Shown: positions 1 through 64,000 of the stretch, piece by piece
Numbering within the stretch: the stretch's first letter is position 1
How the letters are laid out: each line of letters starts with the position of its first letter
Assembly (NCBI GenBank): GCA_949524905.1
Contig: CATINC010000007.1
Coordinates: 186,001 to 250,000 of the forward strand
Reading direction: 5' to 3'
Length of the DNA stretch: 64,000 nt
DNA from: Opitutia bacterium UBA7350
GTDB lineage: Bacteria > Verrucomicrobiota > Verrucomicrobiia > Opitutales > Coraliomargaritaceae
Notes under the pieces: model-generated
Seen by the model: the letters and a program-made list of their open reading frames with translations, nothing else
Told to the model about the DNA's origin: nothing
Databases searched by the model: none
Program-made: the position numbers and the translations under genes

Positions 1-1
1 C

Positions 2-238
2 GCTTTTAAAGGCTATCTTGAGCGGGAGGCTAAGCAGATTGAGAAATTGCGCCATATCGATAAAGTGCTACTTCCGGAAGCAATGGATTATCATGCGGTA
101 CGGGGCCTGCGGAACGAGAGTGCTGAAAAACTGGCAGCGATTAAGCCACGAACCCTGGGGCAGGCCAGTCGTATAAGCGGCGTCAATCCTGCGGATATCA
201 GTATTTTATTGGTCTATTTGGAGGCGCGTTCAAACTAG
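2..238 (+). CDS. mnmG: MnmG (GidA) C-terminal fragment
   Basis: C-terminal 78 residues of the FAD-dependent tRNA wobble-uridine carboxymethylaminomethyl modification enzyme. The gene begins before the window; frame 2 is open from base 2, so the TTG at 47 is not the start. The segment beginning FKGYLEREAKQIEKLRHI and ending in a VNPADISILLVYLEARSN-type tail is the typical MnmG C-terminal helical domain that contacts MnmE and tRNA. Its usual partner rsmG (gidB) is not adjacent; it lies 33 kb downstream. A G-C hairpin without a T-run follows at 247-265. Confidence 0.88.
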   Translation, partial: AFKGYLEREAKQIEKLRHIDKVLLPEAMDYHAVRGLRNESAEKLAAIKPRTLGQASRISGVNPADISILLVYLEARSN

Positions 239-624
239 TTTGCTAGCCCGAGCTCAGTGCTTGGGATGCAATCTCTTGCAAGCGATTGTTCAAGGGTCCG
301 TAAGGCTGACAAGGCGGCTTCGGCAAACGATACAACTAAGCCAGATGGCATACGTGCCTGGATATTTCATGGTCCTAGGCATGACCGCATAATTTGGCTA
401 ACGAAATCTTGGTTGACTTGCCTGTTAGATAGTTTTCCGGGGGAGGAAATGCGTAACATTCCTGTAACATTCGAGGAGCTTTTGTTACGCCGAAGTGATA
501 ATGCTGATATCTTGGGCTAAAAGGATTGTCCTTATGGTCTACATACACAGCAAATTTGATACTATGTTACAAAACTAAATGCCTTACAAGTGTAAGCTAG
601 GTTTCGTAACAAACTCAGATCACC
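239..624. other. Intergenic region upstream of the TonB receptor
   Basis: 386 bases with no convincing gene. It holds a hairpin at 247-265 (CCCGAGC / GCTTGGG, loop TCAGT, one G-U pair, no T-run) that may be a weak mnmG terminator, the 11-bp Pho-box-like repeat at 451-472, and further TGTTAC/GTAAC words at 483, 565 and 606. An open frame from a GTG at 257 to 520 runs through the repeat, resembles nothing I recognise and is not called. Confidence 0.5.
451..472 (+). promoter_or_regulatory. Pho-box-like 11-bp direct repeat before the TonB receptor
   Basis: GTAACATTC at 453-461 is repeated exactly at 464-472, a period of 11 bp. This gives GCGTAAC-ATTC-CTGTAAC, the 7+4+7 layout of PhoB-family half-sites (consensus CTGTCAT-N4-CTGTCAT). 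The following -10 is unclear; TGATAAT at 496-502 is the best match but is farther away than usual. The receptor gene starts 150 bases downstream. Confidence 0.5.
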
Positions 625-3600
625 ATGAATACTGCAACTCTCGTTAAGTTATCTGTCTTGCTTGTGGGCGTAATTGCTGCAAGTGGCTTATGGGCTCAAA
701 AATATGAAGGACATTCAGAACGAGAGCAGGCGGCCGAAGATACAGGATCTTACAGGGCAGTAACAGCTGCCGAATATGTCGCGGATGCTTTAAATGAGGC
801 TGTTATTAAGTCCGTTGATAAGGAGATTGAGGAACCGTCCAAAGCGGAGATCATCGAGACAGATAAAACCGTGCAAGTCACGCCTACAAACTTAGAGGAA
901 AGGCAGGCGGTAGGCGGTATTACGGGACAAGTCTTCGATAAAGAAAATGCTGAGCCCTTGCGTGGTGTTGCAATTGTGATTCTGGAAACCGATTTTGGCA
1001 CCATTACCGATGCTCAGGGCGAGTATCGCTTCAATGATATTCCCGTAGGCGCCTATACTTTAAGTTTCATCAAAAGCGGATACCTTGAGGCGAATATCAC
1101 GGACACTAAAGTGATTACGGGCGAAGAAAAAGTATTGGATTTTGCGATGCCGCCCCGCCCAATTGAAATGAGCGATGACGTTTATGAATTACAGGATTTC
1201 ACGGTCACCGCTGAAGAGGTAAATGATATGATGATGAAATTGGAAATCCGGATGGCTTCGAGTGAAGCCCTAGAGGTATTTTCATCCGAAGATTTTTCAA
1301 AGTTTGTTGCGAGCGACATTTCAGATGCGGTTAAACGTGTGACTGGGGTAACGATACAAAAGGGAGGCTTTGCGGTCATTCGCGGCTTAGACGAAAGGTA
1401 TAGCAGCACGCTTTTTAATGGGGCGCCTTTGCCCAGCCCAGATCCGGAAAAGCAATCGGTTCCGCTAGACTTATTTCCAAGTGAAATTGTTTCTAATTTA
1501 ATTGTATCAAAAACCTTCACACCGGGACAGCCGGGCAACTCAACAGGCGGCAGCATTCTCATCCAGTCCGCCACCTTTCCTGACGAGCTAGGCTTTAATG
1601 CAGATGTTTCCTATAAAACTGGATTTAATACAAATGCTGAGGATGCATTTTATGGAAATGGAGGCCGAGAGAAGTTTGATATTGACTTTAACAATCTGGG
1701 ATCTTTTTCGAATGAATATATTGCCGAAAATTATAACGTTCTCTCCGGCAGGCTAACGCCTGAATTAGAAAATGCGAAAATGGATGAATCCATTAAATTG
1801 AAGCTCTCATCGGTGATGGAGCGCACGCGTTTATTTGCTTCGCTCAGCCAATCAAAAAAATACCGTTCCGTAATCGGGGAAGAAGAGAAGCGCAAAGGAT
1901 TGCCAGGATTTGTAAGCTTTATGGGAACTGTTTTCAATAGCGGCGATTTAGCCTTGGGAGAATTAACCGACACCTCCGGTCGTTATGATACAAATGCCTC
2001 CTCATTTGAGGACAGAACCACCTTTTACTTTACCGCAGAGCAAGACATAGGATCGGGTGGCAATCACAGCATTGGTTTTGTTGGGTTTAAGAATGCAGAA
2101 GATAAGATAGGAGGGCGGAGTTTTTCTAACGGCACCTTTGAAAACTTCGACCCAAACCGTAATGGGGCGCTAGACGAAGGAGACATACTTGGAACAGGAC
2201 TCTCTGGTCCAGGGCAGTTTACGAGCTCATTTTTGAGTGCATTTTATGGAAGTAACATTATCCAGCAAAACTATAACGATTTTCTCAATTCCTCACTCTA
2301 CAAGCGGAGTCAATATGAAGAAAGCAGAGAATTGGAAGTGGCACAAATTTACGGGAAACATCTCATTTCTGGATCAGAGCACAGCAAAATTAAGACGCTC
2401 GAAGTAAATTGGCTATGGAGTGATTCTAATACAGAACAAATAGAGTCTGGCGCAGTAAACGTAGCAGGCTTCCAGCTACCAGATAATAACTACATAACTG
2501 GGGGAGATACTGAAGGAAGTATCAATGATTTTACAACACCATCTGTTTCATGGCGTTTAACAAACGAGTCACAGGAATTTAGGAGGATGAGTTTTGATAT
2601 TAATAAAGAGAGTTCGCTTGCTTGGAATTTGGGGTTTTCCACAGAGGAATCTGAAAGGGAGTCGAAGCAAGAGTATTATCCTTTGAGCAAAAGTTTTGTA
2701 GAATATCAGGATATTGGTAACACGAGCCAAAGTTATTCAACTCCAGAAGGAGCGTCGAATCATACCTCAAATTCAGGGTCGGCATGGGGCGATCTTTCTC
2801 TTGCGGTGGATCCAGCCGCAAAGGCAAATAGCAGCCGAGAGATCGTAGATTATTTCATATCTAGCACCGCGCAGCTTTTTGAAAGCATTGAATTAAAAAT
2901 AGGACTCCAGTACGAAGCGATATCCATGGAAACTCAAACAGTTCCGGGTGTCTCGGGTACGAATTTCTTCAACTCAGACATTTTAAGGAAGGGAACAACC
3001 TACGATTCGTCATCACCTGCTTTTGCAAATCATCAAATTTTGGGTTATGATGATGCCCTTGAGATTGATTTTAATGAAATGATCGACGAAAATCATCTTC
3101 TGCCATCTGTCATTTTTAACTACAGGCCTAAAGAAGGCATTCGTTTGCTTGCGGGTTATTCCGAGACGGTTACTCGCCCCTCATTCAGAGAATTTACTTT
3201 TTTAACGACACAAGACCCTATGACCGGGGATTATTTTACCGGAAATCCACTTCTGGAAACATCCAAAGCAAAGAATTTTGATTTTAGAGCGGAATTATTA
3301 AATGATAATGGCGATATGCTTGCAGCTGGGCTCTTCTTAAAAAACATCTCGAAGCCTCTCGAAAGAACTATGCTTTCAGGTTCGGATGCGACATCCGAAA
3401 TATTATTCAATAACCCCAATGATGCCACCGTTAAGGGCATTGAGTTTGAGGCACGCAAACAATTGGACTTTATTCAATTGCCGATATTCAGGCACTTAAC
3501 TCTAGGCGGCAACCTAGCGTTGATAAGTTCTGAGGTTAAAGTGATGGACAGCATCCGTGCGGTGCACGAGGAAGGATTTGCGCTTGCTGGCACGGGACCT

Positions 3601-4029
3601 AATCCAGTGATGATCGGGGGAGATTACTTTGCAAATGCCAATACCGGAACCGCAGATGGTTTTAAAACTGAGCGGGCGCTTGTAAACCAACCCGATTGGA
3701 TCTGTAATCTATACCTTTCATTCGAACAACCCGATTGGGGGACGAGTGCGACATTATCGGTCTTTTCGCAAAGCGAGATGCTGCTAACGGCTTCATTCAT
3801 CACGCAAGGAAAGATCACCCCAGACCGCTACATGGCTTCATTTGAAGACGTGAATTTTTCATTCACCCAAGAAATCAATGATTCCTTAAGCTTTAATTTC
3901 TCTGTAGTTAACATTTTGGATAGCACTCGAGAGATCGTTTATGATAAAGAACTTTTTACTGATGTGTTGCCCGAAAGAGCTTTTACCGTTGGGCGTTCAT
4001 TCAGTGTATCGCTCTCCAGTTCTTTCTAG
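625..4029 (+). CDS. TonB-dependent outer-membrane receptor
   Basis: Outer-membrane active transporter of 1134 residues, energised by TonB-ExbBD. In order: signal peptide about 1-24, a linker of about 70 residues, a carboxypeptidase-regulatory-like beta-sandwich (about 98-176, with GEYRFNDIPVGAYTLSF), a TonB-box-like DFTVTA at 191-196, a plug domain (about 210-320, with VIRGLDERYSSTLFNGAPLP), then a long beta-barrel ending in aromatic SVSLSSSF. The N-terminal domain is common in Bacteroidota and Verrucomicrobiota receptors. No SusD partner follows; instead a secreted beta-helix-like protein and a PEP-CTERM protein do. The substrate cannot be read from sequence. The Pho-box-like repeat upstream and the PhoBR-like pair 9 kb downstream make a phosphorus compound a reasonable guess. 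Confidence 0.92.
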   Translation: MNTATLVKLSVLLVGVIAASGLWAQKYEGHSEREQAAEDTGSYRAVTAAEYVADALNEAVIKSVDKEIEEPSKAEIIETDKTVQVTPTNLEERQAVGGITGQVFDKENAEPLRGVAIVILETDFGTITDAQGEYRFNDIPVGAYTLSFIKSGYLEANITDTKVITGEEKVLDFAMPPRPIEMSDDVYELQDFTVTAEEVNDMMMKLEIRMASSEALEVFSSEDFSKFVASDISDAVKRVTGVTIQKGGFAVIRGLDERYSSTLFNGAPLPSPDPEKQSVPLDLFPSEIVSNLIVSKTFTPGQPGNSTGGSILIQSATFPDELGFNADVSYKTGFNTNAEDAFYGNGGREKFDIDFNNLGSFSNEYIAENYNVLSGRLTPELENAKMDESIKLKLSSVMERTRLFASLSQSKKYRSVIGEEEKRKGLPGFVSFMGTVFNSGDLALGELTDTSGRYDTNASSFEDRTTFYFTAEQDIGSGGNHSIGFVGFKNAEDKIGGRSFSNGTFENFDPNRNGALDEGDILGTGLSGPGQFTSSFLSAFYGSNIIQQNYNDFLNSSLYKRSQYEESRELEVAQIYGKHLISGSEHSKIKTLEVNWLWSDSNTEQIESGAVNVAGFQLPDNNYITGGDTEGSINDFTTPSVSWRLTNESQEFRRMSFDINKESSLAWNLGFSTEESERESKQEYYPLSKSFVEYQDIGNTSQSYSTPEGASNHTSNSGSAWGDLSLAVDPAAKANSSREIVDYFISSTAQLFESIELKIGLQYEAISMETQTVPGVSGTNFFNSDILRKGTTYDSSSPAFANHQILGYDDALEIDFNEMIDENHLLPSVIFNYRPKEGIRLLAGYSETVTRPSFREFTFLTTQDPMTGDYFTGNPLLETSKAKNFDFRAELLNDNGDMLAAGLFLKNISKPLERTMLSGSDATSEILFNNPNDATVKGIEFEARKQLDFIQLPIFRHLTLGGNLALISSEVKVMDSIRAVHEEGFALAGTGPNPVMIGGDYFANANTGTADGFKTERALVNQPDWICNLYLSFEQPDWGTSATLSVFSQSEMLLTASFITQGKITPDRYMASFEDVNFSFTQEINDSLSFNFSVVNILDSTREIVYDKELFTDVLPERAFTVGRSFSVSLSSSF

Positions 4030-4131
4030 TTTTTAGGGTTAAAGTTCGCTTGGGGCTTATTGGTTGAGGGAATAATAACATATCTGTTAATTGCATGGTT
4101 TTAGGCTTTTCAGGCAATCCAGGCAAAAGAC

Positions 4132-4186
4132 TTGTGACCTGCATTTTCCCCTATTGTCATGAAACTGTAACAAGTAGTTGCTAATT
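4132..4186 (+). promoter_or_regulatory. Pho-box-like promoter of the beta-helix protein operon
   Basis: TTGTCAT (4154-4160), GAAA, CTGTAAC (4165-4171) form a 7+4+7 direct repeat with 11-bp period, very close to the classical Pho box. A further TTGTGAC at 4132-4138 is 22 bp (two periods) upstream. A TGCTAAT -10 candidate (4179-4185) begins about 8-10 bases after the box, the spacing expected when the box replaces the -35. The start codon at 4244 would have a leader of about 50 bases. This is the best of the box-like sites in the window. Confidence 0.6.
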
Positions 4187-4243
4187 TGTCTACGTGCGAA
4201 ACGCACACATTAACCAACTAAATAAGATTCAATTAAATTAATT

Positions 4244-5761
4244 ATGAAAAAAAATCTGATCATATCTGCACTGGTCGCTGCTTCGGCAACAACTGCGTGG
4301 AGTTATACAAACGTGACAACTGATGTCACTGGAAGCACTACCTGGAACACCGCTGGATCTCCTTACATCCTTGATGGCGTTATCTTCGTTAAAAACAACG
4401 CTACTTTAACTATAGAGCCAGGTGTAATCGTACGTGGTCAACCACGTGACGCTGACAATCAACCTGGTTCACTAGTAATTACTCAAGCCGGAACAATTGT
4501 TGCCGATGGCGACCCCAACAATCCAATTATCTTCACCACAGCTGCAATCGATGTTAATAACGACAATATTGCTGATTTTACCACTGTTACTGAGACCGTT
4601 GATGGTGAGGATGTATCAGAAGACATACTTACACGTTTTACTGGCACAGAAGCATTCCTAGACAGTGATCCTGCTAACAGCCCGCTTGCACCGACAGATG
4701 CTAATGGTGCTTCAAGCGAAAGTTACTGGGGAGGTCTTGTTATTCTGGGGGAAGCGCCCACAAATGTTGGTACAACTGGAGGAGATGGTGTTTCCAATGC
4801 AACTCCAGCATTAGCACACATTGAAGGCCTTACTAAATCAAATGATACTGTTTACGGAGGACACAAGTTTAACGACAATTCGGGTACGCTCCGTTATGTG
4901 TCTGTTCGTCACGGTGGTGATGAGATCGGAACAGGTAATGAAATCAACGGCATCACACTTGGTGGTGTAGGCGCTGGTACAACACTTGAATATTGTGAAG
5001 TTTATTGCAATTTTGACGATGGCTTCGAATTCTTTGGTGGTACCGTTAACACCAATCACTTGGTAGTAACTTACGCAGGCGACGACCAGTTTGATGGCGA
5101 CCAAGGTTGGACTGGAACGAACCAATATTGGTTTGCTGCTCTTCCTTATTTCACAATTGGCTCTAAGAACGGTGATAAATGCTTTGAGTTTGATGGTGAC
5201 GACGGCAATACTGCTGGAACTGCACACCTTACTGATTCAAATGGTAATCTTATCAACTATGCAGATTACACCGTTTATAATGCAACAGTCATTGGTGCAG
5301 CAGCTTCTGCTAGTAACTCAGTATCAGTTAACGGTGCAATCAACCTTAAAGCCAGATTTGGTGGCTCTATCTACAGCAGTTATTTCTACGAAACAGGCGT
5401 CCCTGCCATTGACAGCGTAAGTCCTGTTACAGGTGCACACTTAGTGGAAAATAGTTTTGTTAGTGCTGCAAGCGGCTATGTTGCAGCTGTTACCACTGCA
5501 CTCACTAACGCAGATACCAACACCGGCAATGTCGTATCTGCCAGCTCTCCTACGCTGGAAGGCTCCGACCAAACTTGGGGCGGTACAAATACACTTAACC
5601 CTCGCTTTTCCTTTGGCTTCAGTGGTCAGGTGAATACTATTGATGAACAGCAAGGCGCTGAAGACAATAGCTATGTTGGCGCCTTCGACCCGGATACAAA
5701 TCTTACACTCTGGACTACTGGATGGACCGTTCTTAACACTTCCGGTGTGCTTGTAGACTAA
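4244..5761 (+). CDS. Secreted beta-helix-like protein paired with the TonB receptor
   Basis: 505 residues with a clear signal peptide (MKKNLIISALVAASATTAWS). The mature part has the repeats LTIEPGVIVRG, SYWGGLVILGEAPTN, GTLRYVSVRHGG, NGITLGGVGAGTTLEYCEVY, DDGFEFFGGTVNTNHLVVTY. I recognise these as a family frequent beside TonB receptors in Bacteroidota and Verrucomicrobiota, often annotated only as hypothetical or lipoprotein. The repeated short strands fit a right-handed parallel beta-helix, and the Asp-rich loops (GDDQFDGDQGW, FEFDGDDGN) may bind divalent cations. It would be exported and possibly surface-bound. It is probably co-transcribed with the PEP-CTERM gene 43 bases downstream. The leader lacks a Shine-Dalgarno sequence. 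Molecular function unknown. Confidence 0.85.
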   Translation: MKKNLIISALVAASATTAWSYTNVTTDVTGSTTWNTAGSPYILDGVIFVKNNATLTIEPGVIVRGQPRDADNQPGSLVITQAGTIVADGDPNNPIIFTTAAIDVNNDNIADFTTVTETVDGEDVSEDILTRFTGTEAFLDSDPANSPLAPTDANGASSESYWGGLVILGEAPTNVGTTGGDGVSNATPALAHIEGLTKSNDTVYGGHKFNDNSGTLRYVSVRHGGDEIGTGNEINGITLGGVGAGTTLEYCEVYCNFDDGFEFFGGTVNTNHLVVTYAGDDQFDGDQGWTGTNQYWFAALPYFTIGSKNGDKCFEFDGDDGNTAGTAHLTDSNGNLINYADYTVYNATVIGAAASASNSVSVNGAINLKARFGGSIYSSYFYETGVPAIDSVSPVTGAHLVENSFVSAASGYVAAVTTALTNADTNTGNVVSASSPTLEGSDQTWGGTNTLNPRFSFGFSGQVNTIDEQQGAEDNSYVGAFDPDTNLTLWTTGWTVLNTSGVLVD

Positions 5762-5804
5762 GTAACTAAGGCAAAGTTAAAACTGCTTAAACGAAAATTC
5801 TAAT

Positions 5805-6602
5805 ATGAATAAATTAATAACAACATTGGGGGCTTTTGCGGCTATTTCTGCCGTTGCGAATGCTTCCACGCTTGTTGCGGGCTGGGATTTCTCCCAAACG
5901 CAATCTGCTAATACAACAGCAGCTCAAAACGCCCTACAAGGCAGCTGGAGTGCAAATTATACTTACTTAGGGGAAAACACTACCTCAGCTAATTATAATG
6001 CTGCTGCAGCCTATGGCACCGTATACTGGGATGGTTCTTTTGGATCTACCAATACTAACTATTCTGCTACAAATGCTACAGCTTCCGTGTCAGGTAAAAC
6101 AACTCCTTCTGGACTAAATAGCAATGCCTCGCAGAGCTTTAGTACGTTTAACGCGAGTTCTTCCTACACCGCATTGCGGAACTCAGGACAAACGATCGCG
6201 CGTGATGCAACCCTCGGCCTTATTGACGATGTAGCAATAACCTTTAAGTTATCTGCTAGTACTGTGAGTAACTCTTGGGCACTTGCTCTAGCTGCACTCG
6301 ACACAGATGGCGCTACTATCGGAATTGAGGCATCAAAAACAGGCGCATTCTCAGGCGAAGAAACTGATTTTGGCTCGTTGTCGGTAACGACTTCAGATGC
6401 GGGTTATACAACCAGCTTCTCAAGCATGGGAAATACGCAAGATCTGTATGTGCGTTTCAGCGCAAGCAATGTTACAGGTGGAACACTCAGCCTCGATAAT
6501 GTAGGTTTTAGTGCAACTGCAGTACCCGAGCCATCAACCTATGCTGCTATCTTCGGAGTGATTGCAATTGCTTTTGCAATCGTTCGCCGTCGCAGAGCAT
6601 AG
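5805..6602 (+). CDS. PEP-CTERM sorting-domain protein
   Basis: 265 residues: signal peptide about 1-20 (cleavage near VANA-S), a Ser/Thr/Asn/Ala-rich low-complexity body, and a canonical C-terminal sorting signal at about 240-265: VPEPSTYAA, a hydrophobic helix, then RRRRA. Such proteins are processed by an exosortase (not in this window) and delivered to the cell surface or extracellular matrix. The body includes LVAGWDFSQTQSANT near the N-terminus, typical of verrucomicrobial PEP-CTERM proteins. It lies 43 bases after the beta-helix gene and is followed by a strong terminator, so the two form a short operon. Confidence 0.9.
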   Translation: MNKLITTLGAFAAISAVANASTLVAGWDFSQTQSANTTAAQNALQGSWSANYTYLGENTTSANYNAAAAYGTVYWDGSFGSTNTNYSATNATASVSGKTTPSGLNSNASQSFSTFNASSSYTALRNSGQTIARDATLGLIDDVAITFKLSASTVSNSWALALAALDTDGATIGIEASKTGAFSGEETDFGSLSVTTSDAGYTTSFSSMGNTQDLYVRFSASNVTGGTLSLDNVGFSATAVPEPSTYAAIFGVIAIAFAIVRRRRA

Positions 6603-6631
6603 TTTGCAAATTACGGCTTAGTAGCTTTACT

Positions 6632-6667
6632 AGGCACCCGCTCTACATAGGGTGGGTGCCTTTTTTA
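6632..6667 (+). terminator. Rho-independent terminator after the PEP-CTERM gene
   Basis: AGGCACCC (6632-6639) pairs perfectly with GGGTGCCT (6654-6661) across a 14-base loop and is followed by a run of T. It closes the 4244-6602 operon and separates it from the gene at 6694. Confidence 0.85.
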
Positions 6668-6693
6668 TTATAAAAGTTAATGAATAAATTCTT

Positions 6694-7392
6694 ATGATTA
6701 AATTATTTAAGCTAACATTAATATTTCTATTCTTTGGAGTCATTCTATGTAACGCGGATTCGAAAGCTACCTATGATGATTCCAGCAATTGGCCCTTTAG
6801 GCTTTCATATTTGGGCGGATACAATGAAGGCTCAAATATTCCCGATAAGATAAAGTTGCCCGGAGTACTGATAAGAATAGAAAAAGAAAAAAATCAAAGT
6901 ATTGCACTGATCGACTTCGGCGGAGAGGGCATTTACAAAATCCCGGTAGAATTTACTGATTTAGCTGAAAGAGCAGCTGCAATCAAAGAAGGGCGAGCCA
7001 CTAAAGCATGGCCAAACCACACCTTCCTTTTGGCGAACAAGTGCATTTTATCTGCAGGAGGCTCCATTGGCTTATTAAAAGCAGATACCATGAGCCAATA
7101 CCAAGGCATTATTTACTTACCCATTAACGAAGAAGATCTAACAGGATTAGACGAAGTCCTTGAAAGCGTTCCAGCTAATTTACGCGAGGGAAAATTATGG
7201 GTGATACTTCCGGACTTTAATTACCAGGATCAAAAACTAATCGATAGCTTATCTAAAGAGATCGCGTCATACGATTTTGCTATGCCAAGAAGTTTTTTAT
7301 CTAAAGCCTTGATTTGGTCACTGCACTACGATCATTCGAAATCATTCATTTTAACTGATCTCGATGGGAAAATCCTCAATCAGAGAGACTAG
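6694..7392 (+). CDS. Hypothetical exported protein
   Basis: 232 residues with an N-terminal signal sequence (hydrophobic 4-19, FKLTLIFLFFGVILCNADS). The Cys is not preceded by a good lipobox, so it is more likely a signal peptidase I substrate than a lipoprotein. The mature part begins with a short beta-rich segment (IRIEKEKNQSIALIDFGG), followed by a region with alternating strands and helices. The end, SFILTDLDGKILNQR, resembles the closing strands of thioredoxin-like folds, but no CxxC is present, so a redox role is not supported. It has an A/T-rich upstream region (TATAAA at 6669-6674) after the terminator and converges with the next gene. It is probably part of the surface island; function unknown. 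Confidence 0.6.
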   Translation: MIKLFKLTLIFLFFGVILCNADSKATYDDSSNWPFRLSYLGGYNEGSNIPDKIKLPGVLIRIEKEKNQSIALIDFGGEGIYKIPVEFTDLAERAAAIKEGRATKAWPNHTFLLANKCILSAGGSIGLLKADTMSQYQGIIYLPINEEDLTGLDEVLESVPANLREGKLWVILPDFNYQDQKLIDSLSKEIASYDFAMPRSFLSKALIWSLHYDHSKSFILTDLDGKILNQRD

Positions 7393-7464
7393 GCAACACA
7401 CTAACAGGAATTTATTCCGTCGAGTGTAGCGTTGAACAGAAATTCTGTGACATTTAATACTGGA

Positions 7465-8190
7465 CTAATCACGATGTGCGGGCGCTCGATTTATATGCTT
7501 AATCACCTTAGTAGATGTACCTTTTTGAGCATTTCCCGGGATAATAGGAAGTACATAATCTGCTGCAGGACTGAATAAGTCGTTTGTGTAGTTTTCGGAA
7601 ATTATAGAGCGCGTACTAGAATTGTCATTTCGGTTGTGAAGTTTGGAAATATTGGACTTTTTAAACCGAATTACTTTCTTAGGCATACGAGCTGATGGGG
7701 GAGTTTTACTGGCAGTTGCTAGGTATGTAACCGCTTGTTTTGCGGAACTTTCAATGAGCAGCGGTAAAGGGGTTTCGTCTGCCGCTGTTAGCGTGATGCT
7801 TCCTTCTTGATTTTTCCAAGAGTAAATTATTTTTTTCGAGTCCTCATCAAAGCTTACGATGACAAAATCATTGGAGGTATCGCCCCCGATAAGCCACTTT
7901 GACTGTTTTGTTAATGAATCATAAATACTAAAAGAGTAATGGTCGCCAACCTTTAGAATACCCGAAAGAGAGAAGCGACCGCCATGGGAATTTGGAGCTC
8001 TTTCAGGGCTACTCGAAAGCGTTTTAGCTTTTATCGATGCTGGAATAAATGGGGATTGGTTTGCCAGTTGCTTAGCACCATACAGTTGCTGCATTGCGGC
8101 AATAATTGAAATAGAAGAGATGGTTAATGCGAGTTTGAGCATCACTAGGCTGGGTATTTTTAAAATATAATAGTTACATTCTTTTAGCAT
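7465..8190 (-). CDS. Hypothetical membrane-anchored or exported protein
   Basis: 241 residues from the ATG at 8190; a TTG one codon earlier is less likely. The N-terminus has a hydrophobic stretch at about 13-35 (SLVMLKLALTISSISIIAAM). A short beta-rich core follows: FSLSGILKVGDHYSFSIYD, KQSKWLIGGD, then FVIVSFDEDSKKIIYSW. This pattern of a value object plus a state of being stored is seen in periplasmic proteins of Opitutae, but I cannot name the family. The C-terminal 90 residues are polar, basic and probably disordered. It lies 126 bases downstream of the LolA-like gene on the same strand and may be co-transcribed with it. Confidence 0.55.
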   Translation of the reverse strand: MLKECNYYILKIPSLVMLKLALTISSISIIAAMQQLYGAKQLANQSPFIPASIKAKTLSSSPERAPNSHGGRFSLSGILKVGDHYSFSIYDSLTKQSKWLIGGDTSNDFVIVSFDEDSKKIIYSWKNQEGSITLTAADETPLPLLIESSAKQAVTYLATASKTPPSARMPKKVIRFKKSNISKLHNRNDNSSTRSIISENYTNDLFSPAADYVLPIIPGNAQKGTSTKVIKHINRAPAHRD

Positions 8191-8230
8191 CAAACTCTTA
8201 TCTTAAAAAGTGATCCAGCGACGCTAATTG

Positions 8231-8248
8231 GCAACATCTTGGTAACAC
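8231..8248. promoter_or_regulatory. Pho-box-like 11-bp repeat between the reverse-strand island genes
   Basis: GCAACAT (8231-8237) and GTAACAC (8242-8248) share AACA at positions 8233 and 8244, an 11-bp period, as in the two upstream boxes. Read on the plus strand it matches the other boxes in orientation, which is opposite to the gene starting at 8190. It is therefore either an operator-type site, functional in reverse, or a chance match. Confidence 0.3.
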
Positions 8249-8315
8249 TCTAAGTTTGGGAAATGGCGGGTCAATTTAAAGATAACGCAAGCGTGATTTT
8301 ATCAGGCCAATTAAC

Positions 8316-9299
8316 TTACAGTTTTATGGAGACTATGGATTGATCAGGTTCAAAATAATCATTGTAAATCCCAACACCAATTTCAACAGAAGAGGTGGTT
8401 ACGATGGAATCACCCGTAAGTTCGGATTGCGTGATAATAATCATTGGAACAACAACCCCTTTGTGCTCAGCGTATTCTTTAAGAAAGACACGATTCACGA
8501 TTATATTATTTTTAACATATTCGTATTGATGAACACGATGATCCACGCTTGATAGGTAAAAGACGTAATGCGAATCCATCCCTATGGGTTGCACGCGTAA
8601 TTTATAATGTAATGTGCCTTCAATGGTGGCTAATCCAAGTAACTGAATCGCAGCATCTTCTTGCCAAAACTTTATAAGTGGTGGAAGCACACCGGTCTCG
8701 GCATAGAGTTCATCAGCATCATCCTTTGAAAGGGCCTCTTTTTGGATATCCAATTCACCCACGAGTCGCATAGCGGACCAAGCAGCCAGCCCGTCGTGGC
8801 CACGAATCACCTGTATTTTCGCATTATTGTCTTTATGGGCAGGTAGGGTGACGGTCGCGCGTACGAGATGGGGTTTCTTCTTAACAACGACTAATGGGAA
8901 ATTTTTATTATCACGTGTTATAATTCCGCGAGTGCAGATACTTTCGACTTGATTCCAGTTCCTCCACCCACCCATGGCATCCATGTGGTGCATGAGTAAT
9001 TTCTGCAAGTTTTCTAGGTTTGGGATTTGCTGTGATTCAGCTACCTCAATGGGCACTGTAAGACTGCCCAGTGGCTTACTAAGGGCGCTTGATGGCGTCG
9101 CTTGGAAAGAAAAATCATTCTCTAAAACCGAAAACGCCTCAGCTTCCGCCTCTAAACCTAAGGAGTCAACGGGTTCACTATTTTTGGTCAACAGATACAA
9201 AGATAGGTTTATTAGGGTAGCTAGACCAACAGCCAATACGGCTAAAGGCAGCAGTCGCTTTGGAAAATTTTTTTTTCGCCTTGAGGAAAGGTTTCGCAT
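8316..9299 (-). CDS. LolA-like envelope protein with N-terminal anchor
   Basis: 327 residues. A basic N-terminus (RRKKNFPKR) precedes a single membrane helix at about 15-37, then a linker, then a domain from about 92 resembling the LolA/outer-membrane-lipoprotein-sorting fold. That domain holds MHHMDAMGGWRNWNQVESIC, KKKPHLVRATVTLP, a RGHDGLAAW strand-turn, and a C-terminal beta series ending EPDQSIVSIKL. This fold binds acyl chains or lipoproteins in an open beta-barrel, so a periplasmic role in moving lipid or lipoprotein is possible. It faces the PhoBR-like genes divergently across a 550-base gap. Confidence 0.6.
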   Translation of the reverse strand: MRNLSSRRKKNFPKRLLPLAVLAVGLATLINLSLYLLTKNSEPVDSLGLEAEAEAFSVLENDFSFQATPSSALSKPLGSLTVPIEVAESQQIPNLENLQKLLMHHMDAMGGWRNWNQVESICTRGIITRDNKNFPLVVVKKKPHLVRATVTLPAHKDNNAKIQVIRGHDGLAAWSAMRLVGELDIQKEALSKDDADELYAETGVLPPLIKFWQEDAAIQLLGLATIEGTLHYKLRVQPIGMDSHYVFYLSSVDHRVHQYEYVKNNIIVNRVFLKEYAEHKGVVVPMIIITQSELTGDSIVTTSSVEIGVGIYNDYFEPDQSIVSIKL

Positions 9300-9316
9300 C
9301 GTAAAAGAGAGGCTTC

Positions 9317-9346
9317 TATATATGTGTTTTCCAAGCTGACTGACAA
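9317..9346 (-). promoter_or_regulatory. Sigma-70-type promoter of the LolA-like gene
   Basis: On the minus strand TTGTCA (9346-9341), an 18-base spacer and TATATA (9322-9317) precede the ATG at 9299 by 17 bases. This matches the sigma-70 consensus well. No Shine-Dalgarno sequence lies in the short leader. Confidence 0.45.
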
Positions 9347-9677
9347 TTTTGAAAACGCCGAAATGGGTTAAGTTTGCATGCCAATGTCACAGTTTATAGC
9401 TGCATGATTCATTACGGTTAATGGGGTGTTACGAATTATATTCTGCTGCGCAGAAAAGCACCAAAAATGTAATGCAATTTGATGGTTCGTATTTTATGTA
9501 ATTAAAATTTTCTGGAGATGGAGGTAATGTGCTGCTAGGCACGCTATAAGGATGCTTTATGGAGCCCAATAAAGAGGCGGGACAAAGCTAATGAAGGACT
9601 CGATTTTTTTCGCAATTTGGACTATCCGTATGGCGAATACATCTTCCCATGAAAATGGGTTTAGACCTAGCGTATTT

Positions 9678-9693
9678 GTAACGTTGACGTTAC
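9678..9693. promoter_or_regulatory. Inverted repeat GTAACGT-TG-ACGTTAC upstream of phoB
   Basis: A perfect 7-base inverted repeat with a 2-base centre. It also contains TGTAAC (9677) and CGTTAC (9688) 11 bp apart, so it could be a variant of the Pho-box-like sites and mediate autoregulation of the response regulator that starts 160 bases downstream. Confidence 0.35.
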
Positions 9694-9852
9694 GCCAGTA
9701 TGGCAGTTTGGTGAAATTAAAAAAAACAGCGGGTAAAATTTGTAAGCTGCAGGTTTATAGTGACTTATGCCGGCAAATAAATTGGACGGACTTCACCTGC
9801 GTGACGCTTTCTGCTGGTCTTGGGGCTAAAAATGTTAATTGTCTAGTCACAA

Positions 9853-10554
9853 ATGAGTCTTGATAAATCATACCGTATACTGGTCGTTGATGATGAACCC
9901 GACGTAACGGAGTTGCTTAAATACAAGTTCGAGCAGGAAGGTTACATTTGTGATGCCTTGAATGACCCACTTGATTTCGTGGGTCAAATCCGAGAATTGC
10001 GGCCGGATTTAATTATTTTTGATATCATGATGCCGGAATTGAACGGCTTGCAACTTTGTCGTATTGTGCGCTCAGATCCGGTCATCAAACATACACCAAT
10101 TATTCTACTAACCGCACGTGGCGAAACAGAGGATCGAGTCAAGGGACTAGAGACAGGTGCAGATGATTATGTTTCCAAGCCATTTAACACAAAGGAATTA
10201 TTGCTTCGGGTTAAAAATTTATTGAACCGCAATTCATTACCCGCTTCCAATGAAACTGTAAGCAGGATTGAAAACAGCGGGGTGATTATAGATTCAGAAT
10301 TACATCAATTGACCGTAGATGGTCAGGCAATCGCTTTAACCGCTACGGAGTTTCGCTTACTAAAGCTCCTCATGGAGCGTAAGGGAAGGGTGCAGTCGCG
10401 CGAAAATCTGCTTCTAAATGTTTGGCATTATGACAGTGATATGGAGACGCGCACGGTGGATACGCACATACGTCGTTTGCGAGAGAAGCTTGGAGTTTAT
10501 GCAAATATGATTGAAACAGTGCGTGGTGTAGGCTATCGGGTAGTGGATATTTAG
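9853..10554 (+). CDS. phoB: OmpR/PhoB-family response regulator
   Basis: 233 residues. An N-terminal receiver (about 7-125) has the acidic pair D13-D14, phospho-acceptor D57 (LIIFDIMMPELNG), T87 and K109 (DDYVSKPF). A C-terminal winged-helix transcriptional domain (about 140-232) contains LTATEFRLLKLLMERKGRV, RTVDTHIRRLREKLG and VRGVGYRV. It is followed with no gap by a PhoR-like kinase (TAG then ATG). The PhoB label rests on family similarity, the PAS-containing partner kinase and the Pho-box-like repeats in the neighbouring island; other OmpR-family members cannot be excluded. The start lacks a Shine-Dalgarno sequence. Confidence 0.8.
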   Translation: MSLDKSYRILVVDDEPDVTELLKYKFEQEGYICDALNDPLDFVGQIRELRPDLIIFDIMMPELNGLQLCRIVRSDPVIKHTPIILLTARGETEDRVKGLETGADDYVSKPFNTKELLLRVKNLLNRNSLPASNETVSRIENSGVIIDSELHQLTVDGQAIALTATEFRLLKLLMERKGRVQSRENLLLNVWHYDSDMETRTVDTHIRRLREKLGVYANMIETVRGVGYRVVDI

Positions 10555-11850
10555 ATGCTTTTTTTTCTACTACTGCTCTGCCTTGGGCTGACTTTGTTTT
10601 TTTGGTTTCTGATGTTGGGGATTCGCCGCCGGATTAAGCAATTGGAAGTATCTCTTTCGGAAAAACGTCGCTTGCTTTATGATGAATCTAGCGGGTGGAT
10701 CAAATTTCTTGGGCTCGAATCATTGGTGCATACGAGCAACCAATTGGTAGATAAATTGGGTTCGCAGGCAGTTGAAGATACCGGGCGTCTAAATCAAGTT
10801 AAGCCGACTCTAGGAGCGATACAGGAAGCGGTCCTGATCTTTGATTCTGCGCGACGCATTGAATTTGCAAACGAGCCCGCACAAAAACTTTTCCCGCAAA
10901 GTGGAGCGATGAAAGGGGCTCGCTTGGAGTCGATTTTGCGCTCAAGCAGCTTCTTGCAATTCTTGGATGCCTATCGCGAAAATAAACAATTAAAACGAAT
11001 GCAGGTTAGTCTGGAGTCAAGGGGGGATTTGCTATGGTTTGAGGCGTCTTGCACAGAACTCAAGGGGCTTTCAGATGAGGAATCGATCTCAACGCTTCTA
11101 GTGCTGCATGATATCACCCGCTTAAAAAGCCTAGAAGAGATCCGACGGGAATTTGTCGCCAATGTTTCACATGAACTGCGCACGCCTCTTACCATAATTA
11201 AAGGTTTCGCAGAAACACTTGCAGAGGACGAAGCCTCCCTTGATCGCAAAGAGCAGAACCGCTTCATTCATAAAATTGTGGACAATGCCCAACGCTTGCA
11301 TGTCTTGGTGGAAGATCTTATGTCGCTCTCTCGCCTTGAGTCTCGACCCGACTCATTTGAACGCACCGAGGCTTCACTTGAGCAACTACTTCGGGAAACG
11401 ATCGAGAATAATGAGGGGCGACTCAATCTATCAGAACAGGTTATCGTCTTGGAGATGGATCCGCAAATCAAGCCCTTTGGCTTTGATCCTTATCGCATAC
11501 ATCAAGTCTTGGATAATTTGGTTGAGAATGTCTTTCGCTATGCCCCAGAGTTTTCGCGACTGGTCTTGCGAGCCCATTTAGATGCCTCTTCAGAATACGT
11601 CGAGTGTAGCGTTAAGGATGATGGTCCAGGAATCCCAGAGAAGGATTTGCCACATATCTTTGAACGCTTTTATCGTGTTGATAAGGGACGCTCGCGCGAA
11701 CGTGGTGGAACTGGGTTGGGCTTAAGCATCATGAAGCACATCGTGCAATTACATGGAGGGTCCGTCGCGGTGGATAGCGTCTTAGGAGAAGGAACCTGCA
11801 TTCACTTCACTTTGCCTTACAAGCCGGCGCCAGAAGTGCCTATTGCTTGA
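10555..11850 (+). CDS. phoR: PhoR-like sensor histidine kinase
   Basis: 431 residues. One hydrophobic N-terminal helix (about 2-22) followed by RRR anchors it in the inner membrane. A coiled region comes next, then a PAS domain (about 86-190, with [19 protein letters not shown]). The dimerisation/phospho-acceptor domain carries H206 in [19 protein letters not shown]. The ATPase domain has N-box [13 protein letters not shown]1 [10 protein letters not shown]-box [11 protein letters not shown] and G2 [10 protein letters not shown]. The absence of a periplasmic sensor loop matches PhoR proteins, which sense phosphate through the Pst-PhoU complex (not in this window). It starts immediately after phoB, and its end overlaps the TTG candidate start of trmB. 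Confidence 0.85.
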
Positions 11851-11881
11851 CCTTGGGCGACATGCGAGTGCATCTTGCCGT

Positions 11882-12478
11882 ATGGAGTTGAGCGCAGGAC
11901 ATGCTCGGGAACTGGCGAAACAGGCGGCCCGCAAGGACACCTTGCGCGAAGATTGTTTGCGCGCCTTGGACGGAGTGGAGCGGATCGTTTTTGAGGCGGG
12001 CTGTGGCCATGGGCATTGGTTGACGGCCTATGCAGCGGCTCATCCAGAGCAGTGCTGCGTGGGAATCGATCTGATTGCCCGCCGCATTCGCAAAGCCCAG
12101 GAGAAATGCTCAAAGCGAAATTTACCAAACCTACACTTTTTTAAGGCCGAATTGGGCGAATTTTTGGAAATACTCGCGCCATCACTGCGCTTTGAAATGA
12201 CAATCTTGTTATTTCCGGATCCTTGGCCGAAAGTGCGGCACCATCGGCGCCGGATGGTTCAAACTGCCTTTCTGGATAAATTGGCAGAGCGGACCTACTC
12301 GGGCGGATGCTTCTGTTTTCGCTCCGATGACCGCACCTATTTTGATTGGACCACGGAACATCTACAAATGCACCCAGAGTGGGGCATCGATCCTACGGGC
12401 GACTGGCCATACGAAAGGGAGACCTACTTTCAGAAGATGATGGCGCAGTATTATTCGGTCCTAGCCTACCGCCGATAG
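11882..12478 (+). CDS. trmB: tRNA (guanine-N7-)-methyltransferase
   Basis: Methylates G46 of tRNA with S-adenosylmethionine. The SAM-binding motif is [19 protein letters not shown], followed by the acidic strand [14 protein letters not shown]. The family signature [19 protein letters not shown] holds the catalytic Asp and tRNA-contacting basics, and YERETYFQ is near the end. The ATG at 11882 gives 198 residues; an in-frame TTG at 11843 overlapping phoR by 8 bases would add 13. It is tail-to-tail with the small membrane protein at 12480 and probably co-transcribed with phoBR. Confidence 0.88.
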
Positions 12479-12479
12479 T

Positions 12480-12704
12480 TTAGCCTAGATCGAGCCAAAA
12501 TATTAAGCCAAGTTGCGTTATGAGTGCTGCTGATAAAAGGGCATAGCTGAACCACATAAAATAATCGGTGGCAAATGAGCGACCCTTGGGTAAAGGCGCG
12601 CCTCTGTGGTTAGCTGACTCAGGCTCTGGGGCTTCCGAAAGAAAGCCGCCCTTACGATCGCGTAAATGCGTAATTTGCTCGGTTAGATTTTTAGGAGACG
12701 CCAT
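12480..12704 (-). CDS. Small protein with a C-terminal membrane helix
   Basis: 74 residues: a polar N-terminal half containing GRSFATDYFMWF, then one hydrophobic helix (about 51-72, SYALLSAALITQLGLIFWLD). It ends one base after the trmB stop, a tight convergent arrangement that favours a real gene. It lies in front of the ATP synthase operon, where AtpZ/AtpI-like small membrane proteins are usual, but it is on the opposite strand and has only one helix, so I do not assign it to that family. Overlapping plus-strand frames look worse. Function unknown. Confidence 0.45.
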   Translation of the reverse strand: MASPKNLTEQITHLRDRKGGFLSEAPEPESANHRGAPLPKGRSFATDYFMWFSYALLSAALITQLGLIFWLDLG

Positions 12705-12890
12705 AATAATTACTATGTCTCACGTTTTTCAATCGATCAAGCGCAGATGCGACCAAAAGATTGTAATAAAGCCAATAAGTATTACTAATGTCGCAAAGTC
12801 ATTTTACATTACGTTGTTGACTGCCAAAGGGAATTGGGGCATCTCATTCGCTTTCAATATTGTGGTCATTACAATCATTACGTGCTCCCT

Positions 12891-13733
12891 GTGAACAAGC
12901 ACACCATTTCATTTTTCGGATTTCTAGCGACTTCAGCCTCGCTCAATGCGGCGGAGGGTTCCGTGAGTCCTGGTGCCTATAAATTAACAGAAATTTTTGG
13001 GCTACCGATAACGAACACAATTCTCACCACTTGGGCGGTCTCGATTTTGTTCATTGTGGCGATTCGGCTAACCGTTGGAAAACCCAAGCTTATTCCCGGG
13101 AAGGGACAGGCCGTCATTGAAAACCTTATTGCGGGGCTCCGTGAATTATTTGAACCCATCCTTGGCAAAAAAGCCTTTCCAATGGCCTTCCCCTTACTAA
13201 TTGGGTTTTTTGTATTTATCTTGATCCATAACTGGAGCGGACTGATTCCCGGAGTGGGGGTTTTTGGCCATTACGATGATGGGGACTTTAAATATTGGAT
13301 GCGGCCTGCGAACTCAGACTTAAACGCTACTTTAGGCATGGCGCTTATTGCTACACTCGCATGGCTGTATATTAGTTTAAAAATTGCCGGCCCGAAGTTT
13401 TTTATCTGGGAACTTTTCGGTAATAAAGCAGATAAAAAAGAAACCCCATCGGCAATATACGCTTTTTTGATCCCGATTTTTTTAGGCGTGGGGCTCATTG
13501 AAATCGTCTCAATCTGTTTCCGACCTATTTCACTTTCTTTCCGCCTCTATGGTAATGTCTACGGTGGGGAAAGTCTCCTCACCAGTATGACCGCTAAAGC
13601 ACCCTTTGTCGTTCCGGCAGTCTTCTATTTTTATGAAGTGCTCGTGGGCGTTGTACAGGCGCTTATTTTCACCATGCTAGTAGCGATTTACATCGGGCTA
13701 ATGACGAATCACGACGAAGACCACGCGCATTAA
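12891..13733 (+). CDS. atpB: ATP synthase Fo subunit a
   Basis: Membrane stator subunit with the proton half-channels. From the GTG at 12891 it is 280 residues; the open frame reaches 12834, but the extra part ([10 protein letters not shown]...) is not family-like. After the start, a hydrophobic stretch ending in SASLNAAEG looks like a cleavable signal peptide, as in several Bacteroidota and PVC subunits a. Five to six membrane helices follow, with the conserved Arg in [17 protein letters not shown] and the ending [19 protein letters not shown]. It heads the complete atpBEFHAGDC operon. No clear promoter was found in the 186 A/T-rich bases before it. Confidence 0.93.
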
Positions 13734-13813
13734 TCAAATTTTCTCCGACCACGACCATGTAGCAAGCCGTGGGTGGCGCAGAAACCAACTAAAATAAACA
13801 ACCCAGACAAAAA

Positions 13814-14023
13814 ATGATCATCAACATCCTCGCAGAAGTTACCGGCAATGTTCATGTTGCTGCCGCCGCCCTCGGTGTGCCGCTCGGCATTGGACTCATC
13901 GGCCTTGGGGCCTCGCAGTCAGTAGGCCGCAATCCTGAAGCGGCTACCAAGATCTTGGTTCAGTCGATTCTCGCCATGGCGTTCGCCGAAGCGATTATCT
14001 TCTTCGCTATCTTCCTCGGCTAA
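13814..14023 (+). CDS. atpE: ATP synthase Fo subunit c
   Basis: 69-residue proteolipid that forms the rotor ring. Two membrane helices flank the polar loop GRNPEA. The ion-carrying carboxylate is E59 in the second helix ([11 protein letters not shown]). The Gln of Na+-type subunits is not seen in helix one, so proton coupling is expected. The first helix has the small-residue pattern [12 protein letters not shown]. The leader is A-rich (ACAAAAA before ATG) and has no Shine-Dalgarno sequence. Confidence 0.95.
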
Positions 14024-14040
14024 TTTACCAAGCTTTGAAA

Positions 14041-14069
14041 GCCGGCGACGCTTAATTGAGTCGTCGGCG
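14041..14069 (+). other. Hairpin between atpE and atpF
   Basis: GCCGGCGACG can fold back on CGTCGGC across a 10-base loop with a small bulge. It is not followed by a T-run. Stem-loops flanking atpE in other bacteria help keep subunit c transcript abundant relative to its neighbours; that role here is inferred from position only. Confidence 0.35.
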
Positions 14070-14095
14070 TTTCAACTTCATTAAAAAAAGCTCCC

Positions 14096-14743
14096 ATGAA
14101 GGCACTTATATTATCTTTCCTCCTCATTTGCTTTAATCCTTTCTCGCTCTTTGCTGAAAAGGTGCCCCATGCCGGCGCACATGAGACCATGGAGCAAATC
14201 CTCGGAGAAACGCCACCAGATGGAAGTATCCTTGATACCTTCCGTGAAATCTTCAAAAAATTCGACGTTACTTGGCCGACTCTCATTGCGCAGATGGTGA
14301 ACTTCCTGCTGGTCGCTTTGGTGCTCTATAAATTTGCAGTTAAGCCCGTGATGGCGACGCTGGATGAACGTCAGCAGAAAATTGCAGAGGGACTGCAATA
14401 TGCTGAGGAAATGAAGGAGCAGCTCGCGGCCACTGAACGCGCGCGTGCAGCCAAGGTGCAAGAAGCAGTCGCGGAAGCACAACGTATTTTAAGCGAGACT
14501 CGAGAACAGGCGAAGCAAATGATTGAGGTCAAAACCCAAGAAGCCGCTGCTCAAGCCGAAGCCATCATTCGCAAGGCCAGTGAGGCGACTGAACTGGAAC
14601 GACGTAAAATGCTTTCAGAAGTCCGTCAGGAAGTAGCTCGTTTGGTGGTCGATACTTCCGCCAAGGTATTGACACGTGAGCTCAGCGCAGATGAAAAGGT
14701 CTCTTATTCTAATGCGGCTGCCAAGGAACTCACAGAGAGCTAA
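14096..14743 (+). CDS. atpF: ATP synthase Fo subunit b
   Basis: Peripheral stalk subunit of 215 residues, longer than the usual 160. It begins with a signal-peptide-like stretch ([20 protein letters not shown]) and a spacer of about 35 residues. The real membrane helix follows ([21 protein letters not shown], about 60-80), then a long charged coiled coil (EERQQ to [18 protein letters not shown]). The conserved helix-to-stalk junction [14 protein letters not shown] is intact. The extra N-terminal signal may be cleaved or may act as a second anchor. Confidence 0.92.
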
Positions 14744-14766
14744 ACAAGAGCCCTTAAACAATTTTC

Positions 14767-15165
14767 ATGCAACGCCACCAGAAAGTTATCCAACTCGCCA
14801 AGAAGATGGTGCTGCTGTCGAAAGACCGCGAAGGCGTCATCACGGAATCACGGGTAGGGGAGGTGCTTGCAGGTTTGCGCCAAGTGCAGCCACCCCACCA
14901 TCTTTTGCTCCTAAGAAAATATTGGAGTTACCTACGCCGCGAAATCGCACTACAAACTGCGGAGGTAGCTTCCCCGGCAGCACTATCACCTGAAGCGCTC
15001 GAGGCAATTGCCCAACATTATACCAAAATTTACGATCGACCCATTCAAGCAGTTGCCACTCAAGACGCCTCCCTTATCGCTGGGGTTCGCGTTAGTGTTG
15101 GGGATGACCGCTACGATGCCTCCGTATTAGGGCGCCTCAAGCGTCTCGCTGAGCGCGTTCATTAA
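14767..15165 (+). CDS. atpH: ATP synthase F1 subunit delta, short form
   Basis: Joins the peripheral stalk to the top of F1. Only 132 residues, against about 175-180 usually. The C-terminal half carries the family signature DASLIAGVRVSVGDDRYDASV, followed by GRLKRLAERV. The N-terminal part that normally forms the six-helix bundle is about 75 residues and must be shortened. No upstream in-frame extension is possible without entering atpF, and the ATG is well placed 24 bases after it. Its operon position between b and alpha supports the assignment. Confidence 0.85.
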   Translation: MQRHQKVIQLAKKMVLLSKDREGVITESRVGEVLAGLRQVQPPHHLLLLRKYWSYLRREIALQTAEVASPAALSPEALEAIAQHYTKIYDRPIQAVATQDASLIAGVRVSVGDDRYDASVLGRLKRLAERVH

Positions 15166-15210
15166 TTTACTTTTAAAACAAAAACACATCGCTACACACA
15201 CCTTCTTCCC

Positions 15211-16755
15211 ATGAGCTCAATAGTCGAACAAATTGAAAATGAAATCGCCCAACTAGAAACGGGGGCCATCAAATCCAACACCGGAGCCATCGTCACCATC
15301 GCAGATGGAGTCGCCAAGCTCTCCGGCTTGTCTGGTGTCATGTATAACGAAATGATTGATTTCGGTAATGGAGTTTATGGCCTCGCGCTCAATCTTGAGG
15401 CAGACGAGGTTGGCTGTGTTATTTTGGGAGACTATTCCAAACTTAAAGAGGGCGACGAAGCCAGCACTACCGGCAAGCTCTTATCGGTACCTGTCGGCAA
15501 AGGACTGCTCGGCCGAGTCGTCGATGCGATCGGTAACCCCATCGATGGCAAAGGTCCGGTTGATTCCGAAGAGACTTACCCAGTCGATCAAATTGCACCC
15601 GGAATCATTCCCCGCAAGTCGGTTGATCAACCACTCCAGACCGGCATTATGGCAGTCGATTCCATGATTCCCATCGGGCGCGGTCAACGGGAGCTTATTA
15701 TTGGAGACCGTTCAACGGGCAAGACAACCATTGCGATCGACACCATCATCAATCAGGCTAAAATAAATCGTCAGCACTTGCAAGAAGATGGAACCTTTGA
15801 AGAAGGCTTCCGCCCGGTTTACTCGATCTATGTAGCGGTCGGTCAAAAAAATGCCAATATTGCTCGTACCGTCAACGTGCTGGAGAAATCCGGAGCGATG
15901 GAGTACACCATTATAGTTGCTGCGTCTGCGGCTGATAATCCTGCAAATCAATACATCGCGCCTTTCTCTGGTGCGTCCATGGGAGAATACTTCATGCGCA
16001 ATGGCATGGACGCCCTCATCGTATATGACGACCTTTCAAAGCAAGCAGTCGCCTATCGCCAAATTTCCTTAATTCTCAAGCGCCCCTCGGGTCGGGAAGC
16101 TTATCCCGGAGACGTCTTTTACCTACACAGTCGCCTTCTTGAGCGTTCTGCCCGTGTCAACGAAGACAACGGCAACGGTTCCCTCACCGCTTTGCCCATA
16201 ATCGAAACCCAAGCCGGTGACGTTTCTGCATACATCCCAACTAACGTGATCTCCATCACCGACGGACAGGTATTCCTCGAGACAGACCTCTTTAATCAAG
16301 GCATTCGTCCTGCAATTTCAGTGGGCCTTTCCGTTTCACGGGTGGGTTCTGCCGCGCAGATCAAAGCGATTAAAAAGGTTGCGGGTAAGGTGAAGCTCCA
16401 GCTTGCGCAATTCCGCGAACTTGCTGCTTTTGCTCAGTTTGGCTCCGATCTAGATGCTAAGACCAAAGCTCAGCTTGAGCGCGGTGCTCGCGTGGTTGAG
16501 CTTTTCAAGCAAACTGCTTTCAATCCCATCCCAGTCGAAGTCCAAACCGCACTCATCTGGGGCGCGCAAAACGGTTTCTTTGATAGCGTCGAAACTAAGC
16601 AAGTGGTAACCGCCACTTCGAGCCTTCGCGAATTTTTTGAAACCCGGGGTGCCAAACTCATGGACACCATTCGTGCTGAGAAACAATTAAACGACGCGAT
16701 CGAAGCGGACCTCAAGTCAGCCTTTGAAGAATGGCAATCTTCCTTTTCCGCTTAA
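15211..16755 (+). CDS. atpA: ATP synthase F1 subunit alpha
   Basis: 514 residues, full length. Regulatory nucleotide-binding subunit of F1. Walker A is GDRSTGKT at 165-172; the Walker B region is [19 protein letters not shown]; the signature [17 protein letters not shown] follows. Operon partner of atpG and atpD. It is preceded by a pyrimidine-rich leader (CACCTTCTTCCC) instead of a Shine-Dalgarno sequence. Confidence 0.97.
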
Positions 16756-16789
16756 CGCGACCAAAACCATAAGCGCCTAACATTTCAAG

Positions 16790-17689
16790 ATGGCTAACCT
16801 TCGTGATATTCGCCGACGCATCAAATCGGTCAAAAATACCCGCCAAATTACGCGGGCGATGCAGCTGGTTTCCTCTTCTAAGATGAAGCGTGCTCAGGAT
16901 GCTGCTGTCGCAGGACGGCCCTATGCGCTCATGTTAGCGGACCTACTAGATTCTGTTAGCCAGAAGCAAAGCCTCAGCGGGGCAGACTTTCAGCACCCTT
17001 TCTTTGAGAAACGCGAAACGAAGACCCGAGGCATCTTAGTGCTCTCAACTGACAAAGGTTTATGCGGGCCACTCAACACCAATCTCTTCCGCAAGATCTA
17101 CGACGAGGTGACCGAATCAGCTAAGTTCATTACGGTTGGGCGCAAGGGAACCCAGTTTATTGCCCGCAGTCAGCGCGACCTCCTTGCCGATTTCACCATC
17201 TCCGACAAAGCGGATTATTCCGAAATACGCCCCCTCTTGAAACTTGCGATTGATGCTTACCTCGAGGGTAGCATTGATACCATTGAAATCGCTTATCCTA
17301 GTTTTGTGAATGTTTTGGTACAGGAGCCGATCATTCAAAGGCTCTTGCCGATCGTTGATCTTGAAGAAGTGCTCAAGCAATTGCGAAAGCGCACCGCAGG
17401 TGAATCCCAAGCTCAAGAAGCTCTTCAAGATTCACGCGAGATATGCTTTGAGCCCAGCCCCAAGGCGGTGCTTGCAGAATTGCCCCAGCATTACGTTAAG
17501 GTCATTATTCATCAACTCTTGCTCGAGAGCCGCGCCGCTGAGCATTCGGCTCGCATGGTTGCGATGAAGGCAGCCACCGATAACGCCAGCAGCTTGGTGG
17601 ATGATCTTACCCTCGATTACAATAAGGCGCGACAAGCCGCCATTACCCAAGAAATTCTCGAAATCGCTGCCGCTTCCGCGGCCAACTAA
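16790..17689 (+). CDS. atpG: ATP synthase F1 subunit gamma
   Basis: 299-residue rotating central shaft. The N-terminal coiled coil is conserved ([33 protein letters not shown]), as is [16 protein letters not shown]. The C-terminal helix has the family signature [18 protein letters not shown] (here [18 protein letters not shown]) followed by [20 protein letters not shown]. Length is usual for the family. Confidence 0.96.
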
Positions 17690-19147
<1,458 letters not shown>

Positions 19148-19163
19148 GCCGAACATTCTTTTT

Positions 19164-19574
19164 ATGATCGCCCTTGAAATCATCACACCAAATGCCAAAG
19201 TCCTGGTGACCGAGGCCGATCAGGTGGTTCTTCCTGCTGAGGCGGGCCAGACTGGTATTCTGAGCGGCCACATCCCGCTCGTGACCAAGCTAAAGGCTGG
19301 AGAAATAAGAGTGATTCGCGGCAACAAATCGGAATACATCGCGGTGGACTGCGGGTTTGCTCGCGTACTGGGCGATCGAGTAGAGATACTGACGGAGGCA
19401 GCTATTGACGTCAATGACATCGACCTCGCCGAAGTAGAAGCGGCCCAATCTCGCGCTGAAGCAGCCCTCAAAACTGCTGAAGCCGAAGGTCATGATCCTG
19501 AAGAGGCGGAACTACTTGCCCAGAAAGTGACCTTCCTCATCGCCCAGAAATTGGCGAAGGGACGCCGGCGCTAA
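19164..19574 (+). CDS. atpC: ATP synthase F1 subunit epsilon
   Basis: 136 residues. The N-terminal beta-sandwich contains [20 protein letters not shown] and [19 protein letters not shown], both family hallmarks. A C-terminal helical hairpin (about 90-135) can inhibit ATP hydrolysis. Last gene of the operon; its TAA shares bases with the coaX stop on the opposite strand (CTAA at 19571-19574). Confidence 0.93.
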
Positions 19575-20326
19575 GCGCAAGCAGCGCCCAGACCCAGCAG
19601 GGTGAGATGCGGGACAAACTCAGCTTTATTAGCCCAATTACTGGTGAGATTCGCGGTGCTGCCACCTGTCGTTAAAATAAGAGGTTCCGAGCCTTCGCGT
19701 TTACGGAGTTCCCCAATGACTCGATCACAAAGGGCGTTCAGCATACCAGAGTAGCCCACCGCCACTCCAAGCTGCATGGCCTGGTGGGTAGATTTACCGA
19801 TGGCACCTTCAACTTGGATTAGATCTTCGGGGTTCAGTTTCGGCAGCAAAGCCGTTTGCTCGTGTAGATAGGAGGTCATTAATCCGATGCCTGGGGCGAT
19901 GATGCCACCCTCGTAGCCTTTGCTGCTAATGATATCAAAAGTCACCGCCGTTCCAAGATCGATGACGATCGCAGGTACCCCAAAGTAGGTTCGTGCTGCA
20001 AGGGCGTTGGCAAGCCGGTCTTCGCCAATTTCTCCAGGCTTTGGATAGTTAATGGCCAAGGGAGCACAGTTTTGCGCGGTCAAGTGGAGGCAAGGTTTCT
20101 CATTTAATTGCAAGATGTTCTCAAGGGCGGCATTAGCCGCAGGCACGACGGAACAATAGGCGCTACCGTCTGCTTCGGCCAGCAGAGCTTCAACGGAGGC
20201 ACAAACGGTGACGGGATCTTTCAAAAGGGCGTCCGTAGAAAGGTCTCCGGCATGACTCACTTGTGCATTCTCTACGAAGCCATAATGGGTGCTAGTATTT
20301 CCAATATCGATGCAAAGGGTTTTCAT
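19571..20326 (-). CDS. coaX: Type III pantothenate kinase
   Basis: First step of coenzyme A synthesis from pantothenate. 251 residues with the ASKHA-fold phosphate-binding motif [10 protein letters not shown] at the N-terminus, [15 protein letters not shown] for pantothenate binding, [13 protein letters not shown], and [11 protein letters not shown]. The C-terminal TTGGSTANL closes the nucleotide site. It converges on atpC and lies 12 bases downstream of birA on the same strand. Confidence 0.94.
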
Positions 20327-20338
20327 AATAAGGTCGTT

Positions 20339-21370
20339 TTAAAATTGAGTGAGGGTTACGTCACCAGTACGTATCATTTGTTGCGATCCATCTTTCGTCT
20401 CGAGTATGAGGGCACCACTGGCGTCAATTCCTTGGGCAATGCCGGCAAGTGTTTTACCATTCAGTTCGGCAGTCACCGCTCGTCCGTAGAGGGAGTCGAG
20501 CGGAGGCCAAGCTTCTGCCAAAGAAGCCTCGGTGTCTGTATTTTGAATACAAATTTCAAAGGCCTCTTGAATGGCTTTAAGGGCTAGGGCTGCGATCGTA
20601 TTTATGGGAAGCGTTTCTCCTCCGATCGTTTGCAGGCTAGTCGCGGGCGCTTGTGGTGTGCGAGGCAAGTTGTCGGGCTTGCTATTAACGTTCAGACCCA
20701 GTCCGAAAAAGAGCGTTTTTAATCCGTCGGCATCCAGTTTTGCTTCAGTGAGCATCCCCGCAAATTTTTGTCCCTCATAATGCAGGTCGTTAGGCCATTT
20801 AATTTTTAAAGGAAAGTTAGGAAGGCGTCCTTGAAGTGCTTCGCAAAGTTTGATCCCACACCACAGAGTAAAGTGCTGGAGTTGCTCAAGGGGCAGGCGT
20901 GGTTCGTAGGTAACCGTGAGGTAAAGATTCTCTTTGGAGGCACTTATCCATTCACGGCCCAGGCGGCCGCGGCCTTTGGTTTGACTGCTAGAAATAACCG
21001 CAAAGGGTCCCCTGCGACCATTCGCAATTTGCCGCTCAGCTTCGTTATTTGTGCTGTCAACCACAGGTAAATATAGGCAAGGGATTTCCATACCGTGTGC
21101 CTTTACTGCCAGTTCCAAGAGTGCAGGGTGGATCACTTCGGGTTGTTTCACAAGGCGATAGCCGCGGTTTCGTACGGCTTCAATTTCAAAGCCGAATGCT
21201 TGGAGTTTCTTAATTTTTCCCCAGATTGCGGGCGGGGAGAGATCCATATCGTGCGCGAGTTGACTGCCGGATACAAAGGATTCCCCCGCATTTAGAAGTT
21301 GGCGCAAGAGGCAACACTCATCCGGACGGGCTTGTAAGAGCCGATATTCACTTTCTGAGGGATTGGACAT
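20339..21370 (-). CDS. birA: Biotin-protein ligase with N-terminal helix-turn-helix
   Basis: 343 residues from the ATG at 21370, 13 bases after the nadC stop; the frame stays open to 21526, but that part overlaps nadC. An N-terminal winged helix (about 14-75, ESFVSGSQLAHDMDLSPPAI) suggests it also represses biotin genes, as in E. coli BirA. The ligase domain has SSSQTKGRGRLGREWIS (the biotinyl-AMP GRGRRGR-type loop), IKWPNDLHYEGQKFAGML and GLGLNVNS. The C-terminal SH3-like domain is present (GRAVTAELNGKTLAGIAQGI). Biotin biosynthesis genes are not in this window. Confidence 0.93.
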   Translation of the reverse strand: MSNPSESEYRLLQARPDECCLLRQLLNAGESFVSGSQLAHDMDLSPPAIWGKIKKLQAFGFEIEAVRNRGYRLVKQPEVIHPALLELAVKAHGMEIPCLYLPVVDSTNNEAERQIANGRRGPFAVISSSQTKGRGRLGREWISASKENLYLTVTYEPRLPLEQLQHFTLWCGIKLCEALQGRLPNFPLKIKWPNDLHYEGQKFAGMLTEAKLDADGLKTLFFGLGLNVNSKPDNLPRTPQAPATSLQTIGGETLPINTIAALALKAIQEAFEICIQNTDTEASLAEAWPPLDSLYGRAVTAELNGKTLAGIAQGIDASGALILETKDGSQQMIRTGDVTLTQF

Positions 21371-21383
21371 AAAGAAGAGGGAT

Positions 21384-22301
21384 CTAGAGCCAATCGAGGC
21401 CAATATCTTTCCAAGTGCTTTGATGAACGGGTGCGCCTGTAGAGATAAAGTCGAGTCCCAGTGCTCCAAGCTCCGGAAGGTTTTCAAGGGTGATCCCACC
21501 GCTTGCTTCAGTAAGTGCGCGGCCATTTATAAAAAGAATCGCATCGCGAATGGCCTCAGAAGAAAAATTATCAAGCAGAAGAATATCAGCGCCACCCATA
21601 AGTGCCGGTTCAATTTGATCTAAGGTATCGACTTCAACCTCTATCGGCAAAGTAGGATGCAGCTTGTGAGCGAGTGAGATCGTTTCGGCGAATTGGGCAT
21701 CGGCAAGGGCTAGGTGATTGTCCTTAAACATGACGCGATCAAAAAGCCCCATGCGGTGATTATGACCACCACCGCTTGCAAAAGCGTATTTCTGGAGCAC
21801 GCGATAGCCGGGTAAAGTTTTGCGGGTATCCAAGAGAGCGGTGGAAGAGTTGGCGAGGGCATCAGCGTATGTCCGAGTCTCGGTGGCGATTCCGGAGAGG
21901 TGTTGCAGGAAATTAAGGAGGACTCGCTCCGCTTGCAAGAGGGCCGTGGCGGGACCGCGCAAAATCCCAATCGAAGCCCCTTTGGCAATGCTTCCGCCGT
22001 CCAGCACCTGCGCCTCAAAAGAGCCATGCTCGCTGTATCCAGCGAGGACCAACTCGATGAGACCGAGACCGCACACGGTCATATTTTCTCGGGCAGTCAA
22101 TTGTGCTGAGCCGTTCACTCCTTCGGGCATGAGCGCAGTGGTAGCATCTCCTAATTGTTCCGGACGCTGCGCGAGACCTGCGCCTGCGAGGTCTTCAATC
22201 TTTGCCAAGCCCACTAATTGTCGAAGGTAATCGGGGTCTATTTGATCCCAATGTAAGCGTTTCAGGAGGCTTTCCTTTGTAAAACGAGGGTTATCAGACA
22301 T
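21384..22301 (-). CDS. nadC: Nicotinate-nucleotide pyrophosphorylase
   Basis: Quinolinate phosphoribosyltransferase of de novo NAD synthesis, 305 residues. Hallmarks are [35 protein letters not shown] with PRPP/quinolinate-binding residues, [29 protein letters not shown], and a C-terminal [17 protein letters not shown]. It is the upstream gene of a nadC-birA-coaX run that links cofactor metabolism (NAD, biotin, CoA). Confidence 0.95.
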
Positions 22302-22362
22302 AAAAAAAAACTGCCTTAATCCTCAGGCCAGGGCAATGCCCAATGCAGGCAATACTGCTGTT

Positions 22363-22953
22363 TTAAAGGGAGCGATAAATTAATTGGAGCGCTGCTAGAT
22401 CCGATTCGCGGCTGCTGCTTTGCAGGATATGGTCGTAGTACTCTGCTGCTTGTATTTCGCTTTTGGCAACTTCTAGGCGCCGCTGCATTTCAGCTTCGCT
22501 GTCAGTGCCTCGGCCTTCAAGACGTTCCTTGAGAACGTCCAATTTGAGCGGCATAATGAAGATGGTGGTGATTCGACCCGCAAGGAGCGGTTCCTTGGTA
22601 GCGACCGCACGAAAGCTAGCGGCACCTTGCACATCAATATTGAGCAAGAGATTGATGCCGGCGTCTAATTTTTCCTGGATGGGTTTTTTTTGGGTGCCGT
22701 AAAGGTTACCATGGACGCGAGCATATTCGTAGAAGTCCCCAGCCGTAATGCGGGCTTCAAACGCTTCTACTGCTAAGAAGTGATAATCTACCCCATCGAC
22801 TTCAGTTCCACGTGGTGGGCGTGTGGTGGTGGTAATGACGCGCTCAAGTTGAGTCTCGGTGCGCAAGAGGCCTTCACAAAGGGTGGTTTTTCCGCTGCCT
22901 GCAGGGCCAGAAACAATTAGTAGTTGAGCAGAATTGTTCTTGGGGGTTTGCAC
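22363..22953 (-). CDS. gmk: Guanylate kinase
   Basis: 196 residues, converting GMP to GDP with ATP. The P-loop is VSGPAGSGKTTL, followed by TTTTRPPRGTEVDGVDYHFL (GMP-binding), FYEYARVHGNLYGT and LLNIDVQGA. It starts with GTG at 22953, four bases after the membrane-protein gene, so the two are co-transcribed. Confidence 0.95.
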   Translation of the reverse strand: MQTPKNNSAQLLIVSGPAGSGKTTLCEGLLRTETQLERVITTTTRPPRGTEVDGVDYHFLAVEAFEARITAGDFYEYARVHGNLYGTQKKPIQEKLDAGINLLLNIDVQGAASFRAVATKEPLLAGRITTIFIMPLKLDVLKERLEGRGTDSEAEMQRRLEVAKSEIQAAEYYDHILQSSSRESDLAALQLIYRSL

Positions 22954-22957
22954 GGCT

Positions 22958-23494
22958 TTAGTACCTTAGGGCAATCACGATAAGCAGGACTCCATAGAGC
23001 GCGAAGCAGGCACCGAAGATGCGTGAACGGGCGGCTTCTCGATAGAGCCAATCAATGCAATCACGCAAACGGTAGGGGCACGCCCCAAGCACAAGGGCAA
23101 CTAGTATCGCAAGATATACAAAACTTACGAGCCAGAGCCGAGATGCCGGATCTTGCATATAAGCCGCATTGAGTAATGGTTGGGCTGCTAGGAGCAGGAG
23201 GGCCGCCAGACCTCGCACCGCAAGAAAGTCCGGCACAAAATAAAAGGCTCCCAGTGCGGATAAACCAAAGAGCGCAAAGAGGAGGTGGCGGTATTGCCCA
23301 AAATCTGCCGGGCCAAGATGCAGGATGTGATAAAGAAACCAAGCGCTGGCAGAGCCAAAAAAAATAACGGCTGCCACTTTGGAGCGAGGGAAGGCTTTTA
23401 CCGCAGGGGCGCTACTTATTCCATGCCATAAGAAGTGCGCACCAAAGGCGATTAAAGCTATTCCGGTAAAAAGCGTGGCTTGGAAAAGAGTCAT
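22958..23494 (-). CDS. Multi-spanning membrane protein of unknown function
   Basis: 178 residues from the ATG at 23494 ([20 protein letters not shown]); an open frame continues to 23548 but lacks a plausible start. Six hydrophobic helices are visible: near the N-terminus, at [71 protein letters not shown], and [33 protein letters not shown] amphipathic segment precedes the last helix. No transport or enzyme motif is evident. It is the first gene of a two-gene unit with gmk. Confidence 0.65.
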
Positions 23495-23546
23495 AATGGC
23501 GACTATTTGAGGCTTAACGCACCCTGCGTTGATGGGAAGCAAAAAC

Positions 23547-23558
23547 ACCTCTAGAGGT
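23547..23558. repeat. 12-bp perfect palindrome ACCTCTAGAGGT
   Basis: A perfect palindrome 53 bases upstream of the membrane-protein/gmk unit and about 100 bases after metH. On the minus strand it is followed by GTTTTT, so it could be a small operator or part of a weak metH terminator. A wider 8-base inverted repeat, CAACCGAC (23573-23580) / GTCGGTTG (23639-23646), lies beside it. Confidence 0.3.
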
Positions 23559-23658
23559 TTATATTTTTAACCCAACCGACTTAAAATCACGCTAAGTTCC
23601 GGAAACTGGATGGCAAATCCAAGAAAATGAATCTGCGGGTCGGTTGAGGCTCCTCGTG

Positions 23659-26600
23659 TCAGTACGCTTTAATTGGGGCGAGCCATTGCTCACATTTCTT
23701 AAGGGTAAGCCCTTTACGCCCGGCATAGCTTGCTACCTGATCTTTCTGAATTGGCCCCACCTGAAAATATTTTGCCTCTGGGTGGGCGAAGTAAAGCCCG
23801 CTCACACAGCTGCCGGGGGACATGGCAAAATTTTCAGTGAGGGTCGCTCCGGTCGTATTTTCTGCATCGAGCAGTTCCCAAATCAAGGCTTTCTCGGTAT
23901 GATCCGGTTGGCTGGGGTAACCTGCAGCTGGGCGGATGCCGCGATAGCGTTCCATGATGAGAGCATCGTTATCTAGGGTCTCATCAGGAGCGTACCCCCA
24001 GAGTTCTTTACGGACATGCGCATGGGTTTGTTCTGCGAGTGCTTCTGCAAAGCGGTCGCCGATTGCCTTTACCATGATAGCGTTGTAATCATCCTGCGCA
24101 TCCTCAAATTCCTTGGCAAATGCATCTACCCCTTCGATGCTGCATATAAAGGCTCCGCAGGCATCGATCTTGCCGCTCTCCTTAGGGGCAACAAAATCGG
24201 AGAGCGCAAAATAGGCTCCGTCTTGGGTTTTACGCTTTTGTTGCCGAAGGGAGTGCAGGGTATTTATGACAGTGTTTCCTTCTGGGTCAGCATAGATTTC
24301 GATATCGTCTTCCACGGAGTTTGCTGAAAATAAGCCGACAGCGCGGCGCGCACGAAAACGCTTTTCTTTAATGATGCGCTTGAGCATGTCTTTAGCATCG
24401 CTGAGGATGGTGCGCGCTTGTTCGCCGTATGTGGGGTGTTGCAGGATGCGTGGGTAAATGCCTTTCAGGCCCCAGGTCCAGAATAGTGGGGAGAAATCAA
24501 AATATTCACTGAGCGTTTCGAGATCAAGATGATCTTCAATGGTCAGACCCGGTTGATTGGGTGCTTTGAGATCAACTTTTTCCCAATCGCAGGTGTAGCG
24601 TTTCGCACGGGCTTCATCCAGGGAGAGGAATTCAGTTTTTCCCTGATTTGCTTCAAAATGTTCACGCTGAGTAGCTTGTTCTTTCTTAATTTGAGCAATG
24701 TAGTCCGCGCTTTTTTCTGGATTTAAAAGATGGGTACACACTCCGGTGGCAAGGGAAGCATCGCCCACACGAATGATGGGCTGATCGTAATGTGGGGCAA
24801 TTTTGATCGCTGTATGCGCAGCACTGGTGGTGGCGCCTCCCACCAGGAGGGGTTGCTTGAAGCCACGCCGCTGCATTTCTTGTGCAACAAAAATCATCTC
24901 GTCTAGGGAAGGGGTAATCAGACCAGAAAGCCCAATGATATCTGCGCCCCAAGCAGCCGCTTCGTTGAGAATGGTATCGCAATCAACCATGACACCGAGG
25001 TCTTTAACCTCGTAGTTGTTGCAAGCAAGCACCACGCCCACGATATTTTTACCGATGTCGTGCACGTCACCTTTCACGGTGGCGATTAGGAATTTTCCCT
25101 GACTGCGTGCATTCGGGTTGTCGGCTTTTTCGGCTTCCAGATAAGGGGTAAGGTAGGTCACTGCGCGTTTCATTACGCGGGCACTCTTGACCACTTGTGG
25201 AAGAAACATTTTTCCGGCTCCAAAAAGGTCTCCTACAATTTTCATGCCGTCCATCAGCGGCCCTTCGATCACCTCTAGGGGGCGACCAAGTTGTTGGCGC
25301 GCTTCTTCGGTATCGTCCTCGATAAAATCGACAATGCCTTTTACGAGGGCATGCGCCAGGCGTCCTTCCACAGAGTCATCGCGCCATGCGAGCTTTTTAG
25401 AGTCGTCTTCTTTTTTGCCATTGCCCTTGACGGTTTCTGCAAAGGTGATGAGCGTCTCGGTGGCACCGGGATTGCGGTTGAGGAGGACGTCCTCCACGTT
25501 CTTGAGAAGCTCGGGTTCAATTTCCTCGTAGATTTCAAGCATCCCGGCATTGACGATACCCATATCGAGTCCGGCCGCGATGGAATGGTAAAGAAAGGCC
25601 GAGTGCATGGCTTCCCGGACTGGATTATTTCCGCGAAAGGAAAAAGAGATATTACTGACGCCACCGCTCGTGCGAGCGCCCGGGCAAGTTACCTTGATTG
25701 CTCGTACAGCTTCGATAAAATCAACCGCATAGTTGTCATGCTCTTCCATTCCGGTTGCCACCGTGAGGACGTTGGGATCAAAAATAATGTCGTTGGGATC
25801 AAAGCCCGCCTGCTCTACCAGTAAATCGTATGCGCGTTTGCAAATGCGCACTTTATCTTCCTTGGTTGCTGCTTGGCCTTTTTCATCAAATGCCATTACG
25901 ACAACGGATGCGCCATATCGGCGGCAGAGGCGTGCTTGCTCTAGGAAGGTTTCCTCGCCTTCTTTGAGGCTAATGGAGTTGACGATGCATTTGCCTTGTA
26001 CGCATCGAAGCCCAGCTTCAATGACCGACCACTTAGAACTGTCGATCATAATGGGGACGCGTGCGATTGCAGGCTCAGAGGCAATCAAGTTGAGGAATTT
26101 TGTCATGCAGGCTTCTGAGTCGAGCAAGCCTTCATCAAAATTAACGTCGATTATATTGGCGCCGTTTTCGACTTGCTGTGCGGCAACTGCAAGTGCGCCG
26201 TCCCAGTCCTCTTCGGTGATCATTTTCTTAAAGCGGGGAGATCCGGTGACGTTGCTTCGCTCCCCGACCATTGCAAAGCTGTCTCCAATGGCGTGATTGC
26301 AGGCTTCGAGTCCGCTGAGGCGTAGTTGTTCGGGTAGTTGGGGCAAGGCACGTGGGGCATACGAACGCACCTCCTTTACCACCGAACGAATGTGATCGGG
26401 GGTTGTTCCACAGCAGCCGCCAACAAGGTTGACCAATCCGTCTTTGGCAAAACCGCCCACCGCCTCACCCGTGTGCTCAGGGCTTTCATCATAACCGGTC
26501 GCAGCAAGGGGATTGGGCAGCCCGGCGTTGGGATAAACATGAACATAGCAGTCTGCCACCCGCGACAGATCCTGTAAAAAGGGGCGCATGAGGTCGGCAC

Positions 26601-27363
26601 CCAAGGCACAGTTGAGCCCCACGCAAAGTGGCTTGGCATGGCGAATGGAATTCCAGCATGCTTCTACGGTTTGGCCGGATAAAGTGCGGCCGGATTGGTC
26701 TGTAATGGTCACAGATATGATGACGGGAAGCCGTTCCTCGCAGGTATCAAAAAAGTCCTCAATAGCGTGGAGGCAGGCTTTTAAATTAAGGGTATCAAAG
26801 ACGGTCTCTGGCAGGAGGAGGTCAACCCCACCTGCTACGAGTGCTTCTACTTGCTCATAGTAGGCTTGGCGTAATTCTTGATAAGAAGTGGCTCGGTATT
26901 CCGGCCGGTTGACGTCAGGTGACATCGAAGCGGTGCGGTTGGTGGGGCCAATTGCGCCGGCCACAAATGTGGGTCGCCCCTCTTTTTCCGCAACTTCATC
27001 GGCGACCTTTCGAGCGATTTGGGCGGAGCGTAGGTTGATGTCTCGTACGCGATGCTCGATCCCGTAGTCTGCTTGCGCAATGGTGGTGCCGGAAAAAGTA
27101 TTGGTTTCAATGATGTCAGAACCGGCTTCGAGGAAGGCACGATGAATAGCTTCAATGATTTCGGGACGCGTGATGCTCAGAAGGTCGTTATTCCCCTTTA
27201 AATTACCCGGAGCATCCGCTAGGCTTTCATCTCGAAAGTCGGCTTCTTCCAGCGAATGTTGCTGGATCATGGTTCCCATTGCACCGTCAAGGAAGACGAT
27301 ACGTTCCTCTAGCAAGCGTGCAAGTTGCTGCCCTTTGGCGGTTAGAGGTTTTTTTGAAAGCAT
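23659..27363 (-). CDS. metH: Cobalamin-dependent methionine synthase
   Basis: 1234 residues, full length, transferring a methyl group from 5-methyltetrahydrofolate to homocysteine through cobalamin. The homocysteine domain (1 to about 345) has zinc ligands C252 (GLNCALG) and C317/C318 (GGCCGT). The pterin domain (about 360-640) contains [17 protein letters not shown]. The B12 cap and binding domains follow, with the cobalamin-ligand motif [14 protein letters not shown]. The C-terminal reactivation domain contains [16 protein letters not shown]. The leader carries an inverted repeat and a motif shared with the arsR promoter at 50.1 kb. No B12 riboswitch is seen in the short leader. Confidence 0.97.
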
Positions 27364-27386
27364 GTGAGCTGGATTGATTTACATAT

Positions 27387-27414
27387 AAACATATACGGAT
27401 GCATTGATATGTTT
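27387..27414 (-). promoter_or_regulatory. Inverted repeat and putative operator of metH
   Basis: AAACATAT (27387-27394) and ATATGTTT (27407-27414) form a perfect 8-base inverted repeat with a 12-base spacer, 24-51 bases before the metH start. The right arm overlaps ATGCATTGATAT (27399-27410), which matches 11 of 12 bases of the element before the ArsR gene at 50109-50120. Confidence 0.45.
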
Positions 27415-27440
27415 CAAGCCAGCATTTAAGAAATAATAGA

Positions 27441-28490
27441 CTAAAATGGGGAGCTAAATCGAAGCAAGATCGAGCCAAAGGGGTGTTGTTTGATTTGGCC
27501 TTTAAACTCGCGTGTTCGATAGGTCAAAGAATGGGAGAGTTCAAATTGCTTCCAGCTCAAGCCGTATCCTACTAAGGCTTCACCCACTAGGGGTTCATTA
27601 TCTACGGAGTACTTGTAGCTACGAAAAACAGGGCCATTGAGTGTGATATCATGAAGTACGGCAGTGCCACGGACACCTGCATAGGTGTAAATGGAAAAGC
27701 GGTTTGTACCTTGGTCTTCCGCTTTAAAAAGATCATGAGCATAGCTGCCTATTTGTAGACGTGGTGTAACAAAGGAAGGGCTCAAATTGTAACCGCTGCG
27801 TACAAGTAAGCCGAGATATGCATTGGTTTGAAAGTTTCCGATCGCCGCTCCCCATTCATGATAGCCATCCAGTTTGATCGGAAAATTATGAGTCCAGGCA
27901 TCAATGGGTAACTTATGCTTGTGATCAAAATGTAGATTAATCGTCACTTCCTCGGGCACTTGGCTATCCCAACCCTTAAAGAGATGACTTTTAGCGGTGA
28001 CGTGCTCATGAACCCAATCTTGTGTTTTTTCTGCAAGGCTTGCTTTGCCTGTGGTTCCGAGAGTGAGTGTTACTCCACTTACCGATTGATTATTTTTTAG
28101 TTGAAGGGTAAATTCCAAACCTAGCCATCCAGCATAGGGACGTTCGCCTACAGGGGGCACCAAAGCAGTGCTGTCGGTCGGCGTAAACATGAGCTGGGTG
28201 ATTCCGCTACCACCTGCGTAACGTGTCAGTCCGCTGCCGCGATTTCGATATTGGTTTAAGGAAGAATCCGAATTGATCCCGCTCAAATTTTTCAGGGTAG
28301 CTTCCAGCAGAGTGTCTGCTTCCGCGTCACTGCTTTTTTCATGCATCGAGGCCAAACGAAGGCCGTTTGTATAATCTTCATCTTCATTAAGAAAAAAATC
28401 GTTATCTAATTGAATTATAAATTTTTTGGATGACTCTGAATGCAAATTCAGCGTTAATATTACAAATATGAATAATATAAGTGATTGCAT
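27441..28490 (-). CDS. LpxR-family lipid A deacylase-like outer-membrane protein
   Basis: 349 residues with a signal peptide (about 1-18). The family signature IQLDNDFFLNEDEDYTNGLR near the N-terminus holds the catalytic Asn-Asp and Ca2+-binding acidic residues, and GERPYAGWLGLEF is the second hallmark. The rest is a series of amphipathic strands consistent with a 12-stranded barrel, ending in FGSILLRFSSPF. LpxR removes the 3'-acyloxyacyl group of lipid A in the outer membrane of Salmonella and Helicobacter; whether this homologue does so here is inferred. It is divergent from the giant beta-helix gene and follows the same strand as metH. Confidence 0.75.
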   Translation of the reverse strand: MQSLILFIFVILTLNLHSESSKKFIIQLDNDFFLNEDEDYTNGLRLASMHEKSSDAEADTLLEATLKNLSGINSDSSLNQYRNRGSGLTRYAGGSGITQLMFTPTDSTALVPPVGERPYAGWLGLEFTLQLKNNQSVSGVTLTLGTTGKASLAEKTQDWVHEHVTAKSHLFKGWDSQVPEEVTINLHFDHKHKLPIDAWTHNFPIKLDGYHEWGAAIGNFQTNAYLGLLVRSGYNLSPSFVTPRLQIGSYAHDLFKAEDQGTNRFSIYTYAGVRGTAVLHDITLNGPVFRSYKYSVDNEPLVGEALVGYGLSWKQFELSHSLTYRTREFKGQIKQHPFGSILLRFSSPF

Positions 28491-28567
28491 CTACTAATGG
28501 TTACTTTTTTAAAAAATAGTTCAAGTAAAAGTATAAGACGGGGTATAAAAGCTAATTTATCAAAATA

Positions 28568-28641
28568 AAAGCAGTCAACTCAGAATATTATCTTGATGAT
28601 ATCTCCATCACGCCCGTCATTGTCGAGGCATACGATAATTG
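28568..28641 (+). repeat. 74-bp direct repeat, upstream copy
   Basis: Identical to 32492-32565 inside the giant beta-helix gene. It reads KAVNSEYYLDDISITPVIVE then AYDN in the frame that continues without a stop into the gene at 28724 (open from 28556), but this stretch contains no ATG, GTG or TTG before the gene's own start. The bases on either side differ from those of the second copy. It looks like the tail of a lost or rearranged paralogue. Confidence 0.9.
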
Positions 28642-28723
28642 CTCGATTGACAGAACACTTGCACTAAACCCTAACAGAATCTATGCATTCGCTAGATCTA
28701 AATCACAGGTTAATTCACCAAAG

Positions 28724-31700
28724 ATGCATGCAAGTGTTGCTAGTTTGTGCTTTCTGGCATTGGCGGTGATCAAACCCAGTTTCTTAAGAATCCCTATGCT
28801 TATTTGCTTACCCCGAGCTATAAAAAATCTTTGTGTTTACGCAAATGCTTTACTCTGGGCCACGGTGGCTTTGGCATTATATACCGAACCTGAAAATCCT
28901 TTCATTGCGCCAAACGAAGTTTCTGTAGTTTTAGATATTTCTTCAGGAACAATCACAGAAGTGCAACAGCAGATCGACGCAGCTAGAGCCGCCAATCCTG
29001 AGGCATTCTTAATTATTAATCTATCGGGCACTTATGTCGTTAACGCCACCCCATTGGTTCTTAGCTCCAAACAAATTCTGTACTTGGACGGTACCATTGA
29101 AGCAAGCTCATCTGCAGCTACAGCCAATTCTTTGATATCTGTCGGCCCAGGGCAGTCGCTGGTTGCCGTAATGGGCTACGGCACTGTTTCGATGTTGGAC
29201 GGGCAAAATGCAGATATGCATGGGATAGAAGTATTGGCCTCGAGTCGTCTCATCGTTGATGACCTCATCGTTAGGAATACGCTTCGCGATGGGATTTCGG
29301 TTCAAGGATTGGGTAATACCGTATGGGATGCGCAGATATCCATATCGCGCTGTAACGTCAACGGTAGTGGCGCTTCAGGGATTCGTTTATATGATGCAAA
29401 TCAGTGCGCGGTAGTGGATAATAATTGTAGTAATAACTTCTTAGCCGGCATTAACCTATCGGCAGATACCAGCACCTTAGCCCACAATATTTGCAAGTCT
29501 AATGCCACTGGAGTATCAGTCAGTGGAGAGACAAACTCAGTCTATAAGAATATCTGCGACAACAACGCAATCGGCATAAATCTGCTATCTACCTCCAGAT
29601 TTTCAACGGTGACAGGAAACAGCATCAGCGGCAGTAGCGCCCACGGCATCGCGTTACAGGGTTCGAGCAACACGGTCTTCGATAATAGCTACTCAAACAA
29701 CAACTTGGATTTAGACAGCCTAGGCAGTAATAATTTTATCTTCGCAAGCATGAAACCGCTTGATGGGACTGGGAATAATTATTTCTATCCTCCCACCGCA
29801 AGAAATCCCCATAACGATACTGCCATCATCAATGGAATGGGGCGAAGGGATATTACGATTTACAGCACCACAATCGATGCCGTGCAACTCGTATATAATG
29901 CTGCTTTGGCGGCCTACCCTAATGATGTCATTGTACTTAACCTACAAGGCACATTTACTCTAGGAGCAAATCCCCTGAGTCTTTCCTCTAATACCTGTGT
30001 CTTACTGGAAACAAATGCTTCGATTGTCAGTGATGCTGCGACAACTGCCCTTAATGCGATCGTGGGCAGCGGGGAATCCAACATAAGCGTTTCAGGCGGT
30101 ACCTTAAATGCAAACCTGCAGCCGGTTGGAGGGATGCAATTTTTGAATTGCTCCAACTTGCTTGTCGACGAAGTCACCATAATTAGTGCGGTCGATAAAA
30201 CCATTCGGGGGGAGAATGATCTGCTCCGCATTAATGACACTACTATGAGCCCAAAGATTGTACGTGGGTGTAAGATTGATACCGGCAATTTAAGAGGTAT
30301 ATGGATTCAATCTCCACGCGCCATCATAACCGAAAATGTGGTTTCCAACTGTAATAAAGATGGCATCGACTTGGATTCATTCTCATCCCGATGTTTTGTC
30401 GCCAATAACACCTGCACCGACAATGTCCGATACGGAGTCTTTATAGAAGAAGCAGCTACACGTAATGTCGTAATCGATAATCAACTACACCGCAACCAAA
30501 TCGGGGTGAACGTTTACACTTACGAGGTTTCGCAGCCCACACAGTATAACGCTGTGCTATGCAATTTTTTGGATGCTAATTATCGCGGATTGCGTAGCGG
30601 GGAACGAGATACCCCCATAAATCGAGATACCGCCCATAATTATTTCTATAATAACTTAGTAACAAACAGTGAAGAATTTGATATTCTCTCCGGAAATAAT
30701 GGCGTGGAAAATTATTTCTCAGAGAATGCACTGGGGAGTCAGTCCATCAGTGCCTCCAATAGTAACACCGTTTTTTTCAACCCCTCGAAACTTGGCAGCA
30801 TTCAAAATACATCTGGTCTTATTTTTGATCTAAGCCAATCAAGCGCCTGGAGTGTGGGTGCATTACCCGAGCCGCTGGATATGCCGAGTTTTCAGCAGGC
30901 CGGAACTTTTACTGCGCCAGCCTCTGGAATTTTTAGGTATGCAGGCATCTCGATAGATAGTTCTGATGTGGCGATTAATCCGGCTATCGGTGGCAATGCC
31001 TACACCCTCAACCTTGGATCGGGTGGCATAAGCGGCTCATACCCCCTGCTTGTAATGGGGCAAGGCATTACCTTGAACGTTGGTGCGAATGATCAGACCT
31101 GGTCCGTGCCTTTAAATAATTTCCGAGCCGCAATCGAAGGCACCGCAACGATCACCTATACCGACCCAAGTCGCCTTTGGCTTCGAAGCTACGACAACTA
31201 TAATTTTGAAGGCATCTGGCGTGCCGATGGTGGCATTATTCATCCAGAAGTAGTTTTTGCCTGGAGCGGAGCCAATGCCAGAGTCCCTGCCCAAATTTTA
31301 AATGATGGCGGTATCCGACTGAGCAATATCTTGTATGAACGTATCGGCCTTGATCTGGAAGGCAACGGCCGTTTAATCGCCAGCGGGAACAGTGAGGATG
31401 TGGGCTCTGCCGCGACCCTAGGTAGGGGCTCATGGTCAAGAGCAGGGGACGTCTGGGGGAGTGGCAATTTAACGGTTTCCTCAAATGAAAATTACGGGAA
31501 AATAATCATAGCAGGTGACGTGTCTCACCGCGGCAATACCATCGTAGATGACAAACTCGCTGGTATGGTGTTGGAATTGAGCCCAAGCTCGACCTATACT
31601 TTTAATCCAACAAGCGCGGGTGTGACCAACCAGATAAAGGGACTGAACCCAGCCAACAGTAAACTCATTGCCAATGGCAGCTTCATCATCAATACCACAA

Positions 31701-33016
31701 ATGCAAATATCACCAATGGCAATACCTGGACCTTGGTTGATAGAGCAACACTGGGAGTTAGTTTTGGTAGCAACTTTTTCGTACAGGGTTTCTCGGAGTC
31801 GTCCGGGATTTGGAGACAAATAGATGGTTATAATATTTGGTCGTTTTCTGAAGCAACAGGCGCCCTCAGCTTGCAGATTAATCCTTATGCGCTGATTGGA
31901 TTGCCGCTATCAAATAATTTTGAGTCGAGCAGTATGGACGCCCAACCAAATGGATTTGCCGCGATTGAGGGCACTGCAATATTGGGACAGTCGCTCAATG
32001 TCATTTCCGCAAATACGCCCTTCCTAGATGGCCCAGGATCTGCGATCAGCGGTGATGGCGACACACAAGCACTGTATTGGCTGGATACAAATGTAAGCAG
32101 CAGCGAAACCAACCCCAGCCTGTACCTTATAGATTTGGACAACGGCTTATCACAGGATGTGGTTATTCGCTTTAGCTTCAACAACGTGAACGAGAATAAT
32201 TCAAGCGATGGTTTGCGCCTCCAAATTTATGATGACGCCCTCGTTAGGGGCGTTCGGCTTGATCTCGATAGTGGAGGGCGGACTATTAATAATGGCTCAG
32301 CAGCAGAATTCTTGGAATACCCAGGTATGAATAAATGGTCTACGGTAGAAATCACAACAAATCTTAGCAACAATACCTATGATCTGGTGATTCAAAGGGA
32401 AGACGAGGCCAGTCCAAGCACCTATCCGGATCTGGCTTTTAGTAACCCCATTTCAAACATAGGCAGAATCGCATTCGTGGATTTCTCAAATAAAGCAGTC
32501 AACTCAGAATATTATCTTGATGATATCTCCATCACGCCCGTCATTGTCGAGGCATACGATAATTGGGCGCTTGGGAAGGGGCTGACTTTTGGCATCAACG
32601 AAGGCTATCTAGACGATCCTGATGGCGATGAATTTAATAATCTCAGTGAGTTCTCCCTAGCGGGTGATCCGTTGCGGTTTTCTGCAAATAGCACTCAAAC
32701 GACTAGAAAACTCACAAGCTATGATTCGGATACGATCTTTAGTCTCACTTTCCCCGCTCGGGATGGGGCGAGCTTTTCTGGGACGAATGAACAAGTATCG
32801 GCTGCGGTAGACGGAGTTATCTATCGAGTTAGGGGCAGCAATGATTTGCAAAATTGGACCTTGGTCGTGAACGAAGTGATGGGAGCGGCTGCTTTGGAAA
32901 TTCAAGCGGGACTCCCCTCTCTAAGTGATGGGTGGTCCTACCGGACATTTCAGCTACCTCCAATTAATCAAAGCGAATCGCGTCAATTTATTCAATTGCA
33001 AATTGATTCACCATAG
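28724..33016 (+). CDS. Giant secreted beta-helix protein with repeat-rich C-terminus
   Basis: 1430 residues; the largest surface-type protein in the window. A signal-like region covers about 25-52 (AIKNLCVYANALLWATVALAL). The ATG at 28796 may be the true start, since the first 24 residues look unlike a signal peptide. Residues about 60-640 contain two parallel beta-helix blocks of NosD/CASH type (LVDDLIVRNTLRDGISVQG, IVRGCKIDTGNLRGIWIQS, with many GI-x-V and NNxxxNN turns). A long beta-rich middle follows, and from about 1060 a lectin/glucanase-like sandwich. The region about 1250-1300 contains DDPDGDEFNNLSEFSLAGDP, a calcium-binding-type motif before the C-terminal domain typical of Verrucomicrobia. 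No autotransporter barrel or PEP-CTERM is seen. Function unknown; adhesion or polysaccharide binding or cleavage is possible. Confidence 0.8.
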   Translation: MHASVASLCFLALAVIKPSFLRIPMLICLPRAIKNLCVYANALLWATVALALYTEPENPFIAPNEVSVVLDISSGTITEVQQQIDAARAANPEAFLIINLSGTYVVNATPLVLSSKQILYLDGTIEASSSAATANSLISVGPGQSLVAVMGYGTVSMLDGQNADMHGIEVLASSRLIVDDLIVRNTLRDGISVQGLGNTVWDAQISISRCNVNGSGASGIRLYDANQCAVVDNNCSNNFLAGINLSADTSTLAHNICKSNATGVSVSGETNSVYKNICDNNAIGINLLSTSRFSTVTGNSISGSSAHGIALQGSSNTVFDNSYSNNNLDLDSLGSNNFIFASMKPLDGTGNNYFYPPTARNPHNDTAIINGMGRRDITIYSTTIDAVQLVYNAALAAYPNDVIVLNLQGTFTLGANPLSLSSNTCVLLETNASIVSDAATTALNAIVGSGESNISVSGGTLNANLQPVGGMQFLNCSNLLVDEVTIISAVDKTIRGENDLLRINDTTMSPKIVRGCKIDTGNLRGIWIQSPRAIITENVVSNCNKDGIDLDSFSSRCFVANNTCTDNVRYGVFIEEAATRNVVIDNQLHRNQIGVNVYTYEVSQPTQYNAVLCNFLDANYRGLRSGERDTPINRDTAHNYFYNNLVTNSEEFDILSGNNGVENYFSENALGSQSISASNSNTVFFNPSKLGSIQNTSGLIFDLSQSSAWSVGALPEPLDMPSFQQAGTFTAPASGIFRYAGISIDSSDVAINPAIGGNAYTLNLGSGGISGSYPLLVMGQGITLNVGANDQTWSVPLNNFRAAIEGTATITYTDPSRLWLRSYDNYNFEGIWRADGGIIHPEVVFAWSGANARVPAQILNDGGIRLSNILYERIGLDLEGNGRLIASGNSEDVGSAATLGRGSWSRAGDVWGSGNLTVSSNENYGKIIIAGDVSHRGNTIVDDKLAGMVLELSPSSTYTFNPTSAGVTNQIKGLNPANSKLIANGSFIINTTNANITNGNTWTLVDRATLGVSFGSNFFVQGFSESSGIWRQIDGYNIWSFSEATGALSLQINPYALIGLPLSNNFESSSMDAQPNGFAAIEGTAILGQSLNVISANTPFLDGPGSAISGDGDTQALYWLDTNVSSSETNPSLYLIDLDNGLSQDVVIRFSFNNVNENNSSDGLRLQIYDDALVRGVRLDLDSGGRTINNGSAAEFLEYPGMNKWSTVEITTNLSNNTYDLVIQREDEASPSTYPDLAFSNPISNIGRIAFVDFSNKAVNSEYYLDDISITPVIVEAYDNWALGKGLTFGINEGYLDDPDGDEFNNLSEFSLAGDPLRFSANSTQTTRKLTSYDSDTIFSLTFPARDGASFSGTNEQVSAAVDGVIYRVRGSNDLQNWTLVVNEVMGAAALEIQAGLPSLSDGWSYRTFQLPPINQSESRQFIQLQIDSP
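32492..32565 (+). repeat. 74-bp direct repeat, copy inside the giant gene
   Basis: Exact copy of 28568-28641, offset by 3924 bp (1308 codons), in the same reading frame. It encodes the junction between the sandwich domain and the Asp-rich C-terminal region. Confidence 0.9.
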
Positions 33017-33163
33017 CACCGCGCCCTAATTTTTGATTTCTTGATGAATTGGCGCTCACTAGAAAACATGGATTGTCCCCCTCAAGGCACATTCGTTTTC
33101 GCGGGAGGGTCTTAATGTTTTCTGAGCTCGCAAACCGATAAGCATGGCGATGACATTGTCGGC

Positions 33164-33817
33164 GTGAAAGATTTATACAGTAACTTTCCAGAGATCGAGC
33201 CCAGCGCTTGGGCCTTGCTTGAAAATTGGGCAGAACGCCTGCGCGATTGGAACGAAAAGATCAACCTGATCTCTCGAAAGGATATTGAGCATCTAGAGTC
33301 GCGCCACTTGGCGCCCTGTCTCGCTATTACCAATCATTTAAAGTTGATGAAGGGAGCTCGAGTCCTAGATGTCGGGACGGGCGGTGGTTTTCCAGGATTA
33401 ATTATGGCGATTTGTTATCCGCAGGCGCAGTTTACGCTGGTCGATTCGATCGGCAAGAAGGTGGCCGTCGTGCGAGATATCGCGGATCAACTCGGTCTGA
33501 AGAATGTCGAGACTCGGCAAACACGAGCGGAGTCAATCCGTCGGGAATTTGATTTTATTACCGGTCGGGCTGTAAAAAATTTACCGGAGTATTTCAGCTG
33601 GATCCAAAGCAACTTGCGCCGAGGTCAGCGAAATTCTCTCCCCAACGGAGTGCTTTACTGGAAGGGTGGTGATCTTGCGGCAGAATATGCAGCTATTGGA
33701 ATCGAGCCCCGCTATCGCATTGACCTAGAGGCTGAGCTAAAGGATCCTTATTTTGCGCGGAAGTACATTCTGCATTTTGATGCTCGGGATGTGCCGCGAG
33801 CACGAGTACCCCAGTAG
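33164..33817 (+). CDS. rsmG: 16S rRNA (guanine527-N7)-methyltransferase
   Basis: 217 residues starting with GTG at 33164. The SAM-binding motif [20 protein letters not shown] is preceded by [20 protein letters not shown] and followed by [35 protein letters not shown] and YWKGGDL, all RsmG hallmarks. A segment ([18 protein letters not shown]) is slightly longer than usual. It ends ten bases before the convergent def gene. Confidence 0.93.
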
Positions 33818-33827
33818 CAGTCGTCAC

Positions 33828-34406
33828 TCATTTCTTTTTTAAAAAATCGCGGCTGGCTCGCTTGATTTGCTTGATACGAGTGGCGTTTTTGTGGAGATCA
33901 TTTTTGTCCATACGATCAATGAAAAGCTTGCCATTGAGGTGATCGACTTCGTGTAAAATGCAGCGCCCCAGTAAGCCGTTGGCTTCAATGATACGAGCTT
34001 CACCGTCTAAGTCCTGAAAACTACAGCGCACTGCGGCAGGGCGCGTGACGCGCCCGTTTATGGCAGGAAAAGAGAGGCACCCCTCATCGTAAACTTCTAA
34101 GGCAGGGTCGGTAATTTCAACCTGCGGATTTACAAGTACCAAAGGCATGATAAAATCAAGCGGTAATGTTTTGCCGTCCAAACTGTAATCAAATTGAATT
34201 TGGACTCCTTCCGGCGGCCGCAAGTCAACAACGCATATCTGGAGCGCTATACCGACCTGCTGGGCGGCGAGCCCGATTCCATCGGCATCGTACATCGTTT
34301 CCAGCATCGCAGCCGCAAGTTCTTTTAAACGGGCATCAAAATCCTGAACCGGAGCACCGGTTTCGCGAAGGATTGGTTCACCAAATTGGGTTATGCGCAA
34401 AGCCAT
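33828..34406 (-). CDS. def: Peptide deformylase
   Basis: Removes the N-formyl group from nascent proteins. 192 residues with all three metal-site motifs in order: GIGLAAQQVG, DEGCLSFPAINGRV (metal Cys) and LHEVDHLNGKLFIDR (metal His pair, catalytic Glu). The basic tail ends in SRDFLKKK. Convergent with rsmG; no Shine-Dalgarno before its ATG. Confidence 0.95.
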   Translation of the reverse strand: MALRITQFGEPILRETGAPVQDFDARLKELAAAMLETMYDADGIGLAAQQVGIALQICVVDLRPPEGVQIQFDYSLDGKTLPLDFIMPLVLVNPQVEITDPALEVYDEGCLSFPAINGRVTRPAAVRCSFQDLDGEARIIEANGLLGRCILHEVDHLNGKLFIDRMDKNDLHKNATRIKQIKRASRDFLKKK

Positions 34407-34448
34407 AGCTTAAGTTGTGATGCCTTCGACAAACTGTAAAGCTTTGGC

Positions 34449-34985
34449 TTAAGGTGAACGCCTGACCGGAATATGGATTTCTGCGCGCTTCATGGCTGGC
34501 AAGGTAAACGGTCCATTCCAGTAGACCACACGTGCAGGACCGATCGCTTGGTATCCCGCTTGCTCCGCTAGCCAGGCCTCTAATTTGGCTTTTGCTTTTA
34601 TAAAATTAGCCTCACTGTATCTGCCTCGCGTTCCAATACTTGCAACCGTGCGCTCTGGGAGGGTCTGGATTTCGACCGCTTCGCTAGCCTGTAGTTCTCG
34701 GTTTGCAGCCTGGGTGCCTAAATAAAAATACATCGCGCCCGGCTCAATTTCAGCTTCAACGGGAATCGTCATCGCAATCTCGTTTTCCTGAATGTATTCA
34801 AACAGCGGCCGGAAAAGGTTATTTGAATCTTTGTAGTAAGCTTCAGTTGAACGGGTAAGGATAACTTTGCTGGCAGGGAGTTGTTTTATTTCAATAACCC
34901 CCACTTTAGTTTTTGGGAAGGCACTTTCGTATGCAGCAAGAGGGGACATGAGGCTTAGCGCGAGGAGTAGAGAGTAGTGACGCAT
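34449..34985 (-). CDS. Secreted SOUL-family heme-binding-like protein
   Basis: 178 residues from the ATG at 34985 (signal peptide to about LAAYES). The SOUL/GyrI-like core contains YESAFPKTKVGVIEIKQLPA, the strand IAMTIPVEAEIEPGAMYFYL, IGTRGRYSEANFIKAKAKLE and VVYWNGPFTLPAMKRAEIHI. SOUL proteins bind heme or other tetrapyrroles and small hydrophobic ligands; the ligand here is unknown. It lies between def and the divergent dsbD-like gene. Confidence 0.75.
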   Translation of the reverse strand: MRHYSLLLALSLMSPLAAYESAFPKTKVGVIEIKQLPASKVILTRSTEAYYKDSNNLFRPLFEYIQENEIAMTIPVEAEIEPGAMYFYLGTQAANRELQASEAVEIQTLPERTVASIGTRGRYSEANFIKAKAKLEAWLAEQAGYQAIGPARVVYWNGPFTLPAMKRAEIHIPVRRSP

Positions 34986-35086
34986 CAGGACCAATCGAAG
35001 TTAAGAGCAGAATCATTACAGCTGCGTCGCTGCTTTCAGTCTGGAACATTTTAAGAAAGCAAGTTATACACTTAACATAACTAGCT

Positions 35087-37165
35087 ATGATTTCACGCAT
35101 TGGAGCAACTCTATTCACCCTACTGCTGGCCGTTTTTTCTATTGGCGGGGTGCCTATGGCATCTGCGTCGGCGGTTTCAGTTGACTTGGTATCTGAGCTT
35201 CAGGTGGTTTCTCCTGAGGAGCGGTTTTATCTTGGGGTGCGATTTGAGCTAGAACCAAAATGGCATATCTACTGGAAAAACCCGGGAAGTAGCGGTTATG
35301 GTGTTCGCATTGATTGGGACGTACCTGATGGGGTAACCGTTGGCGCTATTGAGTGGCCTGCGCCGGAGCGTTTCGAATTTGATGGGTTCACAAATTATGG
35401 CTACAGTGATGTGGTCACCTTGCTCGTGCCGCTAGAGTTAAGTGCCAATGCATCCGAGGTGCTCGAATTGAAAGCCTCGGTTTCTTGGCTGGCATGCAAG
35501 ACTTCTTGTATTCCGGGAAGCGCGGAGCTGGAGCTACAAGTCCCGCTCGCAGAAATGAGTTCCCAGAATTTGGATCAAGCAGAAAGTTTTAAGCAAGCGC
35601 GGGCAAGTCTGCCAAAAGTCTGGAGTGAGGTACCCATAAGCTACGATTCAGGGCGAGGTTGGGCGACGATATCGCTACCTGAAACAAATATTATGCAGGC
35701 ATATTTTTATGCCGAGACCACCGACTGGTTGGATGCAGATGCCCCGCAAGTGTTGGACCTTCAGGGGGAAATACCGTTGCTTAAGCTCCAACTTTTAGCA
35801 GGGGAGTCACCGGAAAATATTTCTGGAGTGCTCGACTTAGATGGGCACGCTTGGAAAGTGGAATTGCAAGCCAAGCAGGCAGGTTCTACGCAAGTGGACC
35901 TTGAGCAGAGCTGGGAGCATCATTTGTTGGGGAGCGGTTTGGCGGGCTGGCTTTTGCTAGCATTTCTTGGAGGGGTTCTTTTGAATATCATGCCCTGCGT
36001 TTTGCCGGTTTTATCTTTAAAAGTATTTTCTTTGTTGAAGCATTCTGGACAGCTACGCAGGCAAGCACTTGCTTATGGATTAGCCTACACGTCAGGAGTG
36101 GTCTTGAGTTTTGTGGCACTTGCGGCAGCGCTTTTTGTGCTGCGAGGTTTGGGTGAGCGCATTGGCTGGGGATTTCAACTTCAGAATCCTGCCTTTGTAG
36201 TAGCGCTCGCTTTATTGTTATTTGTCTTTGCCTTGAACTTAGTGGGAGTCTTCGAAATGGGTCTAGGCTTAGTCAGTGCGGATTCTAAAGTTGCGCGTCG
36301 TAAAGATTTATGGGGTTCATTTGGAACCGGTATACTGGCAGCAGTGGTGGGGGCGCCCTGCGTGGGTCCTTTGGTCGGCGGTGCAAGCGGAGTCGCACTG
36401 CAGGCAGATCCCCTTACTGGAATTGCGATATTTGCGATGCTTGGTTTTGGCATGGCAGCGCCATTTCTGCTGCTCTCAATATTTCCAAGATTAGTCGGGT
36501 GCCTCCCCAAACCCGGACCATGGATGGAAACCTTTAAGCAATTGATGGGTTTTGTGCTTTTTGCGGTGGTGGTTTTTTTACTTTGGGTTGTCGGTCAATC
36601 TGGAGGAAAGGATGGCATGATGGCCTTATTGCTTGCCTTGCTTTTAGCCTCGCTAGCGGCGTGGATTTACGGGCGCTGGGCAGCGATCTCTAGGTCGAAG
36701 CAAGTCCGTCAGATTGCCTCGGCGCTCGCATTGCTTTTACTGGGACTGTCGCTTTGGGGTGGTGCGGAGAGAGTGAGCGCGGCTTACGCAGCAGAGCAAG
36801 GGAACGTATCCGAACTGAAAGCAGACGATTGGGAAGCGTGGTCAGAAGAACGAGTGGCTAGAGAACTTGCAGCTGGGCGACCGGTCTTTGTGGATTTCAC
36901 CGCAAGCTGGTGTCTCATTTGTCAGGTCAACAAACGCACCGCCTTGCGCACGCGTGCTACCCGAGAACTATTTAAGGCAAACGGGATTGTACCACTGGAA
37001 GCCGACTGGACCACTTATGACGCTGCTATCACGGATGCCCTTGAAGCACATGGTCGATCGGGGGTGCCCTTGTATTTGTTGCACACCCCAGATGGATCAA
37101 CGAAAATTTTGCCACAAAATTTAACTCCTGCGATTATTCGTAGAGCGGTTGAGTCAGCGCTCTAG
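35087..37165 (+). CDS. DsbD-like thiol:disulfide interchange protein
   Basis: 692 residues. Order: signal peptide, an N-terminal periplasmic domain with [20 protein letters not shown] (CxxxC as in DsbD/ScsB family proteins), then eight membrane helices beginning [20 protein letters not shown] with the buried Cys pair (second Cys in [13 protein letters not shown]), and a C-terminal thioredoxin domain with active site C609-L-I-C612 in [15 protein letters not shown]. It passes electrons from cytoplasmic thioredoxin to the periplasm. Its stop and that of gnd share a CTAG. Confidence 0.9.
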
Positions 37166-38667
37166 GCGTCAATTTGAGGCCGCTCTGCTTGTGGCCAGTC
37201 AATGTGGTAAAACTGTCCGCGCGGTTGATCGATGCGCTCATAGGTATGGGCGCCAAAGTAGTCGCGTTGTGCTTGCAGAAGGTTTTGCGGCAGGCGCGCG
37301 GTTCGATATCCGTCGTAGTAGGCAAGGGCAGAGCTAAAAGTAGGCACCGGGACACCATGCTCAGCGGCGATTGCAATGACTCGGCGCCAGCTCTCTTGGG
37401 CGGTGTCAATGGCACCTTTGAAGTAAGGATCCAGAAGGAGATTAGCAAGTTCAGGGTCGCGTGTAAAAGCCTCGGTAATCTTTTGGAGGAAGGCTGCCCG
37501 AATGATGCATCCGCCACGAAAGATTTGCGCGATCTCTCCAAAGTTCAAACTCCAATGGTATTCCTTTTGAGCTTCGCGCATGAGTTGAAAGCCTTGAGCG
37601 TAGGAACAGATCTTGGAGGCGTAGAGCGCTTGACGAATCGCTTCTACGAGTTCGGGTTTATTGCCCGAGTAGGGTTCAGGGTTTGGTCCACTTAGGATTT
37701 CGGATGCCGCTAGTCGCTCGTCTTTGACGGCTGAAAGGCATCGTGCAAAGACCGCCTCTGCAACTGTGGGAGCAGGTGTTCCCATATCGAGGGCATTGAC
37801 GGAAGTCCATTTCCCGGTTCCTTTTTGCCCGGCGGTATCGAGAACAATATCAACAAAAGCCTTACCGGTAACAGGGTCATTTTGTTTCAGAATATCAGCG
37901 GTTATTTCAATTAGGAAGGAGTCGAGCTCACCTTGGTTCCATTCCGAAAAGATGTCGCCCATTTCTGCGGGGTTCAGCCCAAGCACGTGACGCAATAGAT
38001 CATAGGCTTCGCAGATCATTTGCATGTCTCCATATTCGATCCCGTTGTGAACCATCTTGACGTAATGCCCAGCGCCATCTGGACCGATGTAGGCGGTGCA
38101 GCTAAATCCACCCTTAATCGGGTTACCGGGGGCGGCACCTTCCAAAGGTTTGCCGGTTTCGTCGTCAACCTTGGCCGCGATCGCCTTCCAGATTGGCTTG
38201 AGGTGTTCCCAAGCCTCAGGGCTTCCCCCAGGCATGAGAGAGGGGCCGAAACGTGCCCCTTCTTCGCCACCGGAGACGCCAGAGCCAATAAAACGAAACC
38301 CTTGCTCGGTAAGTTCTTTTTCGCGGCGGATGGTGTCATCCCATCTGGCATTACCACCGTCTATGATGATGTCGCCAGCCTCCAATAAAGGGAGGAGCCC
38401 TTCAATAACCTTATCGGTGGCCCAGCCTGCTTGAACTAAAATGATGATTTTTCTTGGACGCTTTAGGGAGGCCACAAACGCTTCTAGGGTTTCACAACCC
38501 ACGAGCCCCCCTGGGGTATCTGGATTTTCTCTGACGAAGTCGGTCATTTTCGCGGTGGTGCGATTATAAACCGAGATTTTAAAACCGTGATCAGCAATAT
38601 TGAGGGCCAGATTCTGACCCATGACTGCAAGGCCAATCAGGCCGATTTCCGAGACTGCGTCTGACAT
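37162..38667 (-). CDS. gnd: 6-phosphogluconate dehydrogenase, decarboxylating
   Basis: 501 residues, oxidative pentose phosphate pathway, NADP-dependent. Rossmann motif [19 protein letters not shown], substrate loop [20 protein letters not shown], the catalytic Lys/Asn in [20 protein letters not shown] and the C-terminal [18 protein letters not shown]. Convergent with the dsbD-like gene, overlapping by four bases. Confidence 0.96.
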
Positions 38668-38715
38668 AATTTAACGGAGTTGATGGTGAACGATGCCGTA
38701 TTCAATAAGAAGGAA

Positions 38716-40269
38716 TCAGTAAACATTCGTTGTTTCCTGATTGATGACAGGCTCGCTGAGGAAATCAGCGGTGAAGCTAAGAACAGCGCGACCGGGTCCA
38801 ATCTGTGCACCTTTAGCGGTAACTCGTAGATTGATGTCTTTGCCGGGTTCAAGGGTGGTGCGCGGAAAGGTGACGGTTTGTCCGTCAATCAGTCCTCTAG
38901 CATCACCAGCAGCGGTCTGGGGTATAAGTGTATCCTTAAATTCTAGCGTGACTGCGCCGCTGACGGGCTCAAAGTCGCCTTGATTTCTAACCCGAATGGT
39001 GTAGGCGGTGCTTTCGCCAACTCGGATGGGATCCTTACTGTCGGTAATGGAGATCGTGACTCCCGGTACCGCTAGCCATTCGGTTTGATGACTGCTGGTG
39101 GCTTCAAGGCCTTGGGCGGTAAAGAGCTTAACGGTATTCGTAGTGAGGCCGGTTTGGGTTGCCGCGATACGGGTGGTGATCAATTGGCTTGCACCTGCTG
39201 GGAGGGATGGGATTACCCACCCGATGGCATTATTTTTTACGCGACCCCCGCCATTGTCAGCAATCGAGGTCCCGACAGGAAGCAGGTCGGTGATGCGGAC
39301 ATTGCTAAGGTCGGTATCACCACTATTTTGGACTGCGATTTGGAAGGTTTCGGGCTTAAAGACGTAAGCTTGTATAGGGCCGCTTTTGGTGATTTGTATG
39401 GCGGACTGAACGACGGTCACGGGAGTGCTACCTGTGGCAGGAGCAGGACTGCCTTGATAATTTGCTTCTGCCGTGTTGGTAAAGGCGCCTTGTTGAATTG
39501 CGCGTGCGCTAAACTCAACGGTGCGACTGCTTTTCGGATCAAGATCGCCGATGGTTTGATTCACGGGGCTGAGAGCCTGAAGTCCTTGGGGGAAAGAATC
39601 CGCTACGGTCACTTTGCGGGCAACTGCGCTGCCTTGGTTGGTCACCGTTACCGACCAAATGCCGGATTCGTTCAATTCTATTGTTTTAGGCCCCGACTTG
39701 GTAACCGCAAGTTTAGGTTGGCCAGTAAAGAAGGGTAGGCACAGGCGATTGTCTACCGATACCGCAGAGCAGATGCGGTGATCTCCTTCGCTGAGTGCTT
39801 GCACGACTACGGCTATTTCCTTGGTTGCGCCCGGATTAAGCACCCCAAAGGTCCAGAGATATTCCTGCTCGCTTACGGCGGGGCTTGGATCTGCTGAGAT
39901 AAAGCGAATATTAGATGGCAGGGTTTCGGTGACGCGAAGGCCATTGATGGCTTCCTTGACGTCAATTTTTAGAAGGTAGCGCAAGGGGTCGCCTACCTGA
40001 CCCGCTTGCACAAGCTCTTTGCGAACCTCTACTTGGCTGGAGCTAAAGAGCACTTCATTTGCCTTGGTTTCCGCAGGCAAAGCATCTTCTAGATCGGAGG
40101 CGGGTTCCACTGTTGGAGGCAGGACACTAAAGTCTTCTGGCGTTGGTATGGGCGGGGGTTCGGCTTTTGTGGAAACCGTTCCAGACGGAGGACTGGTGGT
40201 TTGGCAACCGCTGAAGTTCAATAGGACTGCAAAGATGCTGGAAGCGAGCAGGAGCGTTTTAAGTTTCAT
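38716..40269 (-). CDS. OmcB-like lipoprotein with DUF11 repeats
   Basis: 517 residues. The N-terminus is a lipoprotein signal (AVLLNFSGCQTT, Cys 22), followed by a Pro/Thr-rich linker. At least three DUF11-type immunoglobulin-like repeats follow, each with a TKSGP- or WSVTVTNQG-type core: LAVTKSGPKTIELNESGIWS, then IQITKSGPIQAYVF, and ITDSKDPIRVGESTAYTIRV. The first repeat contains SDVCSA-like RICSAVSVDNRLCLPF. The architecture recalls the chlamydial OmcB outer-membrane protein, a relative in the PVC group, but it lacks the Cys-rich character. Probably outer-membrane anchored. Confidence 0.75.
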   Translation of the reverse strand: MKLKTLLLASSIFAVLLNFSGCQTTSPPSGTVSTKAEPPPIPTPEDFSVLPPTVEPASDLEDALPAETKANEVLFSSSQVEVRKELVQAGQVGDPLRYLLKIDVKEAINGLRVTETLPSNIRFISADPSPAVSEQEYLWTFGVLNPGATKEIAVVVQALSEGDHRICSAVSVDNRLCLPFFTGQPKLAVTKSGPKTIELNESGIWSVTVTNQGSAVARKVTVADSFPQGLQALSPVNQTIGDLDPKSSRTVEFSARAIQQGAFTNTAEANYQGSPAPATGSTPVTVVQSAIQITKSGPIQAYVFKPETFQIAVQNSGDTDLSNVRITDLLPVGTSIADNGGGRVKNNAIGWVIPSLPAGASQLITTRIAATQTGLTTNTVKLFTAQGLEATSSHQTEWLAVPGVTISITDSKDPIRVGESTAYTIRVRNQGDFEPVSGAVTLEFKDTLIPQTAAGDARGLIDGQTVTFPRTTLEPGKDINLRVTAKGAQIGPGRAVLSFTADFLSEPVINQETTNVY

Positions 40270-40334
40270 ATTTATTTATATCTAACTTGGGATGATGGCT
40301 TGTAAAGCATGGGAGTGCGGAAGTGATTAAAAGT

Positions 40335-41384
40335 TTATGAGGGCTCAAAAAGATCAGGGGCAGCTTCTTTTTCAGAGGGTGGATCTGCCGCAGGCGGTTC
40401 GTCTCGATCATGCAAGTGACGCGGGACGTTGCGTACATTTTCAGAGAGAGCCTGCTCTCCATCTGCCACAATGGTATCGCAAATACCGCGCACATGCATT
40501 CTCAACCACTTGGCCGTGGTAGAACTCAGGCGATAATCCGCAGAGCCGTACGCGTGGATGCGTCCTGCGTTGAGCAAGGCGTCATTTTGTGCGAACTCCG
40601 CTTCACTGTTTGGATTGTAAACGGCGTAGGTTTTGCCTCCGCTCCCTTTGACTACCGAAAAAACGGGGACATCGCTGGGGCCGTCTGCGATGTAAAGCAT
40701 GCGTTCGATTGGTACGCGTCGGGCGGAGGGCGCGATGGTAGCATTTACATCAATCTTTGGATATTTGTTGGTGCCTTTATTGATCTCAAAAATATAGCGT
40801 GTCTTGGCGGTGTTATCGACGATGGTTCCAATCTGGCTCAATTCAAAGTCCATCTGGAGTGATAATTCACTTTGCTGCGAGTAATAGGGTGGCAGGGGGG
40901 CTTCAATAAATTCACAGCCGAAAATTCCTTCAACAAGGGGAGCAATGGCACTCCCGCGAATCATTTCTGCCAAGCCGGTGCTGATGATATAATGCTCAAG
41001 TATAATATTATGCTTTTGGTATTCCGCTTTTTCGGCAACCAGGCCTTTTAAGTTAATAAAGAGTTCCTGGACCCCGGGGTAGAATTCTAATTCTGCGCCC
41101 AATTCCCGTAAGCGTTGATTCGTCAAGCCTTTTAAAGAGCCGTTTTTCACAAAACTAAGTAGGTGGTTTAAATAAATCGTATCGCCGGAAACGTGATACC
41201 CACGCTGGGCGTAGATCTCCGGTAGTTGGTTCACCTCTTCCCAGAAGGTATCCTCGTCTACTCCAAAAGCTTTAAAAATAGGGCTTTGCATGTAGCCAGG
41301 AATCAAGGTCTTGTCGAAGTCCCAAATACAGGCGATGATGTTTTGACGATAGAGCGATTTCTTCATGCGAGTAGAAAACTCCAT
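40335..41384 (-). CDS. HAD-superfamily phosphatase
   Basis: 349 residues from the ATG at 41384; the frame is open to 41588 but would overlap prfA. The catalytic motif is [13 protein letters not shown] (nucleophile and acid Asp), motif [12 protein letters not shown], and the metal-binding motif [20 protein letters not shown]. The helical cap lies between them. The C-terminal 60 residues are acidic and proline-rich ([20 protein letters not shown]). The substrate is unknown. Divergent from prfA with 36 bases between starts. Confidence 0.78.
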
Positions 41385-41420
41385 AGTTGTCTTTCCCCTC
41401 ATTAACTGCAACGCATTTTC

Positions 41421-42515
41421 ATGAACATGCATAAGATTCCAGATATTGCGCCTTTTCGCGAGAAGCTCGACGCGCTCGATGCTCAGATGGCAGAGCCCAA
41501 TTTTTATTCGGATCAACGCCGTGCGGCCGAGATAGCTCGCGAGCATCAACGTCTCTCTGGTCTGGTAGAAAAATTTGAAGCCTATCACAAAGCGGAGCGC
41601 GAAATTTCTGAAAACAAAGCGATGTTAGAAGACACGTCCATTGAGCCTGAACTCCATGAAATGGTGGCAGAGGAAATAGTAGCTCTAGCGGAGGTATGCG
41701 AGGGTCTCGTGCAGGAGGTTCTCCGCGCTATGATCCCACCAGATCCAACCGATAGCCGAAACTCCGTTATGGAAATTCGCGGTGGCGCTGGTGGAGACGA
41801 AGCTAATATCTTTGCCGGGGATCTCTTTAGAATGTACTCACGCTATGCTGAGTCTAAGGGTTGGCGCGTCGAAGTTATCAGCACCAGCCCTGCTGAAACC
41901 GGCGGCTATCGGGAAATCATTTTTAACGTAACGGGAGAAGATGCTTACCGCCACCTCAAATTTGAAAGCGGGGTGCACCGGGTGCAACGGGTTCCGGTGA
42001 CGGAGACTCAAGGACGAATCCACACTTCGACTGCTACAGTGGCAGTTTTGCCAGAGGCAGAGGAAGTGGACATTGAGATCAATCCTAATGATCTTGAAAT
42101 ATCCACCATGCGAGCCTCTGGCGCAGGCGGGCAGCACGTCAATACTACGGACTCTGCAGTTATGATGGTACACAAACCCACAGGCACTTCAGTCTATTGC
42201 GCCGACGAACGCTCCCAGATCAAGAACCGCGCTAAAGCCTTGGGAGTCATGCGCGCGCGTCTTCTCAAGGCGAAAGTTGACGAAGAAAACGCCAAATACG
42301 CGGCGGAACGCAAGGGCCAGATTGGTACGGGCGATCGTTCCGAACGCATCCGCACCTACAATTACCCGCAAGGACGCCTAACCGATCACCGCATTGGCAT
42401 GAATCTATCCCTACCGCCGGCTATTGACGGTGGACTCGATGATTTGATCGATGGTCTGTATAACTTTGATTACGAGGCGCGGATCGAGAACCTTCTCAAA
42501 CAACAGTCGAGCTGA
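41421..42515 (+). CDS. prfA: Peptide chain release factor 1
   Basis: 364 residues; reads UAA and UAG. The GGQ motif at 236-238 ([17 protein letters not shown]) is intact, and the codon-recognition tripeptide of RF1 type is PVT at 192-194 in [16 protein letters not shown], with Val in place of the usual Ala. The C-terminal basic domain contains [20 protein letters not shown]. Directly followed by prmC, which methylates its Gln. The start ATG-AAC-ATG has no Shine-Dalgarno sequence. Confidence 0.96.
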
Positions 42516-42523
42516 TTTTTGGC

Positions 42524-43375
42524 ATGCGCACCCTTCGCGAAATCAAGGCTCGCACAGAGCCATTCTTGGCTGAGAGGGGCATCCCAAATTATGTTCTCGA
42601 AACCGATTTAATGATCGCGCATGCCTTGGGGCTCAAGCGTCTCGATCTGTATCTCGACCTCGACCGGCCAATCACCGAGGCACAACTCGACGATCTTCGC
42701 GCTTGGGTCAAACGCCGTGCTGCGCGCGAACCCCTACAATACATTTTGGGTTCGGTAGATTTCGCCGGTCTTAAGCTAGCAGTGGATACTCGTGCGCTCA
42801 TTCCTCGGCCCGAAACAGAAGAACTGGCGTACTATCTTGGGCGCCGCCTAGAAGCAACCCCACCTGCTCGTATCTTGGACCTTGGTACCGGTTCTGGTGC
42901 GCTCGCCCTTGCCCTGGCTCAAGACTTTCCCGATGCGGAAGTGACGGCTACTGATGCCAGCAAGAAAGCCCTAGATCTTGCTCGTGAGAACGCCAAGGGC
43001 AATGATCTCGCCGAACGCATCTGCTTCCTGGAAGGCTCCTGGTGGGAGGCTTTACCAGCTGAACAAAGTTACGACCTGATCGTGTCAAATCCGCCTTACC
43101 TCACCGAAGCCGAGATGGAAAGCGCCGCGCCGGAAGTTGCCGCCCATGAGCCACGCTCCGCGCTCGTCGCTGGTGCTGACGGCTTGCAAGATTTGCGTAT
43201 TTTGCTTGTGGGGGCAGCCTCTTATCTGGCTAGAGGAGGACTGCTCGCACTGGAAACTGGCATTGCGCAGGAAGCGGCTTTGCATAATCTCGCAGAGGAA
43301 AACGGACTTCAGGGGGAGGCTTTGGAAGACCTCAACCAGCGCCCACGTTTCTTTTTAGCACAAGTCCAGGCTTAG
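42524..43375 (+). CDS. prmC: Release factor glutamine methyltransferase
   Basis: Methylates the Gln of the GGQ motif of release factors. 283 residues: N-terminal helical domain with [23 protein letters not shown] motif [20 protein letters not shown], catalytic [13 protein letters not shown] (NPPY) and the ending RFFLAQVQA. Eight bases after prfA, a common operon pair. Confidence 0.94.
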
Positions 43376-43415
43376 TTCGGAAACAAAATCGCTTACTTGT
43401 GCTTAAATCAAGTTG

Positions 43416-44549
43416 CTAGTTGAGGAGCTTTTTAAAATGAGCCTCAGCCGCTGCTAGAGCCGCCTCGGGGCTTTCTCCCGTTACGCTGAAGTGCCCCATC
43501 TTGCGGCCTGGGCGGGCTTCCCCTTTATCGTATAGGTGTAGCTTGGCGGCGGGGTCTTTTAATAATCGTGTCCAGTCTGGCACACCGCTTTCCCAGACAT
43601 CGCCGAGCAAATTGATCATGACAATGGGTTGAAGGAGATGGGTATCGCCAAAGGGGAGTCCGCAGACCGCACGTAGGTGTTGCTCGAACTGGGAACAGGG
43701 ACAGCCCTCAATGCTGTAGTGTCCAGAATTGTGAGGACGTGGAGCCATCTCGTTAATGATGAGGGAACCGTCGGCGTCGAGAAAAAATTCCACGGCGAGA
43801 AGGCCAACGACTTCAAGGCTTTCGGAAAGGGCGGTGGCAAGGCGAGCGGCCTCGACCTGAACTGCCTCCGAGGCGCGGGCGGGAAGAATGGAGGCGTGTA
43901 GGATGTGGCGTACATGGACATTTTCTGCCATCGGGAAGGTCTGGGTTGCCCCGTCGCTCCGACGTGAACAGATCACGGAAAACTCGCCTTGATGCTGAAT
44001 CCATTTTTCCACAACCACTCGGGGAGGGGTGCCCAGTTCATTCCAGAGGGCGGGGTAATCCTCTGCGGGGGCATCTAGTTTTACCTGACCTTTGCCGTCA
44101 TAGCCGAAGGCAGCGGTCTTTATGACGCAGGGGAAATCGATCGCAGCGACTGCGGTCTCAAGGCTCTCGGCAGAATCTGCATATTCAAAAGGCGCACAGG
44201 GAAACCCATCTGCTTTTAGGAAATCTTTTTCACGCTGGCGGTGCTGGCAGGTGTGCAAGGCGGTCCAACCAGGGAAGATGGGTTTCACTGCGCGGAGAGT
44301 TTCAATGACCTCGGCGGGAATATTTTCAAATTCGAGGGTGATCACATCCACATCTTCCGCAAATTTGCGTAGCGCGGCAGTGTCGTCGTATGGGCGATTG
44401 ATTTCGCTATCAGCGACTTGACCGGCAGCACAAGGGCCGGTGGGTTCATAGACATGAAAGCGATAGCCCATGGGCTTGCCAGCTAGAATCAGCATGCGCC
44501 CCAGTTGGCCGCCGCCGAGAATGCCAATGGTTGCGCCAGGAGGAATCAT
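43416..44549 (-). CDS. purK: N5-carboxyaminoimidazole ribonucleotide synthase
   Basis: ATP-grasp enzyme of purine biosynthesis, 377 residues. N-terminal [23 protein letters not shown]-grasp loop [33 protein letters not shown], and the metal-site [19 protein letters not shown]. It starts four bases inside the purE stop (ATGA overlap), so translation is coupled. Confidence 0.95.
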
Positions 44550-45049
44550 GCTTGCGGGGTATCGTTTTCTAGAACCGTCTTGGTCTGAGTTTCTCGGAAG
44601 GCTTTGAGGCGTTTGCTGAGCTCGGTATCACTGAGGGCGAGTATCGCCGCCGCCGAAAGGGCGGCGTTTTTCGCACCCGCCACCCCAATCGCGAGGGTCA
44701 TCACCGGAATACCTGCGGGCATTTGCACGATCGAAAGGAGGGAATCTTGCCCGCTGAGGGCTTTTGATTGCACCGGGACTCCGAGCACGGGAAGGGCGGT
44801 GAGGGAAGCCGTCATACCCGGCAAGTGAGCGGCTCCACCGGCGCCTGCAATGATGACTTGCAAACCACGTGACTCTGCGGCCTCGGCGTATTCATAAAGC
44901 CGCTTGGGGGTTCGGTGGGCGCTCACGATTTTAGATTCAAAGGGGATTTTTAGCTGGTCGAGTAGGGCGGCGGCCTCACCCATGGTAGGCCAATCGGATT
45001 GGCTACCCATGATAATTCCGACGAGGGGGTTCTTTGAGCTGATTTCCAT
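44546..45049 (-). CDS. purE: N5-carboxyaminoimidazole ribonucleotide mutase
   Basis: 167 residues, class I Pur[21 protein letters not shown], the active-site [16 protein letters not shown] (catalytic His) and [20 protein letters not shown] are present. Converts the PurK product to CAIR. Upstream partner of purK in a two-gene unit. Confidence 0.95.
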
Positions 45050-45081
45050 GATAGGGAGCTAAGGGGATTTGTTGGAGAAGT

Positions 45082-45936
45082 TCAACGCTCTTGTATGCTG
45101 GCAGGGTTTAGCATTTTCAAGGTGTTGTTTTGAAACCGCTGGATGGTTTCACATAGGAAGTCGTGGAGTTGAATGGAGGCGTCTTCGAGGAGGGGGGTGA
45201 GGTCGAGGGCGAAGGTGAGGCGTTTGGCTCGGTCGGTATGGTTGGGTTGACTGAAGGTGGCGTGGGCGGTTTGTCGTGCGATGACGGCTTGGGCGTAGTT
45301 TTTGCCGCCTATGATTTGAGAATCGAAACAGCTATAAAGTTGGTGGGCAAGTTCTGGGTAGGCGCTGGTATCAAGGGCAATTTTTTCGTCGTCGTTTAAC
45401 CAGTCGAGATCGCGCCAGACTTCGCAGGCGTAAAGTTTGCGGGGGCGGGTGTTGGGTGGAAGGCGTCGACAGGCAGCGACGACAGCTTGGCAAACTGCAA
45501 TATGGGTGGGGTGCTTATCGGCGGGGTTGTGAGTATAGCAAATTTCAGGCTGAGTTTTAAGGAGGCGATCTTCTAACTGGGAGATGCATTTTTCCCTGCG
45601 GGCAAGATCCATGAGGGTAGAACTGGTATGGCGAAGGCATTCTACAAAACTATATTGCCCTAGGTCGGCAGCGCGGACTTGCTCCTTTTGACGGCAGGCG
45701 ACCATTTCGTGATCTTGATATTCAGCGTAGGTCCCGATGCGGGAACTGTTTGCGCCGTCGGTGCAAACGATGCCACCAAACCAAGCGAGGGCTTGGTTAT
45801 AGCAGGCGCTGATTCCGTGGTAGGCCATAAATTCCAGATCGTCTGGGTGTGCTCCTATGGCGAGGTGCGAACAACGGGCGTAGGCTTCTGCGGCAGGAAC
45901 GTCGTCGGGAATATGGAGCATGGGAGCTTCAGGCAT
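45082..45936 (-). CDS. PIG-L family deacetylase
   Basis: 284 residues. Zn2+-dependent N-deacetylase fold: AIGAHPDDLEFMAYHG holds the metal His/Asp and catalytic Asp, and THNPADKHPTHIAVCQAVV the third metal His. Members act on GlcNAc-inositol, GlcNAc-PI or other amino-sugar conjugates; the substrate cannot be told here, and no mycothiol or bacillithiol genes are nearby. Located downstream of the divergent rapA start, upstream of purE on the same strand with a 32-base gap. Confidence 0.82.
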   Translation of the reverse strand: MPEAPMLHIPDDVPAAEAYARCSHLAIGAHPDDLEFMAYHGISACYNQALAWFGGIVCTDGANSSRIGTYAEYQDHEMVACRQKEQVRAADLGQYSFVECLRHTSSTLMDLARREKCISQLEDRLLKTQPEICYTHNPADKHPTHIAVCQAVVAACRRLPPNTRPRKLYACEVWRDLDWLNDDEKIALDTSAYPELAHQLYSCFDSQIIGGKNYAQAVIARQTAHATFSQPNHTDRAKRLTFALDLTPLLEDASIQLHDFLCETIQRFQNNTLKMLNPASIQER

Positions 45937-46019
45937 GAGGGCTAGCTTGGCTTGTGTGAGGATGGATTAGAAGCAGGAAATGAAATGATGGGAGTGGTGA
46001 TTTGACTTAGGCGGGTGGC

Positions 46020-46048
46020 TTGACTCAAGGGAAGCGATTTGGGAATCT
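46020..46048 (+). promoter_or_regulatory. Putative rapA promoter close to the start codon
   Basis: TTGACT (46020-46025), a 17-base spacer and GAATCT (46043-46048) end six bases before the ATG at 46055. If used, transcription would begin at or next to the start codon, giving a leaderless mRNA. The -10 match is weak (three of six). Confidence 0.3.
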
Positions 46049-46054
46049 AGCCTA

Positions 46055-48871
46055 ATGGGCGCTTATAAGATTGGGCAACGATGGATCAGTGAAACGGAAC
46101 CGGAGTTAGGTCTGGGGGTTTTAGAGTCGGTTACGCGTCATCGTCTGGAGTTGGTTTTTCCAGCGGCGAATGCGGCGCGGACGTATGCGGCGGCGAATGC
46201 TCCGATCAAACGGGTCGCTTTTAGAGTCGGGGATACGGTACAAGCGAAGGAAGGCGTCGCGGTGGTGGTTGAATCGGTGACGGAGTCTGAGGACTTGTTG
46301 ACCTATTATGCTGGCGGGCAGATTATTCCGGAGGCCGAGCTTTCGGACAGCATAAGTTTTAGTAAACCGGAGGAGCGTTTAATGAATGCACAAGTGGATG
46401 CTTCGGCCGCTTTTGCTTTGCGGCTTGAGTCGCTGGAGCGGTTGAGCGCGGTGCGACAATTACCGGTGTCTGGAATGATGGGAGGCCGGATTGAGTTGAT
46501 TCCGCATCAATTGTATATCGCAAAAGAGGTGGCCAATCGCTACGCACCACGAGTATTGTTGGCCGATGAGGTCGGGCTGGGTAAAACCATTGAGGCCTGC
46601 TTGATTTTGCATCGGTTAATTCTTACCGGGCGGGCGCGGCGTGTTTTGATACTCTTACCAGAATCGCTACAACACCAATGGCTTATTGAACTACTCCGGC
46701 GGTTTAATTTGTGGTTCACTCTAGTGGATACAGAAACTGAGGTGGAAGGAGATCCTTTCAGCGAGCAACAGTTGTTTATTTGCAGTTTGCCGGGATTGGT
46801 GAAGCATCGCGCTCTGTCGGCGGCAGCGGTGGCTTCGCGGTGGGATATGTTGGTGGTAGATGAGGCGCACCACTTGTCGTGGTCACCGGAGGCTGCGAGT
46901 CCAGAATATGCCTTGGTTGAGGCGATGGCAGGACAGGCGGCAGGCTTGTTATTGTTAACGGCGACGCCGGAACAGTTGGGCGCAGCGGGACACTTTGCGC
47001 GCTTACGACTTTTGGACCCAGATCGTTATCCTGATCTTGAGAGCTTTAAAGCGGAGCAATCGGACTACAGTGCCGTGGCGGCTGTGGCGGAAAAGCTGGA
47101 ATCTGAGGCGGTGCTGACGGATAGAGAAGTTGATTTTCTGCGCACGATTTTTGTGGAATTGGAAGCAGAAAGATTGGATGCACGAAGGAAGGATCCGAAA
47201 GCTTTGTTGGCGGATTTAGTGGATCGGCATGGAACCGGGCGGGTGATTTTTCGCAACACGCGAGAGGCTTTGCAGGGATTTCCTGAGCGGCAAGGGTTGC
47301 CGGTAGTAGTACAATCTCAAGAAGAGCGTTTAATGGGGGAACTACGGGAGCGGCTCCAAAAGGAATTTGAATGGGAAGAATTTCTAGCAGGGGCTGAGGT
47401 GGTTTATGATTACCACAAGAGCCCGCAAATTATCTGGCTGGTAGATTTGCTAGCGCGCTTTGGCGAGGCCAAGGTGCTTCTTATTTGCCGAACGAGAGAA
47501 AAAGTTCTGGCGGTGCAGGAGGCTTTGTTGGATCGGGTAAAGGTGAAGGCGGCGGTTTTTCATGAGGGATTGAGTTTGCTGCAGCGCGATCGTAATGCGG
47601 CTTGGTTTGCCGACTCTGAGGGTGCGCGGATCTTGCTGTGTTCTGAGATTGGTAGCGAGGGGCGAAATTTTCAATTTGCGCATCATTTAGTGCTCTTTGA
47701 TTTGCCTTTAAACCCGGAATTACTGGAGCAGCGGATTGGGCGATTGGATCGCATTGGGCAGTCGGAGACCATTCGGGTACATATGCCTTTTGTAGAGGGG
47801 AGTTGTACAGAGTTGTTGATGCGGTGGCACCATGAGGGTCTGGGAAATGTGGAGCGTTCACTGAGGGGAGGGAATGCTTACCTGGAACGTTTTGGGGAGG
47901 AAGTACGGGCTCTTTGTGCGAAGTCTCTAGAAGGTCATCAGTCTGCGGAAAAAGGGGCACAAGCTTTGGTGGATGCGAGTAAAGCATTTCGTGAAGGATT
48001 GGAGCAGTCTTTAGCGAAGGGGCAGGATAAATTAATCGCATTGAATTCATTTGATGCGAAGGAAGGCGAGGAATTGGTTGCCGGGATTAAAGCACAAGAT
48101 CGCAGTCTTGAACTGGATGGGTTTATGAATCGTATATTTGATCATTATGGGGTGAAGGTGGATCAATTGTTTGAACGTACGTATCGCTTGAGTCCGGGGC
48201 AGTTATTTACGGATTCGTTTCCTGGGCTTTCGGACTCGGGAACAAATGTGACCTTTGACCGCAGTACGGCCCTGGCACGTGAAGATATTGATTTTCTTAC
48301 CTGGGATCATCCTATGGTTCGAGGTTCGGTTGATTTAATTTTAAGCAGTGAGCTAGGAAATAGTGCCTTGGTTAGCTGGGAGGACGAGGCGGATGCGCCG
48401 GCACTCATGTTGGAGGCGGTGTATGTTTTAGAAACAGTTGCACCCTTGCATTTGCACGTGGATCGTTTTCTTCCGCCGATGCCGCTGCGGGTGGTGGTTG
48501 ATATGTTATATGTCGATCGGTCAGACGATTTCCCTCTTGCGTGCATACAGGCAGGTACTCGAGATGAAGCGGTTTTTCGTTTGCAGCAGGAGCCGGGGCT
48601 TTTGCAGACTTTGGTACCTCAGCAGTTGAAAGCGGCGAAGGATTTTGCTCGGAAACGCCGCAGTAAAATTTTGGAAAATGCATTGCGAAGAGCGCACGCT
48701 CAATTAGATGGGGAAGCCGACCGCCTGCGGGAATTGCGGAAAATTAACCCTGGGGTTCGACTAGATGAAATCGAACTAGCGGAGAGCACCGTCAAGGATG
48801 TTGTCAAGGCGATCGGGGGCGCGCACTTGCGCTTAGATGCGCTGCGCTTGATCGTGAATCAGGCAGGCTGA
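46055..48871 (+). CDS. rapA: RapA-like SNF2 helicase, RNA polymerase recycling factor
   Basis: 938 residues, similar to the 968 of E. coli RapA. N-terminal Tudor-like beta domains, then the SNF2 core: ADEVGLGKTIEACLILHRLI (Walker A, about 171-178), VVDEAHHLSWSPEAA (DEAH), LLLLTATP, and the C-lobe with ICSEIGSEGRNFQF-type motif (LLCSEIGSEGRNFQFAHHLV) and RIGRLDRIGQSETIRVHMP. A C-terminal RapA-specific region contains LTWDHPMVRGSVDLILSSEL, closely matching the family. RapA releases RNA polymerase from stable post-termination complexes. Confidence 0.93.
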   Translation: MGAYKIGQRWISETEPELGLGVLESVTRHRLELVFPAANAARTYAAANAPIKRVAFRVGDTVQAKEGVAVVVESVTESEDLLTYYAGGQIIPEAELSDSISFSKPEERLMNAQVDASAAFALRLESLERLSAVRQLPVSGMMGGRIELIPHQLYIAKEVANRYAPRVLLADEVGLGKTIEACLILHRLILTGRARRVLILLPESLQHQWLIELLRRFNLWFTLVDTETEVEGDPFSEQQLFICSLPGLVKHRALSAAAVASRWDMLVVDEAHHLSWSPEAASPEYALVEAMAGQAAGLLLLTATPEQLGAAGHFARLRLLDPDRYPDLESFKAEQSDYSAVAAVAEKLESEAVLTDREVDFLRTIFVELEAERLDARRKDPKALLADLVDRHGTGRVIFRNTREALQGFPERQGLPVVVQSQEERLMGELRERLQKEFEWEEFLAGAEVVYDYHKSPQIIWLVDLLARFGEAKVLLICRTREKVLAVQEALLDRVKVKAAVFHEGLSLLQRDRNAAWFADSEGARILLCSEIGSEGRNFQFAHHLVLFDLPLNPELLEQRIGRLDRIGQSETIRVHMPFVEGSCTELLMRWHHEGLGNVERSLRGGNAYLERFGEEVRALCAKSLEGHQSAEKGAQALVDASKAFREGLEQSLAKGQDKLIALNSFDAKEGEELVAGIKAQDRSLELDGFMNRIFDHYGVKVDQLFERTYRLSPGQLFTDSFPGLSDSGTNVTFDRSTALAREDIDFLTWDHPMVRGSVDLILSSELGNSALVSWEDEADAPALMLEAVYVLETVAPLHLHVDRFLPPMPLRVVVDMLYVDRSDDFPLACIQAGTRDEAVFRLQQEPGLLQTLVPQQLKAAKDFARKRRSKILENALRRAHAQLDGEADRLRELRKINPGVRLDEIELAESTVKDVVKAIGGAHLRLDALRLIVNQAG

Positions 48872-48873
48872 AT

Positions 48874-50061
48874 TCAAGCAAGAATCGGACTGGGGAGGGG
48901 AAATTTAGAATGTTCCTCGGTCTTGACACACGCCTGAAGCGGGTAGCGATAGGTGTCTCCTTGAAAATTACGCAGGATGAGTTCCTTTTCGGTGATTTTC
49001 TCAACGTAGTCTGGGTTGAGGGGGATTTTCCCTCCACCACCAGGGGCGTCGATAACGAATTGTGGGATGGCGTAACCAGTGGTGTGACCTCGCAGGGAGC
49101 GAATGAGCTCGATGCCTTCTCGAGGGTCGGTGCGCAGGTGGGCGCTGCCAGTGATGAGGTCGCACTGATAGAGGTAATAGGGGCGCACTCGCATCATGAG
49201 GAGGCGGTGAATCAGGGACTTTAGGATGGCGAGATCGTTATTGACGCCTTTTAGGAGGACGGACTGGTTGCCGAGGGGGACTCCCGCGAAGGCGAGGCGC
49301 TCGCAGGCTTCGCGAAGGGCATGGGTGCATTCATTGGGGTGGTTGACGTGAATGCTCATCCAGATGGGCCCATGCTTTTTCAGGATATCGCACAGTTCTG
49401 GAGTGATACGTTGAGGCAAAAAGACGGGGATGCGCGAACCGATGCGGATGAATTCTACGTGTGGGATCGCGCGGAGTTCGCGCAGGAGGTGATCAAGTTT
49501 GTTGTCTGATAGAAGAAGCGGGTCGCCGCCACTAAGAAGGACATCACGAATTTCAGGATGATCACGAATGTATTGGAGCCCGGTTTCAAATTCAGGATGA
49601 AAGTTGTAGTCTTGTGCGTTGGAAACAAGGCGGCTGCGAGTGCAGTAACGGCAATAGGCAGCGCAGCGGTCTGTTACGAGAAAAAGTACGCGATCGGGGT
49701 AACGATGGATGATCCCGTCCACGGCTTTGGAGTTCTCTTCGCCTACGGGGTCGAGGCGTTCTTCAGGGGCGATTTGGGTTTCGCCGGCACGGGGAACGAC
49801 TTGGCGACGGATGGGGTCGTCGGGATCGTCTGGATGGATGAGGTTAAAAAAGTAGGGCGTGATGGCAAGGGCGAGCTTCTTGTTGGCGAAACGGCAACCG
49901 GCGCGTTCATCGGCGTCTAGTTTTAGATAAGGCTCGAGGTCTTCTAGAGAGGTTAGGCGGTTTTTGAGCTGCCATTTCCAATTATTCCAGTCGGCCGGAT
50001 CAACGGAGGACCAGTGTCCTTGCCCGGAATGCCAGTTATCTAGAGCGTCGTTTGGAAACAT
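48874..50061 (-). CDS. kamA: Lysine 2,3-aminomutase, radical SAM/PLP enzyme
   Basis: 395 residues from the ATG at 50061; the open frame to 50172 would cover the arsR start. The radical-SAM cluster motif is C133-AAY-C137-RY-C140 (TDRCAAYCRYCTRS). The PLP Lys is in APGGGGKIPLNPDYVE. Two conserved acidic residues of true 2,3-aminomutases are present, in YYLYQCDLITGSAHLR and QFVIDAPGGGG. It makes beta-lysine, used for lysine breakdown, osmoprotection (acetyl-beta-lysine) or EF-P modification; no epmA or ablB is nearby, so the purpose is open. It diverges from arsR with 73 bases between. Confidence 0.88.
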   Translation of the reverse strand: MFPNDALDNWHSGQGHWSSVDPADWNNWKWQLKNRLTSLEDLEPYLKLDADERAGCRFANKKLALAITPYFFNLIHPDDPDDPIRRQVVPRAGETQIAPEERLDPVGEENSKAVDGIIHRYPDRVLFLVTDRCAAYCRYCTRSRLVSNAQDYNFHPEFETGLQYIRDHPEIRDVLLSGGDPLLLSDNKLDHLLRELRAIPHVEFIRIGSRIPVFLPQRITPELCDILKKHGPIWMSIHVNHPNECTHALREACERLAFAGVPLGNQSVLLKGVNNDLAILKSLIHRLLMMRVRPYYLYQCDLITGSAHLRTDPREGIELIRSLRGHTTGYAIPQFVIDAPGGGGKIPLNPDYVEKITEKELILRNFQGDTYRYPLQACVKTEEHSKFPLPSPILA

Positions 50062-50108
50062 AAGAAGAGTTGCGGCAGTATCGAAATTAGTGCTTGTATG
50101 AGAATAGC

Positions 50109-50126
50109 ATGTATTGATATATTCAA
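50109..50126 (+). promoter_or_regulatory. ArsR-site candidate in the kamA-arsR promoter region
   Basis: ATGTATTGATAT (50109-50120) followed by ATTCAA. The metH leader has ATGCATTGATAT followed by GTTTCAA, so 11 of 12 bases plus a nearby TTCAA are shared. A TTGA-N5-TCAA palindrome (50114-50126) overlaps the element. Confidence 0.45.
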
Positions 50127-50134
50127 ATAAGTCA

Positions 50135-50449
50135 ATGAAAACAAAAAGCGCACTGGTTGAGATGGACAGCATGGCACGTCAATTCTGGGCGATCGGGGAT
50201 CCGGTGCGTTTGCGAATATTGCGTATTTTGCCCTCAGCGCCGAGTTGTGAGTCTGCTTGTAATGTCTCAAAGATTGCGGAACGCATTGGGCTTTCTCAGC
50301 CGTCGACTTCGCACCATTTAAGGATTTTGCGCCAGGCGGGCATCATCACCAACCGAAAGATGTGCCGGGATGTAATCTATTGGGTGCGGCCAGAGGTTTT
50401 AAGTGAATTGAAGGCAGAGCTTTCGGAAGTTTTGGAAGGGGATCTATAG
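50135..50449 (+). CDS. ArsR-family transcriptional regulator
   Basis: 104 residues from the ATG at 50135; the frame starts earlier with a TTG at 50114 inside the operator. Winged helix-turn-helix with FWAIGDPVRLRILRIL, NVSKIAERIGLSQPSTSHHL and LRQAGIITNRKMCRDVIYWV. Three Cys (SCESACNV and KMCRD) could bind metal, but ArsR proteins of the SAM-cycle (SahR-like) type bind S-adenosyl compounds. A motif before its own gene and metH favours the latter. Its stop is three bases before polX. Confidence 0.82.
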   Translation: MKTKSALVEMDSMARQFWAIGDPVRLRILRILPSAPSCESACNVSKIAERIGLSQPSTSHHLRILRQAGIITNRKMCRDVIYWVRPEVLSELKAELSEVLEGDL

Positions 50450-50452
50450 ACG

Positions 50453-52198
50453 ATGATAAAGGCGGACATCGTTTCTGCACTGGAAGAGATTGCGGTATTG
50501 CTGGAATTGCGGGGTGAGAATCCTTTTAAGATACGAGCCTACCAAACTGGGGCGCGTGCCTTGGAAACAATGGAGGAAGACCTAGATGCGTTGTTGGAGG
50601 CAAATGAATTGGGGAAAGTGCCTGGGATTGGGTCAGCGTTAATTGAAAAGGTCGCGACCTTGCGTGCGGATGAAGCTTTGCCGTTTTTAGATGAATTGCG
50701 GGCGTCGATTGAGCCAGGCTTGGTTGAGATGTTGGAGATCCCTGGATTGGGGGCTAAGCGGGTGCGCAAAATGCACGAAGCTCTGGGAGTGGATAGTATC
50801 GAGTCACTCCAAGCCGCCTGCAAGAGTGGTGCGGTTGCCGAGATGAAGGGTTTTGGCGCGAAGACTGCGGAAAAAATTTTGCATGGGATCGTGCAACGGG
50901 CAGCCTATGCTAAACGGCATTTATGGTGGCAGGCTGATTTAGTGGCGCGGCCGATTTTGGAAGGATTACGCGAGCTGCCGCAGGTGAAGCGGGCGGAGAT
51001 TGCCGGGAGCCTGCGCAGACTCAAGGAAACGGTTGGGGATTTGGATTTTGTCGTGGCAGCCTCGGAAGTGGAACCTGTTATGGAATGGTTTGTGTCACAG
51101 TCATCGGTTGAATCAGTCACTGCTCAAGGCACAACAAAATCCAGCGTGCGGTTTGAGGGTGGTTTGCAAGCAGATTTACGAGTGGTGCCGGAGGAGCAGT
51201 TTGCCTTTGCCTTGCATCATTTTACGGGCTCAAAGGAACATAATGTGGCTTTGCGGCAGCGGGCGCTAGCGCGCGGCTTCAGCTTGAGTGAGTGGGGGCT
51301 TACGCAGAAGGATGGCGCGGATGGCGCGGAAGCCGGGGCAATGGGGCACGGAATTAAGAGCGAGGCTGGTTTGTTTCAGTTTCTAGGACTGACAGAAATC
51401 CCACCAGAATTGCGTGAAGGGATGGGTGAATTAGAGGCGGCAGAAGCGGGTACGCTGCCGGAACTGCTTGAGCCAAGTCGCGTAAGGGGAGTTTTTCATA
51501 ATCACACTGATGCTTCAGATGGACGGGACAGCCTTGAAGCAATGGCACTCGCAGCGAAGGAGTTAGGTTTTGAATATCTCGGTCTGGCAGACCACTCAAA
51601 AGCTAGCTTTCAGGCTAACGGATTAGATGATGCCCGGGTATTAAAACAACTCGAGAAAGTACGGGCATACAATGCTTCTGAATCCGAAGGGGCGCATCTA
51701 TTTGCGGGGATTGAGTGTGATATTTTAAAGGATGGCTCGCTGGATTTAGAGGATACCACGCTTTCGGCACTGGATTATGTGGTGGTCTCGGTTCACTCAG
51801 CTTTTGGCATGGGGGCGGCAGAGATGACCCAGCGAGTGATTCGCGCGATTGAACACCCCACGACGACGATGCTCGGGCATCCCACCGGCCGCTTACTTCT
51901 CAGACGGGAGGCATATGCCATTGATTTGGCAAAAATCATAGATGCGGCTATTGCAAATCAAGTAATTATTGAGATCAATGCGAACCCGCAGCGACTGGAT
52001 CTCGATTGGCGTTTATGGCGGCGGGCGGCAGAGCGAGGGTTGCATTGTGCGATTAATCCAGATGCGCACGGTGTTTCTGGCTTAGATTATTTTCGCGCGG
52101 GGGTAAATATTGCCCGAAAGGGATGGCTTCCCGCGGAACAGGTTTTGAATTGTAGAGACCAAGCGGGCGTGGAGCGCTGGTTTGCTAAACGGCAGTAG
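50453..52198 (+). CDS. polX: PolX family DNA polymerase with PHP domain
   Basis: 581 residues; base-excision repair polymerase. N-terminal helix-hairpin-helix region ([48 protein letters not shown]), then the Pol-beta-like nucleotidyltransferase with [20 protein letters not shown] (first two metal Asp) and [13 protein letters not shown] (third Asp). The C-terminal PHP exonuclease domain starts [17 protein letters not shown] and includes [27 protein letters not shown], and [16 protein letters not shown]. Immediately downstream of arsR. Confidence 0.93.
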
Positions 52199-52344
52199 GC
52201 GGGCTCGATACGTGCTTGAAATTGGGTGAATTATGAATTTACTCTCGAATGTGTCTGGGTATCTAACCCCACTAAGATACGCAGACGCACACTGATTGGC
52301 AATGCACCCCGGTTGTCTCCGCTACATTTTACTGCACAAGATTT

Positions 52345-53838
52345 ATGGACTGGAACTCGCATACTGGGATACTTGCTCTGGTGTTGCTTACGGCAGCAGT
52401 GGTCTTGTGGCTGGTTCGGCGGCAATACAGAGCGCTTTTGAAGGCTCAGGAAAAGTCCAGCGAAGTGGCCTTAAGGGAAGCCGAACTGGGCTTACGGGAA
52501 AAGGAATCAGCGAATGCGGTAGAATTTCGTAGCAAGGCCGTCGAACAAGAATTGAAGGCGCGTGAATTAGCGCAACTGGAATCTAAAATTTTATTGGAGC
52601 GCGAGCAGCTAGAGCTCAAAGCAAAGGAAATTGAAGAAGCGCACGGTCATTTAAAGTCTCATGATAAAGACACTGAAAAGGCACGCCGGCTTTACCGCGA
52701 GAAACTGAGCGAGGTCTCAAAAATGGATGCCGAAGAGGCACGGGAAGTTCTGATCAAAGAAACGCGAAAGGAATGTGAGACGGAATTACGATCCTTGCGA
52801 CAGGAGTACCTCAGTGACTCCGAGAGCACCATAAAAGAGGAAGCCCAGCGTATTTTGCTGGCGGCAATGCAGCGGATCACCAGTAAGCCAATGCATGATG
52901 CTTCTGCTACGGTTGTATCTTTGCCTGAAGAGGCGCTCAAGGGGCGTATCATTGGTAAAGACGGGCGAAACATTCGCACTTTTGAACACGCTACTGGCAC
53001 AACCCTTTTAATTGATGAAGCGCCCGACTCGGTGCTCATTTCAAGTTTCGATCCAGTCCGTCGCGAAATTGCTCGGATAGCCCTAGCAGCTTTGTTGCGT
53101 GACGGACGAATCCAACCTGCCAGTATTGAAGAGGCCGTTATCACAGCCCAGGAGGAAATGGATTCCAGCATCATCCAGTTTGGTGAGACCGCAATGCGCC
53201 GCCTGCGCCTCAATACTATGCATCCAGAAATAGTGGGCTTGTTGGGTAAATTGCACTACCGACTCTCCAACAACCAAAACACCCTTGAGCACTCAATCGA
53301 AGTTGCCAACATCTGTGCCTTGCTGGCCTCGGAAGTTGGCTTGGATCCTAGGATCGCCAAAAGAGCGGGATTGTTGCATGATCTTGGAAAAGCCGTAGAT
53401 GAGGATTTTTCGAGCAGTCACGCTATTGCAGGTGCTGATATTGCCCGCCGTTGCGGCGAAGATAAGCGTGTGGTCAATGCCATTGCGGCGCACCACAAAG
53501 AAGTACCAGCAGAGAGTGTCTATGCTGGACTGGTGATGGTTGGAGATTCTCTCTCGGCTGTGCGCCCTGGGGTACGGACTTCCTCAATCGATAGTTTCAT
53601 CGGGCGAGTTCGCAGTATTGAGGCCATTGCTCAAGCAGAGAAGGGGGTTAGCGAGGCTTTTGCGATCCAGTCGGGCCGTGAAGTGCGAGTTATCGTAGAT
53701 CCCGGAACAATCACTGATGAAGAAGCTCAAAGAATTGCTCGCCGGATACGCGGGCGCATTGAAAGCGAATTAAACTATCCTGGTAGTATTGAAATCACCG
53801 TAATACGGGAACAAAGGTACAAGGAGACGGCAGTCTAA
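52345..53838 (+). CDS. rny: Ribonuclease Y
   Basis: 497-residue membrane-anchored endoribonuclease that initiates mRNA decay. One N-terminal helix (about 9-23, [16 protein letters not shown]), a charged coiled coil (about 30-160), a KH RNA-binding domain ([19 protein letters not shown]) and an HD phosphohydrolase domain with [14 protein letters not shown] and [20 protein letters not shown]. The C-terminal domain is [20 protein letters not shown]. No gene partner; 146 bases separate it from polX. Confidence 0.94.
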
Positions 53839-53908
53839 GGCTGCGTAGGAAGACAACGGTGTCTGTAGAAAGAAACATCAAATTTAAAACCTCAGAAAAA
53901 TTTCATAA

Positions 53909-54952
53909 ATGAAGCAAATTAGATGGAGGCGCTTAGGCCTATTAGTATTAATCATGTCTTTACAGTTGAGCCTTTGGTCATCGACCCAAGAGGTTCAGTT
54001 GAAAAGCGGAGAACGTTTGCTTGGAGAGATTTTAGCGACTTCCAATGACGATATGTTGCACCTTCGTTCTAAAATTTTGGGAGACTTAAAGCTTCCACGC
54101 AGTGCGATAGCATCAACCAAGGATTTTCCTGCAGTTAAGCCCAAGCTCGTATCGACGGTAGCCCAACCGAAACCCAAGCCTGCAGCAGTTGCAAAAAGAC
54201 TCACAACGAGTTCTGCAAGTGAGGCGAAAAAACCATGGAGGATGATTGAATCCATTAAGGATTTTAAAACTCCGCCCTCGTGGAAAGGAAATCTGCGCCT
54301 CGGTTTAAATATTACCAATGGGAACAGCAAATGGACCGAACGCTATGCGCGGGGGCAATTATCGATCCTACCTAAGGGCAGTAAGAATTTTTACCGCTTT
54401 GGGGGAGCCTATAGTTTTCGAGAGAATGAATACAACAATGGAACCAGTCGAGTCACTAACAATAAGTTTGACCTTTCGGCGCTCTATCGACGTAGTTTTT
54501 CAAAGGGGTGGTTTATGCAAAATGCTTTGGGTTATCGCTCCGATGAGGTCAAAGGCATTAATCACGAGATAAAGTTATCAGTGGGTGCTGGGTATAAGTT
54601 TAAGATCTATAAAGACAAAATTGAGCTCAATGTAGGCAGTGGTCTCGGTGTGGAAGATTTCGAAGCAAGTAAAGCCAACGACCTGCGTAGTGGCCGAAAT
54701 TACATCGGTAATATTTTCCAGGAACTGACTTGGAAAATGAGCAAGCGTACGACCTTTTCTCAGAAATTTAATTATTTCCAAAACGTGAAAGAGCATCATT
54801 TGTATGACTTCAAATTTACTACGGCATTCCGTTCCCGCTTGACGGATGTCTTTGGCTTAGAGTTTTCTTACCAGAAGGACTTTGATAGTGAGGTAGATGG
54901 AAAAGAGAAAGACGACATCCAGTGGCGCAGTGCCTTGGTCATCTATTTCTAG
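53909..54952 (+). CDS. DUF481 outer-membrane beta-barrel protein
   Basis: 347 residues. Signal peptide about 1-24; a short SH3-like segment (VQLKSGERLLGEILATSNDD, resembling a 'leader-binding' fold found before DUF481); a Lys/Pro/Ala-rich linker; then the DUF481/YdiY barrel from about 120 (WKGNLRLGLNITNGNSKWTE), with alternating aromatic strands and the ending IQWRSALVIYF. Outer-membrane location; substrate unknown. Separated from rny by 70 bases. Confidence 0.78.
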   Translation: MKQIRWRRLGLLVLIMSLQLSLWSSTQEVQLKSGERLLGEILATSNDDMLHLRSKILGDLKLPRSAIASTKDFPAVKPKLVSTVAQPKPKPAAVAKRLTTSSASEAKKPWRMIESIKDFKTPPSWKGNLRLGLNITNGNSKWTERYARGQLSILPKGSKNFYRFGGAYSFRENEYNNGTSRVTNNKFDLSALYRRSFSKGWFMQNALGYRSDEVKGINHEIKLSVGAGYKFKIYKDKIELNVGSGLGVEDFEASKANDLRSGRNYIGNIFQELTWKMSKRTTFSQKFNYFQNVKEHHLYDFKFTTAFRSRLTDVFGLEFSYQKDFDSEVDGKEKDDIQWRSALVIYF

Positions 54953-54954
54953 CA

Positions 54955-54988
54955 TAAAATACCCCGCGGGTGATGTAACCGACGGGGT
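54955..54988 (-). terminator. Terminator downstream of tRNA-Asp
   Basis: On the minus strand ACCCCG (54988-54983) pairs with CGGGGT (54966-54961) and is followed by ATTTTAT. It ends the tRNA transcript and, read forward, may slow the DUF481 transcript, although no T-run follows on the plus strand. Confidence 0.6.
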
Positions 54989-54993
54989 GGGAA

Positions 54994-55071
<78 letters not shown>

Positions 55072-55251
55072 TCTCACGAGGAGTAAGCCGCAAAAAGTAG
55101 AGCCGAGGCGGATCAAGTCAAGCGATGTTTTTTTGAAAAATTGCAAGCGAGGAGTCACTTTTGTGGGGAAAGCTTCCTTTGTTGCCATAACAGGTGCAGA
55201 TCGGTCAGATTCTTACTCTACAAAAAGAGATCAGCAAAGGTGATAAAAAAA

Positions 55252-56127
55252 ATGTATATTATCAGCGGGCCGACTGCAGTTGGTAAGACTGAATATGCCC
55301 TTCAGTATGCGGAAGCAAAAAATGCGGAGATTGTGTCGTGTGATGCTTCCTTGGTTTATGCGGGTATGGATATCGGAACCGCTAAGCCAACGTCCTTAGA
55401 ACGAGCACGTGTGCCCCACCATATGATAGATGTCCAACCGGTGAATGTACCTTATGATATTGTTAACTATGAGCAGTCCGCTCGGGAAGTAGTCGCTGAT
55501 ATAACGGCTCGGGGAAAGGCGGTACTGGTAACCGGCGGTAGCGGGTTTTATTTGAAGAGTTTTTTAGCACCGGTTACGGATGGGATTGTGGTGAGCACTG
55601 CGGTGCGAGCAGAAGTGGAGGCGCTTTTTTCCGAGGAAGGTTTGCCTGGCTTACATACGGCCTTAAAGGCCTGTAGTGGGGATGACTGGGGCACTTTGGA
55701 TCGCCAAAATCCGCGACGGGTGATGCGGGCATTGGAGCGTTGCCGTGTGACAGGGCGAAGTGTGGCAGAGTTACAGGCGGAATTTGCGGCACAGCCTGAG
55801 CCTTACGCAGCCTATCCAAAGCATCTGATTTTACTGGAACGAGATGCGGCGGCTTTGCGAGAAAGGGTGGTAGCACGCGCAGAAGTAATGTTATCAGCCG
55901 GCTTGATCGAGGAAGTTCGCGAATTGCTGGTTATGGGTCTTGAAACGAACCCGAGTGCTTCAAGTGCGATTGGCTATCGCGAAACCTTAGCTTATTTGCG
56001 AGGGGAGATCAATCGAAGTGAGTTACTTAAGGCGATTATCCAAAACACTCTGCATCTCGTTAAAAAACAACGCACCTGGTTTCGAAGTCAGATACGAGAA
56101 GCGGATGAAAGTATCGTTTTAAGTTAA
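55252..56127 (+). CDS. miaA: tRNA dimethylallyltransferase
   Basis: 291 residues from the ATG at 55252; the earlier open frame to 55141 adds a stretch with no family likeness. Adds an isopentenyl group to A37 of tRNA. P-loop SGPTAVGKTEYALQYA, the substrate motif IVSCDASLVYAGMDIGTAKP, VTGGSGFYLKSFL, and DRQNPRRVMRALERCRVTGR. The ending KKQRTWFRSQI is typical. An AAAGG at -12 is one of few Shine-Dalgarno-like sequences seen here. Confidence 0.94.
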   Translation: MYIISGPTAVGKTEYALQYAEAKNAEIVSCDASLVYAGMDIGTAKPTSLERARVPHHMIDVQPVNVPYDIVNYEQSAREVVADITARGKAVLVTGGSGFYLKSFLAPVTDGIVVSTAVRAEVEALFSEEGLPGLHTALKACSGDDWGTLDRQNPRRVMRALERCRVTGRSVAELQAEFAAQPEPYAAYPKHLILLERDAAALRERVVARAEVMLSAGLIEEVRELLVMGLETNPSASSAIGYRETLAYLRGEINRSELLKAIIQNTLHLVKKQRTWFRSQIREADESIVLS

Positions 56128-56196
56128 AGGATGCTGACTTCATTAGGCTGAGGGTTGACAGTAGATCTATGTCGACTTTTATATAGAACCATAAGG

Positions 56197-56799
56197 ATGG
56201 GAACAGGACTGAAATACAGAGTATTGGTGTTAAATCGGCTTTGGCAGGCAGTCAACATTGTGGGGGTGCCACGAGCGTTCAGTCTATTACTGCAGGATCA
56301 TGCTCAAGTCATAAATACGAGTGACGGTAGTTTTGAATTGCTGAATTGTGAGCGCTGGTTAACGCATTCTGCAGAACATCTGCCGGGAGATGAAGAAGCT
56401 TTTGTGCAGACTGTCCGTATGCGTATACGAGTTCCGAAAGTTTTGCTTCTAAGGGAATATGATCGTTTGCCGGCACAGGAGGTTAAATTTTCACGCGAGA
56501 GTCTTTTCGAGCGCGATAATTATCGATGCCAGTATTGTGGTAATACTTTCGAAGCTGAGAAGCTCAATATGGATCATGTAATCCCACGCGATCGGGGCGG
56601 GCGCACGAGCTGGGAAAACATGGTAACTTCTTGTATCCGTTGCAATTCACACAAAGCGAACCGCTTGCCACACCAAGCTAATATGCATTTGATTCGGAAA
56701 CCTGAGCGGCCGCGTTGGCGCCCTTTTGTTAGTTCACTTATTGGGCAAGACTATGATCGGGAATGGGATCACTTTCTAAAGCTGAAACAAGCAGGCTGA
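56197..56799 (+). CDS. HNH endonuclease family protein
   Basis: 200 residues from the ATG at 56197 (MGTGLKYRVLVLNRLWQAVN); an upstream GTG/TTG extension to 56155 is less likely. A C-terminal HNH nuclease core with a zinc-binding Cys pair CQYCGN, LNMDHVIPRDRGGRTSWENM (catalytic His, Asp) and CIRCNSHKANRLPHQ (second Cys pair). Such stand-alone HNH proteins with an N-terminal LVLNRLWQAVNIV domain occur in many bacteria; function not established. It is 69 bases after miaA on the same strand. Confidence 0.8.
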   Translation: MGTGLKYRVLVLNRLWQAVNIVGVPRAFSLLLQDHAQVINTSDGSFELLNCERWLTHSAEHLPGDEEAFVQTVRMRIRVPKVLLLREYDRLPAQEVKFSRESLFERDNYRCQYCGNTFEAEKLNMDHVIPRDRGGRTSWENMVTSCIRCNSHKANRLPHQANMHLIRKPERPRWRPFVSSLIGQDYDREWDHFLKLKQAG

Positions 56800-56806
56800 T
56801 AATTAC

Positions 56807-59521
56807 TTAAGGCAGTAAGTTGCGCGGGTCGTATAGGGAGCGAATCTCCTGGTCATCCAGCTTGCCGGTGATGCGAAATTGCATGAGGTAGTTCAGCGGA
56901 TTGATGACATCCGTTATTCTTTTAAAGGGATTGATGCGTTTGCTCAGGTTACCGATAAGGTTAATACCAACAAGGATATCAAGGCTTTTGTTTTCGAGGT
57001 GGAGGGTGCCGTTAGCTTCGATATTAGCTTGTGGACCGTTTATATTTAAGGGGCTAAATTTCATAAAGCCGTCTTCGATAGCAAAATCACTTTCTATCTG
57101 GCTGAGCCTCAGTGAAGTAAATCCCAGAGGGGTTTTTTCAAGGATCATGGAGAGAGGGCCGAGCAGTTGAATGGAGCTGAGATCTTGGTCTTGGATTTCG
57201 AAATTGCCGTAGCCGAAATGGGCGTAAAGATTGTTTGCTGGCCCTAGCGTATGAATTTTTAAGTTAAGGCTGCTGCTCTGGCTTGAAGGCATGGAGTTGC
57301 TGCTGCTGGCGGGGGTCTCCTGATTAGATTCAAGTTTTGTTATAAAGGAACGAAAGTATGGGTAATCAGCGTCTTGAAGCTTTAGTTTTGCGCACAATTC
57401 GGCGGGTTCATCTAGGGAAGGGCGTTCGTGATCAATCATCCCCGTACCTTCGCCGCCGCCAAGGCCAAAGTGCAGGTCTCGGATATACATTTTATTTTTT
57501 TGGGCATGGAGCTTGAAGCGTAGGTAATCAAGGTCGGCGCTATGAAAGGTAAGGGGCGCATCTGCAACGACCTCAAGCTGGAGATGGCTGTGACCCAGAA
57601 ATTGCGGGTAATCCGCTTCTCGAAATTGGGCGGCTTTAAAGTTAAACTTGGTAGCATGTAGTGACTGGAAGATTTCTAGTTTCGTGGCAGTTTCTGTTGG
57701 TAGGAGTTTACGGATTTTACTTAAAGGCAGTGATCCATTGAGATCGTAACGAATGGCAGCTAAGTGGTGGATTTTGTCGCGGTATTGGGTGAATTGGAGG
57801 TCGCCATAAAGTCGGTGGGAGTCGCTGTGTGCATCTAGCGAATGAATTTCGACGTATCGATCTTTGCCACGCAGGGTTAGATGACCGTGGTCGATGGGAA
57901 CTTGGCGGTATGCAATTTGAGTGGCATTAAATTTTCCGTAATAGAAGTCTGCGGTCTTTCTTGATAAGTGCCCGTAAACAACACAGTCGCCTTCGACGTG
58001 GCTTAGCTCAGAAAAAGTTAAGTCTTTATTAAAAATCTGCTGCCACCACCGGGGCATGAAGGGGTTGTATTGATCGGGAAGAACTCTTCCTCGAGTGCTC
58101 AGGGCATAGATTTTTTCTTTGAGATTTAAGTGGTAGTCTAACTCAAGCCATTGGGAGCCTCGTTTAAAGCGAAATGAATCCACTGCGAGGTTATTGGCAT
58201 AATAGGCAGCGTTGAAACTGGCGTGATCGAAGGAAACGCCATTTAAATTAGGCTGACTAAAATGGGCGAAGGCTTGAAGCTGAGGCTGTTGAAAATGGGG
58301 TTGCCAATAAATCCGTGCCTTGCAAAGAGAGGACCCGTTGATTTTGGATTTTGGAATTTTGTAAGTTTGGAATTCTGGGATTAAACGTAATGGGTTAAAA
58401 TTCCCGGACAGAGTGCCGTTGCCAGAATAATCATCAAGATGCAGTTGGCTGTAAAACCGAAGGAAGCCATCAAAACCCTTGCCAGCCGCAGCGACTTGAA
58501 GGATGCCAGCGGAGGAGTGGTTCGTTTTCAGCTCAACCGCATGTATGATTTTCCCAAACCCTGATATTGCATCAGCGTAGATTTGGCAGTTCGGCAACTT
58601 ATCTTCTCTGAGGGCGAACGCAGATTGCTCGGGTATTTTTCCAGCTAGACCTTCGATACGTATACCCTGTGCCGGAAAAAAGGATTCTTGAGCCTGAAAA
58701 CGAAGGGGTTGATTAAGCTGGAAGTTCTTCGCCTTTAAAGATGCGCCGCCTTGTAACTGTAATTGTTGGATGGCAAAGTGCTCGCCTTGAAATTTCAAGG
58801 CATCAAAGAAAAACGAGAGGGCATAGGAGGCGCTGGAGATTCCGTTCGCCGAAGTATTTTTTTTGAGCTTAAGGTACAGCACCGGGCCCCTGGTTTTTTG
58901 AAGTAATTGCTCTAACTGGGAATAGGTTTCTGAGTGGTTTAATGGGGGGGTGAGCGAGTCATTGCGCTTGGGTTCTCCAAGGGTAAGATTTTGCAAGTCT
59001 GCTGGATGAAGGGTGGCGTTTCCGCATATCCGAAGGTTTTGGTATCGGGCAGTTAGAAACTCGAAATGTAGGGTTTCATTGAGTGCATCCCATTTAAGGG
59101 CAAAGTTTAGATCCGTGAGCCTTCCGAGTGGGCGGTCTTTTGTCTCAACTTTTTCCGTAGGATAAAGCGTACCTTGATAGAGCAAGACTTTTCGGAAGAA
59201 GGGTTGGCCAAAGGTTGGATACAGGCGTAGTTCTTTTGCTTCTGCGACGGCGGTATCGCTTGATTTTACAAAAGCGCGAAGCTCGTTGAACTGTATCGCG
59301 CCCGTAGGCAGTAGAAAGCAAGTCTTACCTTGGAGATAGTATCCTTGGTGCGCAGATTCTTTTAGCCATTGATTAACTTTATTAGCCGGTAAGGGGATGC
59401 GGTTGTAGGCAATAAGGCAATAGGCAAGGAAGCCTTGCAGGAGGAATACGAGCACAAGAATGGTTTGGAGGAGGTAAGTTCCTGCATGAATCCAGCGTAC
59501 CTTTGAATTATGTGAAGCCAT
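56807..59521 (-). CDS. AsmA-like large membrane protein
   Basis: 904 residues from the ATG at 59521 (a TTG three codons earlier is possible). One N-terminal membrane helix (about 13-35, LLQTILVLVFLLQGFLAYCL). A long beta-rich region follows with repeated LxLxG-type strands. The C-terminal domain, typical of AsmA/YhdP/TamB-like proteins, includes LRLSQIESDFAIEDGFMKFS, PLNINGPQANIEANGTLHLE and NPLNYLMQFRITGKLDD. These proteins form bridges that carry lipids between inner and outer membranes. It lies downstream of the Gld-type ABC genes, 19-28 bases after DUF4340. Confidence 0.75.
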   Translation of the reverse strand: MASHNSKVRWIHAGTYLLQTILVLVFLLQGFLAYCLIAYNRIPLPANKVNQWLKESAHQGYYLQGKTCFLLPTGAIQFNELRAFVKSSDTAVAEAKELRLYPTFGQPFFRKVLLYQGTLYPTEKVETKDRPLGRLTDLNFALKWDALNETLHFEFLTARYQNLRICGNATLHPADLQNLTLGEPKRNDSLTPPLNHSETYSQLEQLLQKTRGPVLYLKLKKNTSANGISSASYALSFFFDALKFQGEHFAIQQLQLQGGASLKAKNFQLNQPLRFQAQESFFPAQGIRIEGLAGKIPEQSAFALREDKLPNCQIYADAISGFGKIIHAVELKTNHSSAGILQVAAAGKGFDGFLRFYSQLHLDDYSGNGTLSGNFNPLRLIPEFQTYKIPKSKINGSSLCKARIYWQPHFQQPQLQAFAHFSQPNLNGVSFDHASFNAAYYANNLAVDSFRFKRGSQWLELDYHLNLKEKIYALSTRGRVLPDQYNPFMPRWWQQIFNKDLTFSELSHVEGDCVVYGHLSRKTADFYYGKFNATQIAYRQVPIDHGHLTLRGKDRYVEIHSLDAHSDSHRLYGDLQFTQYRDKIHHLAAIRYDLNGSLPLSKIRKLLPTETATKLEIFQSLHATKFNFKAAQFREADYPQFLGHSHLQLEVVADAPLTFHSADLDYLRFKLHAQKNKMYIRDLHFGLGGGEGTGMIDHERPSLDEPAELCAKLKLQDADYPYFRSFITKLESNQETPASSSNSMPSSQSSSLNLKIHTLGPANNLYAHFGYGNFEIQDQDLSSIQLLGPLSMILEKTPLGFTSLRLSQIESDFAIEDGFMKFSPLNINGPQANIEANGTLHLENKSLDILVGINLIGNLSKRINPFKRITDVINPLNYLMQFRITGKLDDQEIRSLYDPRNLLP

Positions 59522-59549
59522 GTCCTGCAAATGAATCGACTGCCATTAG

Positions 59550-61433
59550 TTACCGTGTTGGTTCTGGAGGATTTATGGGTTCGGGTAAAATTGGGGAGGT
59601 CAAAGGTGCTCCTTTTGCTTCCGGCGGAAGCAGGATGGGTTGTAGGTATGGCTGAAGGGCCTCAATCATTTTTTGATTAAGCTCAAAGGTACAATTATGT
59701 GCGGGGGAGCCGCCTATTTGTAGGGTCGCACTGAGCCGACGGGTAAAGGCGTAGCGTTGCGTCGTTTCGCGTCCTCCGTTGCCGTCGGGCAACAAAAGAC
59801 TGATCTCGAGGATGTATTCCCAAGGGGGTTCTACGCCGGTTTCTGAGAAGACATCATTGCGGTATCGATTAACGTGAAAGTCTCGGAGGCATTCAACCAA
59901 AGCGGCAGTTGCTGCGCGCCCGCTTGCAGTTTTTAGATCAAGGGCTTGAGTGTCCATTTCTGGATGGATGGGCTTGATTTTCAGAGCGGTAATGGTCGCC
60001 GCTTCCGGAAGCGTCAGGAGGGTTCTTTCGTAATATTCTGCCGGGTTAAGGCTGAGTTTATTTAGGAGGGGTTTGCGAGCAACTTCATAGATGAATGAAC
60101 TGGCAGAAGCTTGAGCATAGAGCCGTTCATCTTCATCTGAGGGATGCGCAAAAGCCAAGGTACGGGGCGTTTCGCCAGACAAGGTTAGTTCTACGACTCG
60201 TTGCGGATTGTTTAGGTTGAGCTGCACGAGATCTGCAGGGGAGGGGTTATCTATGACAAATTCCAGAGCACGCAATTGGGATAAATCACGGAGGAGAGAT
60301 TCAATATATGTAGCATCAGCCTGGCGGGGTTGAATGTCATCACCCGGTGCGGTTGCGACGATTTGCCAGTTGCCGTTTTCTAGTTTTTGCAGGCGAATTT
60401 CAGCTTCGTTTTCTCGGATCACTAACGAGTCGACCGTTTCGCTTGGGAATTCAAAAAAGTCGCGCTTTCGGAGGTCTTGTTGAGCTTCTCTGAGGGCGTC
60501 AATGTGCTGGATTGGGATGGTAAAAACAGTGGTCAAATCTTCTAGGCGGGCAAAATAGGTTGCCTCACCACGTGCGGAAGGGTCGGGGTTGCCGACAAGA
60601 AGGGTTCGCTCACGTTTATTGCCGTAGAGGGTGATACGCGCAGAAGGGGCATCCAAGCCCTGAGCAACGGGATCGCTTGAGTTATCCTCCACAAATCGAG
60701 TCACTTGCATGGAGCTCAATGACTGAATTGCGCTTTCAACCAGAGCAAGATCTGCGTTAGCACTGATTGGAGCTTCAAACTGCCAACGGTTGTCGATCTT
60801 TGAGAGCCGAACTTTTAGGCTGCCTGCTCCGGCGGCAGTCTTCATCTCTAATCCAAGGGCATCGATTTCAAAGACCGGAAGGTTAAAAATTTTCCGTGAA
60901 CGCAAGGCATCCAAGTCTATCAAAAGGCTGTCAATACTACTGCGGTCGACGGCGTATATGGTGGTAGCATTTGGCCCAAGCAGGTAGAGCTGGTTACCAA
61001 TCTCGGTGGGCGTCCCAATGCTGATGGAACGCAAGCCTTGATCGTGCGTTAGTTCAATGCGAAGCAAGGGGTCTTCGAATCCATAATCGGCGAGGGTCTG
61101 CCCAGATTCAAGGATCGCCTCCACCGAGAAAGAGGCATCCTCTTCGATAAATTGTAATTGATTGAGGATTCGGTTGACGGAGAAATAATTAGCGGGCCAT
61201 TTGATGGGATGGGTGATTTGCCAGTTTTCTCCATCGCGACTGATGGTGTACGGCAGGCCAAGTGCCCCACCGGAGAGTTTAATCTCGTTTGCGCTTGCGA
61301 CTTCAATGCGAATATTTTCAGCGAGTCGCTGGGCGTTTCTTTCAGCCTGGGAGCCTCTATGATGAAGGTAAAAGAGGAGGCTGAAGGCCATCCCGTTGAG
61401 GGCGAGAAGGAAGAGGGTGAATTTGATACGCAT
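59550..61433 (-). CDS. DUF4340 protein of the Gld-type ABC cluster
   Basis: 627 residues from the ATG at 61433; the open frame to 61535 overlaps GldG. One N-terminal membrane helix (KFTLFLLALNGMAFSLLFYL) then repeated DUF4340 units: LPYTISRDGENWQITHPIKW, LLIDLDALRSRKIFNLPVFE, WQFEAPISANADLALVESAI, and similar further down (NGNWQIVATAPGDD). The ending is Pro-rich. DUF4340 proteins follow ABC-2/GldG modules in many bacteria and are thought to face the periplasm. Confidence 0.82.
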   Translation of the reverse strand: MRIKFTLFLLALNGMAFSLLFYLHHRGSQAERNAQRLAENIRIEVASANEIKLSGGALGLPYTISRDGENWQITHPIKWPANYFSVNRILNQLQFIEEDASFSVEAILESGQTLADYGFEDPLLRIELTHDQGLRSISIGTPTEIGNQLYLLGPNATTIYAVDRSSIDSLLIDLDALRSRKIFNLPVFEIDALGLEMKTAAGAGSLKVRLSKIDNRWQFEAPISANADLALVESAIQSLSSMQVTRFVEDNSSDPVAQGLDAPSARITLYGNKRERTLLVGNPDPSARGEATYFARLEDLTTVFTIPIQHIDALREAQQDLRKRDFFEFPSETVDSLVIRENEAEIRLQKLENGNWQIVATAPGDDIQPRQADATYIESLLRDLSQLRALEFVIDNPSPADLVQLNLNNPQRVVELTLSGETPRTLAFAHPSDEDERLYAQASASSFIYEVARKPLLNKLSLNPAEYYERTLLTLPEAATITALKIKPIHPEMDTQALDLKTASGRAATAALVECLRDFHVNRYRNDVFSETGVEPPWEYILEISLLLPDGNGGRETTQRYAFTRRLSATLQIGGSPAHNCTFELNQKMIEALQPYLQPILLPPEAKGAPLTSPILPEPINPPEPTR

Positions 61434-61437
61434 GGTA

Positions 61438-62919
61438 TTAACGGCGGCGGATGATTGAAATAAGTATACCCAAGGCGGCAGCGGTAATTGGGAGGATGGC
61501 AAAATACCCGAGCAGGCGCTTAAGATCGCTCCCACTCACTACAAGCTGGTAACGATTGAGCGATTGAGCGGGAATGTTGAGTAGGACATTTCGGTTCAGC
61601 GACCAGTTTAGAGCATTAATCATGAGGGTATAGTTCCCGTAGATTTGGAAGCGGTTATTGGCAAGAAAGTCAGAATTACCAAAACAAACAACTCGACCCC
61701 CAGAGATGGAGAGTCCTAGAGCGGAGCTCGTGCTGCGTTGAGAAGCCACTGCAAGGCTGAGCGGTCCCTTGAGGTCTCGGTCGGGATCAAAGGCTATGGG
61801 GCGTTGAGTCCGGTAGTCTCTCTCTGCCCAGCTTTTCTCCGAGGTACCAATGAGATAACGCAAATTGAGGCTGTCGTCGGCGAGACTGGCGGGATCAATG
61901 CGTATAGGGCGCGATTGCCCAAAGTAAGCGGTAGCGTTGTAGTCGTAGAGTAATTTTGTGATAGGATGCTCGCTGAAATGCCGAACAATCATGTCGCCTT
62001 CTTGAGAGCGGTAGTTGGGTGCGACATCAACGGCGATGGTGTCTTCAACTAGGATGCCCCAGTCATAAAATAGGTCGTTCATCCCATGCTTCCTGCCAGG
62101 TTCTAGGGTAATCAGCAAACGGCCATTGCGGTCGCCGGCATAGCGTCTCAGTTTTTCAACTTCTGCGGGCGCAAGTGCCGCCTGAGGTGCTACTAAGAGG
62201 ATTAAAGCGGCATCCTCGGGGACAGCCTGCACGCGGGTAAGATCCAGTTCGCGTACGATAAATCCACGCTCCTTAAGGAAACTTTCCATGAGAGAGAGTC
62301 CACGGGTAGGGTGAACATCGCCAATGCGCATTTCGCCATGTCCGCTTAGAAAGTAGAGGATAGAGCTTTCTTCATTGGAGACCTCGAGGATGGCAGATGT
62401 TAGGATTCTTTCACCTCGGAAACTTTGCCACTGTCCGTTTTCAGCCTCGTAAAGTTCTGGAAGGTCAATCGTTCGAGTGCGGTCATTGGCGGCGATAATG
62501 ATAACATTTTCACGTTCAATGTTATAGGCTTGGACGAGTTCGCGGGTGCGCTTGCGTTGACGGAGCGCATCGACGTATTCCACGCGAACAAGAGCCTTAC
62601 CTTGACGCATTGAGTGGGCTTCGTACTCAAGGAGGAGCTTATTGAGGTCTTTGCGAATACGTTGAAGTTCGGGATCGTTGCCATCCTGAGCAATGGTAAC
62701 GATAATATCAACGGGATCTTGTAATTGCCGTAAGTAAGCTTGCGATTCTGCACTGATGCTGAATTGCTGGTTTTCAGTTAGATCGATGCGCGTAAAATAC
62801 TTCGAGGCGAGATAGTTTAGCATTAAGACAAGGCTTAATCCGAGAAGGATTTGAGCTAATCGGTTGAGTGCTTTCAAGCGACGGGCATGTCGAAATTCAT
62901 TGAGTCGAGCGGTTTTCAT
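61438..62919 (-). CDS. GldG-like ABC-associated substrate-binding/membrane protein
   Basis: 493 residues. N-terminal membrane helix (ALNRLAQILLGLSLVLMLNY), then ASKYFTRIDLTENQQFSISA, the GldG hallmark, followed by the ABC_transp_aux-like domain with ERENVIIIAANDRTRTIDLP, ILYFLSGHGEMRIGDVHPTR and LITLEPGRKHGMNDLFYDWG. A C-terminal helix (GYFAILPITAAALGILISII) closes it. It overlaps the permease start by one base. Confidence 0.88.
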   Translation of the reverse strand: MKTARLNEFRHARRLKALNRLAQILLGLSLVLMLNYLASKYFTRIDLTENQQFSISAESQAYLRQLQDPVDIIVTIAQDGNDPELQRIRKDLNKLLLEYEAHSMRQGKALVRVEYVDALRQRKRTRELVQAYNIERENVIIIAANDRTRTIDLPELYEAENGQWQSFRGERILTSAILEVSNEESSILYFLSGHGEMRIGDVHPTRGLSLMESFLKERGFIVRELDLTRVQAVPEDAALILLVAPQAALAPAEVEKLRRYAGDRNGRLLITLEPGRKHGMNDLFYDWGILVEDTIAVDVAPNYRSQEGDMIVRHFSEHPITKLLYDYNATAYFGQSRPIRIDPASLADDSLNLRYLIGTSEKSWAERDYRTQRPIAFDPDRDLKGPLSLAVASQRSTSSALGLSISGGRVVCFGNSDFLANNRFQIYGNYTLMINALNWSLNRNVLLNIPAQSLNRYQLVVSGSDLKRLLGYFAILPITAAALGILISIIRRR

Positions 62920-63683
62920 TATGCTTTAGCTTCAATGACTAGAGCGGAGAGCCCGAGAAGCATCAATCCGGAGCTAAGGTAGTAAAAGAAAGGGCGTGTG
63001 TCGACAATCCCGCGAGCAAAATCATCGAGGTGGTTAAAGATGTGCAGATAATCAACGGCAGCATGAATCCATGTGGGAAGGGCGACGCCTCCTTCGCTAA
63101 TGGCACCGAGTTGTTGACCGCCTACAATGATGACAAAAAGAAGGGTAAAAGCGAGCATTCCCGCAACCAATTGGCTTCGGGTAAGGCTGCTGGTAAAGAT
63201 GCCGATCGCAATAAAGAGAACCCCGCTAACAGCGATAAAAAGGAAGCTTCCAAAGAAAGGGGCACTGCTGAGGAAGATGGAACTGTCGTTGTTTTTGTTG
63301 AGCAGGTTTTCCGCGATTAGAGGAAAACCAAGGGTCGCAAGCCATAGTAGTAAGTAGAAACAATACGCACCGGAAAATTTACCCATCACAAGGGCAATGC
63401 GTGAAGTGGGCGTTGTTAGAAGCGTATCCAAGGTGCCGAGGCTGCGCTCCCCGGCGATGCTGCGCATGGTGAGCAGAGGCACGACAAAGAAAGTCGGAAT
63501 CCAAAAACTTTTGAAAAATTGCACGGTAGGTAGTTCGTCTTGCGGGGATGCAATCATTTCACGCAGAATAGCCCAGTACAGGAAGCCCATGAGGCAAAGG
63601 AAGAGTCCGCCTGCAAGATAGGTGGTCGGGCTGATTAGGAGCATTCGCAGCTCGTGTTTAAAAAGAATCCAGAAATGTCGCAT
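62919..63683 (-). CDS. ABC-2 type permease (GldF-like)
   Basis: 254 residues with six membrane helices: LISPTTYLAGGLFLCLMGFL, then PTFFVVPLLTMRSIAGERSLGTL (the characteristic ABC-2 intracellular loop), GAYCFYLLLWLATLGFPL, APFFGSFLFIAVSGVLFIAI, QLVAGMLAFTLLFVIIVGG, and a last helix LSSGLMLLGLSALVIEA. Partner of the ATPase encoded just upstream. Confidence 0.88.
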   Translation of the reverse strand: MRHFWILFKHELRMLLISPTTYLAGGLFLCLMGFLYWAILREMIASPQDELPTVQFFKSFWIPTFFVVPLLTMRSIAGERSLGTLDTLLTTPTSRIALVMGKFSGAYCFYLLLWLATLGFPLIAENLLNKNNDSSIFLSSAPFFGSFLFIAVSGVLFIAIGIFTSSLTRSQLVAGMLAFTLLFVIIVGGQQLGAISEGGVALPTWIHAAVDYLHIFNHLDDFARGIVDTRPFFYYLSSGLMLLGLSALVIEAKA

Positions 63684-63697
63684 AGGGCACTTTAAAT

Positions 63698-64000
63698 TTA
63701 GGCAATAGCGGTGGCAGGCTGCGGTTCAATGGTTTCTTCCCAAGAGCGTTTAGTTGCAGCTAAAAAGATGGCTTCTAGGTTGGGGGTTTGGGGTGCGAGA
63801 CTATGTAGGCTGATTTCGGGGGCTCCTTTTAATGCTTTCAGAATTTGAGAACCGGTAACTTCGGATTGCCCTACTATCAATTGCATTGACTGCAGCGCAT
63901 CGCTAACAGGATCACATTGAACAACATCACCTGAAATTCCTTTGTCCTCTAGGGCCTCTAGTAATCGGGCCTCTTTGCCAGCGAAGTGTAGGCAGAATCG
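63698..64000 (-). CDS. ABC transporter ATP-binding protein, C-terminal part
   Basis: The last 100 residues of the ATPase of the cluster (GldA-like). The start lies beyond the window; the frame is open from 64000. The Walker motifs are outside the window. The C-terminal part PNLEAIFLAATKRSWEET matches the ending of ABC-2 ATPases. It is 14 bases before the permease start. Confidence 0.7.
   Translation of the reverse strand, partial: RFCLHFAGKEARLLEALEDKGISGDVVQCDPVSDALQSMQLIVGQSEVTGSQILKALKGAPEISLHSLAPQTPNLEAIFLAATKRSWEETIEPQPATAIA

Follow-up and report, generated by a model that had tools for sequence, protein, structure and literature searches.

Possible parallels: template switching, variable segments and beta-helix proteins

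In Escherichia coli, junctions with microhomology and with inserted nearby sequence have been documented (PMC3161906). Illegitimate recombination also contributes to the genome diversity of bacteria, where it is discussed together with small variable segments (PMC2884548). Both have a likely counterpart at the locus described here, which lies in a window of 64,000 nucleotides (the whole stretch of DNA that was analysed) from Opitutia bacterium UBA7350. As in template switching, or MMBIR, in E. coli (PMC3161906), a short copy of nearby sequence appears to stand at a novel junction, with no homology long enough for recombination and no need of NHEJ (Ku). Unlike in the E. coli case (PMC3161906), the product alone is seen, the edges show weak microhomology and the junction cannot be assigned to a particular base. 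What the small variable segments share with this locus is that conserved neighbours either enclose a gene or do not, with no mobile element at the site, but they were described between strains of one species (PMC2884548), whereas the comparison here spans species and genera. The gene encodes a protein whose N-terminal part has a predicted fold like that of right-handed beta-helix polysaccharide lyases, epimerases and glycosidases (PL6, GH55 and AlgE, and the fucoidan lyase FdlA), and its full-length orthologues are found among sulfatases and glycosidases; the identity to these enzymes is 7–13% over poor superpositions, which puts the predicted likeness at the level of the fold.

The repeat pair and its surroundings

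The features of the locus are listed below. G002 is a genome of the same genus, and G024 and G019, both from other genera, carry full-length orthologues of the beta-helix gene.

27441..28490, minus strand: lpxR, outer membrane LpxR family (Pfam LpxR, 6.5e-76), left neighbour of the insertion
28491..28567, no strand: spacer to the left of copy A (23% GC), not alignable to G002; probably the native DNA upstream of lpxR
28568..28641, plus strand: copy A, in the lpxR/beta-helix spacer, a 74-bp duplicate derived, as judged from orthologues, from the 3' part of the gene; probably untranslated
28642..28795, no strand: stretch from copy A to the likely start, 154 bp, unique in the genome and unmatched in G024 and G019
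28796..33016, plus strand (open reading frame listed from 28724): beta-helix gene (Pfam Beta_helix and NosD, orthologue alignment, structure model)
32492..32565, plus strand: copy B, the original as judged from orthologue alignment, encoding KAVNSEYYLDDISITPVIVEAYDN
33017..33163, no strand: right spacer, with the right junction in or near it
33164..33817, plus strand: rsmG (gidB; Pfam GidB, 5.8e-36), right neighbour of the insertion

Direct comparison within the window confirms what the first-pass annotation had reported, namely that 28568–28641 and 32492–32565 are identical (74 of 74 bases), that the offset of 3924 bp is a whole number of codons (3 x 1308) and places both copies in one frame, and that the frame holding copy A runs from 28556 into the gene without a stop. 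The flanks had been described as different, which is true of the bases bordering the exact block on either side, although the likeness fades over a few bases (about 13 on the left and 8 on the right) instead of stopping at once. A gapped alignment of 28555–28649 with 32481–32573 gives 92.6% identity. At the left edge the resemblance is weakly above chance (P ∼0.02), whereas at the right edge it does not exceed chance (P 0.14); no longer-range similarity was found past the edges of the two copies.

A match of 74 bp cannot be due to chance. The sequence occurs twice in the genome, with no third copy, and no viral contigs carrying it were found. In a survey of the whole genome, read in pieces (1,671,262 bases, with N in place of seven short contigs) and listing exact repeats of at least 32 bp, eight direct repeats came up: an overlap of contig ends (119 bp), six local repeats lying 8–87 bp apart, several of them in lysine-rich coding repeats, and the pair of copies A and B. 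This pair is the sole long-range exact direct repeat of at least 33 bp inside any contig of the readable 1.66 Mb; the genome is repeat-poor, and the pair stands alone in it.

Direction of copying and the frame of copy A

A segment homologous to copy B is present at the same place in both full-length orthologues, and neither has an upstream copy ahead of the gene. On this alignment evidence copy B is shown to be the original and copy A the derived duplicate. The part of the protein encoded by copy B (KAVNSEYYLDDISITPVIVEAYDN) contains the last predicted strand (209–218) of a jellyroll-like module, in a low-confidence model.

The first ATG, GTG or TTG in the frame of copy A is at 28724, from which the open reading frame runs to 33016 (1430 codons). 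Orthologue alignment and an N-terminus resembling a signal peptide make 28796 the likely start of the gene, and because of this, and of the lack of any of the three start codons before 28724, copy A is probably untranslated. Agreement of its frame with that of the gene has a chance of 1/3, and the 82 bases after it stay open in 18% of shuffled sequences. Among long open reading frames, about 5% are open for at least 84 nt ahead of their first start, and 4 of 778 for at least 168 nt. Promoter and terminator signals at the locus are no more than in shuffled sequence. No other copies of the flanks of copy A, or patchwork templates for them, were found in the genome itself, in G024 or in G019.

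The beta-helix protein and its orthologues

The Pfam Beta_helix match scores 74.9 bits against a curated cut-off of 25.9, which identifies a right-handed beta-helix protein; Pfam NosD matches as well. The protein is predicted to be secreted and to consist of two tandem right-handed beta-helices, a middle beta-rich region, a jellyroll-like module and a C-terminal domain. In the model of its first 667 residues, two right-handed beta-helices follow each other, and a cap helix opens each of them (pLDDT 69.5). The two domains (window 28880–30880) have a similar cap helix and similar first strands, and look like an internal duplication. The C-terminal model is of low confidence (pLDDT 44) and was used solely for the position of the strand. 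Foldseek matched the N-terminal model to PL6 alginate lyase, GH55 glucanase and AlgE epimerases, with E-values of about 1e-6 to 1e-4 and low TM-scores; by sequence, no PDB chain matched the protein. Fold and orthologue context together predict a likely role in polysaccharide binding or cleavage.

Full-length orthologues are found in two other genomes among the 43 searched in the family, G024 (67% identity) and G019 (57%), and the gene is absent from both same-genus genomes. A search for further homologues among GTDB genomes returned these same two orthologues. Both are surrounded by sulfatase, fucosidase-like, GDSL and galactosidase-like genes, as named from a reading of the translations. The identity to G024 is higher for the beta-helix protein (67%) than for a dsbD-like neighbour (52%), and lower than for the best piece of metH (77%), values that fit lateral movement without proving it. 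Foreign composition was considered as a sign of origin and is ruled out, as in both codon usage and GC3 the gene is ordinary for the host; the case for lateral origin therefore rests on distribution, context and identity, which make a transfer between Puniceicoccaceae-type bacteria likely.

Related pieces were seen elsewhere. Three neighbouring genes of G019 (contig C34) have in common, at 82–93% nucleotide identity, a jellyroll module of about 600 bp (L052:6278–6910, L052:13120–13752 and L053:4225–4824); the architectures differ, one of the genes ends in PEP-CTERM, and the arrangement points to module shuffling within a polysaccharide cluster. In the genome G018 (contig C105, L007:246–467), a 74-codon 3' remnant of the same beta-helix gene lies near the contig start, behind what by eye appears to be a tRNA 3' end, where ARAGORN finds no complete tRNA. 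This remnant sits elsewhere in the genome and its breakpoint is unlike the product of a deletion between copies A and B.

An insertion between lpxR and rsmG

In G002 the gap between lpxR and rsmG is 54 bp, the beta-helix gene is absent, and the outer genes on either side are as in the window. Three genomes of another genus (g5) likewise have lpxR directly beside rsmG, with gaps of about 90–140 bp, so that the distances over all four genomes run from 54 to 142 bp. This adjacency without the gene shows, by comparison of gene order, that the gene is derived at this site and is an insertion, something that the first-pass annotation overlooked. The interval between metH and rsmG has variable content: lpxR (window 27441–28490) stands beside rsmG in two genera and is missing from the genome G001, where metH and rsmG are adjacent with neither lpxR nor the beta-helix gene between them.

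Copy A lies on or close to the left edge of the insert. The spacers gave no alignment with those of relatives that would fix the junctions exactly, and copy A may have arisen in the same event as the insertion or after it. Neither a recombinase nor a mobile gene turned up among the annotated neighbours of the locus, and the only tRNA of the window is 22 kb away. An integrative element bounded by att direct repeats was rejected, as the beta-helix gene alone lies between copies A and B and there is no integrase.

Origin of the upstream copy

The account that we favour, and hold to be rather probable, is that of a scar from an illegitimate, template-switch-like joining, made with or after the insertion of a laterally moved gene of polysaccharide type. 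The lpxR–rsmG spacer received a beta-helix gene of a kind known from sulfated-polysaccharide clusters, probably after lateral transfer. During the insertion or soon after it, one such joining event most likely placed copy A, a duplicate of an internal 3' piece of the gene, as filler, and the outcome would be a neutral scar in the upstream region. The loss of similarity about 13 bp to the left and 8 bp to the right agrees with the copying of a short stretch of B into a breakpoint. Copy A is derived and its flanks are unrelated; the breakpoint between them cannot be placed. RecA is present in the genome, while no match to Ku was found there. The microsimilarity is weak and at one of the two edges only, which counts against template switching, and the in-frame continuation from copy A into the gene is left unexplained (chance about 1/3 x 0.18). 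An earlier suggestion of a recombination event was of the right kind, but the possible switch attached to it is unsupported.

That in-frame continuation is what a lost tandem duplication would give, if the junction had formed just after copy B (32565 joined to 28642) and the first gene copy had then been deleted nearly completely, leaving 74 bp. Open leaders of this length are rare (about 5%; 4 of 778), the exact identity of the copies fits a recent event, and the same jellyroll module has been shuffled among neighbouring genes in G019. The idea, also raised in the first-pass annotation, still has some standing, but we consider it unlikely: it requires two events whose ends lie 74 bp from each other, the beta-helix gene has neither another homologous gene nor a longer remnant beside it, the genome contains no paralogue, and similarity does not extend beyond the edges. 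Neither orthologue has a tandem full-length copy. Slight similarity just outside the exact block could also be read as an old, diverged paralogue fragment in which gene conversion from copy B overwrote 74 bp, but this similarity is gone past the 13 and 8 bp mentioned, and we regard such an origin as very improbable. An assembly or sequencing artefact that put a piece of copy B ahead of the gene is improbable too, even though the assembly is a draft of 17 contigs. Each copy is flanked by unique sequence on either side and lies in a contig of 418 kb that contains no N; an artefact would take two separate chimeric joins; the overlap of contig ends, exactly 119 bp long, suggests that the assembly used words longer than the repeat; the genome has no second repeat of this kind; and synteny around the locus is intact.

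The most far-reaching earlier proposal was an on/off switch, in which RecA-type recombination between the copies would remove the gene from some cells of the population. With 74-bp direct repeats and a recA gene, deletion at a low rate is physically possible. It would, however, lose 3924 bp for good, leaving one copy of the 74 bp ahead of 150 codons that lack a start, and there is no second arrangement to return to, as the reversible alternation of phase variation demands. The annotated neighbours include no recombinase, tRNA or mobile gene. The comparison covered one genome of the species itself, and the relatives with lpxR beside rsmG (G002 and the three g5 genomes) have an empty site that lacks the residual tail, so that the deleted form occurs in none of them. 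The proposal finds no support on these points and we give it hardly any credence. Equally doubtful is that the pair is in use in some other way, be it regular gene loss by recombination between the copies as bet-hedging, or a leftward lpxR leader transcript in which copy A would be perfectly antisense, over 74 nt, to the beta-helix mRNA at copy B.

Meaning of the locus and other repeats in the genome

The locus documents how a large polysaccharide-type gene can land alone between housekeeping genes with no mobile element in sight and, if the joining-scar account holds, leave a scar that can be recognised. The setting here is a small, repeat-poor marine genome. For scans of this kind the lesson is that relatives should be checked for an empty site before a direct repeat is called a switch.

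Outside the window, the same genome has four inverted pairs of exact repeats of 40–49 bp, about 77 kb apart, between C5:132237–132793 and C5:209155–209717. These are possibly paralogues under gene conversion, or a substrate for inversion.
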